64,000 nt of DNA from Rhodocyclaceae bacterium. GTDB lineage: Bacteria; Pseudomonadota; Gammaproteobacteria; Burkholderiales; Rhodocyclaceae. Positions 1 to 64,000 of this stretch are shown in pieces. Under the pieces are notes generated by a model. The model worked only from the letters and a program-made list of their open reading frames with translations. It made no database searches and had not been told where the DNA came from. The stretch is taken from assembly GCA_030682175.1 (NCBI GenBank), contig JAUXOM010000099.1, forward strand, positions 1-64,000, given 5' to 3'. The number at the start of each line of letters is the position of its first letter. Within the stretch, counting starts at the first letter, position 1. A program made the position numbers and the translations under genes.

Positions 1-639
<639 letters not shown>

Positions 640-773
640 GTAGGTAGCCGCCCCAGCGAAAAGGGCTCAATCAGAAACCCGCGATCTTAACATGCCTAGC
701 TGCCGAACCGTACCCGCCCGTCAAGTCTCAATTTGCGCTAACGTGCCGCCGATACGCCACTTTTTCAAGCCCA

Positions 774-2126
774 ATGCCCCCTCCCCCCAACTCCTCGGCC
801 ACAACAATACAGCAGGTCGATCAAGTCATTGACGCACGCTGGATCATTCCGATAGAACCAGCTGATGTAGTTCTCGAAAACTACAGTCTGGTTATCCAGG
901 GGGATCGCATCCTTGACCTGCTGCCAACCGCCGAGGCAGCGCTGCGCTATGTCGGGAAACGACATTTCCAGTTGACCGAGCACGTACTGATGCCAGGGCT
1001 GGTGAATCTGCACACCCACGCCGCCATGAGCCTGTTGCGTGGCTACGCCGACGACATGCCCCTGATGCGCTGGCTGCAGGAGCGCATCTGGCCGGCCGAA
1101 AGCCGCAATATTTCAGCCGACTTCGTGCGTGATGGCACCCAGCTGGCCTGCTGGGAAATGCTGAGGGGCGGCGTCACCTGCTTCAACGACATGTACTTTT
1201 TCCCGCAGGCGGCTGCCGAAGCCGCCCTGGCCGCCGGCATGCGTGCCGCCCTGGGCATCACCGTATTCGAGTTTCCCAGCGCTTACGGGAGCGGCGCCGA
1301 AGATTATCTCGTGAAGGGTTTGGCGATACGGGAAGCGCTGCTTGACGAACCGCTGCTTTCCTTCTGCCTGGCGCCGCATGCCCCCTATACCGTTGCCGAC
1401 AGCAGCTTTGAACGGGTCGCCCTCCTCGCCGATCAGCTTGACCTCCCGGTGCACATCCATCTTCATGAAACACAGGAAGAGATTGCGGACAGCCTGAAAG
1501 AGCATGGCGTGCGCCCCCTGGAACGGCTACGCCGTCTCGGACTGCTCGGACCGGGGCTAATCGCCGTGCATGCCGTTCATCTAAATACAAACGAGGTCGG
1601 CCTGCTGGCCACCCACGGTTGCCATGTCGCGCATTGCCCGACCTCGAACATGAAACTGGCCAGCGGGATTGCCCCGGTTGGCGTATTGCTCCAGCATGGC
1701 ATAGGCGTCGGGCTAGGCAGCGATGGTGCCGCCAGCAACAACCGGCTGGACGTATTCCAGGAGATGCGCCAGGCAGCCTTGCTGGCCAAAGTGACGAGTC
1801 TGGATGCCGCCAGCCTGCCAGCCCACCAGGCACTCAGAATGGCCACCATGGATGGTGCTCGGGCGCTTGGACTGGAAAATATGGTCGGCTCGCTCGTGTC
1901 CGGCAAGGCAGCTGATCTATTGGCGGCACGCCTTGACGAATGGGAGTTACAGCCTTGCTATTGCCCGGCTTCCCATCTAGTCTATTCAGCAGGAAGGGAG
2001 CAGGTCAGTCATGTCTGGGTCGCCGGTATGTTGCGGATTGAAGACAAACTTCCCGTTGATCTGGATACCCGGGTATTGCTAAGGAATACAAGAATGTGGC
2101 AAAATAATATCCTAAATCAGAATTAA
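774..2126 (+). CDS. mtaD: TRZ/ATZ family amidohydrolase (5-methylthioadenosine/S-adenosylhomocysteine deaminase-like)
   Basis: ORF with MPGLVNLHTHAAMSLLRG, HIHLHETQEE and GLGSDGAASNNRLD metal-binding motifs. Confidence 0.85.
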   Translation: MPPPPNSSATTIQQVDQVIDARWIIPIEPADVVLENYSLVIQGDRILDLLPTAEAALRYVGKRHFQLTEHVLMPGLVNLHTHAAMSLLRGYADDMPLMRWLQERIWPAESRNISADFVRDGTQLACWEMLRGGVTCFNDMYFFPQAAAEAALAAGMRAALGITVFEFPSAYGSGAEDYLVKGLAIREALLDEPLLSFCLAPHAPYTVADSSFERVALLADQLDLPVHIHLHETQEEIADSLKEHGVRPLERLRRLGLLGPGLIAVHAVHLNTNEVGLLATHGCHVAHCPTSNMKLASGIAPVGVLLQHGIGVGLGSDGAASNNRLDVFQEMRQAALLAKVTSLDAASLPAHQALRMATMDGARALGLENMVGSLVSGKAADLLAARLDEWELQPCYCPASHLVYSAGREQVSHVWVAGMLRIEDKLPVDLDTRVLLRNTRMWQNNILNQN

Positions 2127-2254
2127 CTTATGGGCGCTAGACGGTTGCCGCGATGACTATTTACATCTAGTTATCATGTGAATTTTCGAATTGACCATAA
2201 TTTATCGAACCAAATTCCCCTTCAACATCTCATCCGACGAAAAGGAAAACAAAC

Positions 2255-2929
2255 ATGATGAAACTCGTCTCCAAGAATGTGCTGCTTGCCGCAACCCTGG
2301 CATGCATTGGTGTCGCTGCCCAAGCCCAGACGCCTGGCGTCGATATGAAGGGTACTGTCGGTTACGTCATCGACGCGCGCGGCAATGTCGCCAAGAGCGG
2401 TACCGGCCTGTGCTGGCGCACCGGTTACTGGACCCCCGCCATGGCCATCGCCGAGTGCGATCCGGATCTGGTCAAGAAAGATGCCCCGACGGCCGCACCT
2501 GCTGTTCCGGCACCGGCACCGGCTCCCGCTGCTGCACCGATGCCCGCCGCCCAGAAAGTAACCCTGGCTGCCGACGCACTCTTCGACTTCGACAAGGCTG
2601 TGCTGCTCCCCGAAGGCAAGAGCAAGCTGGACAAGCTCGCTGCTGACATCAAAGGTATCAAGCTGGAAGTCATCATCGCCGTTGGCCACGCCGACCGCAT
2701 TGGTTCGGACGCTTACAACCAGAAACTCTCCGAGCGTCGCGCTGCCGCGGTCAAGGATTACCTGGTCGGCAAGGGTGTCGAAGCCAACCGTGTTTACGCT
2801 GAAGGCAAGGGCGAGAAGCAGCCCGTTACTGGCGACAAGTGCGGCAAGAGCGTCGTCAAGTCCAAGAAGCTGATCGAGTGCCTGCAGCCTGACCGTCGCG
2901 TCGAAATTGAAGTGATCGGCACGAAATAA
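2255..2929 (+). CDS. OmpA family outer membrane protein
   Basis: Signal peptide, Pro/Ala linker, C-terminal OmpA domain ([21 protein letters not shown]...[21 protein letters not shown]). Confidence 0.93.
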
Positions 2930-2953
2930 TCAAGCCGTAACATCAGCCTCGCT

Positions 2954-2980
2954 GAAAAGCCCTGCAGTGCAGGGCTTTTC
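2954..2980 (+). terminator. Hairpin terminator after ompA-family gene
   Basis: GAAAAGCCCTGCAgTGCAGGGCTTTTC perfect inverted repeat followed by T-rich sequence. Confidence 0.85.
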
Positions 2981-2999
2981 ACTTTCTGGAATACCAATA

Positions 3000-3707
3000 A
3001 TGAACACAACTGCCAACGTCGATCCGCAGGAAGTCGCGAAATTCAATGAACTGGCGCACCGCTGGTGGGACCCGACCTCCGAATTCAAACCCTTGCACGA
3101 CATCAACCCCCTGCGCCTGGGCTGGATTGATCGATGCGTGGAACTGGCCGGCAAGCGTGTTCTGGATGTGGGTTGCGGTGGCGGCTTGCTGACCGAAGGC
3201 ATGGCGGGGTGTGGTGCCAGCGTCGTCGGCATCGATCTCTCAGAAAAGGCGCTCGGTGTCGCCCGCCTCCATATGCTGGAAAGCGGCTGCAATGTCGATT
3301 ATCGACTCGTCGCCGCAGAAACATTCGCCAAGGAGGCGCCCGCCAGCTTCGACGCCGTCACCTGCCTCGAAATGCTGGAACATGTGCCCGATCCGGCGAG
3401 CACCATTGCCGCCTGCGCGGCGCTGGTCAAACCCGGTGGGCAGTTGTTCTTCTCCACCATCAACCGCAACCCGAAAGCCTATCTGTTTGCCGTAATCGGT
3501 GCGGAATACATCCTCAACCTGCTGCCCAAGGGGACCCACGACTACGCAAAGTTCCTCAGGCCGGCAGAACTCGCCCGCTTTGCCCGGCAGGCCGGCCTTG
3601 ACGTCACCGAGGTTATCGGCATGACCTACAACCCATTCACGCAGACTTACCGGCTGGGCAACGACACCAGCGTCAATTACCTGATGCGCGCGACGCGCCC
3701 CGCCTGA
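3000..3707 (+). CDS. ubiG: Ubiquinone biosynthesis O-methyltransferase
   Basis: [37 protein letters not shown]; start at MNTTANVD. Confidence 0.95.
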
Positions 3708-3745
3708 GTCATCGCCCCTGAGTCATCACCCCACTGCGGCAAGCC

Positions 3746-5902
3746 TCATCGGTGCACCGTGGCAGCTTCGCGGCGTCGATGACTCAGGAAGGCCGGCAGC
3801 GCGGCCAGGAGCAATAATCCCACCAGCAAGCCTACGGGCCAGACGATCGGGTGGTTCCAGCGATCGCGTAAGGACTGCCGCAAACTTGCATCGACACGCT
3901 GATACTTCATGGTGTTGTTGCCCACCTTGCTGGGTTTGCGATTCATCAGCCAGACATGGTGCAGGCTGTAATCCTTGGGATGAAAGCCCCAGACCCATGG
4001 CGTGTCTGTCTGAAGGATCGTCATCATGCGATTGATCAGCGCCTGCCGGCGTGGTCCGTTCTCCATCGCGCGCATCTCCTCGAATAGCCGGTCAAATTCT
4101 GCATTGGCATAGTTCGCGGCATTCTCGCCGTTATGCTTGACCTTGCCCTGCGGACCATAAAGCAGAAACAGGAAATTTTCGGGATCGGGGTAATCGGCAT
4201 TCCAGCCCAGATAGAACAATTGCACCGCACCCTTGCGCACCTTCTCCTGGAAACGGTTGTAGTCGGTACTGCGGACGACCAGCTGGACATCAATCTTCTG
4301 GAACTGTTTGTTCAACCAGTCGATGCGTGTCTTTGCGCCGACACCGGTGGCGGTGGTATCGAGATGAATGACCAGCGGCTCACCTGTCTTGTCATGTCGA
4401 CCGGACGGCCACCCTGCTGCAGCGAGCAATTCACGCGCTTGCGCAACGGATTTGCGACGCGGACCTTCCGTCGTCCAGTCATACATCACCGGATTGACGC
4501 CGTCCCTGCCGCCACGATAACCAAAGATGCCAGGTGGAATTGGCCCCTGTGCGGCGATCCCGCGGCCGTTCTGGAAAATCGAAATGAATTCTTCCTGATC
4601 GATGGCAATGGCAATCGCCTGACGCAGCTTGCGTGCCTGCTCCGCATTCCCGCCGACCAGGGGATCGAGCATGTTGAAGCCCATGTAGAAACTTGTCGTC
4701 GCCACCGAAGTCGTCAAGCGAATACCCTGCGCCCGCATATCGTCTGTCAGGGAGACTTCACCTGCCGAACCGATCTGCACGGCCTGGTCGAAGGAATCCG
4801 ATGAAATACCAGATGCATCATAATAACCCTGCAGGAACTTGTTCCAGTAGGGTATCTGCTCTTTCTCGCGCGTAAAGACCACCTTGTCGATGAAGGGCAA
4901 AGGCTTGCCGCAATCTTCGAGCAAGCCGTCCTGACGATCTTCCACCTCGCCATCGCAGGGGTAGGTTTCACCCCGGAAATTCGGGTTTCTTTCCAGCACC
5001 ATGCGGGAATTCGGGTTGTTCTCGGTCAGCATGTAAGGACCGGTGCCGACGGGATACCAGTCGAGCGTCAGATTCTTTTCCGCCATGCCCGGCTGACCAT
5101 GAAACTTGTCGGCCTCCCACGGCAGCGGCGCAAAGAACGGCATGCTCAGCCAATAGAGAAATTGCGGATACTTGCCCTTGATGCGAATGCGGTAACTGTA
5201 ACGATCAAGCACCTCGACCCCGGCAAGTGCTTCACTACGCAAATCCAGCCAGCCGCCAATACTGTCACGCCGTCCCGCCAGCGCCGACTTTTGCAGGGAC
5301 TGCGCCAGATCACCCAGGCCGACGATGTATTCGCTCATCAGTCCCAGGATCGGCGAATGCAGTCGCGGATGCGCCAGCCGTTTGATCCCATAAACATAAT
5401 CGGCCGCCGTCAATTCACGTGAATCACGCAATGCAAAGTCCGCCAGCACATGCTTTTCCGCCAGATCGGCCGGCAACAGATCATGATAAACATAATGTCC
5501 GGCGGCAGCGCGCGCAAACGCCGGGTGCGGCTGGAAGCGAATCCCCGGCTTGATGTCGATCACATAGTCGGTGAAAGCGATGCGCGCCGCTTCAGCCGTG
5601 GGCGGCAGGGTTTTCCCGGCAGCATCAAGGTAACGTGGTTGTGGAACGATTACCGCGGTGGCCGGTATCAACTCGTAGGGACGGCGCAGGTAGTGATACT
5701 GCAAGGGTGGCTCGTAAATTTGCGCGGTAAAGGTGATCTCGTCGGAACTGTAGGATTGCACCGGATCGAGGTGTTTGGGGCGATCGGTAAATGCCGAATA
5801 AAGCACATTCTGCCCGCGCTCGGCCGCCGGATACGGATCGTTCCAGGCCGTGCCGCATCCCATGAGCAACATGAGCAGAAGCAAGATCGATAAATGGCGC
5901 AT
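3746..5902 (-). CDS. ABC transporter substrate-binding lipoprotein (oligopeptide type) with C-terminal TM segment
   Basis: Lipobox MRHLSILLLLMLLMGCG; SBP family 5-like sequence; C-terminal hydrophobic VWPVGLLVGLLLLAALPAFL. Confidence 0.85.
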   Translation of the reverse strand: MRHLSILLLLMLLMGCGTAWNDPYPAAERGQNVLYSAFTDRPKHLDPVQSYSSDEITFTAQIYEPPLQYHYLRRPYELIPATAVIVPQPRYLDAAGKTLPPTAEAARIAFTDYVIDIKPGIRFQPHPAFARAAAGHYVYHDLLPADLAEKHVLADFALRDSRELTAADYVYGIKRLAHPRLHSPILGLMSEYIVGLGDLAQSLQKSALAGRRDSIGGWLDLRSEALAGVEVLDRYSYRIRIKGKYPQFLYWLSMPFFAPLPWEADKFHGQPGMAEKNLTLDWYPVGTGPYMLTENNPNSRMVLERNPNFRGETYPCDGEVEDRQDGLLEDCGKPLPFIDKVVFTREKEQIPYWNKFLQGYYDASGISSDSFDQAVQIGSAGEVSLTDDMRAQGIRLTTSVATTSFYMGFNMLDPLVGGNAEQARKLRQAIAIAIDQEEFISIFQNGRGIAAQGPIPPGIFGYRGGRDGVNPVMYDWTTEGPRRKSVAQARELLAAAGWPSGRHDKTGEPLVIHLDTTATGVGAKTRIDWLNKQFQKIDVQLVVRSTDYNRFQEKVRKGAVQLFYLGWNADYPDPENFLFLLYGPQGKVKHNGENAANYANAEFDRLFEEMRAMENGPRRQALINRMMTILQTDTPWVWGFHPKDYSLHHVWLMNRKPSKVGNNTMKYQRVDASLRQSLRDRWNHPIVWPVGLLVGLLLLAALPAFLSHRRREAATVHR
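5268..5291 (-). repeat. Family A 24-bp element inside SBP gene
   Basis: CGCCGTCCCGCCAGCGCCGACTTT, exact consensus; encodes QKSALAGRRDS. Confidence 0.9.
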
Positions 5903-6063
5903 GGCGGCAAGTGTAATTGAATCGCAGCTATAATCAGCGTCTCGCAGCGGAAGGATACAGGGAGAAAACAGATGGCCCCCACGCTCACTTTGTTCGTTGC
6001 CCCCACGGGGGACATCATTTGCCAACCGAACTCCTTCGGCACGGCCCTTCAGGAGGCATGACA

Positions 6064-6864
6064 ATGGGATTTCTTGCCGGAAAACGGATTCTGCTTACCG
6101 GCCTCTTGTCCAGTCGATCCATCGCGTATGGCATTGCCAAGGCTTGTCATCGCGAGGGCGCGCAGCTTGCGTTTACCTATCAAAACGAACGCTTTCTCGA
6201 CCGCATTACCAAATTTGCCCAGGAGTTCGATAGCCAGCTGACTTTCCCGCTGGATGTCAGTGATGACGTCCAGATTGAAGCGGTTTTTACCAGTCTGGCC
6301 AAACACTGGGATGGCCTTGACGGTTTGGTGCATTCCATCGCCTTCGCCCCGGGCGAAGCGATCGAGGGGGATTTCCTCGATGGCATCAGTCGGGAGAGAT
6401 TCCGCATCGCCCATGACATCTCGTCATACAGCTATCCGGCACTGGCCAAGGCGGCGCGCCCCTTGCTGCTCAAGGGCCACAATCCCGCCTTGCTGGCGCT
6501 GACCTATCTGGGCGCCGAGCGCACCCTGCCCAACTACAACACCATGGGCCTGGCCAAGGCCAGCCTCGAAGCGGCAACCCGCTATCTGGCCTTCTGTCTT
6601 GGTCCGCAGGGCATTCGCGCCAATGCCATCTCGGCCGGCCCGATAAAAACGCTGGCAGCATCGGGTATCGGAAACTTCGGAAAATTGCTGGCTTACAATG
6701 CCCATCATGCGCCGTTGCGCCGCAACGTCACCATCGAGGAAGTTGGCAATGCCGCTGCCTTCCTGCTCTCCGATCTGGCCAGCGGCATCACTGCCGAGAT
6801 CATGTATGTAGATGGCGGACTCAACACCACGGCCCTCGGCAACGCCGACCCGTTGCCCGGTTAA
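6064..6864 (+). CDS. fabI: Enoyl-[acyl-carrier-protein] reductase (NADH)
   Basis: [45 protein letters not shown] at the expected spacing. Confidence 0.95.
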
Positions 6865-6918
6865 TTTCAACGCTGATTCTTTGCCGGCCTGAAGCCTGGA
6901 AAACGGGCATGTGAACGA

Positions 6919-6946
6919 ACAAGGGCGCGATTATTCGCGCCCTTGT
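6919..6946. terminator. Bidirectional hairpin between fabI and ppiD (convergent)
   Basis: ACAAGGGCGCGAttatTCGCGCCCTTGT. Confidence 0.85.
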
Positions 6947-6967
6947 CATTCAGCCAACCGAAACGAT

Positions 6968-8860
6968 TTATCGCTCTTTTGACTCAAGCAACTTCTTGTT
7001 GATGGTCACTTCGTGGCGCTCCTTCAGCGCGGCGATCCACGCCATCAAATCCTGCTCGGCCACGGTCTGCTCATAATCCTGACGCAGGGCGCGCGCCACC
7101 TGAGATTCGCCGACGGTGCCTGACGCAGCATATTTTTTCACCCCGCCGATGCGGTAAAGCGCATACGTCCCTCCAGGCATCTCTGCCCCGGCATAGGCGG
7201 GTAGCTTGGCAACATCGACGCGAAACACCGCGCTCACCGCAGCCGGGGACATCTGGGGCGCGCTGGCACGCGAGACATGGCGCGCGGCACCCCACGACAA
7301 GGAAATATTTTCTCCTTTCTGCAGGCGGGCCAGCTTGTCAGCGCCATCCTTGGCAGCAAGCATGCCGGCTTCCTGACGCACGAGGATTTTCTCGATAGTG
7401 GGCTGCAGCGATTCAAGCGACGGCAGTGCCGCCGGTCGGTGCTCGATCACGCGTGCCGAGACCAGCGTGTTGGGACCCACCTCGATCGCTTCGCTATTGC
7501 GCTTGTTCTTCAGCACATCGTCAGAGAACACTGCTGCCATCAGCTTGGCATTGGTGAAGGGCGGCATGGCTGCACCGTTCCGGATAAACCAGTCGCTCTG
7601 CTGCGGATCGAGCTTGAATTTCTCGATGACCGGCTTGAGGCTGTCCGACTGTTCATAAACCATATTCACAAAGCTCTCGGCGGCTTCAGTGTACTTTCGC
7701 GCTGCCATCTGGCGCTTGAGTTCGGCAGCAATGCCGGCTTTGGCTTCTTCAAAAGGCTGCACCCGCTCGGCACGTACGCCGGTCAGCTTGATGATGTGGA
7801 AGCCGAAATCGGAGCGGACCAGGTCGGAGATCTGATTCTCCTTGAGGGCGAACACGGCATCTTCAAATGGTTTGACCATCATGCCGCGACCAAACCAGTC
7901 AAGATCGCCGCCCTTGGCTGCAGAACCGGGATCATGCGAATGCTGGCTGGCAAGCTTGGCGAAGTCAGCCGGATTTTTCTTCAATTGCGCGAGCAACTCC
8001 TCGGCCTTGGCCTGTGCGGCCTCGGCATCCGCACCGCTGGCAGTGATCAGGATGTGACTGGCGCGGCGCATTTCCGGCTGCTTGTTACGCTCTGCCTGCG
8101 CTGCATAGGCCTTCCCGAGCTCCTCCTCGGTCACGACAGCCTGGCTCGCAAACTGCTCCTGACTCAATACAACGAATTCGACCCTGACCTGCTCTGGCGT
8201 TTCGAACTGCTTGCGGTTGGCCTCGAAATAATTCTTGACCGCGTCAGGCGCCAGCTTCACCTGTCCGGCATACTGCTCGGGACGCAGCAATGCCTCGGCA
8301 ACCTCACGCTCTTCCAGTTGCATTCCCAGCCAGCGCTCGGCGCTGGAATGGCCGGTCAGAGCTGCCTCGGTAACCGCGGCCAGTCCCTGTTGCATGAGGA
8401 GATCCTGACGCAAGCGCGCCTCGAACATCTCTTTGCTCATGTTTTGCGATGCCACCAACTCAGCATAGCGCTCACTGGAAAACTTGCCGTTCTCCTGTAA
8501 CTGCGGCACCGCGCTAATGAACTCGATCAGTTGGGCATCACTCACACTCAGTTTCGACTTGAGCGCATTCATTGCCAGCAGTCGCTGGTTGATCAGCGTG
8601 TCGAGTACAGCGCGGCGGATTTCCGGGCTATCGAGCATTTCCGGATTGGCGTTGCCCAGCATCGGCCGCAGTCGCTCCTGCTGCTCGCGCAGTGCCTCCT
8701 GAAATTCTGTCAGGTCAATTGGCGTTCCGCCAACTGTCGCAATGTCACCAGACCCGCTGGTCCGCACATAGGAGTCAACCCCCCACAGCGCAAACGGCAA
8801 AATGATGATTGCAAGGACTATCTTGATGAAGCGTTTGCTGTTGCGAACGTACTCGAACAT
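6968..8860 (-). CDS. ppiD: Peptidyl-prolyl cis-trans isomerase D (SurA_N / rotamase)
   Basis: N-terminal TM MFEYVRNSKRFIKIVLAIIILPFALWGVDSY; parvulin domain RRASHILI...FGFHIIKLTGV. Confidence 0.93.
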   Translation of the reverse strand: MFEYVRNSKRFIKIVLAIIILPFALWGVDSYVRTSGSGDIATVGGTPIDLTEFQEALREQQERLRPMLGNANPEMLDSPEIRRAVLDTLINQRLLAMNALKSKLSVSDAQLIEFISAVPQLQENGKFSSERYAELVASQNMSKEMFEARLRQDLLMQQGLAAVTEAALTGHSSAERWLGMQLEEREVAEALLRPEQYAGQVKLAPDAVKNYFEANRKQFETPEQVRVEFVVLSQEQFASQAVVTEEELGKAYAAQAERNKQPEMRRASHILITASGADAEAAQAKAEELLAQLKKNPADFAKLASQHSHDPGSAAKGGDLDWFGRGMMVKPFEDAVFALKENQISDLVRSDFGFHIIKLTGVRAERVQPFEEAKAGIAAELKRQMAARKYTEAAESFVNMVYEQSDSLKPVIEKFKLDPQQSDWFIRNGAAMPPFTNAKLMAAVFSDDVLKNKRNSEAIEVGPNTLVSARVIEHRPAALPSLESLQPTIEKILVRQEAGMLAAKDGADKLARLQKGENISLSWGAARHVSRASAPQMSPAAVSAVFRVDVAKLPAYAGAEMPGGTYALYRIGGVKKYAASGTVGESQVARALRQDYEQTVAEQDLMAWIAALKERHEVTINKKLLESKER

Positions 8861-8879
8861 GAGCTGGCTTTCAATGTAA

Positions 8880-8905
8880 AAAAGGCGAACCGCAGTTCGC
8901 CTTTT
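8880..8905. terminator. Hairpin terminator
   Basis: AAAAGGCGAACcgcaGTTCGCCTTTT. Confidence 0.8.
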
Positions 8906-8939
8906 GATGATTTATCCACGGGCCGGTCCATGAGGTTTT

Positions 8940-9015
8940 TGGTGGGTGCTGACGGGTTCGAACCGCCGACATTCGCCTTGTAAGGGCGACGCTCTACCAA
9001 CTGAGCTAAGCACCC
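8940..9015 (-). tRNA. tRNA-Val (anticodon UAC), CCA encoded
   Basis: Reverse complement GGGTGCTTAGCTCAGTTGGTAGAGCGTCGCCCTTACAAGGCGAATGTCGGCGGTTCGAACCCGTCAGCACCCACCA folds as cloverleaf. Confidence 0.97.
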
Positions 9016-9076
9016 TCACAAACCGGCACGGCAAGGCATAGCCGCAAGATTGCGGATTCTACCAAAGCATTTGTCT

Positions 9077-11512
9077 TCAGTGCTTGAGCAGACCGGAAGA
9101 ATGTGGCTTGTCCTCGCTAGCTGGCAGCTGCGTCGCGGGTTGCGTGTCGGCGACCGATACCGGTGCATCGGGCAGTGGCTCGGGCATGCGCTCCAGCGCA
9201 AGCTCAAGCACCTTGTCGATCCACTTCACCGGCATGATCTCGATGCGATTCTTGATGGCGTCCGAGATTTCGGCAAGATCCTTGACGTTTTCCTCGGGAA
9301 TCAGCGCCAGGCGAATCCCGCCCCTGACGGCCGCAAGCAATTTTTCCTTGAGCCCGCCAATTGGCAACACCTCGCCACGCAGCGTGATTTCGCCGGTCAT
9401 GGCGATGTCGGCGCGCACCGGGATTCCTGTCAGCACAGAAACGATGGCAGTACAGATTGCAATGCCGGCGGAAGGACCATCCTTCGGCGTCGCACCCTCG
9501 GGCAGGTGGACGTGCAGATCGTTCTTCTGATAGAAATCATCGGCAATACCCAACTGCTTGGCGCGACGGCGCACCACGGTCAGCGCGGCCTGGATCGACT
9601 CCTGCATCACCTCGCCGAGCTTGCCGGTGGTCATGGTCTTGCCCTTGCCCGGTACGGCAACGGATTCGATGGTCAGCAGTTCGCCGCCCACCTCGGTCCA
9701 CGCCAGCCCGGTAACCTGGCCGACCTGATTTTCTTTTTCCGCCATGCCAAACGTGAAACGCTGCACGCCCAGATATTTGTCGAGGTTCCTGGCGTTGACG
9801 ACGATCTTGCTCTTGCGCTTGTGCATGACCAGCGCCTTGACAACCTTGCGGCAGATCTTGGAAATCTCGCGCTCCAGGGCACGCACGCCGGCTTCGCGGG
9901 TGTAATAGCGCACGATGTCGCGGAGGGCGTCCTCGGTCACCGACAGTTCCTCGCGCTTGACGCCGTTGTTCTTCAGCTGCTTCGGCAACAGATAACGCTG
10001 CGCGATATTGACCTTCTCGTCCTCGGTGTAGCCCGCCAGGCGAATCACCTCCAGCCGGTCCAGCAATGCGGAGGGAATGTTGAGCGAATTGGCGGTGGCG
10101 ACGAACATCACATCCGAGAGATCGAAATCCACCTCGATGTAATGATCCTGGAAGGTATGGTTCTGTTCGGGATCGAGCACCTCCAACAGGGCCGAAGACG
10201 GGTCGCCACGAAAATCCATGCCAATCTTGTCGACTTCATCGAGAAGAAACAACGGGTTCTTGACGCCGACCTTGCTCATGTTCTGCAGAATCTTGCCCGG
10301 CATGGAACCGATATAGGTGCGACGGTGGCCGCGAATCTCCGCCTCGTCGCGCATACCGCCCAGCGCCATGCGCACGAACTGGCGGTTGGTCGCCTTGGCA
10401 ATCGACTGACCGAGCGAGGTCTTGCCGACACCCGGGGGGCCGACGAGACACAGGATCGGTGCCTTGACCTTGTCGACACGCTGCTGCACGGCAAGATATT
10501 CGACAATACGCTCCTTGACCTTTTCCAGACCATAGTGATCCCGGTCGAGGATTTTTTCGGCCGCAGACAGATCCTTGGAAATGCGGGATTTTTTCTTCCA
10601 CGGCAATGCGATCAGCGTATCGATGTAGTTGCGCACCACAGTAGCTTCTGCTGACATCGGCGACATCAGCTTGAGTTTCTTCATCTCGGAGTTGGCTTTG
10701 GTCAGGGCTTCCTTGCTCATGCCGGCCGCCTTGATCTTCTTCTCCATTTCCTCGATGTCGGCACCCTCTTCACCTTCGCCGAGTTCCTTCTGGATCGCTT
10801 TCACCTGCTCATTGAGGTAATACTCGCGCTGGCTCTTTTCCATTTGCCGCTTGACGCGGCCACGGATGCGCTTTTCGACCTGCAGGATGTCGAGTTCGGT
10901 TTCCAACTGACCCAGCAATTTATCAAGGCGCTCATCCACGCCAAGCATTTCCAGGATCTCCTGCTTGAGTTCGAGCTTCATCGGCAGGTGCGCGGCAATG
11001 GTGTCTGCCAGACGCCCCGCTTCCTCGATCCCGGCCAATGAAGTGAGGATTTCCGGCGGGATTTTCTTGTTCAGTTTCACATACTGGTCGAACTGCGCCA
11101 GGATAGTGCGCCGCATTGCCTCGATCTCGTGACTGCCGCGCTCATTGAGTGCAACCGGAGTCACTGCGGCAACGAACATCGCATCGCGATCCTCGACACG
11201 ATCAATGTGCGCGCGATGCACGCCTTCGACCAGCACTTTGACGGTGCCGTCGGGCAGCTTGAGCATCTGCAGAATGCTGGCTACGCAGCCAATCTCATAC
11301 AGATCGGCAGGATCGGGGTCATCCTTGGCAGCCGACTTCTGTGCAACCAGCAGGATATTCTTGCCAGCCACCATGGCTGATTCAAGCGCCTTGATCGACT
11401 TGGGACGGCCGACGAACAACGGAATGACCATGTGGGGAAACACCACGACATCCCGCAAGGGGAGCAGTGGCAGCAGATTGTTTTCTTTAGAAACTTCGAG
11501 TTCGCCAGACAT
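9077..11512 (-). CDS. lon: ATP-dependent protease Lon
   Basis: LPLLPLRDVVVFPHMVIPLFVGR; GPPGVGKTSLGQSIA; PKDGPSAGIAICTAIVS. Confidence 0.98.
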   Translation of the reverse strand: MSGELEVSKENNLLPLLPLRDVVVFPHMVIPLFVGRPKSIKALESAMVAGKNILLVAQKSAAKDDPDPADLYEIGCVASILQMLKLPDGTVKVLVEGVHRAHIDRVEDRDAMFVAAVTPVALNERGSHEIEAMRRTILAQFDQYVKLNKKIPPEILTSLAGIEEAGRLADTIAAHLPMKLELKQEILEMLGVDERLDKLLGQLETELDILQVEKRIRGRVKRQMEKSQREYYLNEQVKAIQKELGEGEEGADIEEMEKKIKAAGMSKEALTKANSEMKKLKLMSPMSAEATVVRNYIDTLIALPWKKKSRISKDLSAAEKILDRDHYGLEKVKERIVEYLAVQQRVDKVKAPILCLVGPPGVGKTSLGQSIAKATNRQFVRMALGGMRDEAEIRGHRRTYIGSMPGKILQNMSKVGVKNPLFLLDEVDKIGMDFRGDPSSALLEVLDPEQNHTFQDHYIEVDFDLSDVMFVATANSLNIPSALLDRLEVIRLAGYTEDEKVNIAQRYLLPKQLKNNGVKREELSVTEDALRDIVRYYTREAGVRALEREISKICRKVVKALVMHKRKSKIVVNARNLDKYLGVQRFTFGMAEKENQVGQVTGLAWTEVGGELLTIESVAVPGKGKTMTTGKLGEVMQESIQAALTVVRRRAKQLGIADDFYQKNDLHVHLPEGATPKDGPSAGIAICTAIVSVLTGIPVRADIAMTGEITLRGEVLPIGGLKEKLLAAVRGGIRLALIPEENVKDLAEISDAIKNRIEIMPVKWIDKVLELALERMPEPLPDAPVSVADTQPATQLPASEDKPHSSGLLKH

Positions 11513-11621
11513 GGACGCTTCCTCTCTTGATTAGCCGTGAACTGCACATGGGGGCAGCAGCAAGGGATTCAAGCCGCTTTCAGGCAGCGGCAAGGCGAAA
11601 CAAAAACAGGATCAGACCAAA

Positions 11622-12890
<1,269 letters not shown>

Positions 12891-12892
12891 CT

Positions 12893-13585
12893 TTATTGAT
12901 CCTTTGCCTCACCACGGCTGGACAGTACTTTGTCGGCCAAACCGAATTCGACCGCACCCTCCGCCGACAGGAAGTTGTCGCGATCGGTGTCGCGCTCGAT
13001 ACGCTCGATTGGCTGGCCGGTGTGCTTGGCCAGCATTTGATTCAAGCGCTGCTTGAGGTACAGGATTTCCTTGGCGTGAATTTCGATATCGGATGCCTGC
13101 CCCTGGAAACCACCCATCGGCTGATGGATCATCATGCGTGAATTCGGCAGGCAATAGCGCTTGCCGGCCGCGCCCGCCGCCAGCAGGAAGGCGCCCATCG
13201 AGGCTGCCTGGCCAATGCAGAGGGTCGACACATCCGGCTTGATGAACTGCATGGTGTCGTAGATCGCCAAACCAGCCGTTACCGAACCACCGGGAGAGTT
13301 GATGTAGAGATACACCTCCTTGTCCGGATTTTCCGATTCAAGGAACAGCAGCTGGGCGACGATCAAATTGGCTGTCACGTCATTCACGGGACCCACCAGG
13401 AAGATCACTCGCTCCTTCAGCAGACGCGAGTAGATATCGTAAGCGCGCTCGCCGCGGCCACTGGTCTCGATCACCATCGGCACCATGCCCAGCGCCTGGG
13501 GTTCGGTCATGGCCTGCAGTTCAGACATCTGTGCGGCTAAATTTGTCATGGTCGATTGTGTGTGGGGGAAGTTCCCCTTCATCAT
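12893..13585 (-). CDS. clpP: ATP-dependent Clp protease proteolytic subunit
   Basis: [52 protein letters not shown]. Confidence 0.98.
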
Positions 13586-14916
13586 GCCGCATTACCCATC
13601 AATTCGTCAAAGGCAATTGCCTTGTCGCTGACCTGGGTATTGGCCAGCACCCAGTCAACCACATTATTCTCCATCGCCAGCGCCTCGGCCTCGGCCAGCC
13701 GCTGCGGCTGGCTGTAATACCAGCGCACCACTTCCTGGGGATCCTCGAAGGTGGCGGCAAAATCATCGACCACGGCCCGCACATCGGCCGGCTGGACGTG
13801 CAGGTCCTTCTCCTTGACCAGTTCGGCGACAATCAGCCCGAGACGCACGCGCTTGGCAGCCTGCTCGGTAAACCAGCTGGCATTGACGGGAATGTTCTTC
13901 ATCTGCGCGCCACGGCTTTCCAGGTCTTGACGTGCCTTGTCGGCCATCTGCTGTGCCTCGACGTCAACCATCGCCGTCGGCACATCGATCGGGTTGGTTT
14001 CGAGCAGGGCATTCATCGCCTGCTCCTTGATGCGGGCGCGCAAACGCTTGGCCACTTCGCGTTCGAGATTGGCGCGCACTTCGGCACGCATCTTGTCGGT
14101 ATCGCCATCGGCAATCCCCAGCGCGCGGGCAAAGTCGGCATCGACGGCCGGCAATTGCGGGGCTTCAACCGCTTTTACCAAAATGGTGAATTGCACGGTA
14201 TTGCCCGCCAGGTCGACGGCGTGGTAATCCGCTGGGAAGGTGGCGTCAAAGACCTTTTCCTGACCAACCGTCACCCCTTCCAGGGCAGCCTCGAAATCGG
14301 GCACCATCATGCCGCTGCCGACGGAAACCGCATAATCGGTCGCCGCACCGCCATCGAAGGTCTCGCCATTCCTTCGGCCGGTGAAATCGATCACCAGTCG
14401 ATCACCCTTTTCAGCCGCACGATCGGCAGCGGCGTAAGTCGTGCGCTGCTTGCGTAACACCTCGATGGTCTTGTCGACCTCGGCATCGCCGATCGTCAGC
14501 ACGGGCTTTTCGATGGCGCGACCGGCAACGTCGGCAATCTTGAATTCCGGAAACACTTCAAAGATTGCAGTAAACGCCATCTGGTTCTTGTCCGCGGCCT
14601 CCTTCGGCTCAATGCGCGGCTGACCGGCCACGCGCAGGTTCTGTTCGCGCACCGCCGCGCCGAAAGCCTTTTCGATGGCGGCGCCGAGGGCTTCGGAGCG
14701 GGCCTGGCCGCCGTACATCTGCGCGACCATTTTCATCGGCACCTTGCCGGGGCGGAAACCCGCCATCTTGGTGGTCTTGGCAATCTTCTTGAGTTGCTGC
14801 TCCACCTCCTGCTCGATCTCGGTCATCGCCACGCTCATATCGATGCGGCGCTCCAAGGGATTGGGCTTGGCTGCCTCAGTAGTTGTCGGGGTGGTGGTGT
14901 CCTGAGTCGTTTCCAT
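13582..14916 (-). CDS. tig: Trigger factor
   Basis: [21 protein letters not shown]; overlaps clpP start by 4 nt; upstream ORF extension reads through tRNA-Leu and is spurious. Confidence 0.96.
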
Positions 14917-14966
14917 GAAGAATCCTTGAATGAAGCCTGAGTGAATTAAGTGAGGTGGTGTCGTGT

Positions 14967-15051
14967 TGGTGCGAAGGGCGGGACTCGAACCCGCACAGGT
15001 TGCCCCGCTGGAACCTAAATCCAGTGCGTCTACCAATTCCGCCACCCTCGC
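14967..15051 (-). tRNA. tRNA-Leu (anticodon UAG), CCA encoded
   Basis: Reverse complement GCGAGGGTGGCGGAATTGGTAGACGCACTGGATTTAGGTTCCAGCGGGGCAACCTGTGCGGGTTCGAGTCCCGCCCTTCGCACCA. Confidence 0.97.
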
Positions 15052-15106
15052 GCAGCACGCGATTTTACCGCTGAATTTAACAAACTAACACCTATACTGG
15101 CGCCCG

Positions 15107-15934
15107 ATGGCCGTCGATCACTATGAGAATTTCCCCGTTGCTTCGATCTTGCTGCCGGCGGCGCTGCGCCCGGCGGTCGGCGCGATCTATGTTTTTGCCC
15201 GCACCGCGGACGATTTCGCCGATGAAGGCGATTTGCCGGCCACGGAACGTCTGCGCCTGCTGGACAGCTACAGAAACGAACTTGAGCGCATTGAGCAACA
15301 TGCTGCGACCAATCACCCTGTTTTTCAGCGCCTCCGCCCGCATATCGAGAAGCATCAGCTGCCCCTCGCACTATTCCGTGATCTGCTCGATGCCTTTGCC
15401 CAGGACGTGGTGAAAACCCGCTATGCCAGTTTCGACGAACTGATGGACTATTGCCGCCGTTCCGCCAACCCGGTCGGCCGCCTGCTGCTGCACCTGTTCG
15501 GCGCCGCCACCCCCGACAACCTGCGCCGCTCGGACGCAATCTGTGCGGCCCTGCAACTCATCAACCACTGGCAGGATGTCGGTGTCGATGCGCGCAAGCC
15601 GGTGCCGCGCATCTACCTGCCGCAGGACGACATGGCGCGCTTTAACATCAGTGAAGAGAGCATTTTGCGCCGCTCATTTAGCCAATCGGCCAGCACCGAC
15701 TTTCGCGCCCTGCTGCGCTTCCAGGTCGACCGTGCCCGCGCGTTGATGAAGTCCGGCGCGAGTCTCGGCCATGACCTGCCCGGCCGCATCGGGCTGGAAA
15801 TCCGCACCATCGTGGCCGGTGGCCTGGCGCTCCTCGACAAAATCGAAGCGGCCGACTACGACGTATTCAAGCGCCGACCCGTGCTGGGCGCCTTCGACTG
15901 GCCGCGCATTCTGATCGGCGCACTCCGCCCATGA
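15107..15934 (+). CDS. hpnC: Squalene synthase-like HpnC
   Basis: YENFPVASILLPAALRPAVGAIYVFARTADDFADEGD; operon with hpnD/hpnE. Confidence 0.93.
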   Translation: MAVDHYENFPVASILLPAALRPAVGAIYVFARTADDFADEGDLPATERLRLLDSYRNELERIEQHAATNHPVFQRLRPHIEKHQLPLALFRDLLDAFAQDVVKTRYASFDELMDYCRRSANPVGRLLLHLFGAATPDNLRRSDAICAALQLINHWQDVGVDARKPVPRIYLPQDDMARFNISEESILRRSFSQSASTDFRALLRFQVDRARALMKSGASLGHDLPGRIGLEIRTIVAGGLALLDKIEAADYDVFKRRPVLGAFDWPRILIGALRP

Positions 15935-16773
15935 CCCCTGACGATTACTGCACCGAGAAAGCCAGGGCCAGCGGCTCGAGTTTCACCGTCAGCTTCCGCT
16001 TCCTTGAACCCAAGCGGCGCCAGGCCATCACGGCGCTTTACGCGTTCTGTCGCGAAGTCGACGATGTCGTCGATGAATGTCGCGAACCCGCCATCGCCCG
16101 CGTCAAACTCGACTGGTGGCGTGCCGAACTGGCCACCCTGGGCGCTGACGCGACCAGCCAGCCCAGCCACCCGGTTATCCAGGCGCTGGCCAGCGCACGC
16201 GAACATTTCGACCTGCCGATGGAACAACTCGGCGAGATCATCGACGGCATGCAGATGGACCTTGAACAGACACGCTATGCCGACTTCAAGGCCCTGCAAC
16301 TGTATTGCCACCGCGTCGCCGGCGTGGTCGGCCTGCTCTCTGCCGAAATTTTCGGCTACAGCGACAGGCATACCCTGAAATATGCGCACACCCTCGGACT
16401 GGCCTTTCAACTCACCAACATCATCCGCGATGTCGGCGAAGATGCCCGCCGCGACCGCATCTATCTGCCGCAAGATGAACTGGAGCGCTTCGGCGTCAGC
16501 GTGCGGGACATCCTGCAAAGCCGGCACAGCCCGGAATTCAAGGCCCTGATGCAATTCCAGGCCGGGCGCGCACGCGAACATTACGCGCGCGCCCACGCCC
16601 AACTGCCCGCCGCCGACCGCAAGACCCAGCGCGCCGGGCTGATGATGGCCGCCATCTACCAGAAGCTGCTCGACGAAATCGAGAGGGATGGCTTTCTGGT
16701 GCTCGACCGCCGCACCTCGCTACCGCCCGCACGCAAGCTGTGGCTGGCAGTCAAGACATGGTTCAGCGTGTAG
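15931..16773 (+). CDS. hpnD: Presqualene diphosphate synthase HpnD
   Basis: SSFTVSFRFLEPKRRQAITALYAFCREVDDVVDE; LTNIIRDVGEDARRDRIYLP. Confidence 0.94.
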   Translation: MTPDDYCTEKARASGSSFTVSFRFLEPKRRQAITALYAFCREVDDVVDECREPAIARVKLDWWRAELATLGADATSQPSHPVIQALASAREHFDLPMEQLGEIIDGMQMDLEQTRYADFKALQLYCHRVAGVVGLLSAEIFGYSDRHTLKYAHTLGLAFQLTNIIRDVGEDARRDRIYLPQDELERFGVSVRDILQSRHSPEFKALMQFQAGRAREHYARAHAQLPAADRKTQRAGLMMAAIYQKLLDEIERDGFLVLDRRTSLPPARKLWLAVKTWFSV

Positions 16774-18056
16774 CAGTCATCGGCGCGGGCTATGCGGGGC
16801 TGGCCGCTGCCGTCGAACTCGCCGCCGCCGGAAGCAAGGTCGATGTCTTCGAAGCCTCGCGCACCCTCGGCGGACGCGCCCGCGCGGTTGAACTTAAAGA
16901 TGAAATGAGCGGCCTGACCGTCGACAACGGCGCCCACATCCTCGTCGGCGCCTACCGCGAGACCTTGCGGCTGATGGAAAAAGTCGGCGCCGGCGGGACG
17001 GCGTCAAGCAAGCTCAAACGCGAAAACCTGCACCTCGAATTTCCTGGTCAGGTAAAGATTTCCGCGCCGCGCCTGCCTGCCCCGCTGCATTTGGCCTGGG
17101 CGCTGCTGTCTGCACAAGGTCTCTCGTTCAGCGAAAAGTTCGCGGCCATCCGTTTCATGCGCGCACTCAAGAAATGCCGCTTCCACCTGCCGCGCGACAT
17201 CAGCGCCAAACAGCTCATCGCCAATCAGCCGCGGCGCGTGCGCCGCCTGTTGTGGGAGCCGCTCTGCCTCGCCGCGCTCAACACCCCCGTCGCCAGCGCC
17301 TCGGCACAGGTGTTTCTCAACGTACTGCGCGACAGCCTTGCCGCCGAGCGCGCCGCCTCCGATCTGCTGCTGCCGGCCACTGATTTTTCGCAGTTGTTCC
17401 CGGAACCCGCGGCACGCTACATCGCAGCGCACGGCGGCCGGGTGCTGCGCTCGACGCGCATCACGGCAATTGAAAAAGACGGTGACACCTGGACGGCGTC
17501 AGGCCAGGAAACACATGGCCTCTACGACCACCTGATTCTGGCGGTCGCGCCCTACCATCTCCCCAAGCTGCTGGCGCCCCACGCAAGACTGGCCTCGCTC
17601 ATCGAGCAGGTCGCAAGTTTCACCTGGCAGCCCATCTTCACCGTCTATCTCGCCTACCCGACAACGGTGCGCCTGCCGTTCGCGATGGTCGGCAGCACCG
17701 CCGGCCACGCCCAATGGCTGTTCGACCGTGGTGCGCTGTGCGGCCAGCATGGCCTCATTGCAGCCGTCATCAGCGGCGACGGTCCGCACCAGGCACTCGA
17801 CCACAGCGCACTGGCAGCCGCCATCCATGGCGAAATCGCCCGCCTGCTGCCCGGCCTGCCGGCATCGCAACGCAGTTGGGTTATCGAGGAAAAGCGCGCC
17901 ACCTTTGCCTGCACGCCCGGTATGCAACGCCCGCCCACCGTCACGGCCTGCGCCAACGTCTGGCTTGCCGGCGATTATGTGGCCGGAGACTACCCGGCCA
18001 CGCTCGAAGGCGCGATACGCAGCGGCGTTGCAGCGGCACACGCCATCATCGGCTAA
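16758..18056 (+). CDS. hpnE: Hydroxysqualene dehydroxylase (FAD-dependent)
   Basis: VAVIGAGYAGLAAAVELAAAGSKVDVFEASRTLGGRAR; C-term VWLAGDYVAGDYPATLEGAIRSGVAAAHAI. Confidence 0.93.
   Translation: MVQRVAVIGAGYAGLAAAVELAAAGSKVDVFEASRTLGGRARAVELKDEMSGLTVDNGAHILVGAYRETLRLMEKVGAGGTASSKLKRENLHLEFPGQVKISAPRLPAPLHLAWALLSAQGLSFSEKFAAIRFMRALKKCRFHLPRDISAKQLIANQPRRVRRLLWEPLCLAALNTPVASASAQVFLNVLRDSLAAERAASDLLLPATDFSQLFPEPAARYIAAHGGRVLRSTRITAIEKDGDTWTASGQETHGLYDHLILAVAPYHLPKLLAPHARLASLIEQVASFTWQPIFTVYLAYPTTVRLPFAMVGSTAGHAQWLFDRGALCGQHGLIAAVISGDGPHQALDHSALAAAIHGEIARLLPGLPASQRSWVIEEKRATFACTPGMQRPPTVTACANVWLAGDYVAGDYPATLEGAIRSGVAAAHAIIG
16980..17003 (+). repeat. Family A element inside hpnE
   Basis: AAAGTCGGCGCCGGCGGGACGGCG; encodes KVGAGGTA. 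Confidence 0.85.
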
Positions 18057-18095
18057 CTTTCATGATGCGTGAAACATCACCCCGCATCATGAAAG
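18057..18095 (+). terminator. Long hairpin after hpnE
   Basis: CTTTCATGATGCG-N13-CGCATCATGAAAG, 13-bp stem (no strong U tract). Confidence 0.6.
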
Positions 18096-18222
18096 TCAGC
18101 CCCTTCCCATGGCCCCCCACCCCCAGCCGCCGCCCCGGGGCGGGGGTCGAAGTTTGCTCGCTACGCTCGTGGGATCACCTGGCGTCAAACTGCGTATTTC
18201 ACGTTAATTGGTTACCACCCCC

Positions 18223-19092
18223 TCAAGCACACGCGATCAGTTGCGCCTGCACCCGCAAGGCATTGAGCAACGCCGGATCGGCCACCGCGGGATAGAGCCG
18301 GAAGAAATGGGCCACTTCGGTCGGCTGACGCGCAGCGGCAACTTCCAGCCGGGCCCGTGTTGCCGACAGCAGCGGCAGCATCAGCAATCGTGGCGCGAGC
18401 CACGCCCGATAGTTTTCGAGCCGGACGATCTCTTCATCCGCGCGGCCCGGTGGCAGTTCAAGCAGCAGTTCCGGAAAGTCAGCCGCATCGAAACGCTGCG
18501 CCAGCGGCTGGCCATGAGCATCGATGGCGCAGCCCGAGCCATCGTCCGCACGCTTGATCCAGACGACCTCGGCCAGGGCCAGCTTGCCGATCACCGTCTC
18601 CAGGCTGGCGAAGTCGGCTGGCATCGTGCCCGGCGCATCGCTCAGCGCAGCGAACCAGCGCCGTCGGCTGCGCTCGGGCAATGGCGCATTCACCAGGCGG
18701 CTGCCCAGCAGTGCCAGCGGCTTGCGGTTGTGCACGTCAATGAGCCAGCCTTCGACGCAATCCGCCAGGGCAAATGGCAGCCGTGGCAAGGCAGCAACAA
18801 CCGCCTCGATCAAGCCGGCAACTGCCGCGTCGGCCTTGCTGCGCACAAACTGCGGCGGCAACGGAGAGCAGGTCAGGCCATCCGCCGCTGACCAGACGGC
18901 ATAACGGCAATAGCTGGTTGCCACCTGGCCGCGATTCAGGTAGCCCCAGCCCACCGGCACAACGGCTTGCAACTGGAGCTCCCAATTCACGCCATCGACA
19001 GACAGCGCACGTGCGGCGGCGGTTTCAACCACCTGCGTCACGCCGAGGAAGGGGTTGATCCTCCGCAAGGCATGACAGCGCGCCTCGCTCAA
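18223..19092 (-). CDS. Conserved-looking hypothetical protein (~290 aa)
   Basis: Long ORF with coding-like composition, overlapping (ATGA) with the 64-aa upstream gene. Confidence 0.7.
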   Translation of the reverse strand: MSEARCHALRRINPFLGVTQVVETAAARALSVDGVNWELQLQAVVPVGWGYLNRGQVATSYCRYAVWSAADGLTCSPLPPQFVRSKADAAVAGLIEAVVAALPRLPFALADCVEGWLIDVHNRKPLALLGSRLVNAPLPERSRRRWFAALSDAPGTMPADFASLETVIGKLALAEVVWIKRADDGSGCAIDAHGQPLAQRFDAADFPELLLELPPGRADEEIVRLENYRAWLAPRLLMLPLLSATRARLEVAAARQPTEVAHFFRLYPAVADPALLNALRVQAQLIACA

Positions 19093-19283
19093 ACGCCGAG
19101 TCCCAGCTTCTTGCGCAGTTGGGCCATCAGGTTTTCGGCGCCGTCCTGCATTGCCGGATCGATGATGTCATACAGATATTCGAGCTCGTCCAGCACGGTT
19201 TCCATTTCCTTGCGGTCGGTCAAATCCTTCATGCGCACGGCGATTTGCTGAAGGTAGAGATGGGGATCAACGGGTCCGCTCAT
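19089..19283 (-). CDS. Small hypothetical protein (64 aa)
   Basis: MSGPVDPHLYLQQIAVRMKDLTDRKEMETVLDELEYLYDIIDPAMQDGAENLMAQLRKKLGLGV; coupled to downstream ORF. Confidence 0.7.
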   Translation of the reverse strand: MSGPVDPHLYLQQIAVRMKDLTDRKEMETVLDELEYLYDIIDPAMQDGAENLMAQLRKKLGLGV

Positions 19284-19420
19284 GGTGACTCCTCCAAGTA
19301 GTTCAAAAGGACAGCCGTACTGTCCGGCCGATTGATTCTCCCACAGCCGCGGGCCGGCGTCGCGCCGCGCTTGACGCGCAACCGCGGTGCGCCCATTCGC
19401 AAGGCTTCCTGGAATGTCAA

Positions 19421-19594
19421 ATGACTACTGGCTGCGCCAATGTCTGGCCCGCCGGCGACCATGTGACAGGAATCTATCCGACCACCATCGAGGGGGTGAT
19501 CAGGAACGGCGTAGCACTGCGCACGGTTCTCGCGTCGAGCCATACGAACGCACAAAATTTTCGTAGGGGAAAATCAGATCCTGCCGTGTTTTCC
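19421..19594 (+). pseudogene. C-terminal remnant of an HpnE-like FAD-dependent amine oxidase
   Basis: Translation MTTGCANVWPAGDHVTGIYPTTIEGVIRNGVALRTVL resembles hpnE C-term TVTACANVWLAGDYVAGDYPATLEGAIRSGVAAAHAI; no N-terminal domain upstream. Confidence 0.7.
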
Positions 19595-19748
19595 TGATCT
19601 TGATGACATCAGCAGGATCGCGAACAACATACCGCAAACCTGAATCCGTGTGCTTTTGTCGGTTTGCGCGTGGACTCTCGTCTGCGACCCTAAGTTTGAC
19701 TCGGCCCCCTATTTTGAAGCAGGGCCTTGTCGTGGCTCCCTGTTTACC

Positions 19749-20645
19749 TCAAGCGTGCCGACGGCGCCGCATTCCGAGTCCCAAGAGTCCGAGTCCCAGC
19801 AACGCCAGCGTGGTCGGCTCGGGTACGGTCCCATTACCACCACCGTTGCTGCCACCACTGAAACCGACGCTGCCGTAGTCGCTACGGGTAGTGTCGTTAG
19901 TGTCGGTCGTGTAGTCGATGCAATCGTTGGAGATGGTATTGGTATCCATGGTCACCGCAGCATTCAGCGCGATGGCCCTGCCGCAAAGAATCTTCGAGGT
20001 GCTAACCATGGTGATACTGTCAAGCGCGAGAATATTTCCGGCAAACACGGTACTCGAACCGAGGGTCGCCGACCCGGTGCCGGACCCGCCAGTGACGCCC
20101 ATCAGCCAATACACGCCGCTAAGTTCGCTAAGCGTATTTCCTCCGATGACGTTAACTGAAGCGCCGCTGCCCGTCGTGAGCGCTGTCCCGATCTGGAAAA
20201 TGAAATCTCCATCGGGATCGCTCGAAAGGTCGAGAGTCAGCGCTCCCGTCAATTGAGCCGATGTCTGAAAGAAATAGACACCGGGGCTGAGCGTCATTCC
20301 ACCCAGATCCTGACCCGTCAGTGTCTGGGTAACCGACAGACTGGCGAGCGTGTTGTATGCATTGAGAGCATCAACCTGAGCCTGTTGCGCAACCGCATCA
20401 GTCTGGTGTATTGCCCCTGTCAGTGAAATGCTCCCCAAGCCGGTGATAGAAGTACCCGGGTAGAGGCCCAGATCTCCCCACAGGGTGGTTGAGCCGGTGT
20501 TGGTTACCGTCGAAGCACCCAGCACCGCGAAGCTCTGCGCCGAACCCAGATATGGTGTGGCCCATGCCGGGGAGGCGCCGTAAAGCACACTGATCACGGC
20601 CAATGAGAGGATCGACAAGTTTTTTTGGGTGGTCATTTTGTACAC
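19749..20645 (-). CDS. DUF3494 ice-binding-family-like protein with PEP-CTERM sorting signal
   Basis: [37 protein letters not shown]...; C-term [25 protein letters not shown]. Confidence 0.88.
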
Positions 20646-21047
20646 TCCTAAATGATTATTCGTTTTGGATCAGAGGTTTCACCCGGATTGCAGAGAAAAC
20701 AACCTTATCAACATATACGGACAGCGAAAGTAAAAGCACTGGTTCAAGAACTGCATTACCATCCTTGACATTCACTCTGACAAGGAATAAGCAATAATCG
20801 TGCTAGTTGTTTATCCAATTGATTTAATGAGTTGTTTTTTATCGACAGAAGCGCATGAAGAGAAATGTGTAAAGTTTTCCGACAAACATATTGCTCCTTG
20901 ACTCAGGCTTGAGCGGTAATTTTAGTTGGGGGCATGGGCGGACAGGCTGGAGGCAGCGCTCCGCGCGGACCGGCCGGATGAGGAAATCGAAGCCCGCGCC
21001 GCCGCCGTGCGCACGCTGCAGCCTGCGGGGCGAACGAATAGTTCCGG

Positions 21048-21743
21048 CTAAACCAGCCGCCCCGCGGCAAGACGGATGGCCCGTCCGCAACGGCGTGCCA
21101 GCAATTCATCGTGCGTGACGAGAATCAGGGTTGTGCCCTGCTCGGCATTCATCTCGAACATCAGGTCGATCACCTGCTGGCCGGTGGCGGCATCGAGGTT
21201 GCCGGTCGGTTCGTCGGCCAGCAGCAGGCGCGGGCTCACCGCGAAGGCGCGGGCCAGGGCCACGCGCTGTTGCTCGCCGCCGGACAGGTGTTTGGGATAA
21301 TGGCCGAGACGATCCGCCAGGCCGACGCGCGCCAGCATGGCCTCGGCGACGGTTCTGGGGTCGGGCGCAAACTGGCTGCCCAGCAGTTCCAGCGGCAGCA
21401 TGACGTTTTCGAGCGCCGTCAGTGCCGCGAGCAGATGAAACGACTGGAACACGAAGCCCAGTTCGCGGCCACGCAGGGCGGCGCGCCCGTCCTCGTCCAG
21501 CGTGGCCAGGTCGTGGCCGGCCAGTTGCACCCGGCCGCGGGTCGGCAGGTCGAGTCCGGCCAGCAGGCCAAGCAGGGTAGACTTGCCGGAACCCGATGCG
21601 CCGACGATGGCAACCGCCTCACCCGCCAGCACGGTGAAATCGATCTCGTGCAGAATCGTCAATATGCGGTCGCCGCCGGTGGCATTGGTGCCACTGGTGA
21701 CGTCCTTGCCCAGCCCTTCAACCTGCAAAACTATTTCAGTCAT
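21048..21743 (-). CDS. ABC transporter ATP-binding protein (LolD/YbbA-like)
   Basis: Walker A GASGSGKSTLLGLLAG, LSGGEQQRVALARAFAVSPRLLLADEPTGNLD; divergent from tesA as expected for ybbA. Confidence 0.9.
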   Translation of the reverse strand: MTEIVLQVEGLGKDVTSGTNATGGDRILTILHEIDFTVLAGEAVAIVGASGSGKSTLLGLLAGLDLPTRGRVQLAGHDLATLDEDGRAALRGRELGFVFQSFHLLAALTALENVMLPLELLGSQFAPDPRTVAEAMLARVGLADRLGHYPKHLSGGEQQRVALARAFAVSPRLLLADEPTGNLDAATGQQVIDLMFEMNAEQGTTLILVTHDELLARRCGRAIRLAAGRLV

Positions 21744-22386
21744 GGCCCGATTATCCACCCTGTTGTTCCTGCTGCTCGTCGGCAGTCGCAGCGTCAGCGC
21801 TGCCGACAACGTGCTGGTATTCGGCGACAGCCTGTCCGCTGGCTACGGCATCGCCGTGAATCAAAGCTGGCCGGCCTTGCTGGCAGAACGGCTGCAGCGG
21901 GAAAAACTGCCCTACAGCGTTATCAATGCCAGCATCAGCGGCGAAACCACGGCGGGTGGCCGCACCCGCCTGCCCGCCGTGCTGGAACGCCACCGCCCGG
22001 CAGTCGTCATTCTAGCCCTGGGCGCCAATGACGGTTTGCGTGGCCTGCCGCTGGCCGAATCGCGCGCCAATTTGACGCAGATGGTGCGCGCGGCCAAGGC
22101 GACTGGCGCGCGCATCCTGCTGGTGGGCATGCGCCTGCCGCCCAACTATGGGCCAGGCTACACACGCGACTTTGCCGCGCTGTTCGGGACGGTGGCCAAG
22201 CAGGAAAAAACCGCACTGCTACCCTTCCTGCTCGAACCCATCGCTCTGGACGATGCCGCCTATCAGGCCGACCGGCTGCACCCGACTGCCGCCGCGCAGC
22301 CGAAGATTCTCGATCACGTCTGGACCGGCCTCAAACCCCTGCTCACCAAGGGAGCCCCTGGGCGAGCGCACGTTAACCCACGCTGA
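21742..22386 (+). CDS. tesA: Arylesterase / acyl-CoA thioesterase I (GDSL, TAP-like)
   Basis: Signal peptide; NVLVFGDSLSAGYGI; DRLHPTAAAQPKI. Confidence 0.9.
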   Translation: MARLSTLLFLLLVGSRSVSAADNVLVFGDSLSAGYGIAVNQSWPALLAERLQREKLPYSVINASISGETTAGGRTRLPAVLERHRPAVVILALGANDGLRGLPLAESRANLTQMVRAAKATGARILLVGMRLPPNYGPGYTRDFAALFGTVAKQEKTALLPFLLEPIALDDAAYQADRLHPTAAAQPKILDHVWTGLKPLLTKGAPGRAHVNPR

Positions 22387-23413
22387 GTAGCGGTTCGCCG
22401 GCCTGCAGCGAACCGATCACCGCCGCCGGGGCAAAGCCATCGGCATGGAAAGCAGCCAGCACCGCGGCGACACTTTCCGGCGCACAGGCCACCAGCAGTC
22501 CGCCGCTGGTCTGTGGATCGGTCATCATCTTTTGCTGCCATTCTTCCAGTGCCGGCGCGAGTTGCACCGACGGGCCGTAGCTCGACCAGTTGCGGCTCGA
22601 CGCCCCGGTGGAAATGCCGGCGCGCACGTGCGTGACCGCTTCTTCGATGAGGGGCAGGCGATTGAATTCCACCTGCGCCGACAGTTGCGAACCACGACAG
22701 ATTTCGAGCAGATGCCCGGCCAGACCAAAGCCGGTGACATCCGTCACCGCGTGCACACCGGACATTTTGGCGATCCGCGGGCCGACCGTGTTCAGCTTCG
22801 TCGTCCAGCGCAACATCTCGGCATAGCCCGCGTCGGATAGCAGCCCCTTTTTCAGGGCTCCCGACAAAATGCCGATGCCGAGCGGCTTGCCGAGGATCAG
22901 CACGTCACCGTCCTTGGCCCCGGCATTTCTCTTCAGGTGCGCCGGATGGACGATGCCGATGCCGACCAGGCCATAGATCGGTTCCAGCACATCGATGGAA
23001 TGGCCACCGGCGATGGGAATGCCCGCCGCCGCACAGACGGATTCGCCGCCGGCGAGAATCTGCCGGATCACCTCTTCCGGCAACTTGTCGAGCGGCATGC
23101 CGACAATGGCCAGCGCGAAGATCGGCGTACCGCCCATGGCATACACATCGGACAGCGCGTTGGTGGCGGCGATGCGGCCGAAGTCGAAGGGGTCATCGAC
23201 GATCGGCGTGAAGAAATCGGTGGTCGCCACCACCGCCTGCGTGTCGTTGAAGCGATACACCGCCGCATCGTCGGCGGTTTCGACGCCGACCAGCAAGTCC
23301 GCCGGCAATGTCCGCAGCGGCGATTCGGCCAGCAGGCGGGACAAGACAGCCGGCGCAATTTTGCAGCCGCAGCCGCCGCCGTGAGAAAATTCGGTCAATC
23401 TGATCTTTTTCAT
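22373..23413 (-). CDS. selD: Selenide, water dikinase
   Basis: MKKIRLTEFSHGGGCGCKIAPAVL; VVATTDFFTPIVDDPFDFGRIAATNALSDVYAMGG. Confidence 0.95.
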   Translation of the reverse strand: MKKIRLTEFSHGGGCGCKIAPAVLSRLLAESPLRTLPADLLVGVETADDAAVYRFNDTQAVVATTDFFTPIVDDPFDFGRIAATNALSDVYAMGGTPIFALAIVGMPLDKLPEEVIRQILAGGESVCAAAGIPIAGGHSIDVLEPIYGLVGIGIVHPAHLKRNAGAKDGDVLILGKPLGIGILSGALKKGLLSDAGYAEMLRWTTKLNTVGPRIAKMSGVHAVTDVTGFGLAGHLLEICRGSQLSAQVEFNRLPLIEEAVTHVRAGISTGASSRNWSSYGPSVQLAPALEEWQQKMMTDPQTSGGLLVACAPESVAAVLAAFHADGFAPAAVIGSLQAGEPLLSVG

Positions 23414-24476
23414 GATGACAATGTCTGAACGGCTGACAAAAGGGGTGGCAACGGTAGCACAACTGGCGGAATTCGATGCCATCCTCGATGCACGTTCGCC
23501 GGGCGAGTTCGCCGAGGATCATTTGCCCGGCGCCACCAGTTGCCCGGTGTTGTCGGACGAGCAACGCATCCGCGTCGGCACGCTCTACAAGCAGGTATCC
23601 GCGTTCGAGGCCAAGAAGGTCGGCGCTGCGCTGGTTGCCCGCAATATCGCCGACCACATCGAGCAGCGCTTTCTCGACAAACCCAAAAGCTGGCGGCCGC
23701 TGGTCTATTGCTGGCGCGGCGGCAAGCGCTCCGGCGCTTTCGTCCACATCCTGCGCGAAATCGGCTGGGATGCCCACCGGCTCGATGGCGGCTACAAGGC
23801 CTGGCGCCGTCATGTGGTGGCCGAACTGGCCGTATTGCCGCAGCGCTTCGCCTTCAAGGTCATTTCCGGCCCCACCGGCAGCGCCAAGAGCCGCATCCTC
23901 GAAGCACTGGCACGCCAGGGCGCGCAGGTGCTGCATCTGGAAGAGCTCGCCGCCCACAAGGGGTCGGTGCTCGGTCGTCTGCCCGATGCAGCGCAACCGG
24001 CGCAAAAGATGTTCGAGTCGAAATTGTTCGCGGCACTCTCGGGCTTCGATACCAGCCACCCCGTATTTGTCGAAGCCGAAAGCCGCCGCATCGGCGTGTT
24101 GCAGTTGCCCGACGCCGTGATCGCCGCCATTCGGGCCGCACCCTGCCTGCGCGTCGAGGCGCGCCGTCCCGCCAGAGCCGACTTTCTGTTGCGCGACTAC
24201 GATTACTTCATCACCCGGCCGACCTGGCTGATCGAACAACTCGGCCACCTGCGCGGCCTGCAAAGCAACGAAACCCTGGCACGCTGGACGGCCCTGGTCG
24301 AGGCGGGAGAATTTCGCACGCTCGTCGAGGAACTGCTCGAACAGCATTACGACCCGCTCTACCAGCGTTCGCAGGAAAGAAATTATCGCGACTTCGGCGA
24401 CGCCGCCCCGTTGGTTGCCGCTGAACTCGGCCCGGCGGCGATTGAGAATATCGCCGCGCAAATCCTCGCCGGTTAA
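23412..24476 (+). CDS. selU: tRNA 2-selenouridine synthase (start could be 23418)
   Basis: Rhodanese domain FDAILDARSPGEFAEDHLPGA...YCWRGGKRSGA, P-loop-like GPTGSAKSRILEAL. Confidence 0.93.
   Translation: MMTMSERLTKGVATVAQLAEFDAILDARSPGEFAEDHLPGATSCPVLSDEQRIRVGTLYKQVSAFEAKKVGAALVARNIADHIEQRFLDKPKSWRPLVYCWRGGKRSGAFVHILREIGWDAHRLDGGYKAWRRHVVAELAVLPQRFAFKVISGPTGSAKSRILEALARQGAQVLHLEELAAHKGSVLGRLPDAAQPAQKMFESKLFAALSGFDTSHPVFVEAESRRIGVLQLPDAVIAAIRAAPCLRVEARRPARADFLLRDYDYFITRPTWLIEQLGHLRGLQSNETLARWTALVEAGEFRTLVEELLEQHYDPLYQRSQERNYRDFGDAAPLVAAELGPAAIENIAAQILAG
24162..24185 (-). repeat. Family A element inside selU (antisense to gene)
   Basis: CGCCGTCCCGCCAGAGCCGACTTT, one mismatch; encodes RRPARADF. 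Confidence 0.7.
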
Positions 24477-25015
24477 GGAATCCGCAGAACGCTGCCGCGC
24501 CGCGCGACGATGTGCTGGATGACTGCCGGCCGTGGTTCTGCAACCTCGCCCTGCTCGAAGGCCAGCACCCGCAGGCGATTCCTCACCAGATCGAGCAGTT
24601 CGCCCGAACGCAGCAGGTAGGCCGGATTGCTCGGCTTGCCGAAGCGTTCGTTGCCGACCATGAAGGTTTCATAGATCAGCAAGCCGCCTTCGTTCAGGCA
24701 GCCGAACAGGTTGGGCAGCAGCGGCCGGTGCAGATAATTGCTCACCACGATGGCATCGAAACCGCGTCCGTAATACGGCCAGGGACCGCCTTCGAGATCG
24801 GCGCAGCGCGTCTCGATGCCCTCGATCCCGGCCAGCGCGGCGAGTGCTTCCGCAGCGCGATCCACCGCCTCGACCCGCTGCCCCATGCCGGCCAGCAGGC
24901 GCGCATGGCGTCCGCTGCCGCAGGCGAGGTCGAGCACATCGCTCCCCGCCGGGATCAGCGGGGCGAAACGGGCGATCCAGGGTGAGGGTTCGAGCAAGGA
25001 AGTGTGTTCTGTCAT
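24473..25015 (-). CDS. Class I SAM-dependent methyltransferase
   Basis: VLDLACGSGRHARLLAGMGQRVEAVD; convergent 4-nt overlap with selU. Confidence 0.85.
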   Translation of the reverse strand: MTEHTSLLEPSPWIARFAPLIPAGSDVLDLACGSGRHARLLAGMGQRVEAVDRAAEALAALAGIEGIETRCADLEGGPWPYYGRGFDAIVVSNYLHRPLLPNLFGCLNEGGLLIYETFMVGNERFGKPSNPAYLLRSGELLDLVRNRLRVLAFEQGEVAEPRPAVIQHIVARRGSVLRIP

Positions 25016-25022
25016 GTGGCTG

Positions 25023-25046
25023 CGCCGTATCGCCAGCGCCGACTTT
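25023..25046 (-). repeat. Family A element between ccdB and methyltransferase genes
   Basis: CGCCGTATCGCCAGCGCCGACTTT. Confidence 0.85.
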
Positions 25047-25051
25047 TGGCC

Positions 25052-25372
25052 CTATCCCCAGGCTTGCGTGAGTAGTTCATCCAGAGCATCCATGATGCGA
25101 TTACCTTCCTTGCTCAGAGATTCGACAAGTTCGCCGAGTTGCTCACCGGGAATCGAGACGATTTCCAGCGGGTGCAGGACGACGGAGCGCTTCTCGATCT
25201 TGAAGGTGGGATTGAAACGCGGATTGCCAATCTTCCCCAACACCGATTTGAGTACCAGAGGCACCACCACGCGGCGGCGATAGTTGTCATACAAGGCTGA
25301 TTGGACGAGCACCACATAGGGAATCGTATCCCGTTGTTTTCCGGTATTGCGATGGACGTCGAATTGAGCCAC
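25052..25372 (-). CDS. ccdB: CcdB family toxin
   Basis: MAQFDVHRNTGKQRDTIPYVVLVQSALYDNYRRRVVVPLV. Confidence 0.92.
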   Translation of the reverse strand: MAQFDVHRNTGKQRDTIPYVVLVQSALYDNYRRRVVVPLVLKSVLGKIGNPRFNPTFKIEKRSVVLHPLEIVSIPGEQLGELVESLSKEGNRIMDALDELLTQAWG

Positions 25373-25375
25373 GGA

Positions 25376-25627
25376 TCAGAGCGTCGAATATTCGTCGGCA
25401 AATGAACCATGCCGGGCACTGAAGTCGTTCCAGGTTGCAATGGTCGACCTGAGCGCTGCCGCCCTGGCGCTGTGTTGCTGACGTTCCTGCTCGACATATT
25501 CGGCCAGGAGCGACTCGACTACCCCGGAAAGGTTATGGGTCAGTCCGCGCGCCTGAGCGACCAGATCTTCATTCAGTGTCAAATTTACCGGACGCTTCCG
25601 CGCTGCCGTGTTGTAGGCAGCTTTCAT
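25376..25627 (-). CDS. ccdA: CcdA family antitoxin
   Basis: RKRPVNLTLNEDLVAQARGLTHNLSGVVESLLAEYVEQER. Confidence 0.92.
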   Translation of the reverse strand: MKAAYNTAARKRPVNLTLNEDLVAQARGLTHNLSGVVESLLAEYVEQERQQHSARAAALRSTIATWNDFSARHGSFADEYSTL

Positions 25628-25650
25628 GTCGACTCTCCTTGATGCCCCAT

Positions 25651-25677
25651 CATGATGCGCATTATATGCGCATCATG
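25651..25677. promoter_or_regulatory. Perfect palindrome upstream of ccdAB, putative autoregulatory operator
   Basis: CATGATGCGCAttataTGCGCATCATG, 11-bp arms, 5-nt spacer. Confidence 0.65.
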
Positions 25678-25678
25678 G

Positions 25679-26392
25679 TCAACCCGCGGCCAGCAAGATC
25701 ATCTGCGCATCATCGAGATAGCACCACGCGCCCTCCGCCAGACCCAGACTCTCCAGCGTCACCCCACCGATGGCCGTGCGCTGCAGCGCCACGCAATGGT
25801 GGCCGGCGGCGGCGAGCATGCGCCGGACCTGATGGTATTTGCCCTGGTCGAGGATGATTTCGATCTGGTGGCTATCCAGTTGGCGTGCCCGTGCCGCCAG
25901 CGGCGCGGTCTCGTCGACCAGTTTCACGCCGGCTTGCAGTTGCGCCACGAGTTCCGGCGTCACCGGGTCCTGCGTGGTCGCGACATAGGTTTTCGTCACA
26001 TGGCGTTTGGGTGACGACTGGGCGTGGATGAAGCTGCCGTCGTCGGAAAGCAGCAGCAGGCCGGTAGTGTCATGGTCGAGCCGGCCGACGGGCTGCACGT
26101 CGCGCGTGGTGAATTGATCCGGCAGCAAACTCAGCACGCCACGATGAACCGCCGGCCGGCGCGAGCATTCGACGCCGGCGGGCTTGTTGAGGGCGATATA
26201 GACGTGTTCGCGGTAGTGCCAGGATTCGCCATCGACCGTAAAGTCGAGGTTGGCGGTATCCGGCGTCATTTGAAAATCCGTCACTACCTCGTCGGCAATG
26301 CTTATCGCGCCGTGAAGAATCAGGTTGCGACACTCGCGGCGTGTGCCAAAGCCCTGCGTTTGCAGGATTTTGTCCAGGGACAGCTTCTTCAT
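25679..26392 (-). CDS. rsuA: 16S rRNA pseudouridine synthase (RsuA family)
   Basis: S4-like N-term; VGRLDHDTTGLLLLSDDG; ILDQGKYHQVRRMLAAAGHH. Confidence 0.88.
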   Translation of the reverse strand: MKKLSLDKILQTQGFGTRRECRNLILHGAISIADEVVTDFQMTPDTANLDFTVDGESWHYREHVYIALNKPAGVECSRRPAVHRGVLSLLPDQFTTRDVQPVGRLDHDTTGLLLLSDDGSFIHAQSSPKRHVTKTYVATTQDPVTPELVAQLQAGVKLVDETAPLAARARQLDSHQIEIILDQGKYHQVRRMLAAAGHHCVALQRTAIGGVTLESLGLAEGAWCYLDDAQMILLAAG

Positions 26393-27660
26393 ACTGCCGC
26401 GAGCGCCTGTTCCAGATCGGCCTTGATATCGTCGATATGCTCGAGGCCGATCGACAGCCGCACCATGTCTTCCGACACGCCGGCCTTGGCCAGTTCGGCG
26501 GGAGAGAGTTGCCGGTGGGTGGTCGAGGCCGGGTGGCAGGCGAGGCTCTTGGCGTCGCCGATATTGACGAGACGGGTGATGAGCTTCAGCGCATCCTGGA
26601 AACGGGCTCCGCCGGCAGCGCCGTCCTGAACGCCGAAGGTGAGGATGCCCGAGGCGCGGCCGCCCATGTACTTCTGCGCCAGCGCGTGTTCGCGATGGTC
26701 GGGCAGTCCGGCGTAGTTGACCCAGCCAACCTTCGGGTGGGTTTTGAGATATTGCGCCACGGCCTGCGTGTTTTCACAGATGCGGTCCATGCGCACGGCC
26801 AGCGTCTCGATGCCCTGCAGGATCAGGAAACTGTTGAAGGGCGAAATCGCCGCGCCCATGTTTCTCAATGGCACCACGCGCGCCCGGCCAATGTAGGCGG
26901 CGGGGCCGAGGGCTTCGGTATACACGACGCCGTGGTAGGAAACGTCGGGGGTATTGAGGCGCTTGAAACGCTCCTTGTGATCGGCCCAGGGAAACTTGCC
27001 GGAATCGACAATGACGCCGCCGATGCTGGTGCCGTGACCGCCCAGATACTTGGTCAGCGAATGCACGACGATGTCGGCGCCATATTCGAAGGGGCGGCAC
27101 AGATAGGGTGTCGGCACGGTGTTGTCAACTATCAGCGGCACCCCGGCGGCGTGGGCCACTTCGGCCAGGGCCGCGAGGTCGATGATGTTGCCAAGCGGGT
27201 TGCCGACCGACTCGCAATAGATCGCCTTGGTGCGCGCATCGATGAGCGGTTTGAAGCTGGCGGGGTCGCGATAGTCGGCGAAGCGTGTCTCGATGCCATA
27301 TTGCGGCAGGGTGTGGGCGAACAGGTTGTAGGTGCCGCCGTACAGCGTGCCGACCGAAACGATGTTGTCGCCGGCCTCGGCGATGGTCTGGATGGCATAA
27401 GTGATCGCCGCCTGACCCGAAGCCACCCCCAGCGCACCGACGCCACCTTCCAGCGCGGCCATGCGCTTTTCGAGCACATCGGTGGTCGGATTCATGATAC
27501 GTGTGTAGATGTAGCCCTGCACCTTCAGGTCGAACAGGTCGGCACCATGCTGGGTATCGTCGAAAGCGTACGAGGTAGTCTGATAAATCGGCACCGCTAC
27601 GGCCTTGGTGGTGGGGTCGGGGCTGTAGCCGCCATGGACTGCCAGGGTTTCGATTTTCAT
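26389..27660 (-). CDS. O-acetylhomoserine aminocarboxypropyltransferase (PLP-dependent)
   Basis: METLAVHGGYSPDPTTKAVAVPIYQTTSYAFDDTQHGADLF-type N-term; SLTKYLGGHG PLP lysine. Confidence 0.92.
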   Translation of the reverse strand: MKIETLAVHGGYSPDPTTKAVAVPIYQTTSYAFDDTQHGADLFDLKVQGYIYTRIMNPTTDVLEKRMAALEGGVGALGVASGQAAITYAIQTIAEAGDNIVSVGTLYGGTYNLFAHTLPQYGIETRFADYRDPASFKPLIDARTKAIYCESVGNPLGNIIDLAALAEVAHAAGVPLIVDNTVPTPYLCRPFEYGADIVVHSLTKYLGGHGTSIGGVIVDSGKFPWADHKERFKRLNTPDVSYHGVVYTEALGPAAYIGRARVVPLRNMGAAISPFNSFLILQGIETLAVRMDRICENTQAVAQYLKTHPKVGWVNYAGLPDHREHALAQKYMGGRASGILTFGVQDGAAGGARFQDALKLITRLVNIGDAKSLACHPASTTHRQLSPAELAKAGVSEDMVRLSIGLEHIDDIKADLEQALAAV

Positions 27661-27751
27661 TATTGTCCTCTACGTATTTTGCTGACATGGTTGATAAATT
27701 GCGCGATTGAATTCATTATATAGATCAATCATAAAAGGCAGGAGACCCGCC

Positions 27752-28681
27752 ATGCAAATCGCGAACGATATCATCGAACTGATCGGCAACACGCCGCTGG
27801 TTCGCCTCAACCGCATGAATGCCGGCAATAGCGCGACGATCGCGCTGAAGCTTGAATTCTTCAACCCGGCGGGGAGCGTCAAGGACCGCATCGCCATGGC
27901 GATGATCGATGCCGCCGAGAAGGCCGGCAAGATCAAGCCCGACACCATCATTCTCGAACCGACCTCGGGCAACACCGGCATCGGCCTGGCGATGGTCTGC
28001 GCGGCGCGCGGCTACAAAGCAGCCTTCGTCATGCCCGAAACCATGAGTCGCGAGCGCAAACTGTTGCTCAAGGCCTACGGCGCCGAACTGATCCTCACGC
28101 CCGGGCCGGAAGGCATGCCCGGCGCAATCAGGAAGGCCGAGGAGATGGCAACAGCGGATGCGCGCTACTTCATCCCGCAGCAGTTCGAGAACCCGGCGAA
28201 CCCGGACATCCATCGCAAGACCACGGCCGAGGAAATCTGGCGCGACACCGATGGCCAGGTCGATATCTTCATCTCCGGCGTAGGCACCGGCGGCACGGTC
28301 ACCGGCGTCGGCGAGGTGCTGAAGGCCAGGAAGCAGGTCAAGATCATCGCCGTCGAGCCCGATGCCAGTCCGGTGCTGTCCGGCGGCCAGCGCGGCCCGC
28401 ACCCGATCCAAGGCATCGGCGCCGGGTTCGTGCCGGCCATCCTCAACACCAAGATCTATGACGAGACCATCCGCGTGAAGAACGACGACGCGCTGACGAC
28501 CGCACGCCGCATGGCGACCGAAGAAGGCCTGCTGGTCGGCATCTCCTCCGGCGCGGCGGTGTGGGCCGCGCTCGAAGTCGCCAGGCGTCCGGAGAGCGCC
28601 GGCAAACTGATCGTCGTCATCATTCCGTCGTTTGGCGAACGGTATCTTTCCACTGTTCTCTACCAGCACTTGGAAGTTTAA
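27752..28681 (+). CDS. cysK: Cysteine synthase A
   Basis: [45 protein letters not shown]. Confidence 0.95.
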
Positions 28682-28686
28682 CTGTT

Positions 28687-28841
28687 GGCCCGCCCTCCCC
28701 CGACCCCTCCCTCGCGGGAGGGGTGACTGTTGACTCGCTCTGCTCGTTTGTTACGGGGAGCCCCCGTTCGTGCTTGGGAGCGGTTTGCGGCTGGCGCCGC
28801 GTGCCGCCTTGCCTTGGGGCGGCCCGGCGGCAAGGCTACTG
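28687..28841 (+). repeat. GC-rich intergenic repeat, family B copy 1 (~155 bp)
   Basis: GCCCGCCCTCCCCC(GA/AG)CCCCTCCCTCGCGGGAGGGGTGACTGTTGACTCGCT...GCCTTGGGGCGGCCCGGCGGCAAGGCTACTG; near-colinear with 50013-50167. Confidence 0.9.
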
Positions 28842-28859
28842 AATAAGGTGGTTTTTATA

Positions 28860-28883
28860 ATAGTCGGCGCTGGCTGGACGGCG
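28860..28883 (+). repeat. Family A element upstream of dinG-like gene, directly after family B repeat
   Basis: ATAGTCGGCGCTGGCTGGACGGCG. Confidence 0.8.
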
Positions 28884-28935
28884 TTTATTGGCCGAATAGG
28901 GTTGAGATGTCGCGTGCTACCATGCCGCGCCCGCC

Positions 28936-31008
28936 ATGCCTGCCAAACCTGACCTGGAACGCCTCTTCGCTGCCGATGGACCGCTTGCGCGGGCCATTGA
29001 CGGTTACCGCATGCGCGATCAGCAGGTGGCCATGGCGCGTCAGGTGTTCGAGGCCATCGAAGCCAACCGGCTGCTGATCGCCGAGGCGGGTACCGGCACC
29101 GGCAAGACCTTTGCCTATCTGGCCCCCGCGCTGTTGTCCGGCGGCAAGGTGATCATTTCCACCGGCACAAAAACCCTGCAGGACCAGCTCTTCAACCGCG
29201 ACCTGCCGACGGTGCGCGACGCGCTCGGCGTGCCGGCGACGGTGGCGCTGCTGAAGGGTCGCGCGAATTACGTCTGCCCGTATCACCTCGAACGGGCGCT
29301 GGCCGGCGGAAGACTCAATTCGCGCGCCGAAGTCATCCACCTGAATGCCATCGCCCGCTTCGCCAAGGCGACGGCGAGCGGCGACAAGGCCGAATGCCGC
29401 GACGTGCCCGACGATTCCGGTGCCTGGCCGCTGGCCACCTCGACGCGCGACAACTGCCTCGGCCAGGAATGCACCTACGTCAAGGAATGCTTTGTGGTGG
29501 CCGCCCGCCGCGAGGCGCTGGCCGCCGATGTGGTGGTGGTGAACCACCATCTGTTCTTCGCCGATGTCATGCTCAAGGACGATGGCATGGGCGAACTGCT
29601 GCCGGCCTGCAACACCGTCATTTTCGACGAAGCCCACCAGTTGCCAGAGGTCGCCGGCCTGTTCTTCGGCGAGGCCATCGGCACCGGCCAGTTGCTCGAC
29701 CTGGCGCATGACACCAAGCTCGAGGGCATCGCCGCCGCCAAGGACTACCCGCCCCTGCAGGACGCCGCGCGCACGCTGGAAAAAGCCACCAAGGATCTGC
29801 GCCTGGCCTTCAAGCACGAAGGCATGCGCCTGTCGTTCGCCCAGTGGCAAACGCACACGGCGGCGGTGGCGGCGCTGGCGGAATTGCAGGGCACGCTGGA
29901 CGAGTTGAACAAACACATCGAAAGCCAGGCCGGGCGCTCCGAAGGCCTCGCCAACTGCCTGCGGCGCTGCGGCGAAACCATTTATCAATTGCGGCATTGG
30001 CAGAACCAGAAAGTCGGCGCTGGTGGGATGAAATGCCCAGTAGCGAGTACGGCGAACCCCCCTCTCCCCCAACCCCTCCCCCGCGAGGGGGGAGGGGAGC
30101 GTAGTGAGTCGCTGCGCGACTTTCACGGTAACGAAGAAGAAATTTATGTACGCTGGGTCGAGGTCGGCAGCTATGCGGTGACCCTGAATCGCACCCCGTT
30201 GTCGGTGGCCAACATTTTCCGCCGCCAGTTGGAAGGCCATCCACGCGCCTGGATCTTCACCTCGGCGACGCTCGCGGTCGGCAACGACTTCAGCCATTAC
30301 CAGCAGGCGCTGGGCTTGAGCGAGGCGACCACGGGCCGCTGGGACAGCCCCTTCGACTACCAGGCGAATGCCTTGTTGTATTGTCCGCAGGGCTTGCCCG
30401 AACCGAACCATCCCGATTACTCGGAAGCAGTGGTCGAAGCCGCCTGGCCGGTCATTCGCGCGTCAAGCGCAGCGCGCGGCGGCGCCTTCGTGCTGTGCAC
30501 CTCGCTGCGCGCCATGCGCCGCATCCATGAGTTGCTGGCCACCCGGATTGCTGAGGCCGGCGCCGAGATGCCGCTGCTGCTGCAAGGCGAATGCTCGAAG
30601 TCGGAACTGCTCGATCGCTTTCGCCAACTCGGCAATGCCGTGCTGGTGGCCAGCCAGAGTTTCTGGGAAGGCGTCGATGTGCGCGGCGCGGCGCTGTCGC
30701 TGGTGGTGATCGACAAGCTGCCGTTCGCCCCGCCGGACGATCCGGTGCTGGCGGCGCGCATCGACAGCCTGAAACAGCAGGGCCGCAATGCATTTTTCGA
30801 GGTACAGTTGCCGCGTGCCGTCATCAGCATGAAACAGGGCGCCGGGCGCCTGATCCGCGACGAGGTCGACCGTGGCGTGTTGATGGTGTGCGACCCGCGG
30901 CTGATCGGCAAATCCTATGGCCGGCGCATCTGGCAGTCCTTGCCGCCGATGCGGCGCAGCCGCGAACTGGCCGATGTCGAGGCTTTTTTTGAGGCGGAGC
31001 TTGTTTGA
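28936..31008 (+). CDS. ATP-dependent DNA helicase, DinG/YoaA family (contains in-frame repeat insertion)
   Basis: AEAGTGTGKTFAYLAPAL; DEAHQL; QGAGRLIRDEVDRGVLMVCDPRL. Confidence 0.92.
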   Translation: MPAKPDLERLFAADGPLARAIDGYRMRDQQVAMARQVFEAIEANRLLIAEAGTGTGKTFAYLAPALLSGGKVIISTGTKTLQDQLFNRDLPTVRDALGVPATVALLKGRANYVCPYHLERALAGGRLNSRAEVIHLNAIARFAKATASGDKAECRDVPDDSGAWPLATSTRDNCLGQECTYVKECFVVAARREALAADVVVVNHHLFFADVMLKDDGMGELLPACNTVIFDEAHQLPEVAGLFFGEAIGTGQLLDLAHDTKLEGIAAAKDYPPLQDAARTLEKATKDLRLAFKHEGMRLSFAQWQTHTAAVAALAELQGTLDELNKHIESQAGRSEGLANCLRRCGETIYQLRHWQNQKVGAGGMKCPVASTANPPLPQPLPREGGGERSESLRDFHGNEEEIYVRWVEVGSYAVTLNRTPLSVANIFRRQLEGHPRAWIFTSATLAVGNDFSHYQQALGLSEATTGRWDSPFDYQANALLYCPQGLPEPNHPDYSEAVVEAAWPVIRASSAARGGAFVLCTSLRAMRRIHELLATRIAEAGAEMPLLLQGECSKSELLDRFRQLGNAVLVASQSFWEGVDVRGAALSLVVIDKLPFAPPDDPVLAARIDSLKQQGRNAFFEVQLPRAVISMKQGAGRLIRDEVDRGVLMVCDPRLIGKSYGRRIWQSLPPMRRSRELADVEAFFEAELV
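30010..30120 (+). repeat. Family A element plus shortened family B hairpin, in frame inside dinG-like gene
   Basis: AAAGTCGGCGCTGGTGGGATG...CCCCTCTCCCCCAACCCCTCCCCCGCGAGGGGGGAGGGGAGCGTAGTGAGTCGCTGCGCGAC. Confidence 0.85.
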
Positions 31009-32294
31009 TGACCAATTGCCGAAACCTGGCCGAAAGCTTGAATAGTGGCTGCGTCTGCCAGTCGCTGGATCGGGATGCCCTGCGCACCGCGCTCGAACAC
31101 GAGGCGCCCGGCTTCTGGGACACCGTGATTGCCCCGCGGCCGCACATGTTTTCGGACGTGACCGTGTTTGTCGGCGCGCGCGACCTCGCCCGCATGGCTG
31201 AAGTGATCGCCGCCATCGAACAGGTGACGGCGCTGCCGGCCTATCGCCAGCACATCGGGATTGCGCGCATCGCCTTCCCGGAACCCCGGGCGCAAAGCGT
31301 GTTTTTCGGCTACGACTTTCACATGAGCGCCGATGGCCCGCAACTCATCGAGATCAACACCAATGCCGGCGGGGGGCTGCTCAACGCCATCCTTGCCCAC
31401 GCCCAGCGCAGCTGTTGCCCGGCCGCCGAGGCCGGCAAGATCGTGCTGCCGGGCGAACTGGCCCGCCGCGATCCGGCGGAAATGTTCATCGAGATGTTCC
31501 GCAACGAGTGGCGGCTGGAACGCGGTGATGCACCCCTCTCCACCATCGCCATCGTCGACGACGATCCGGCCGGCCAGTATCTGCAACCGGAATTCGAACT
31601 GTTCCGCCGCCTGTTCGAGCGTCACGGCCTGCAGGCGCTGATCTGCGACCCGCGCGAGCTGATGCTCTGCCACGGCGGACTGTGGTTGTCGTGCGGCGAC
31701 GGCGAAACCCGTGTCGACCTGGTGTACAACCGGCTCACCGATTTCGACCTTACCGAGAATGCCCACGCCGTCCTGCGTGAAGCCATCCTGCGCGACGTCG
31801 CCGTGGTCACTCCGCACCCTTACGCCCATGCCCTGTACGCCGACAAGCGCAACCTCTGCGCGCTGACCGACGCCGGCCTGCTTGAAAGCTGGGGCGTCGC
31901 TGCCGAAACGCGGGCGTTGTTGTTGTCCGCCATACCGCGCACCGAACTGGTCACGCCGGAACGTGCCGCTGATTTCTGGGCGAGACGCAAACAACTGTTC
32001 TTCAAGCCCGCGACGGGGTACGCCTCGAAAGCCGCCTACCGCGGCGACAAGATCACCAAGCGTGTTTTTGACGAGGTACTGCAGGGAATATACGTTGCAC
32101 AGGCGCTGGCGCCGCCCTCGCTGCGCAAGATCGAAGTGGGCGGAGAAATGACCGAGCTCAAGGTCGACCTGCGCAACTTCGTCTACAGTGGTGCGGTCCA
32201 ACTCGTCTCCGCCCGACTCTGGCAAGGCCAGACAGCAAATCTGCGTACCCCCGGCGGAGGTTTCGCACCTGTCCTTGGAGTAAGCGCATCTTGA
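31005..32294 (+). CDS. Uncharacterised protein, possible ATP-grasp-type enzyme
   Basis: LIEINTNAGGGLLNAILAH, FFKPATGYASKAAYRGDKITKRVFDEV; translationally coupled to neighbours. Confidence 0.6.
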   Translation: MMTNCRNLAESLNSGCVCQSLDRDALRTALEHEAPGFWDTVIAPRPHMFSDVTVFVGARDLARMAEVIAAIEQVTALPAYRQHIGIARIAFPEPRAQSVFFGYDFHMSADGPQLIEINTNAGGGLLNAILAHAQRSCCPAAEAGKIVLPGELARRDPAEMFIEMFRNEWRLERGDAPLSTIAIVDDDPAGQYLQPEFELFRRLFERHGLQALICDPRELMLCHGGLWLSCGDGETRVDLVYNRLTDFDLTENAHAVLREAILRDVAVVTPHPYAHALYADKRNLCALTDAGLLESWGVAAETRALLLSAIPRTELVTPERAADFWARRKQLFFKPATGYASKAAYRGDKITKRVFDEVLQGIYVAQALAPPSLRKIEVGGEMTELKVDLRNFVYSGAVQLVSARLWQGQTANLRTPGGGFAPVLGVSAS

Positions 32295-32788
32295 AGACTT
32301 TCGGTTTTGCCGGTTATTCCGGTGCGGGAAAAACCACCCTGATCGAACAATTGATTCCACGCTTCAAGGCGCGTGGCCTGTCGGTTTCGCTGATCAAGCA
32401 CACCCACCACAATTTCGATGTCGACCATCCGGGCAAGGACTCTTACCGCCATCGCGCCGCCGGTGCCGGCGAGGTGCTGCTGACCTGCGATACGCGCTGG
32501 GTGCTGATGCATGAACTGCATGGCCAGCCCGAACCTTCCCTGCAAGATCAACTGGCCGTACTCTCGCCCTGCGATCTGGTGTTGATCGAAGGATTCAAGC
32601 AAACCGCCATCCCCAAGCTGGAAGTGCACCGACCGGCGCACGGCAAGCCGCCGATCTGGCCGGAAAATCCGAGCGTGATTGCGGTAGCGACCGATGCCGC
32701 GGTTGCTTGCCCGTTGCCCCGTCTCGACCTCAACGACGTGGATGCCATCGCCACATTCATCCTCAAGTATCTGGAAATGCCATGCTGA
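32291..32788 (+). CDS. mobB: Molybdopterin-guanine dinucleotide biosynthesis adapter protein
   Basis: TFGFAGYSGAGKTTLIEQLIPRFKARGLSVSLIKHTHHNFDVDHPGKDSYRHRAAGA. Confidence 0.94.
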   Translation: MKTFGFAGYSGAGKTTLIEQLIPRFKARGLSVSLIKHTHHNFDVDHPGKDSYRHRAAGAGEVLLTCDTRWVLMHELHGQPEPSLQDQLAVLSPCDLVLIEGFKQTAIPKLEVHRPAHGKPPIWPENPSVIAVATDAAVACPLPRLDLNDVDAIATFILKYLEMPC

Positions 32789-33981
32789 CATACGAACAAG
32801 CGCTTGAGCAACTGCTGGCGGCGGCTGTGCCCGTCGAGGAAATCGAGACGGTCGGCCTGATCGAAGCGCGTGGGCGCATTCTCGCCGCGGCGCAAATCTC
32901 GACCATTGCCGTACCTCCTCTCGACAACAGTGCGATGGATGGTTACGCCGTGCGCTGCGCCGATATCGCCACAGCGGGCGTCAGCCTGCCCATCGAGCAG
33001 CGCATCCCGGCGGGAAAAGTCGGCCATGCCCTGCTGCCCGGCACGGCTGCGCGTATTTTCACCGGCGCGCCGATCCCCGCGGGCGCAGATGCCGTGGTGA
33101 TCCAGGAACATTGCATCCTCGATGATCATGGCCGGGTCGTCGTTAACCATGTGCCGAAATCTGGGGAGCATATCCGGCGCGCCGGGGAAGACATTGCCCC
33201 TGGCGCGGAAGTCCTGCCGGCCGGCGCGCGGCTGGGCGCCGCCGAACTCGGTGTGGCGGCCTCGGTAGGTCTGGCGCAGTTGCCGGTGCGGCGGCGCATG
33301 CGGGTCGCCCTGCTGTCGACCGGCGACGAACTGGCCGAACCGGGCGAGCCCTTGCCGCCCGGCGCCATCTACAACTCCAACCGCCCCACGCTGCACGTCC
33401 TGCTTGAAGGCCTGGGCTGCGTGGTCACGGATCTCGGCCGCATCCCCGACCAGCTGGCTGCAACGCGTCGCGCCTTGCAAACAGCGGCACAGGACCATGA
33501 CCTGATCCTGTCGACCGGCGGCGTCTCGGTCGGCGAGGAAGATCACGTCAAGGCCGCCGTCGAGGCCGAGGGCATACTGGCGCTATGGAAGATCGGCATC
33601 AAGCCGGGGAAACCGCTGGCATTCGGCAAAATCGGTATTGGTAGTACGGCGTTCATCGGTCTGCCAGGCAATCCGGTCTCCGGCTTTGTCACCTTCATGA
33701 TGCTGGTGCGGTCCTATATTCTCAGGTGCATGGGTGCGCAGCGCTGTCAGCCCGTGGAACGCCAGCTGGTGTCGGCATCCGACTGGTTGCGACCGGATAT
33801 CCGCCGCGAATTCCTGCGCGCACGCATCACCGCGGACGGCCGTGTCGAGCTGCACCCCAATCAGGGTTCCGGCGTGCTGACCTCCTGCGTCTGGGCCGAC
33901 GGCCTGATCGACAATCCGCCGCGAAAGGCCTTCCTGGCCGGCGATACCGTACGTTTTCTGTCCTTTGCCACCTTGTCATGA
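32782..33981 (+). CDS. moeA: Molybdopterin molybdenumtransferase
   Basis: PLDNSAMDGYAVR; GTAARIFTGAPIPAGADAVV; STGDELAEPG; start at MLTYEQALEQ. Confidence 0.95.
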   Translation: MLTYEQALEQLLAAAVPVEEIETVGLIEARGRILAAAQISTIAVPPLDNSAMDGYAVRCADIATAGVSLPIEQRIPAGKVGHALLPGTAARIFTGAPIPAGADAVVIQEHCILDDHGRVVVNHVPKSGEHIRRAGEDIAPGAEVLPAGARLGAAELGVAASVGLAQLPVRRRMRVALLSTGDELAEPGEPLPPGAIYNSNRPTLHVLLEGLGCVVTDLGRIPDQLAATRRALQTAAQDHDLILSTGGVSVGEEDHVKAAVEAEGILALWKIGIKPGKPLAFGKIGIGSTAFIGLPGNPVSGFVTFMMLVRSYILRCMGAQRCQPVERQLVSASDWLRPDIRREFLRARITADGRVELHPNQGSGVLTSCVWADGLIDNPPRKAFLAGDTVRFLSFATLS

Positions 33982-34232
33982 TGCTGAAAATTCTCTATTT
34001 CGCCGGCCTCAGGGAGGCCATCGGCAGCGGTGCCGAAAACATCGATCTGCCTGCCACCGTGAACACGGCAGCTGCGCTGCGCGATTATCTGGCACGACTT
34101 GACGAGCAGCATGGCGTGCTGTTGACCACCAGGAACCTGCGCATCGCCATCAACCAGAAAATGCTCGGCATGGATGCCGCGATTGCCGATGGCGACGAGA
34201 TCGCCTTTTTCCCGCCCGTGACGGGAGGCTGA
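33978..34232 (+). CDS. moaD: Molybdopterin synthase sulfur-carrier subunit
   Basis: MMLKILYFAGLREAIG...FFPPVTGG (C-terminal GG). Confidence 0.94.
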   Translation: MMLKILYFAGLREAIGSGAENIDLPATVNTAAALRDYLARLDEQHGVLLTTRNLRIAINQKMLGMDAAIADGDEIAFFPPVTGG

Positions 34233-34237
34233 AACCC

Positions 34238-34726
34238 ATGACGATCAGCGTCCAGCAAGCCGACTTCGACCCGGGTGCCGAGATCGCCGCGCTGACAGCC
34301 GACGACCCCATGGCCGGCGCGGTCGCCAGTTTCGTCGGGCTGGTGCGGGCCGACAAACTGGCTGAGCAAAAAGTCGGCCCTGGCGAGACGGCGCAACTCG
34401 CGGCGGTCAGGGCGATGACGCTGGAACACTACCCCGGCATGACCGAACAGGCGCTGGCCGACATCGTGACGACGGCGCGGCAGCGCTGGCAATTATGCGC
34501 GGTGCGCGTCATCCACCGCGTCGGCCGCCTGCTGCCGGGCGAGCGCATCGTCTTTGTCGGGGTTGCTTCAGCGCATCGCGGCGACGCTTTCGCCGCCTGC
34601 GAATTCATCATGGATTATCTGAAGACCCAGGCGCCGTTCTGGAAAAAGGAAGAAACCGCAGCGGGAACCCGCTGGGTCGATGCGCGCGAGACGGACGACC
34701 ATGCCGTCAAGCGTTGGCTGGATTAG
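34238..34726 (+). CDS. moaE: Molybdopterin synthase catalytic subunit
   Basis: MTLEHYPGMTEQALADIV; IHRVGRLLPGERIVFVGVASAHR; FIMDYLKTQAPFWKKE. Confidence 0.95.
   Translation: MTISVQQADFDPGAEIAALTADDPMAGAVASFVGLVRADKLAEQKVGPGETAQLAAVRAMTLEHYPGMTEQALADIVTTARQRWQLCAVRVIHRVGRLLPGERIVFVGVASAHRGDAFAACEFIMDYLKTQAPFWKKEETAAGTRWVDARETDDHAVKRWLD
34370..34393 (+). repeat. Family A element inside moaE
   Basis: AAAGTCGGCCCTGGCGAGACGGCG; encodes KVGPGETA. Confidence 0.8.
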
Positions 34727-34730
34727 CTTC

Positions 34731-34821
34731 GTCATACCGGCGCAAGCCGGTATCCAGAAATTGAATTGCCATGCGCAGCGGAGTTTTTACGCCGCTGGAT
34801 TCCGGCTTGCGCCGGAATGAC
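34731..34821. repeat. Inverted-repeat element of the GTCATxCCGG(N)CCGGxATCCAG type (dRS3-like)
   Basis: GTCATACCGGCGCAAGCCGGTATCCAG ... CTGGATTCCGGCTTGCGCCGGAATGAC. Confidence 0.85.
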
Positions 34822-34859
34822 AGTTTTTTCAGCGAACGGGCAATCCGGGCTGCAGCGGC

Positions 34860-35375
34860 TTACTTTTTCTTTGCAGCGCTTTTCGCCGCCGGACCGGGCA
34901 TGGTGCCGAAGGCAGCCGCCGACGCCTGGGCGATCTGCTCGAAGGCTTTGTTGGCGGTCGCCATCGACTGCTGCATGACTTCCATGATATTCGTGTTCTG
35001 CCCGGGCATGGACTTGAACAGGCCCTGGAAGGCGTCGACCATTTCCTGATTGCCGGACGCCAGTTGCTCGGTGAGCATGCGGGTAAATTCGGCGCGTGCT
35101 TCGTTGCCGATTTCGGTCACTTTCTTGGCCGCTTCCATCATCTGCTGGGCGGTTTCCTGCGCGTACTGGGTACGCAGTTGCATAAGCTGCTGCGGATCCT
35201 TGGCACTCGTCAGGTTACGGGCGTTCTCGACGCCCTGCTGGAACAGTTCGCGTGCCAATTCATTCTGCAGCGCCATCACACGTTGTGAGTTCTCGATGGA
35301 CATCTGCGCCAGCCGCATGGCGGCTTCAATGTTCCTGCGATTGAGGTCGCTGAAATTTTCGTTTTTCCCGGCCAT
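34860..35375 (-). CDS. Phasin family protein
   Basis: MAGKNENFSDLNRRNIEAAMRLAQMSIENSQRVMALQNELARELFQQGVENARNL... Confidence 0.88.
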   Translation of the reverse strand: MAGKNENFSDLNRRNIEAAMRLAQMSIENSQRVMALQNELARELFQQGVENARNLTSAKDPQQLMQLRTQYAQETAQQMMEAAKKVTEIGNEARAEFTRMLTEQLASGNQEMVDAFQGLFKSMPGQNTNIMEVMQQSMATANKAFEQIAQASAAAFGTMPGPAAKSAAKKK

Positions 35376-35473
35376 GATCCGCTCCTTATTGGTGAGTCAG
35401 AGATGAATTCAATGTAGCACGGCCGGCTGACATTTATCTGGCCGGAATCAAGAATTCGGGATTTTTCGGATAC

Positions 35474-37123
35474 TTATCCGCCAGCAGGTGCCATGAGCAA
35501 GTCCTGCAGACCCATCAGCCCGTTGCCAAAAATGCGCGCATCCATGAGCACCGGGGCCGTGTGCATGATCGGACGGAATCCCATGTGCGCCAGGATGTCG
35601 CGTTCCAGGTCGATGCCGGGGGCAATCTCGGTCAGTTCCAGGCCTTCCGGCCCGAGGCGGAACACGCAGCGCTCGGTGATGTAAAGCGCCGGCTGCTCGC
35701 GCTTCCTGGCTTCGCTGCCGCTGAAAGCACGAATTTCGACCTCTTCGACGAATTTCTGCGTGTGCCCTTCCTGCAGGATTTGCAGCCGGCCGTCCTCGAT
35801 GGCGACCTCAAGGCCGCCAGCGGTGAACGTGCCGAGGAACGCCACCGTGTGGGCGTTTTGCGAAATGTTGATGAAGCCTCCGGCACCGGCCATCCGCTTG
35901 CCGAACTTGATGACATTGAGGTTGCCGGCGCGGTCGGCCTGCGCCAGGCCGAGAAAGGCGATATCCAGGCCGCCGCCGTCGTAGAAGTCGAACTGGCTGG
36001 GCTGGTCGATGATGGCCTCGGTGTTGGTGGCGGCACCGAAGTTGAGCCCGCCGGCCGGAATGCCGCCAATCACGCCGGGTTCGGCCGTCATGGTCATCTG
36101 GTCGAGCACACCCTCCTCGGTGGCGACGGACGCGACCCCTTCGGGGATGCCGATGCCCAGGTTCACGACGGCGTGCGGCGTCAGTTCCAGCGCTGCGCGG
36201 CGGGCGATGATCTTGCGCTCGTCCAGCGGGATGGGCGCAATGGCCGAGAGCGGCACCTTGATTTCGCCGGAAAAGGCCGGACTGTACTGTTCGATGAAGG
36301 TCTGCATGTGATATTCGGGCTTCTCGGCGACGACCACGCAATCCACCAGAATGCCGGGGATTTTCACCTGGCGGGGAGGTAATGAGCCTGCCGCAGCAAT
36401 CCGTTCGACCTGGACGATGACAATGCCGCCCGAGTTGTGCGCGGCCATGGCGATGGCCAGCGCTTCGAGGGTCAACGCCTCCTTCTCCATGGTGACGTTG
36501 CCATCCGGATCGGCCGTGGTGCCGCGGATGATGCCGACATGGATGGGAAAGGCCTTGTAGAAGAGCCATTCCTTGCCGTCGATCTCCATCAGTCGCACCA
36601 GGTCTTCGGTGGTGCGCGGATTGAGTTTGCCGCCACCGAAGCGCGGGTCGACAAAGGTGCCCAGGCCGACGTGGGTCAGGGTGCCGGGCTTGCCGGCGGC
36701 AATATCGCGAAACAGGTGGGTGATGACGCCCTGCGGCAGATTCCAGCCTTCAATAAGGTTTTCCACCGCCAGCGCCTGGACGCGCGGCACCAGTCCCCAG
36801 TGGCCGCCGATGACGCGCTTGATCAGTCCCTCATAGCCCAGATGGTTGAGTCCGCGGTCCTTGCCATCGCCCTGCCCGGCGGCATAGACCAGGGTGAGGT
36901 TGCGCGGGTGACCGCTGGGTTGCGGTGGCAGGTCACGGGTTTCGAGAAATAGTTCCTCCAGCGTGACCGCGATCTGTTCGGGAAAGCCGATGCCGACAAA
37001 ACCGCCCGTCGCGACCGTATCGCCGTCGCGAATCAGTGCCACGGCCGTGCGCGCACTGACGACCTTGCCGCTTGCCAGGCCACGCAGCCCCGCCAGCACC
37101 GGATGAATTGCTCTGGTTGCCAT
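35474..37123 (-). CDS. Acyl-CoA:acetate/3-ketoacid CoA-transferase (fused subunits)
   Basis: [40 protein letters not shown]. Confidence 0.9.
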
Positions 37124-37232
37124 TCCCACCCCTTTTTTGTTGGTGCGTATTATGCCCCGGTCGACTAGAGTTGAAAACGGCCATCCAGTCCCAACGTTGG
37201 CAGTAACGTTATTAAGCATTGAGGACTTCATC

Positions 37233-39815
<2,583 letters not shown>

Positions 39816-39850
39816 ATCGAGCCCTTGAAATGACCACGGCTTCGGTCTAG

Positions 39851-39866
39851 TATAACGTCTGTTATA
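39851..39866. promoter_or_regulatory. Palindrome upstream of AbrB-Doc pair, putative operator
   Basis: TATAACgtctGTTATA ~20 bp before the antitoxin start. Confidence 0.5.
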
Positions 39867-39885
39867 ACTGTCACCGGAGCCCGCC

Positions 39886-40110
39886 ATGCACGTTCTCAAA
39901 CTTACCCAGATCGGTAATTCGATCGGCGTCATCCTGCCCAAGGAGGTTCTCGCCAATCTGAAGTTGGAAAAAGGCGAGTCACTTTTTCTGACCGAAACGC
40001 CCGAGGGTTATGTGGTCACGCCAAACGATCCTGTATTTGAGCAGGAAATGTCCGAGGCGCAACGAATCATGAAGAAGCGCCGTGCCGCGTTACGTGAGTT
40101 GGCAAAGTGA
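39886..40110 (+). CDS. AbrB/MazE-family antitoxin
   Basis: MHVLKLTQIGNSIGVILPKEVLANLKLEKGESLFLTETPEGYVVTPND. Confidence 0.9.
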   Translation: MHVLKLTQIGNSIGVILPKEVLANLKLEKGESLFLTETPEGYVVTPNDPVFEQEMSEAQRIMKKRRAALRELAK

Positions 40111-40499
40111 GTCGCTGGATATGGATTCAGCGGAATGTGATAGTTGCCGCCCATAGCGCGCAATTGGCCGAGCATGGCGGAGTAGCGGGTACCCGCGATG
40201 CAGGTTTGCTCGATTCCGCGCTGGCGCGAGCTGAAAACCTGGCTGCCTATGGTGAGCCTGATATTGCCGCGCTCGCTGCAGCCTATGGGTTCGGCATCGT
40301 CCGCAACCATCCCTTCGTCGATGGCAACAAGCGGGCTGCGTTAATTGCGACCGAACTGTTTCTGGCGCTTAACGGCTTCGATCTGGTTGTAGGTGATGCC
40401 GAGTGTGTCGTCACCATCCTGGGCCTCGCCGCCAGTGAAATCGATGAAGCCGAATTTGCCGCTTGGCTGCGCATGCACATTGCGGCACGCTCTGCTTAG
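40107..40499 (+). CDS. doc: Death-on-curing (Doc) family toxin
   Basis: Fic-like motif HPFVDGNKRAALIATELFLALNG; 4-nt overlap with antitoxin. Confidence 0.92.
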   Translation: MSRWIWIQRNVIVAAHSAQLAEHGGVAGTRDAGLLDSALARAENLAAYGEPDIAALAAAYGFGIVRNHPFVDGNKRAALIATELFLALNGFDLVVGDAECVVTILGLAASEIDEAEFAAWLRMHIAARSA

Positions 40500-40505
40500 C
40501 CGCCG

Positions 40506-41165
40506 TCAACCACCTAATACAGCATGGCGCGGGCAGGTGACGAGATGGTCATTCACCATGCCCGTCGCCTGCATGTGCGAATAGATCACCGTCGGACCGA
40601 CGAAGCGAAAGCCGCGCTGCTTGAGTTCCCTGGCCATGGCGACGGCAAGGGGCGTATGGACGGGCACTTCATCGAGTCGCCGCCAGCGGTTGACGATCGA
40701 CTGGCGATCGACAAATTGCCAGAACAGCGCATCGAGGCTTGAGCCAGCGTCGTAAAGCGCCAGCGTGGCGCGGGCATTGCTGATCGCGGCGGATATTTTC
40801 AGGCGGTTTCTGACGATGCCGGCATCGCCAAGCAGGCGCGCCAGATCCGCATCACCATAGCGGGCAATCTTCTGTACGTCGAAACCATCGAAGGCGCGCC
40901 GGTAGTTCTCGCGTTTCTTCAGGATGGTGATCCACGACAGCCCGGCTTGGGCGCCTTCGAGGACGAGGAACTCGAACAGCGTGCGTTCCTCATGGCAGGG
41001 CACCCCCCACTCGGCGTCGTGATAGGCGACATAGAGCGGATCAACGCCGCACCAGGGACAACGCTGCGGATCCGGATACCCTGACGTCCCCGCCAACGCC
41101 GTACCGCCAGCGCCGACTTTTGTAACTGCACCGCTCGACACAGTCACGGCGCCGGGCCGTCCCAA
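40506..41165 (-). CDS. tag: DNA-3-methyladenine glycosylase I (start uncertain; no ATG before conserved domain)
   Basis: RCPWCGVDPLYVAYHDAEWGVPCHEERTLFEFLVLEGAQAGLSWITILKKRENYR. Confidence 0.92.
   Translation of the reverse strand: MGRPGAVTVSSGAVTKVGAGGTALAGTSGYPDPQRCPWCGVDPLYVAYHDAEWGVPCHEERTLFEFLVLEGAQAGLSWITILKKRENYRRAFDGFDVQKIARYGDADLARLLGDAGIVRNRLKISAAISNARATLALYDAGSSLDALFWQFVDRQSIVNRWRRLDEVPVHTPLAVAMARELKQRGFRFVGPTVIYSHMQATGMVNDHLVTCPRHAVLGG
41097..41120 (-). repeat. Family A element near 5' end of tag
   Basis: CGCCGTACCGCCAGCGCCGACTTT; encodes KVGAGGTA. Confidence 0.85.
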
Positions 41166-41285
41166 GCCGTAACGGCACGCGCCCCAGGCGCAAACCGCTC
41201 GGCTATCGCCACGGAGTCGCCCGTAATATTCGAGCGTAGCGAACCACAGTCACCCCCTTCCGAGGAAGGGGGGCGGGGGGATGGC

Positions 41286-43976
41286 TCAATTAAGCACCAG
41301 CACGCCGCGTTTCAGGCCGGGGTCCTCGGGATGCGGCGAAAGCACGAAGCCGAGGCCGGAAACAAATTTGATCATGCGGCGGTTTTCGGCGAGGAAGTCA
41401 CCGTTCATGAACTTGATGCCACGCGAGCGGGCGGTATCGATGATCACGCCCATCAGCCGGCGCGCCAGTCCCTTGCCCTGCCAGTCATCGGCGACGACCA
41501 CGGCAAATTCACAGGATTCGCCATCGGGGTTCATGGCATAACGCGCCACGCCGACTTCAATCTGACGCCCATCCACCTCGGTCAAGGCGACGAAAGCCAT
41601 TTCGCGGTCGTAGTCGATTTGTGTCAGACGCACCAACTGGGCCTGCGACAGTTCGCGCAGGGTATTCATGAAACGGAAATACTTGGTCTCGGCCGACAGG
41701 TTCTTGACGAATTCCTGCTCCAGGTCGCCATCTTCGGGACTGATGGGACGAATCACTACATTGCGGCCATCCTTGGTCTGGTATTCCGTGACCAGGTGGG
41801 AAGGATAGGGGTGGATCACCATGTGATCGTAGCGCCCGGCGGTCAGTGACAGATTGTCGATGACGACGCGGGCATCAACGGCGACCGCGCCATTCTCGTC
41901 GACGATCAGCGGATTGATGTCCAGTTCCTGAATCCATGGCAGTTCGCAGACCATCTCGGAAACACGCAGCAGCACGGCTTCCAGCGCCTCCATGCTGACC
42001 GGGGGCATGTTGCGGAATGCGCCGAGCCGTGCCGAGGTGCGGGTCGACGCCAGCATGTCGGCAACCAGAAAACGGTTGAGCGGCGGCAGGGCAACGGCGC
42101 GATCCCTGCCGCCGGCCTCGATACCCGCCCCGCCGGGGCCAAAAATGACGGTCGGCCCGAAAATCGGGTCCTTGGTCATGCCAACCATCAGTTCGCGACC
42201 ATTGGCCTTCTGGATCATCGGCTCGATGGCGATGCCATGGATCACGGCATCCGGCCGGTTCTTTTTCACCTCATCAATGATCTGGTTATAGGCATCGCGT
42301 ACGGCGACCAGCGTATTGAGATTGAGGCGCACGCCGCCGGAATCCAGTTTTTGGGTGATCTGCGGCGAATCGATCTTCATCACCACCGGCAGGCCCATTT
42401 CCTCGGCCAGCACCATCGCTTCGGAAGGCGAGCGTGCCACCACCGTCTGGGCGATGGGGATGCGGAAGGCCGCCAACAGGGCCTTCGATTCCATTTCGTT
42501 AAGCGTCTTGCGGCCTTCGGCAAGAGCGGACTCGATCACCAGGCGCGCCGATTCCAGTCTTGGTGGCGTGTGGTCGGAAATCGACGCCGGCGCCTGCATC
42601 AGCAATTGCTGGTTGCGGTAGTAGTTGGAAATGTGCGAGAACAGCTCGACAGCCGGATCCGTCGTGCGGAAGGTGGGAATGCCGGCGCCCTGGAACAGCA
42701 GACGTGCCTCACGCACCTGCTCTTCGCCCATCCAGCAAGTCACCAGCGGCTTGTCGGTCTGTTTGGCCACTTCAATGACGGCACGGGCAGTTTGCGTCGG
42801 ATCGGCCAGCGCCTGCGGCGCGAGGATCGCCAGTACGCCATCGACGCCGTCATCCGCGAGACAGGCGGTGATCGTGGTGGCGTAGCGCGCCGGATCGGCA
42901 TCGCCAACCAGGTCGATCGGATTGGCTTTCGACCAGGTCGGCGGCAAGGCTTCATGCAGGTTCTTGAGGGTGGTCGCGGACATTTCGGCCAGCGCAATGC
43001 CGATGTCGGCGGCATGATCGGCCGCCATCACGCCGAGACCGCCGCCGTTGGTGACGATCATCAGGCGGTTGCCGCGTGGACGAAAATGCGCGAACAGCGC
43101 CTGGGCGGCGGCAAACATCTGGCCGACATTGCCGAGGCGCACCACGCCGGCACGGCGCAATGCCGCGTCGAAAACGTCGTCGGAACCGAGCAGCGCACCG
43201 CTATGCGAGAGCGCGGCCTGCTTGCCGGCGGGATTGCGCCCGCCCTTGATCAGCAACACCGGCTTGCAACGCGCGGCAGCACGCAGCGCGCTCATGAAAT
43301 GACGCGCGTTCTTGATGCCCTCGATGTAAAGAAAGATGTTCTCGGTGCGGGAATCCGCGACCATGTAGTCGAGCACTTCGCCAAAGTCGACATCGCTCTC
43401 GGCGCCCAGCGAAACGACGTTGGAAAAACCGACATTGTTGGGCAAGGCCCAGTCGAGAATCGCCGTGCATAGCGCGCCCGATTGCGAGATCAGGCCAACC
43501 GTGCCGGGGTTGGCGCTGCTGTGGGCAAAGGTGACATTCACGCAACTGCCGGGGCGGATCAAACCCAGGCAGTTGGGACCCAGCAGGCGCACGTTATGGC
43601 GGCGCGCACTCTCCAGCATGGAGCGGGCCAGGCTGGCACCCCGCGGACCCATTTCGGCAAAACCACCTGAAATGATGATGGCATTGCGGGTGCCGGCGCG
43701 GCCGCAGGCATCAATGATTGCCGGGACGGTTTCGGCCTTGGTGCAGATCACCGCCAGGTCGAGCCGCTGGGGGATATCCTCGACAGAATCGAAGGCGCGC
43801 TGGCCAAACACTTTCGCGTGACGCGGATTGACAAGAAAAAGCTTGCCCGGGAAGGCCCCATCGATGACATTGCGCACCATGATGCTGCCAATCGACCCCG
43901 GCGTCTCGGAAGCGCCGATGATGGCTATGGATTTGGGCTCGAAGAGAGAGGTCAGATAATGCTGTTCATAGTTCAT
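41286..43976 (-). CDS. Bifunctional acyl-CoA synthetase (NDP-forming)/GNAT acetyltransferase (Pat-like)
   Basis: SIAIIGASETPGSIGSIMVRNVI; C-terminal GNAT VVADDWQGKGLARRLMGVIIDTARSRG. Confidence 0.92.
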   Translation of the reverse strand: MNYEQHYLTSLFEPKSIAIIGASETPGSIGSIMVRNVIDGAFPGKLFLVNPRHAKVFGQRAFDSVEDIPQRLDLAVICTKAETVPAIIDACGRAGTRNAIIISGGFAEMGPRGASLARSMLESARRHNVRLLGPNCLGLIRPGSCVNVTFAHSSANPGTVGLISQSGALCTAILDWALPNNVGFSNVVSLGAESDVDFGEVLDYMVADSRTENIFLYIEGIKNARHFMSALRAAARCKPVLLIKGGRNPAGKQAALSHSGALLGSDDVFDAALRRAGVVRLGNVGQMFAAAQALFAHFRPRGNRLMIVTNGGGLGVMAADHAADIGIALAEMSATTLKNLHEALPPTWSKANPIDLVGDADPARYATTITACLADDGVDGVLAILAPQALADPTQTARAVIEVAKQTDKPLVTCWMGEEQVREARLLFQGAGIPTFRTTDPAVELFSHISNYYRNQQLLMQAPASISDHTPPRLESARLVIESALAEGRKTLNEMESKALLAAFRIPIAQTVVARSPSEAMVLAEEMGLPVVMKIDSPQITQKLDSGGVRLNLNTLVAVRDAYNQIIDEVKKNRPDAVIHGIAIEPMIQKANGRELMVGMTKDPIFGPTVIFGPGGAGIEAGGRDRAVALPPLNRFLVADMLASTRTSARLGAFRNMPPVSMEALEAVLLRVSEMVCELPWIQELDINPLIVDENGAVAVDARVVIDNLSLTAGRYDHMVIHPYPSHLVTEYQTKDGRNVVIRPISPEDGDLEQEFVKNLSAETKYFRFMNTLRELSQAQLVRLTQIDYDREMAFVALTEVDGRQIEVGVARYAMNPDGESCEFAVVVADDWQGKGLARRLMGVIIDTARSRGIKFMNGDFLAENRRMIKFVSGLGFVLSPHPEDPGLKRGVLVLN

Positions 43977-44119
43977 GTGTTTGCCGCAATATCTTATGGA
44001 CTTGCGGTGATGCTGCGATGCAGCATAGGATACTCATCAACATGATGCTTCGCAACAGTTCTCGGCATTCCCGCCCACCTGCTGATATAACAATAGACAC
44101 ATTCGCAACAGGAACCAAC

Positions 44120-44950
44120 ATGGAAGAAAAACACGGCATCAGGCCTGGCCAGTCGCTGGAACTGCTCAAGGAACTGCATATCCTGACCCGCGACGGACGG
44201 ATGAATCAGGACAGCCGGCGAAAACTGAAGCAGGTCTATCACCTCTACCGCTTCATCGAGCCATTGCTGCTGGAACGGCAACAGGCTTCTCCCGACATCC
44301 AGCTGGTGGATGTCGGTGCCGGCAAGTCCTATCTCGGCTTCATTCTCCATGACCTGTTTTTCAAGGCACTTGGCGGCGGGGCGCACATTTACGGCATCGA
44401 AACCCGGCATGAACTGGTCGAAAAGTCCCGGGCACTGGCGCAGCGGCTGGCGTTCACCGGCATGTCGTTCCTCGACAAAACCGTGGCGGACGCACTGACG
44501 GCAACCGAGCTGCCAGCAAGAATCGATATGGTCACGGCCTTGCATGCCTGCGACACCGCCACCGACGATGCGATTCGCTTTGCCCTTGGCCGCCAGGCCG
44601 AATGCATCGTACTGGCACCCTGCTGCCAGGCCGAGCTTGCCGCCATCCTGAGAAAAAACAAGGGCAAGGCGCTGGCCAACCCGCTGGCGGAACTCTGGCG
44701 CCACCCGCTGCACACACGGGAATTCGGCAGCCAGGTCACCAACGTGTTGCGCTGCCTGCAACTCGAGGCGCATGGTTATCAGGTCAATGTCACCGAACTG
44801 GTCGGCTGGGAACACTCGCTGAAGAACGAATTGATCATCGCCCGCCGCCACAACCAGCCCGGCAGACATCACGCCGCACGCCTCGACGAGTTGCTCCGCC
44901 TGCTGGGACTGGAGGAGATGCGTCAGCGTTTCTTTACGCCGGCGTTCTGA
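44120..44950 (+). CDS. Class I SAM-dependent methyltransferase
   Basis: IQLVDVGAGKSYLGFILHDLFF; TALHACDTATDDAIRFAL. Confidence 0.85.
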   Translation: MEEKHGIRPGQSLELLKELHILTRDGRMNQDSRRKLKQVYHLYRFIEPLLLERQQASPDIQLVDVGAGKSYLGFILHDLFFKALGGGAHIYGIETRHELVEKSRALAQRLAFTGMSFLDKTVADALTATELPARIDMVTALHACDTATDDAIRFALGRQAECIVLAPCCQAELAAILRKNKGKALANPLAELWRHPLHTREFGSQVTNVLRCLQLEAHGYQVNVTELVGWEHSLKNELIIARRHNQPGRHHAARLDELLRLLGLEEMRQRFFTPAF

Positions 44951-45057
44951 TCCGTGCCGCTGGAGGTCCATGGCTTTGATCGCCAATAACTCCTCCTGCA
45001 TCCGCTTATACTATATGGGACACCGCACTTTCGTCGGTGCTTTAGAGGAGTATCACC

Positions 45058-45183
45058 ATGGGCAAGGCACAACAACCCAACAAGGAAGCAAAGAAACAAC
45101 CCGCCAAGACCCCGAAGGAAAAGAAGGCCGCCAAGCAGAACAAGAAGCACGCTTCTGACGTCACACCAATGGTTCCCCGTTAA
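45058..45183 (+). CDS. Small Lys/Gln-rich basic protein (41 aa)
   Basis: MGKAQQPNKEAKKQPAKTPKEKKAAKQNKKHASDVTPMVPR; upstream GAGGAG. Confidence 0.7.
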   Translation: MGKAQQPNKEAKKQPAKTPKEKKAAKQNKKHASDVTPMVPR

Positions 45184-45282
45184 GGCCGTCTGCCGGGCGT
45201 TCCGAACTTCCCGAATCCCGGGGAGGATGTGCTGTCAGCAAACACCCCCTCGGCGCAGGAAAGTGCATGAGAAATTAATTTC

Positions 45283-45303
45283 CCGCCGCGCATTGCGCGG
45301 CGG
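45283..45303. repeat. Perfect GC palindrome, possible terminator stem
   Basis: CCGCCGCGCAtTGCGCGGCGG followed by T-rich stretch ~15 nt later. Confidence 0.55.
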
Positions 45304-45404
45304 CAGTGCTGGTGCTGCTTTTTTCCGCAAAAGTCTTGTTCGACTTAACCCAAGTTTGACCCTGACTTTCATGGCGGCAGACACCACCCCTGATGATGAA
45401 ACCT

Positions 45405-45494
45405 GTCATTCCCGCGCAGGCGGAAATCCATACTGTGGCGGTCAGACTGATGGACTATGGTTTCCCGTCCCCGACAAAAGCATGCGGGAATGAC
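45405..45494. repeat. Second dRS3-like inverted-repeat element (diverged)
   Basis: GTCATTCCCGCGCAGGCGGAAATCCA ... GCATGCGGGAATGAC. Confidence 0.75.
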
Positions 45495-45553
45495 GGTGGT
45501 TGAATTGTGGTTCACGAAACTGTTCCACGTTTCACGTTAAAAACCCCGGTTCG

Positions 45554-45682
45554 CACCACAGAGAGCACAGAGGACACGGAGAAACGGCGCAAGCACACAG
45601 TATTCAGGCGCAGCCAACGGGTGACGTCCACTGCTTCCGTAACGCCTTGTTTTTCTCCGTGACCTCCGTGTCCTCCGTGGTG
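45554..45682. repeat. Intergenic element with ~30-bp terminal inverted repeats
   Basis: CACCACAGAGAGCACAGAGGACACGGAGAA ... TTCTCCGTGACCTCCGTGTCCTCCGTGGTG (about 25/30 arm match). Confidence 0.85.
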
Positions 45683-45867
45683 ATCTGCTTTTTCCAGGAT
45701 GACTTGAGAGTGAATTAATCAGCCGGTTTTTTGCGTTCGGCTGAGCGGCACCTTACCCCCGCTGAGTAGTATTTTTTCTTTGGTTATAGATAATACTTTT
45801 CCTTTCCCGCATGGCGCGGGGAATGAACACCAATTGGCGTCAAGTCAACCCCCCGGAATCGGTAGCT

Positions 45868-45884
45868 TTGTTGCATTGCAACAA
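45868..45884. promoter_or_regulatory. Perfect palindrome in nrdJ upstream region
   Basis: TTGTTGCAtTGCAACAA. Confidence 0.45.
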
Positions 45885-45961
45885 TCACATTGGGGTGGAT
45901 TTTCCCGCGAAAATGCCTCAACAGACTGATTTTTCGCGTCCTTTTTGAGGCGCGAAACCTA

Positions 45962-45973
45962 CTACATGTAGTG
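45962..45973. promoter_or_regulatory. Palindrome resembling an NrdR box upstream of ribonucleotide reductase
   Basis: ACTACATGTAGT, ~150 bp upstream of nrdJ start. Confidence 0.45.
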
Positions 45974-46121
45974 GTATAAATTAAGCCAGCTACTAGATTT
46001 TTTCATAACATGTTGTTTTAACAGTGAGTAAAAATTTTTTACTTCACACTGTCCGGCGGTGTGGCTATCCTTCGATTCTGTCGCGTCTCCAATAAACAAC
46101 TCAACCAGCGGGCCCAATCAC

Positions 46122-49028
46122 ATGACCATGGATCACACCACCGTCGACACCGAGCAAGACTTTCATGATGAATATACGGGGCAACTGGGTCTGCCCCTGC
46201 CACAGGAAATCTCGGGCGAAGTGCTGCTCGAAAAGTACGCCAAGGGCAATGAACGCGATGTGCACGATGTGCGTGCGCGCGTCGCGCGTGCCCTGGCCGC
46301 CGTCGAGACCGAGGACAAGCAGGCCTGGTGGGAACCCCATTTCCTCGATGCCCAGGAAAGCGGCTTCGTTCCGGCCGGCCGCATCAACTCGGCCGCCGGC
46401 ACCGACCTGTGCGCCACCCTGATCAACTGTTTCGTGCAACCCGTGGGCGATTCGATCTCCGAGATCGTCGATGATCGCCCCGGCATCTATACCGCCCTCT
46501 CGCAATCCGCCGAAACCATGCGCCGCGGCGGCGGTGTCGGCTACGACTTTTCCAGCATCCGACCCAGCGGCGCGCATGTCAAAGGCACGCAGTCGCGCGC
46601 CTCCGGCCCGGTCTCCTACATGCGCGTCTTCGACCGCTCCTGCGAAACGGTCGAGTCGGCCGGCAGCCGCCGCGGGGCGCAGATGGGCGTGTTGCGTTGC
46701 GACCATCCGGATATCGAGCGTTTCATCCACGCCAAGGACCAGGGCGACCTGTCGAACTTCAACATCTCGATCGGTGTCACCGACGCCTTCATGGCGGCGG
46801 TTGAAACCGGCGGCGACATTGAACTGGTGCATCGTGCCGAGCCCTGCGCCGACATCAAGAACAAGGGTGCCTACCAGCGCGATGACGGGCTCTGGGTTTA
46901 TCGCAAGATCCCCGCCAGCGAGTTGTGGAACCAGGTCATGCGCTCGACCTACGACCACGCCGAGCCGGGCATCCTGTTCATCGACCGCATGAACAAGGAC
47001 AACAACCTCAACTACTGCGAAACCATCGAGGCCACCAACCCCTGCGCCGAACAGCCTTTGCCCCCCTACGGCTGCTGCTGCCTCGGCTCGATCAACCTGA
47101 CCAAGTTCGTCAATCACGCTTTCGAGGAAACCGCCGACTTCGATTACGCCGCCTTCGGCCGGGTCATCGACATCTCGGTGCGCATGCTCGACAACGTGCT
47201 CGACGCCACCCATTGGCCCTTGCCCCAGCAGCAGGCCGAGGCCGCGGCGAAGCGCCGCATCGGCCTGGGCTTCACCGGCCTCGGCGACGCACTGATCATG
47301 CTCTGCCAGCGTTATGACACAGAAGAAACGCGCGGCACCGCTGCCAAGATCTCCGAGTACATGCGCGATCGCGCCTACCTCGCCTCGGTGGAACTCGCCA
47401 AGGAACGCGGCGCCTTCCCGCTGTTCAACGCCGATCTCTACCTCTCTGGCGGCAACTTCGCCTCGCGCCTGCCGCAGAGCATCAAGGACCAGATCCGCAA
47501 GCACGGCATCCGCAACTCGCACCTGCTGTCGATCGCGCCCACCGGCACGATCTCGCTGGCCTTCGCCGACAACGCCTCGAACGGCATCGAGCCGCCCTTC
47601 TCCTGGACCTACACGCGCAAGAAGCGCATGGCCGACGGCACCTTCAAGGAATACGCCGTGGAAGACTATGCCTGGCGGCTGTACAAGCACCAGGGCGGCG
47701 ATGTCAGCAAGCTGCCGGACTATTTCGTCACTGCCCTGGAAATCTCCGCCCAGGCGCACAAGGACATGGTGGCGGCCGTTGCCCCCTTCATCGACACCGC
47801 CATTTCCAAGACGGTGAATGTGCCCGAGGATTACCCCTACGCGGAATTCGAGGACCTCTACATGTCGGCATGGAAAGCCGGGCTGAAGGGCCTGGCCACC
47901 TACCGGCCGAACAAGGTGCTGGGCAGCGTGCTGTCGACCACCCCGGCCACCCCGGCTGGCCAGACCCAGCCGCAGAAACAACCTCAGGACGTCACCATCG
48001 ACTGCGCCAACCGCCGGCTGTCGATCGGTTCCTTGCCGGCGCCGGTGCTGTCGTCCCTGCGCTGGCCCGGCCGGCCGCGCCTGACCGACGGCAACGCGGC
48101 CTGGACCTACATGATCGAAACGCCGCATGGCGAGTTCGCCCTGTTCGTCGGGCAGATCGAGAACGACAAGCGCCAGTCCGTCCCCTTCGAAGTCTGGGTG
48201 AATGGCACCGAGCAGCCGCGCGGTCTCGGCGCCGTCGCCAAGACCCTGTCGATGGACATGCGCGCCAACGATCCGGCCTGGCTGAAACTGAAACTCGACG
48301 TGCTGGCGGCCACCGTCGGCGAAGAAGCCTTCGAGATGCCGATGCCGCCGCATGGCGAACACAAGCTGATGCCGGGCGCCATCGCGGCGCTGGCACAGGT
48401 GATTCGCTATCGCTGCGAGCAACTCGGCGCGCTCGACTCCGACAACTCCACGCCGGTGCTCGATTGCATGTTCAGCCGCGACGAACCGAAGACCGGCACC
48501 GACGGCACGCTGTCGTGGACGGTGGATATCGTCAACCCCGCTTCGCGCGAGGACTTCGTGCTCGGCCTGAAGGAAATCACCCTGCCCGACGGCGTCACTC
48601 GCCCCTACTCGTGCTGGCTCTCCGGCAACTACCCGCGGGCGCTCGACGGGCTGACCAAACTGCTGTCGCTCGACATGCGCGTAATGGATCCGGCCTGGAT
48701 CGGCATGAAGCTGCGCAAGCTGCTCAACTATTCCGAGCCGCTCGGCGATTTCATGGCCTTTGTGCCGGGTACGCGCCGCCAGCAGAACTGGCCATCGACG
48801 GTCGCCTACATCGCGCGACTCATCATGCACCGCTACGCGATGCTTGGCCTGCTTGACGAGAATGGCTATCCGACGCGCGAAATGGGCATCCTCGAGACCC
48901 CGCGCGAAAAGGGCCAGGTCAAGATCACCCAGGGTTCGCTCTGCACCGAATGCGGCAACATGACGGTCATCAAGAAGGACGGCTGCGATTTTTGCACCGC
49001 CTGCGGGGCGGTCGGCAGTTGCGGCTAG
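46122..49028 (+). CDS. nrdJ: Adenosylcobalamin-dependent (class II) ribonucleoside-diphosphate reductase
   Basis: [46 protein letters not shown]-terminal zinc-ribbon [22 protein letters not shown]. Confidence 0.94.
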
Positions 49029-49396
49029 GCCAGGCAGTCCCGGCAGGCGCCTCCATTTTTCCGGATTCTGTCTGCCAGGCCTGTGGCGCCTGTTGCGCCA
49101 CCTATCGCATCACCCTGCCTCGTGTCGAACTCGACAATGCACCTGAAGGCTGGGTGCCGGCGGCCCTGACCGAACCCTACACAGCCACTACCGCCTGCAT
49201 GCGCGAATGCACCGATATTCCCGGACGCTGCATCGCCCTCCAGGGAACAATTGGTGTGGCAGTCAGTTGTGCCATCTACCCGCAACGCCCCAGTGCCTGC
49301 AGCGAATTCGCCCCCCTTTCCGCCCTTGGCTGCGGTGATGAAGCCTGCGACGAAGCCCGCCGACGCCACGGCCTACCTTCACTGGGCGGGCTATAA
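49019..49396 (+). CDS. YkgJ family cysteine-cluster protein (probable TTG start overlapping nrdJ)
   Basis: [49 protein letters not shown]...[14 protein letters not shown]. Confidence 0.8.
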
Positions 49397-49397
49397 T
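49392..49397 (+). promoter_or_regulatory. Consensus -10 box (TATAAT) ahead of tRNA-Ser locus
   Basis: GGGCGGGCTATAATCGC ~31 nt upstream of the degenerate tRNA copy. Confidence 0.55.
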
Positions 49398-49427
49398 CGC
49401 ACCGCATTGCGCATTCGTGAGCATTGC

Positions 49428-49535
49428 GGAGGTGTGGCAGAGCGGTTGAATGCACCGGTCTTGGCGCCAGTTCCGCGCAAGCGGGGCGCGCCAGCGCAGG
49501 GTGACCTTCTGGTCAGCCGGAGCTAAAACCGGCAA
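49428..49535 (+). pseudogene. Truncated tRNA-Ser(UGA) copy with 61-nt insertion in the anticodon loop, 3' half missing
   Basis: GGAGGTGTGGCAGAGCGGTTGAATGCACCGGTCTTG + 61 nt + AAAACCGGCAA; flanks concatenate exactly to the intact tRNA sequence. Confidence 0.85.
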
Positions 49536-49558
49536 TTGAGTTACGGAGTAAGGTCTGT

Positions 49559-49648
49559 GGAGGTGTGGCAGAGCGGTTGAATGCACCGGTCTTGAAAACC
49601 GGCAACGTCGCAAGGCGTTCGTGAGTTCGAATCTCACCACCTCCGCCA
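49559..49648 (+). tRNA. tRNA-Ser (anticodon UGA), CCA encoded
   Basis: GGAGGTGTGGCAGAGCGGTTGAATGCACCGGTCTTGAAAACCGGCAACGTCGCAAGGCGTTCGTGAGTTCGAATCTCACCACCTCCGCCA. Confidence 0.97.
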
Positions 49649-49657
49649 GGAGCAATC

Positions 49658-49731
49658 ATGGCCCCCCACGCTCGCAACATCGACTCACTGCCCCCCAGAG
49701 GGGCGCATGCCAATTTGGGGCGGCCCTACGG
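49658..49731 (+). repeat. GC-rich leader repeat, family C
   Basis: ATGGCCCCCCACGCTCGCAAC...CTGCCCCCCAGAGGGGCG...TTGGGGCGGCCC; similar to 5972-6049 and reverse complement of 54931-54993. Confidence 0.75.
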
Positions 49732-49741
49732 AGACACGATC

Positions 49742-50053
49742 ATGAGCCATAAACATCTGCATCTGTTGCGCAGTCTGTTTCAGGAACCCGTCAGCGCCAA
49801 TATCCACTGGCGGGAAATCGAGTCGCTGTTGAATCATCTCGGCGCGACGGTCGAACCGGTGCATGGCGCGCGGTTTCGTGTGCTGCTGAACCACCACGAA
49901 TACTTCCTGCACCATCCGCATCAGGGCAGCGTCTTCAACCGCCAGGACATCAAGCACCTGCGGGAATTCCTCACCCATGCCGGCGTCAGCGTATCGTCCT
50001 ATGAGGCGGAAAGAGCCCGCCCTCCCCCAGCCCCTCCCTCGCGGGAGGGGTGA
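49742..50053 (+). CDS. HicA-like/YcfA-like small protein with repeat-derived C-terminal tail
   Basis: LFQEPVSANIHWREIESLLNHLGATVEPVHGARFRVLLNHHEYFLHHPH; tail ERARPPPAPPSREG encoded by family B repeat. Confidence 0.75.
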   Translation: MSHKHLHLLRSLFQEPVSANIHWREIESLLNHLGATVEPVHGARFRVLLNHHEYFLHHPHQGSVFNRQDIKHLREFLTHAGVSVSSYEAERARPPPAPPSREG

Positions 50054-50167
50054 CTGTTGACTCGCTACGCTCGTTTATCACGGGGAGCCCCGTTCGTGAT
50101 TTGGCGCGGATTGCGGCTTTCGCCGCGTGCCGTCTCGCCTTGGGGCGGCCCGGCGGCGAGGCTACTG
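50013..50167 (+). repeat. Family B repeat copy 2 (~155 bp)
   Basis: Colinear with 28687-28841 with scattered substitutions. Confidence 0.9.
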
Positions 50168-50320
50168 GGGCGTGGGTCGGTGGTGCCGGTTTTCTCCCTC
50201 TCCCCTTGCGGGAGAGGGTGGGGAGAGGGGGAGCCACCCAAGAGCCCTATCTCGCAAAGCGAGAGAGGGCGACCCGGCGGCGAGACTACTGCGGGTGCCT
50301 TAATCTGACACTGAAACCCG

Positions 50321-51031
50321 CTACCGGGCCGTGGTTGTTGAGGTGGACAACGGCGCACGCAAGCGGGCGAAGTCGCGGGGTGCGACATACTGCAGCACTT
50401 CCTTGCCCTTGGCGTCGAGTTGCAGGTCGAGCCCCTTGTCCGGGTAAAGAAAATGTTCCTTGTACTCGCTGCTGCGAATGCGTTCGCCCGGTACGCCAAA
50501 GCGCTGCAGCACCACCTGTTCGTCAAGGTTCGCCGCCGGAATGAAAGCAATCGCGATGATGGGTGCCCGGTCCGCCAGTAGCAAGTCGTCGGCGCCGGGT
50601 TCGACCCGCCGCGCGGCACTCTGCATATAGTCGACCTTGCGCGCCCGGGCGAGTATCTGTTCGCGCTGTGCGAGCGAAGTTTCCAGTGTCATGACCATTT
50701 TGCCTTTCACCGCGCCGGCGTCGATGCTCTCGTAATAGGCCTCGAGCGAACCGGTCTCACCCGGTGCCACGATCAGGGCAACCTGCACGTCCCCGCCCAG
50801 TTGTTGGCGGGCATCTTGCAGCGTACTGCGGCCAAGCGTCAGGCCGAACACGCGCGACCCGCCATCGGGGAGGAGTTCGATTTGCCAGGGCAGCGTTACA
50901 GGGTTTGCGTCCGGGCGCTGGCCCGGGCCGGAGGGCATGAGCATGGGCAGGGCCAGCAACGCCAGCAGCAAGGCAATAAAAAGTGCGATTGATTTCAAGC
51001 CGTCTCCAGACAAACTCGGTGCAAGCTGCAT
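50321..51031 (-). CDS. Hypothetical membrane-anchored protein
   Basis: N-terminal TM IALFIALLLALLALPMLM; coding-like ORF divergent from DUF58 gene. Confidence 0.75.
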   Translation of the reverse strand: MQLAPSLSGDGLKSIALFIALLLALLALPMLMPSGPGQRPDANPVTLPWQIELLPDGGSRVFGLTLGRSTLQDARQQLGGDVQVALIVAPGETGSLEAYYESIDAGAVKGKMVMTLETSLAQREQILARARKVDYMQSAARRVEPGADDLLLADRAPIIAIAFIPAANLDEQVVLQRFGVPGERIRSSEYKEHFLYPDKGLDLQLDAKGKEVLQYVAPRDFARLRAPLSTSTTTAR

Positions 51032-51042
51032 ATCATAGAGCC

Positions 51043-52017
51043 ATGCTGTCTGCCCTGCGTCGTAATCTATCCAATCGTTTCGCCACCTGGGCGCTGCGGG
51101 TGCGGCCGCCCGAGGCGGTGCCCGTCATCCTCTCACAGCGGCGCGTCTATGTTTTGCCGAGCCGCGCCGGCCTGTTGTATGGCGTGTCGCTGGTCATCAT
51201 GCTGATCGGTGCGATCAATTACACCCTGAGCCTCGGCTACGGCCTCGTTTTCCTGCTCGCGGGTCTGGGGGTCGCCACGATCCTGCATACCTTCCGCAAC
51301 CTCGCCGGCCTGTCGATCACCGTCGGCGCCGCCCTGCCGGTATTCGCCGGCGACACCGCGCGCTTTCCGCTGATCCTGCACAACCCGGATGCGCGGCCAC
51401 GCCATCTGTTGCGGCTGTTTCTGCCCGGGCAGGCGGTCATGGCGGTGACCGTGCCACCCCTCGGCAGCGCGCGGGTGCTGCTGCCGCATCCCGCGACGCA
51501 ACGCGGCTGGCTCGCCATGCCGCGCGTCACCATTGAAACACTCTGGCCACTGGGTTTGATCCGCGCCTGGAGCTATAGCGCCCCCGCCCTCGTCTGCCTG
51601 GTCTATCCGCAACCGGCGCGCGCCGTCCCGCCAGCGCCGACTTTCAGCGGCATCGAGGGCGGACTGCTGCCCGGCGACAGCGGCGATGAGGACTTTGCCG
51701 GCCTCAAGCGTCATCAGCCCAGCGACCCGCCCCACCACGTCGCCTGGAAAGCCGTGGCGCGCCAGGGACCGCAGGCGCCCTTGCAAACCAAGCAGTTCGC
51801 CGGCACCGCGGCGCAGGCGCTCTGGCTCGACTGGGACATGCTGCCGCCGCGCATGGATGTCGAAACCCGCCTGTCGGTACTGACGCGCTGGGTGCTCGAC
51901 ACCGAAGCCGCCGGCCTGTCCTGGGGCCTGCGTCTGCCAGGAAAGGAAATTCCCCGGGCGCACGGCCCGGATCACACCCATAACTGTCTCAGGGCTCTCG
52001 CTTTGCACGGCAAATAA
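51043..52017 (+). CDS. DUF58 domain-containing membrane protein
   Basis: TM helices; GDEDFAGLKRHQPSDPPHHVAWKAVARQG motif; adjacent to TgpA-like gene. Confidence 0.88.
   Translation: MLSALRRNLSNRFATWALRVRPPEAVPVILSQRRVYVLPSRAGLLYGVSLVIMLIGAINYTLSLGYGLVFLLAGLGVATILHTFRNLAGLSITVGAALPVFAGDTARFPLILHNPDARPRHLLRLFLPGQAVMAVTVPPLGSARVLLPHPATQRGWLAMPRVTIETLWPLGLIRAWSYSAPALVCLVYPQPARAVPPAPTFSGIEGGLLPGDSGDEDFAGLKRHQPSDPPHHVAWKAVARQGPQAPLQTKQFAGTAAQALWLDWDMLPPRMDVETRLSVLTRWVLDTEAAGLSWGLRLPGKEIPRAHGPDHTHNCLRALALHGK
51621..51644 (-). repeat. Family A element inside DUF58 gene (antisense to gene)
   Basis: CGCCGTCCCGCCAGCGCCGACTTT, exact consensus; encodes AVPPAPTF. Confidence 0.9.
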
Positions 52018-53966
52018 TGGCTAAACCACCCATCCACCCGCTCACACCCGCGCAGACCTGGTGGCTGCTGGCGACGGGACTGGCGGCTTATGCGCCGTTG
52101 GTGCCGCAGGTGCCGCTGTGGCTTGCCGCCGTGGCCGGTGCGGCGTTCGCCTGGCGCGCCGCGCTGGCCTGGTGGCGCCAGCCGCTGCCGACGCGCTGGG
52201 TGTTGATTTTTGTCAGCCTTGCCGGCACGGCGGGGGTGCTGTTCGAATACCGCACGCTGTTCGGCCAGCGCGCCGGGGTGGCGCTGCTGCTGATCTTTCT
52301 CGCGCTGAAGCAACTCGAAGCACGCGCGCCACGCGACGGGCTGGCCGTCGTGCTGCTCGCCTACTTCCTGACCCTTACGCAGTTTTTCGAGAACCAGTCG
52401 ATTCCGGTGGCGCTGACCATGATTGGCACTCTGCTCATCGCCACCGCTGCGTTGGGCAGCCTGACCGATGCCCAGGCGCGCGCGGCCAGCCTGCTCCGCC
52501 TTGCCGGGCTGATGCTGATGCAGGCCCTGCCCTTCATGCTGGTCCTGTTCGTCCTGTTCCCGCGCATCTCCGGACCCTTGTGGGGCTTGCCCAGCGATGC
52601 CCACAGCGGCCTGACGGGGCTATCGGACAATATGTCGCCCGGCGCGATCAACAACCTGATCCAGTCCGACGCCATTGCCTTCCGTGCCAAATTCGACGGC
52701 CCGGTGCCACCCAGGCAGGAACTTTACTGGCGCGGCCCGGTTCTGGCGCGCCTGGAGGGGCGCACCTGGCAACCAGGCATTCAGTCGGTCGGCCGGGGTC
52801 TGTTTTATCAGGCAAGCGACACGAGCCCGGACTACGCTTATGCCGTCACGCTGGAACCGCACAACAGACTCTGGCTGTTCGCCCTTGAATTTCCCACCCG
52901 CCTGCCGGCCGACGTGATCGGCACATCAGACTTCCAGCTGCGCGCGAAACGACCGGTCCGCGAGCGCATCCGCTACGAACTGCACTCGCAACCGACCGTG
53001 CTCCAGCCGCCCGAACACCGCCAGGTCCTTGCCGAGGCGCTGGCCCTGCCGGCCACCGACAACCCGCGCACGCTGGCCCTCGGCGCCAGCTGGCGCAGCG
53101 CGGGCGGCAGCGACCGACAGCGACTGCAACGCGCCATCGAATTCATGCGGGCGCAACGCTTCATCTACACCCTGCAGCCGCCCTTGATGAGCCTGCATGT
53201 CGCCGACGAATTCCTGTTCGACCACAAGCGCGGTTTTTGCGAGCATTTCGCCGCGTCTTTCGTCGTGCTGATGCGCGCCGCGGGTGTGCCGGCACGCGTC
53301 GTCACCGGTTACCAGGGCGGTGAACGCAATCCCGTCGATGACACCTGGGTGATCCGCCAGTCCGACGCCCACGCCTGGGCCGAGGTCTGGCTTGAGCAGC
53401 AGGGCTGGCTGCGTGTCGATCCCACCGCCGTCAGCGCGCCGGCGCGCATCGAGCAGAATCTCGCCGCTGCCGTGCCGGCTGGCGAGACGCTGCCCTGGCT
53501 GGCGGGCAGCGGCCTCGACTGGCTGCGCGCAGCGCGCTTTCGCTGGTGGGCGATCGGCAATGCCTGGAACCAGTGGGTGCTCGGCTACAACACTGAACGG
53601 CAACGCGACTTTCTCAGAAAGCTGGGCATGACGGTGCCGGACTGGCGCAGCATGACGGCAACGCTCGCCGTGCTTTGCGGTCTCATGCTGCTGGCACTGG
53701 CCGGCTGGATGCTCCACCGCCGGCCGCGCCTCGACCCGGCGCAACGGCAATGGCGCAAGCTGTCGAGCCGGCTGGCACGCCGCGGACTCGCCCGGCACGG
53801 CTGGGAAGGTCCGCAGGATTATGCCCGGCGGGTTGCTGCTGCATTACCTGAAGCCGCAACAGACATGCAAGCGATTACTGCACTGTATGCCACGTTGCGT
53901 TACGATGTCCCCTCCCCCCTGACCTTAAATGAATTGCGCCGCCGCGTGGCGGCCTTCAAGCCATGA
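52017..53966 (+). CDS. DUF3488/transglutaminase-like membrane protein (TgpA family)
   Basis: Multiple TM; GFCEHFAASFVVLMRAAGVPARVVTGYQGGERN; DAHAWAEVWL. Confidence 0.92.
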   Translation: MAKPPIHPLTPAQTWWLLATGLAAYAPLVPQVPLWLAAVAGAAFAWRAALAWWRQPLPTRWVLIFVSLAGTAGVLFEYRTLFGQRAGVALLLIFLALKQLEARAPRDGLAVVLLAYFLTLTQFFENQSIPVALTMIGTLLIATAALGSLTDAQARAASLLRLAGLMLMQALPFMLVLFVLFPRISGPLWGLPSDAHSGLTGLSDNMSPGAINNLIQSDAIAFRAKFDGPVPPRQELYWRGPVLARLEGRTWQPGIQSVGRGLFYQASDTSPDYAYAVTLEPHNRLWLFALEFPTRLPADVIGTSDFQLRAKRPVRERIRYELHSQPTVLQPPEHRQVLAEALALPATDNPRTLALGASWRSAGGSDRQRLQRAIEFMRAQRFIYTLQPPLMSLHVADEFLFDHKRGFCEHFAASFVVLMRAAGVPARVVTGYQGGERNPVDDTWVIRQSDAHAWAEVWLEQQGWLRVDPTAVSAPARIEQNLAAAVPAGETLPWLAGSGLDWLRAARFRWWAIGNAWNQWVLGYNTERQRDFLRKLGMTVPDWRSMTATLAVLCGLMLLALAGWMLHRRPRLDPAQRQWRKLSSRLARRGLARHGWEGPQDYARRVAAALPEAATDMQAITALYATLRYDVPSPLTLNELRRRVAAFKP

Positions 53967-53969
53967 ATA

Positions 53970-54110
53970 CGCCCGCCCCCCTTTGCCCCCCTCGCGGGGG
54001 ATTCTTGTTTGCTCACTGCGTTCGTCTATTACGGGGTGCTCCCGTTGTTGCGGTGGTACGGCTTGCGGCTTCGCCGCGTGCCGTGTTTGCTTGGCAGCCC
54101 TCTCCCTCAA
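53970..54110 (+). repeat. Diverged family B repeat between tgpA-like and mltB
   Basis: GCCCGCCCCCCTTTGCCCCCCTCGCGGGGGATTCTTGTTTGCTCACTGCGTTCGTCTATTACGGGG...GCGGCTTCGCCGCGTGCCGT. Confidence 0.7.
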
Positions 54111-54217
54111 TCCCTCTCCCGCAAGCGGGAGAGGGAAGCTATCTGCCTCCTCTCTCCCTCTGGGAGAGAGGTCGGGAGAGAGGGATTGGCCCGGCGCAAA
54201 CACTGTTGTATTTCACA

Positions 54218-55333
54218 ATGATTGCCTGCCTGATTTTCGTCACCATTGCGCCAGCTTCTGCAAACTCCGGCTACGCCCAGCGGGAGGACGTCCAGGCCTT
54301 CATTGCCGCCATGCAGGCACGCCACGGCATGGATGCAGGGCGTCTCACCGCGCTGTTCGAGAAAACGCAGCCCATTGCCTCGGTATTGAAAGCCATCGCG
54401 CCGCCTGCCGATCCGGGCATCCGTTCATGGCAGAACTATCGCCAGCGCTTCATCGAGCCGCGCCGCATCGCCGCCGGACTCGACTTCTGGCGCAAGCACC
54501 GGGCCACGCTCGCCAAGGCACAGGCGCTGTCGGGTGTGCCGGCGGAAATCATCGTCGCCATCATCGGCATCGAGACTTTTTACGGCAGGCATCTGGGGCG
54601 TTTCGACAGCTTCGCCGCACTGGCGACGCTGGCCTTCGACTATCCGCCGCGCGCCGACCTGTTTCGCCGCGAACTCGAAGCATTGTTGCTGCTGGCGCAG
54701 GACGAAGGCCGCGCAGCCGACAGCTATCGCGGCTCCTATGCCGGCGCCATCGGGCTGCCGCAGTTCCTGCCCTCCAGCATTCGCGCCTACGCCGTCGACT
54801 TCGACAACAATGGCCGGATCGATCTGGTCGGCAGCCCCGCCGACGCCATCGGCAGCGCCGCCAACTTCCTCAAGGAACACGGCTGGGAAGAAGGCGGGCC
54901 GATTGCAGTTGCAGTAAAAGTCGGCGCCGGGCCGTCCCAAGCCGACCTCCCCCCGGTGGGGGGCAGCGAGCTGGGTTTGCGAGCGCGGGGGGCCAACAAA
55001 GTCGGTGCTGGCGGGACGGCGTCAGACGGATCCGCCGCGTTGATGGGGACGGCGCACGAAGTGCTGATTGCCGAAGGCATTCTGCCCAAGCGCCGCCCGG
55101 CGGAGATGGCCGGCTTCGGGGTTGAAGTCCCCGCTGCGGCACCCGATGCTCCCGCCGCGCTGATCGATCTGGTCACTCCAGCCGCGCCAACCGAATACTG
55201 GCTCGGCTATCGGAATTTCTATGTCATCACGCGCTACAACCGCAGCAGCTTCTACGCCATGACCGTCTTCCAGTTCGCGGAAACCCTCCAGGAACGATAC
55301 CTTGGTTATACTGCGCCGACTGGTTCCGAATAA
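54218..55333 (+). CDS. mltB: Lytic murein transglycosylase B (contains in-frame repeat insertion)
   Basis: Signal peptide; IGIETFYGRHLGRFDSFAALATLAFDYPPRADLFRREL; AIGLPQFLPSSIRAYAVDFDNNG; FYVITRYNRSSFYAM. Confidence 0.93.
   Translation: MIACLIFVTIAPASANSGYAQREDVQAFIAAMQARHGMDAGRLTALFEKTQPIASVLKAIAPPADPGIRSWQNYRQRFIEPRRIAAGLDFWRKHRATLAKAQALSGVPAEIIVAIIGIETFYGRHLGRFDSFAALATLAFDYPPRADLFRRELEALLLLAQDEGRAADSYRGSYAGAIGLPQFLPSSIRAYAVDFDNNGRIDLVGSPADAIGSAANFLKEHGWEEGGPIAVAVKVGAGPSQADLPPVGGSELGLRARGANKVGAGGTASDGSAALMGTAHEVLIAEGILPKRRPAEMAGFGVEVPAAAPDAPAALIDLVTPAAPTEYWLGYRNFYVITRYNRSSFYAMTVFQFAETLQERYLGYTAPTGSE
54917..55021 (+). repeat. Composite in mltB: partial family A - inverted family C - full family A
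   Basis: AAAGTCGGCGCCGG|GCCGTCCCAAGCCGACCTCCCCCCGGTGGGGGGCAGCGAGCTGGGTTTGCGAGCGCGGGGGGCC|AAC|AAAGTCGGTGCTGGCGGGACGGCG. Confidence 0.85.
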
Positions 55334-55353
55334 GGCTTGAGTGAACGCGGCGC

Positions 55354-56484
55354 ATGGACGAAAAAACCATCCTGATCGTTGATGACGAACCCGCCAACCT
55401 GGCTGTCCTGGCCTGGGCGCTGCGCCCCCATTACCGCGTGCGCGCCGCGAGCTCGGGCGAACAGGCGCTGCGGGCACTGGCCGCGCCACCCAAGCCGGAC
55501 CTGATCATGCTCGATGTGATGATGCCCGACATGGATGGCTATGCCGTGCTGACCCGATTGCGCGCCGATCCGGCCACAAACAGCATCCCGGTCATTTTCG
55601 TTACCGCCCTCGACGACGAGCTCAACGAAGAGCGCGGCCTCAAGCTCGGCGCGGTCGATTACATCGCCAAACCGATCAAGCCGGCCGTTGTGCTGGCCCG
55701 GGTAGCCACCCAGCTGGAACTGAAAAAGATTCGCGACCGCCTCGCCGTGCAAAATACCTGGTTGGAAGCCGAGGTGGTCCGGCGCATGGCCGAAAACCAG
55801 CTGATCCAGGATATCAGCATCCACGCCCTGGGCTATCTGGCCGAAACGCGCGACTCCGAAACCGGCAACCACATTCATCGCACCCAGCAATATGTGCATA
55901 CCCTGGCCTGGGAACTGCGCGAACACCCGCGCTTTGCCGCTCAACTTAACGACCACACCATCCAGTTGCTCGTCAAATCCGCGCCCTTGCATGACATCGG
56001 CAAGGTGGGCATCCCCGATCACATTCTGCTCAAGCCCGGTCCGCTCACCCCTGAAGAATGGGTGATCATGAAGACCCATGCCCAGCTGGGTGCCGAGGCC
56101 ATCGAAAGGGCCGAAAAAGCGGCGCACAAGACTGCCGACTTCCTCATCACCGCCAAGGAGATTGCCCGCTGGCATCACGAGAAATGGGACGGCAGCGGCT
56201 ACCCGGACGGCCTCGCCGGCGAAGCCATTCCGCTCGCGGCGCGACTGATGGCGCTGGCTGACGTGTTCGACGCATTGATCACCAAGCGCGTCTATAAACC
56301 CGCCATGACCTACGCAGAAGCTCGCGACATCATTGTTGCCGGGCGCGCCAGGCACTTCGACCCGGCGGTCGTCGATGCATTTCTCGCCAGTTTCGACGTC
56401 TTTGTCAGCATTGCCGAAGCCTGTGCCGATGCAGCTGCCAGACATGCGCCGGCCCACGTGGAACGGGCTACTCCGCAATCATGA
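55354..56484 (+). CDS. Response regulator with HD-GYP phosphodiesterase domain
   Basis: [69 protein letters not shown]. Confidence 0.94.
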
Positions 56485-59400
56485 CTCGGACGACCGCCCC
56501 GCAGCCGCAAGAAGATCGTGATCTGTCAGGAAACAAGGGGGCGGTGGTGGAAAAACCGGCCTGGCGCGAACTGCTGTGGCCGATGCTCCTGCTGGCGGTG
56601 CTCATCATCGGCATCACCACCTCCCTGATCCTGTATGTCGTCGAACAGAAAAAGACCAACGAAATCGGCCAGCTGCAAGCCATTGCCGAACTCAAGGCCC
56701 AGCAGGTGAGCGAATGGCTGAACGAACGCCAGCGCGGCACCGAACTGCTGCGCATCAGCCCCTTCCTTGGCATGGCCTACCTGCGCTGGCAGCAACAGGG
56801 AGATAGCGCCAGCCGCGACCGCATCTTCGAGCGACTGGCCACCTTCCGCGGCAAGGGCAGCTTTCAGCAGGTCGTCATGCTCGATCCGCAGGGTGAGCCC
56901 CTGTGGGACTCCAACCTGGAGGATTGGGCGCAAGGTCCCGTCATCAGCCCGCTGGCCCGCGCCCGCTTCCTCGCCGCCGTGACGCCGGACCGGGTGATCC
57001 ACATGGGCCCGTATGCCGATGAAGCCGGCCGCATTCATCTGGATTTCGTGTTCCGCCTGTCGCTTCCCGACCAGCAGCCCGGTCCCATTGTCATCATGCA
57101 TAGCGACGCCGCGGACTACCTGCCCGCCGAAATGAGAAACTGGCCGGTGCCCAGCGCGAGCGGCGATATCCTGCTGTTACGGCGCAACCAGGACCGGGTG
57201 GAGATCATCAGCGACGTGCGGTTTCTCCCGGATGCCGCACTGAAACTGGGCGCGGCAATGACGGACCGGAAAGCGCTGATCGTCCAGGCCTTCCTGCCTC
57301 GGCCCAAGGCGGGCGCCCTGCTGGAGGGACTGGATTACCGCCGGGTTAACACGCAGGGCATTGCCCATCCCGTTCCCGGCACCGACTGGGTCCTGCTGGT
57401 CAAGAAGGACAGCAGCGAAACCCGCGCGGAAGCCGTCAACAACGCCATCCTGATCGCCTCGAGCGGTTTGCTGACCCTGATTCTGGCCGTCGTTACCCTG
57501 CTGGCGGGGCGGCAGCGCCGGCAACTGGCGATCACCCGGGGAATGCAACGCGCCCAGCGCGAGAAACTGCGCACGCTGCACCTGCTCGCCAGCACCGCCG
57601 ATTTCGTGGCCCGCGCCGCGGGCGAAAGCTTCTTCCGCGACGCCGTGCGGCACGCCGCCGAGACACTTGAGCTCGACTACGTGCATGTTGGCAGACTGGT
57701 GCCGGACACGCAACGGATCGAAACGCTGGCGGCCTGGCTGGATGGCAAGATCATCGACAACTGGTCGTACGACCTGGCCGGCTCGCCCTGCGACTACGTG
57801 GTACGGATGGCCAGCTGCCGCGTCGAATCCGACGTGCAAGCCCACTATCCGGAAGATGTCGACCTGAAAAATCTTGGCGCCGAAAGCTATATCGGCGAGC
57901 CCATGTTCCGGCGCAACGGCGAAGTCATCGGCCTGTGCGTCGGCGTCAGCCGCCGGCCACTGCAGGATGGCGCCGTGATCGAAGGTGTAATGCGCATCCT
58001 CGCCGCGCGCGCGGCGGCCGAATGGGAGCAACTCGAAGCCACGAAGGTGTTGCGCGAGCGGGAACAGTCCCTGCGCGTCGCCGTGGCGGGCGCCCAGATG
58101 GGGCTTTATGAATGGGACATCGGCACCAACCAGGTCATCCTTTCCCCGGAATGGAAGGCACAACTCGGCTACCGCGACGACGAAATGCCCAGTGATTACA
58201 ACGAATGGTATAGCCGCCTGCATCCGGACGACCAGCAGCGCACTGTGAATGAAGTCACCGCCTTCGTCATGCATCCCAGCGGCGCCTTCGACATGGAATA
58301 CCGCATGCGCCACAAGGATGGCGGCTATCGCTGGATAGTCGCCAAGGGCGCGGCGACGGTAAATGCCGACGGTCAAGCCATTCGCCTGATCGGCGGACAT
58401 ATCGACATCACCGAATTCAAGCGCAATGAAGCCAAGCTGTCCTTGCAGGCCGCCCGCGCCGAGGCCCTGCTGGAACTGCCCCTGGCCGCCGAACAGATGA
58501 ACGAGGCCGATTTCATGCAGCGCGGCCAGGAACTGGCGGAAGACCTCACCGGCAGCCAGATTGCCTTCATCCATTTCATCAACGAAGATGAAGAGACCAT
58601 CGAGCTGGTGACCTGGTCACGTCGCACCCTGAATGAATACTGTCAGGCGGTTTTTGACAAACACTATCCGGTGAGTCAGGCCGGCATCTGGGCCGATGCC
58701 TTGCGCGAGAAGCAGCCGGTGATGTTCAACGACTACGCCGCCTACCCGGCCAAGCGCGGCCTGCCGGAAGGACATTCCGCGCTAACGCGCCTGATCACGG
58801 TGCCGGTAATCGAGAACGGCCAGGTGGTGATGCTGGCCGGCGTCGGCAACAAGGCGGCGGATTACGACGCCGCCGATGTGGAGACCGTGCAGCTCATCGC
58901 CAACGAAATCTGGCGCACGGTGCAGCGGCGGCGCACCCAGACAGCCTTGCACGACAGGGAGGATAATTTGCGCAAGCTCGCCCAGGCTGTCGAGCAAAGC
59001 CCGGAAAGCATCGTCATCGCCAACCTGAACGCCGAAATCGAATACGTCAATGCGGCCTTCCTCCAGTCCACCGGTTACAGTCGCGAGGAAGTGATCGGGC
59101 GGAACCCGCGCACGCTGCAATCCGGCAAGACGCCCAAGGAAACCTACCTGTCGCTGTGGGAAGCGCTCGCCAACGGCCAACCATGGAAAGGCGAGTTCAC
59201 CAACCGGCGCAAGGACGGCAGTGAATACATCGAATTCGCCATCATCACCCCGCTGCGCCAGCCGGATGGCACCATCACGCACTATGTGGCGGTCAAGGAG
59301 GATGTCACCGAGAAAAAACGCCTCGGCACGGAACTGGACCGTCACCGCCATCACCTGGAGGTACTGGTCGCCGAACGCACCGCCCAGCTCGAATTCGCGC

Positions 59401-61289
59401 TGGAGAAAGCCGAATCCGCGAGCCGTTCCAAGGCCGCCTTTCTGGCCAACATGAGCCACGAAATCCGCACGCCGATGAATGCCATTCTCGGCATGTCATA
59501 CCTGATGCGCCGCGGACAGGTCACACCGAAGCAGAGCGAACAGCTCGACAAGATCGAGCAGGCCAGCCGCATCCTGCTCGGCCTCATCAATGACATTCTG
59601 GATCTGTCCAAAGTGGAGGCCGGCAAACTGCTGATCGAGTCCGTTCCGGTTGCTGTTGGCGGCATCCTCCCCAATATTGCGTCCCTGCTGGAACAAACGG
59701 CCCACGATAAAGGACTGGAGCTGATTGTCGTTACCGCCCCCCTCCCAGGCAATCTGCTTGGCGATCCGACCCGCCTGACACAGGCGCTGCTCAATCTGGC
59801 CAGCAATGCCATCAAATTCACCCAGCGCGGCCATGTCACCATGCGTTGTCACCTGCTGGAAGAAGAGGCCAGCAGCGCCCTGATCCGTTTCGAGGTCGAA
59901 GATACCGGCATCGGCATCGCCGCCGAGACGCTTCCGCGCCTGTTTACGGCCTTCGAGCAGGCCGATGCCACCACCACGCGCCGTTATGGCGGTAGCGGCC
60001 TGGGTCTGGCCATCACCCGCCACCTCGCAAAACTGATGGGCGGTGAAGTCGGCGTTGACAGCACGCCGGGCAAAGGCAGCACCTTCTGGTTTACGGCGCA
60101 ATTGACCAAGGGCGTTGCCTCGAAGGCACCCGCTACTGCGCAGATCATGCACAACAAGAATGCCGAAGCAATTCTGGCCCACGATTATCAAGGCACACGC
60201 GTCTTGCTGGTGGAGGATGATCCTGTCAATCAGGAAGTTGCCGCCGGTCTGCTGGAGAGTACCGGTCTGGTGGTCGAACGGGCCGCAGACGGCGCAGTGG
60301 CGGTAAGCAAGGTCGCCAGCGGGGGCAGTTTTGCGATTGTGCTGATGGACATGCAAATGCCGGTCATGGATGGCCTGGAGGCAACCCGGCAAATCCGCAA
60401 ACTCGCCCAGGGAACGAATCTCCCGATTCTGGCCATGACGGCGAATGCCTTTGCCGAGGACCGCGAGCGCTGCATGGCCGCCGGCATGAACGACTTCATC
60501 ACCAAGCCGGTGATTCCGGATGACCTGTTCGATACCCTGCTCAAATGGCTGCCGCACACCGCCTCGATAGTCAAACCGGGCGCGCCCGCCGTATCCGGGT
60601 TCGTCCCCGCTCATGATGCCGCTGCTTCCACACTGCGCGCTGACGATGACCACCCCGTACAGGACCTGCCCGTGCAACTGGCCGGCCTTGACAGTCGTCC
60701 GGAAATGCAAAGGTCCATACGACTGCTGGGGGGCAGCGTGGAACGTTATATCCAGATGTTGCGCGGCTTTACCGAACGACATGGCGACGACCTGACACAG
60801 ACCCTTGCACTGCTGGCGAGTGAGCGGCGGGGAGAGGCGCGCAATCTGGCGCATGGCCTCAAGGGCGCGGCCGGCAGCCTGGGGCTGGTTCGCCTGCAAA
60901 CGGCCGCAGCCGGACTCGAGTCCGCCTTGCGCCTTGGCCAGGACGATGCAGCACAACTGGAGCCACTGCTCGCCGCACTGGGCGCGGCATTGAAAACCAT
61001 GAAAACCGCGGTCGCCAGCCTGCCAGCAGATCCATCAACAACCTCCAGGGAACCACTCGGCAAGATTCCCCCGGCGGAAATTCTCAGCCTGCTCGAACGG
61101 CTGGAAAGTCTGCTCGCCGCCGACGACATCACCGTGGCCGACCTGCTCGCCGACCATCGTGCCCTGCTGCTGCAGGCATTCGACGCGCAGGCGCAATTAC
61201 TGGAGCGGCAGATCGATGCCTTCAGCTATCAGGCGGCACTGGCGACCGTGCGAATGCTCAGGGCACAGCTGCATAACGAAGCACCCTGA
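56481..61289 (+). CDS. Hybrid sensor histidine kinase (TM sensor, GAF/PAS, HisKA, HATPase, REC, HPt)
   Basis: [70 protein letters not shown]. Confidence 0.94.
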
Positions 61290-61292
61290 ACA

Positions 61293-62927
61293 ATGGCCTT
61301 CTTCACCTGGACCGATGACTTCCTGACCGGCATCGACATTGTCGATCGCCAGCATCGCCGCCTGGTGGAACTGGTCAATGGCACGGCACGCGTCCTGCTG
61401 GAGGAGCATCCGGAACCAGCAGGACTAGCTGCCATGTTCGCCGGCCTGGCCGCCTACACCGCGGAACATTTCCGCACCGAAGAGGAGTTGATGCGCGTTC
61501 AGGGCGTCGCTGCGCGGGTGCTTGAACATCACCGCCAGACCCATGCCCGGCTGATTGGGGAAGTGCTGGACTGGAAAGCACGCCTCTCCGCCGCCGACGT
61601 CCTGGCCAGACAGGAATTCTTGGGTTTCCTCGCCGGCTGGCTCCTGTTTCATGTACTGGGCGAAGACCAGGCGATGGCTCGCCAGCTGCGCGCCATTCAG
61701 GATGGATTAACGCCCGAGCGGGCTTATGAAGTTGCCCGGGGTGGCAACCTCTGGCCGTCGCAGGCGGTGCTTGGCAGGTCGATCACCCGCATCTACGCGC
61801 AGCTGTCGGGCCAACTGCGCGAAATCGAGCAACACGACCAACACCTGGAAGCCGAAGTGGCGGCACGCACCCAAGCGCTGAACGTCATGGCCGAAGAACT
61901 GCGCCAGGCAAAGGACGCCGCGGACGCCGCCAACCAGGCCAAGAGCCGCTTTCTGGGCATGGTGAGCCATGAATTGCGCACGCCCATGAATGCCATCGTC
62001 GGCTTCACCGAACTGCTGCGCAGGGAGGCGCTGCCGGCAAAAGCGGACGAGATGGCCGGCAAGGTGCTGACGGCGGCCGAGCAACTGCTGGGCCTGGTCG
62101 ACGGCCTCATCGAATTGACCCGCAACACGCCCAGCCAGACGGCATCCTTCGCCTTGCGCGTCGTGATGGGCGAGGCCTGTCAGATTCCCTTCGCCGCCGC
62201 GCGCGCCAAGGGCCTCGCGGCGACCCTGGAAATCGCCGACGATCTGCCGCCATTTCTGCATGGCGATGCCCATCGCATCGCCGTGGTGATTCGCCAACTG
62301 GCCGCCAATGCCGCCAAATTCACTGCGCACGGCAGCATTCGGGTGCGCGCCGAATCTCTCGGCTCCGCGCCGGACGGTGAAATTGCCTTGCGCATCAGCG
62401 TGACGGACACCGGCATCGGCATTCCGGCCGACAAGCAAGCCGGGCTGTTCAATGCCTTCCATCAGCAAGACGACAGCCCGACACGCCGCTACGGCGGCGT
62501 CGGCCTGGGTCTGGCGCTGACCCGGCAGGCCGCGCGCATGATGGGCGCCGACATCGACATGCAAAGCGCCCCCGGTCAGGGCAGCGTGTTCTGGATCGAC
62601 CTGCCAATCAAGCCCGCTGCCAGCCGGTCAGCGACGCCCAGCCAACCGCCGGAACCGGGCAAAGGGGTCGAACCGGGAAATGGCAATGGCGGGAAATCGG
62701 GGCAGACCCCATTCCCCGACGTGGATGGCACGGCCATCGTGCGCCGTCTCGAAAAACTGCTGAGCGAAGACGACACCCGCGCCGCCGAGGTGCTTGCCGA
62801 GGGCGAAGCATTCCTGCAACAAGCCATGGACTGGCGCTTCGAGATTTTCGCCAGGCAGATCGCGGGCTTCGAGTATGACAAGGCGCTGCTGACGCTACGC
62901 GAATGGCAGGGGGCGGGCCCTAATTAG
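61293..62927 (+). CDS. Bacteriohemerythrin domain-histidine kinase fusion
   Basis: FFTWTDDFLTGIDIVDRQHRRLVELVN...HFRTEEELM...HHRQTHARLIGEV; HisKA MVSHELRTPMNAIVGF; HATPase YGGVGLGLALTRQAARMMG. Confidence 0.93.
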   Translation: MAFFTWTDDFLTGIDIVDRQHRRLVELVNGTARVLLEEHPEPAGLAAMFAGLAAYTAEHFRTEEELMRVQGVAARVLEHHRQTHARLIGEVLDWKARLSAADVLARQEFLGFLAGWLLFHVLGEDQAMARQLRAIQDGLTPERAYEVARGGNLWPSQAVLGRSITRIYAQLSGQLREIEQHDQHLEAEVAARTQALNVMAEELRQAKDAADAANQAKSRFLGMVSHELRTPMNAIVGFTELLRREALPAKADEMAGKVLTAAEQLLGLVDGLIELTRNTPSQTASFALRVVMGEACQIPFAAARAKGLAATLEIADDLPPFLHGDAHRIAVVIRQLAANAAKFTAHGSIRVRAESLGSAPDGEIALRISVTDTGIGIPADKQAGLFNAFHQQDDSPTRRYGGVGLGLALTRQAARMMGADIDMQSAPGQGSVFWIDLPIKPAASRSATPSQPPEPGKGVEPGNGNGGKSGQTPFPDVDGTAIVRRLEKLLSEDDTRAAEVLAEGEAFLQQAMDWRFEIFARQIAGFEYDKALLTLREWQGAGPN

Positions 62928-63862
62928 AGCAGCGAGCGCACGTCCATCGCTTGCCGGGCCAGGCGCTGGCGCAGACGGGTCAGCGCTTCCATCTGCAGTT
63001 GCCGCACCCGTTCGCGGGTGATGCCCAATTCGTGCGCCAGGGTTTCGAGCGTGGCGATATCCTGACCGTTCAGGCCATAACGCGACTCGACGACGCGCCG
63101 GTGCCGGTCGGACAGATCGGCCACCCAGGCGGCGACATGCAGCTCGATCTCGGCCTGCTCGACGGCAGCTGCGGGATCAACGGCGTGATCGTCGGCAATG
63201 GCATCGGCGATACTCAGCGTGGGATCGATGTCCAGCGGCATATCGAGCGAAGTCGTGCGTTCGTTGAGGGCCAGGATGCGCCGAATTTCCTCCACCGGCT
63301 TGTGCAGCAGGTGGGCCACCGCTTCAATCGCCGAATCGGCTTCGCCCGGCTCCACCCCCATCCGTCGCAAGGCCTGCAGCACGGAGTTAAGCTCCTTGAC
63401 CACATGCACCGGCAGGCGAATGGTGCGCGACTGGTTCATGATCGAACGCTCGACGTTCTGGCGGATCCACCAGGTCGCATAGGTGGAAAAGCGGAAGCCG
63501 CGCTCGGGATCGAATTTTTCCAGCGCATGGATCAGGCCGAGGTTGCCTTCCTCGATCAGGTCATCGAGCGGAATGCCGCGATGCTGGTAATGCTTGGCGA
63601 TACTGACCACCAGCCGCAGGTTGGCCTCGATCATGTGCTGGCGCGCGGAAAAATCGCCGGCGCGTACGGCGCGCGTCAGCGCCAGTTCCTGGGTCGGCGT
63701 CAGCAGGGGGGTGCCGCCAATTTCCTTGAGATAGAGCTGGGTGACATCGTCGAGGAAACCGGCCGATCCGGTCACATCGTGTGCGACGTCATGCACATCT
63801 TCGGCTTCTCCGGTCACCGCCGGATTGTCGATTTCATTTTCGTCGTCCATGGGTATGGACAT
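62924..63862 (-). CDS. rpoS: RNA polymerase sigma factor RpoS
   Basis: DVTQLYLKEIGGTPLLTPTQELAL; RGFRFSTYATWWIRQNVERSIMNQSRTIRLPVHVVKE; downstream of NlpD. Confidence 0.93.
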   Translation of the reverse strand: MSIPMDDENEIDNPAVTGEAEDVHDVAHDVTGSAGFLDDVTQLYLKEIGGTPLLTPTQELALTRAVRAGDFSARQHMIEANLRLVVSIAKHYQHRGIPLDDLIEEGNLGLIHALEKFDPERGFRFSTYATWWIRQNVERSIMNQSRTIRLPVHVVKELNSVLQALRRMGVEPGEADSAIEAVAHLLHKPVEEIRRILALNERTTSLDMPLDIDPTLSIADAIADDHAVDPAAAVEQAEIELHVAAWVADLSDRHRRVVESRYGLNGQDIATLETLAHELGITRERVRQLQMEALTRLRQRLARQAMDVRSLL

Positions 63863-64000
63863 CAGCGTGGTGGAAGATATTTGAGTGGGTCGACCGGTTT
63901 GCCCTGCTGGCGGACTTCAAAATGCAGCTTGGTCTGATCGGTATCGGAACTACCTATTTCGGCGATCTTCTGGCCACGCGCCACCGTCTGCCCTTCCTTG
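63862..64000 (-). CDS. nlpD: NlpD-like M23 peptidase, C-terminal part (runs off window)
   Basis: KEGQTVARGQKIAEIGSSDTDQTKLHFEVRQQGKPVDPLKYLPPR*. Confidence 0.92.
   Translation of the reverse strand, partial: KEGQTVARGQKIAEIGSSDTDQTKLHFEVRQQGKPVDPLKYLPPR

Follow-up and report, generated by a model that had tools for sequence, protein, structure and literature searches.

Why should the first half of a tRNA gene, carrying 61 additional nucleotides in its anticodon loop, stand directly upstream of an intact gene for the same tRNA? The locus lies in the window, by which we mean the whole 64,000-nt stretch of DNA analysed here (positions 1 to 64,000 of contig JAUXOM010000099.1, Rhodocyclaceae bacterium, assembly GCA_030682175.1), and a first-pass annotation, made from this stretch alone, had read it as the relic of a tRNA with an intron-like insertion. 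We arrive at a different answer: the 61-nt insert is very probably one copy of a non-autonomous, structured and dispersed mobile repeat of Burkholderiales.

A partial tRNA-Ser(UGA) ahead of an intact one

The intact tRNA-Ser(UGA) occupies 49559..49648 on the forward strand (ARAGORN; Rfam RF00005, 61 bits) and is the sole match of its kind that we found in the window's genome. Its first 36 nt are repeated at 49428..49463 (forward strand), as the first-pass annotation had stated and as direct reading of the sequence agrees; this 5' half is identical to 49559-49594 and comprises the acceptor 5' strand, the D arm and the anticodon 5' strand (nt 1-35). The inserted 61 nt (49464-49524, forward strand) separate it from AAAACCGGCA (49525..49534, forward strand), which is both the right flank of the target and the 3' strand of the anticodon stem. 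Taking out the 61 nt restores CCGGTCTTGAAAACCGGCA and places the insert between tRNA positions 35 and 36. The presence of a partial tRNA upstream of an intact tRNA-Ser is likewise confirmed by direct reading, and folding recovers both of the stems that had been named earlier (GCGCC...GGCGC and TGACC...GGTCA). From the element to the intact tRNA runs a 24-nt spacer of foreign origin (49535..49558, forward strand), which has a homologue in the related genome G013 (L002) and is absent from another, G006.

A TATAAT-like -10 box lies 5' of the partial copy (49392..49397, forward strand), and relatives with a clean tRNA, G006 for example, carry this box upstream of that tRNA at the same spacing; we regard the box as the ancestral tRNA-Ser(UGA) promoter. 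A crude scan found no further promoter-like site between this box and the intact tRNA, so co-transcription of the intact tRNA with the partial copy and the insert is likely, as had been suspected. The folding energy of the window's insert is unremarkable (z = -0.9) and, for this copy, uninformative; the support beyond chance for this insert is comparative, and comes from its match to a covariance model and from its recurrence in syntenic positions.

Filled and empty sites within the genus

We searched for the locus in 19 genomes of the genus, 18 of them besides the window's own. The same arrangement of partial tRNA, insert and intact tRNA is present in syntenic position in six of these 18 (G001, G004, G010, G013, G015 and G018); in G006, G012, G008 and others of the genus the locus holds just one, clean tRNA. 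An assembly error, which the first-pass annotation had named as one way in which its reading might fail, does not explain a layout that is found in independent genomes, including the near-complete G001 and G018. The clean empty site of G006, with flanks 91-92% identical to those of the locus in the window, defines what is extra at the latter: 131 nt (49464-49594), made up of the 61 nt, AAAACCGGCA, the 24-nt spacer and the second 36-nt 5' half. In G001 the tRNA-Ser(UGA) locus holds four tandem units, the first of which has a different insert. Arrays such as this one, and the dispersed copies described below, rule out a single decayed tRNA; what had been taken for a decayed interrupted tRNA is instead a dispersed repeat, the insertion of which was accompanied by a partial copy of the target tRNA. 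We also noted that the two tRNA-Ser alleles, GGAAGCTTGG.. and GGAGGCGTGG.., trade places as partial and intact copy between G013 and G015 (L002 and L003); the units thus recombine, and recombination switches which tRNA allele is functional.

A conserved branched core that remains paired

The window copy consists of a hairpin, P1/H (GCGC CA GTTCCGC-GCAA-GCGGGGC GCGC by folding; 49464..49490, forward strand), followed by a conserved core (49491..49524, forward strand) that we delimit by covariation and by covariance model R2, which matches the insert at 43.6 bits (E = 4.5e-11). Within the forward-strand core, helix P2 pairs 49493-49495 with 49522-49524 and 49499-49500 with 49517-49518, and P3 pairs 49502-49506 with 49511-49515; the internal loop is GCA/GGA, and P4 is absent. 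The counterpart of P1/H in most other copies is an ACAAC...GTTG hairpin. Across the family the order is P1/H, P2 (GGC/GCC, YAGY/RCYA or GGY/RCC), a symmetric GNA/GNA internal loop, P3 (TAAC..GTTA), an optional P4 and then AMAA, with a three-helix consensus sequence of GCGGCGNAGGCTAAC..GTTAAGC..GGCCGNAGCC|AAAA. We therefore define the unit as one hairpin plus the conserved branched core, ending just 5' of A[A/C]AA.

Fitting to the model gives the covariation alignment of 71 order-wide sequences an advantage; in it, 97% of the cells are paired and two-sided changes occur in 12 of 16 pairs, values that none of 500 shuffles reached. We judged two other observations to be decisive: pairing is 25-37% when the structure is slid along the alignment, and the pair types of P2 and P4 show GC/AU/CG swaps. 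Helix lengths vary among copies, yet the helices stay paired. C(GNA)G triloops, a very stable form in single-stranded DNA, close many of the helices; these loops suit a single-stranded DNA form, though an RNA intermediate may also be compatible with them.

A dispersed family of Burkholderiales

The unit is 60-90 nt long, has no gene of its own and reaches tens of copies per genome. A covariance model of the full unit, built from seven units, found matches in 21 of 250 genomes of the family; these fall in tRNA-Ser(UGA), Ser(GGA), Ser(CGA) and Leu(CAA), and also at non-tRNA sites, for example rpoA-rplQ and rfbB. A separate model of the core alone found matches in 124 of 400 Burkholderiales genomes (58 of 158 genera), with about 35 good copies in the genome of the window, and a search of 274 genomes of the class matched only the window's own (0 of the 273 others). 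Copy numbers are highest in G301 (57), followed by G001 (45) and G513 (43); two genomes of the same genus have none. Thiobacillus denitrificans, Sulfuricella, Sulfurisoma, Desulfobacillus, Gallionella, Methylobacillus, Polaromonas, Paraburkholderia and Azonexus are, with others, among the matches listed by a pattern scan of named genomes. Some units form regular tandem arrays, with periods of 127, 141, 145 and 224 nt. The presence of the repeat in some species and its absence from others suggest, at the level of sequence comparison, that it is mobile.

The strict pattern gave no match in viral contigs, nor did the consensus in plasmid and phage records, which speaks against carriage by phages or plasmids. 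These results also bear on another account of the locus, namely that the insert is the remnant of an attachment site for tyrosine-integrase elements that target the anticodon loop. The target is real, in that the same anticodon loop is split in G002, with another tRNA-Ser(UGA) on one side, and the exchange of partial and intact alleles between G013 and G015 would fit. Nevertheless, we consider this account highly improbable: besides the lack of matches in viral contigs, plasmids and phages, the same core and fold recur at dozens of unrelated sites per genome, and helices that vary in length but stay paired are unlike att sites. As to G002 itself, its tRNA-Ser(UGA) is split at CTTGAAAAC over two contigs (L023, G002:C45:75393-75641; L024, G002:C3 near 11202), one side bears a different, complete tRNA-Ser(UGA), and in that genome this anticodon loop seems to serve a larger integrative element of the ordinary kind.

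Boundary, targets and flanking duplications

We analysed the flanks of 114 copies, some of which share a genome. Immediately 3' of the core stands AAAA in 88 of the 114 and ACAA in a further 16. An intact tRNA lies within 300 nt of the core in 23 of the 114, and the only types in this sample are Ser(UGA, GGA, CGA), Leu(CAA) and Phe(GAA), of which some recur, with no others, in the named genomes; all of these host tRNA types have AAA immediately after the insertion point. Core copies recur at rpoA, nuoD, ftsW, rfbB and xerC/D-like genes. Judged from translated protein ends, these recurrent sites include rpoA, ftsW at its 3' end and nuoD at its 5' end, with a xerC/D-like gene in the window's genome. 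Vertical inheritance or tandem expansion could account for part of the recurrence at any one target.

Beside 55 of the 114 copies there is a direct duplication of 12 nt or more (1.5% in the control), and about half of the copies have no clear direct duplication. Where one is present, the intact gene persists next to the partial one. Another feature of the flanks is a reverse complement, or inverted stem, of at least 10 nt upstream of the core (35 of 114, versus 0.36% in the control). The bases to the left of the core pair with those that follow AMAA at 5.5 of 10 positions, versus 4.0 +/- 0.12 for shuffled partners. In all these flank tests the shuffling runs across genomes that differ in composition. 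At L163, L139, L162, L165, L138 and L152 a long inverted repeat begins right at the stop codon and mirrors the gene's final codons, with species-specific matches; at L139 and L163 the arm matches the species' own version of those codons; these stop-codon repeats look freshly copied.

Copies in frame within proteins

Five copies in the window's genome lie in frame inside protein genes, which encode an MFS protein, a TANGO2/NRDE protein, an alpha/beta-hydrolase, a HrpA-like helicase and CinA; Pfam domains span or flank the insertions. That the reading frame is kept suggests that these copies are translated, not spliced out. This returns us to the intron-like nature that was first proposed for the insert. 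It would then be a small intron that sits in a tRNA anticodon loop and is either self-splicing or removed by an enzyme. The appeal of this reading lies in the position between nt 35 and 36 and in the structure of the insert, which the anticodon stem closes. Against it, the element is also found between genes and in frame inside proteins, Rfam intron models match neither the window nor the six filled loci, and the partial tRNAs are without a complementary 3' half, so that splicing would yield no tRNA. We therefore abandon the intron as extremely improbable. Group I introns do exist in bacterial tRNAs, for example in tRNA-Ile of Azoarcus, and share with the insert a location inside a tRNA gene; unlike them, the insert has only 61 nt, no intron family match and no splicing partner. 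Nor did the insert match any other Rfam family: hits below threshold (sX4, rsmX and others) lie on the tRNA or on flanking sequence, and we attribute them to chance or to kinship with tRNA.

Carrier repeats with and without the element

A second subfamily comprises at least 14 copies, in the window's genome, of a longer carrier repeat that holds the unit. The window itself contains carrier repeats without the element: an empty site at 50010..50135 and a second core-free copy at 28687..28811, both on the reverse strand; the empty site aligns to the two flanks of the filled copy L302 at 98% and 89%. The core-free carriers lack about 86 nt (ACAACAAGCGAC..core..GGCAAAA) at a single point, just before AACAGTC, and the junction shows two or three further base differences. 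This comparison of empty and filled carriers delimits the moving unit without recourse to the tRNA locus; as read from the alignment, the direction may be insertion or loss. The GC-rich carrier (CGGCACGCGGCGCCAGCCGCAATCCGC..CGAGCGTAGCGA..CAACAGTCACCCCTCCC) is itself dispersed, and occurs whole or in part in the window at 28687-28834, 50010-50160, 54013-54083 and 41144-41242.

Candidates for the mobilising enzyme

Copy number is tracked by none of Y1_Tnp (RAYT), the reverse transcriptase RVT_1 (PF00078) and IS110 (PF01548), and all three are missing from G001 despite its 45 copies; this lack of tracking rules them out as obligate partners. Many copies without any Y1_Tnp are found in G001, G018, G046, G348, G513 and G614. 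A place in the REP/RAYT or CGTC-REP family is accordingly most improbable. Small folded repeats dispersed near gene ends, and sometimes inside genes, are indeed what REPs are (PMC3733652), but the Burkholderiales repeat is not a single hairpin of 20-40 nt, carries neither a GTAG nor a CGTC tag, and in G001 reaches its 45 copies without Y1_Tnp.

The integron integrase (TIGR02249) scores above cut-off in 13 of 19 high-copy genomes versus 6 of 18 zero-copy genomes: one lies at G000:C134:1081-2025, 12 are in other high-copy genomes, and that of G001 is decayed. This enrichment is weak, and shared ancestry may explain it. It is nonetheless one of the points in favour of an attC-like cassette site, in which the unit core-AAAA-target-...-core would be a circle inserted by the recombinase; the others are the regular tandem arrays and a feature common to all inserted units, each of which can be drawn as a circle that closes at core|AMAA. 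We find this very doubtful. Five high-copy genomes (G348, G532, G614, G404 and G326) are without an intact integron integrase; the core is absent from the stretch near most of the integrases examined, where we saw no attC role for it; and the attC-looking repeats near the integrase of G301 differ from the core. The R''/R' boxes of attC are RYYYAAC..G|TTRRRY, with the crossover at G|TT. In the repeat, GTTAAGC fits GTTRRRY, but GGCTAAC fails RYYYAAC, and the boundary is |AMAA instead of G|TTRRRY.

Relation to known systems

With integron attC sites and cassette arrays, the repeat shares tandem arrays of units and a functional form that is probably folded; its boundary and sequence are different. 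MITEs, such as Correia elements, are similarly non-autonomous, short, non-coding, multi-copy and located in or near genes. The Burkholderiales repeat, unlike these, is known by an asymmetric conserved fold; its aligned copies, which begin ACAAC.. and end ..GCC, show no terminal inverted repeats. What defines the REP families is a single hairpin tagged with GTAG or CGTC (PMC3733652). The REP/BIME elements with RAYT and the CGTC REPs resemble the repeat in being short, folded, non-coding, abundant and near gene ends; they differ in their tags, in the larger multi-helix core of the repeat, and in that a Y1 transposase does not track it. The Rickettsia palindromic elements are dispersed sequences of about 100-150 bp that lie in frame inside unrelated protein genes (PMC10969869), as the repeat does in its five cases. 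The two are set apart by description: the Burkholderiales repeat has a branched core and an AMAA boundary, inserts into tRNA anticodon loops and is accompanied by duplication of its target, and the matches that we found all lie in Burkholderiales.

Rfam release 15 has no entry for the family, and a search of open-access journal papers by consensus stretches and keywords found no earlier description. The best reading is that the repeat was previously unrecognised, though it may have been described before. It would then represent a large family of structured mobile repeats, spread across the clade, that lands in tRNA anticodon loops and essential genes, leaves one copy intact, changes the transcription units of tRNAs and adds peptides to conserved proteins. 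Its clear boundary, recurrent targets and empty/filled pairs would make the search for the mobilising enzyme directly testable.

A possible route of movement

We propose, tentatively, a series of steps of movement that we think rather unlikely to be right as a whole. The unit would move as a folded single strand, either of DNA or as a copy of an RNA, with the help of an enzyme that acts in trans, and its 3' end would be joined 5' of AMAA. Repair synthesis would then duplicate the adjoining target and often write a reverse-complement arm just 5' of the core; where this synthesis folds back, the arm would be copied up to the base of the folded core. As for expression at the tRNA locus, the old promoter probably drives transcription across the partial copy and the insert into the intact tRNA-Ser(UGA), which RNase P would then free.

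The inverted arms also lend themselves to a bolder version, which we consider improbable: the element would be guide-directed, with the arm pairing to the target strand and steering the insertion of the folded core, and insertion in turn rebuilding the arm and duplicating the target. If that were true, each copy would be addressed to one gene and would home to that gene in other genomes.

A further observation concerns the tRNA-Ser element of G018 (L018/L025), in which the P3 loop holds a further insert of about 150 nt with the ends GGAAACGCT..AGTGTTTCC, a nested second mobile repeat.
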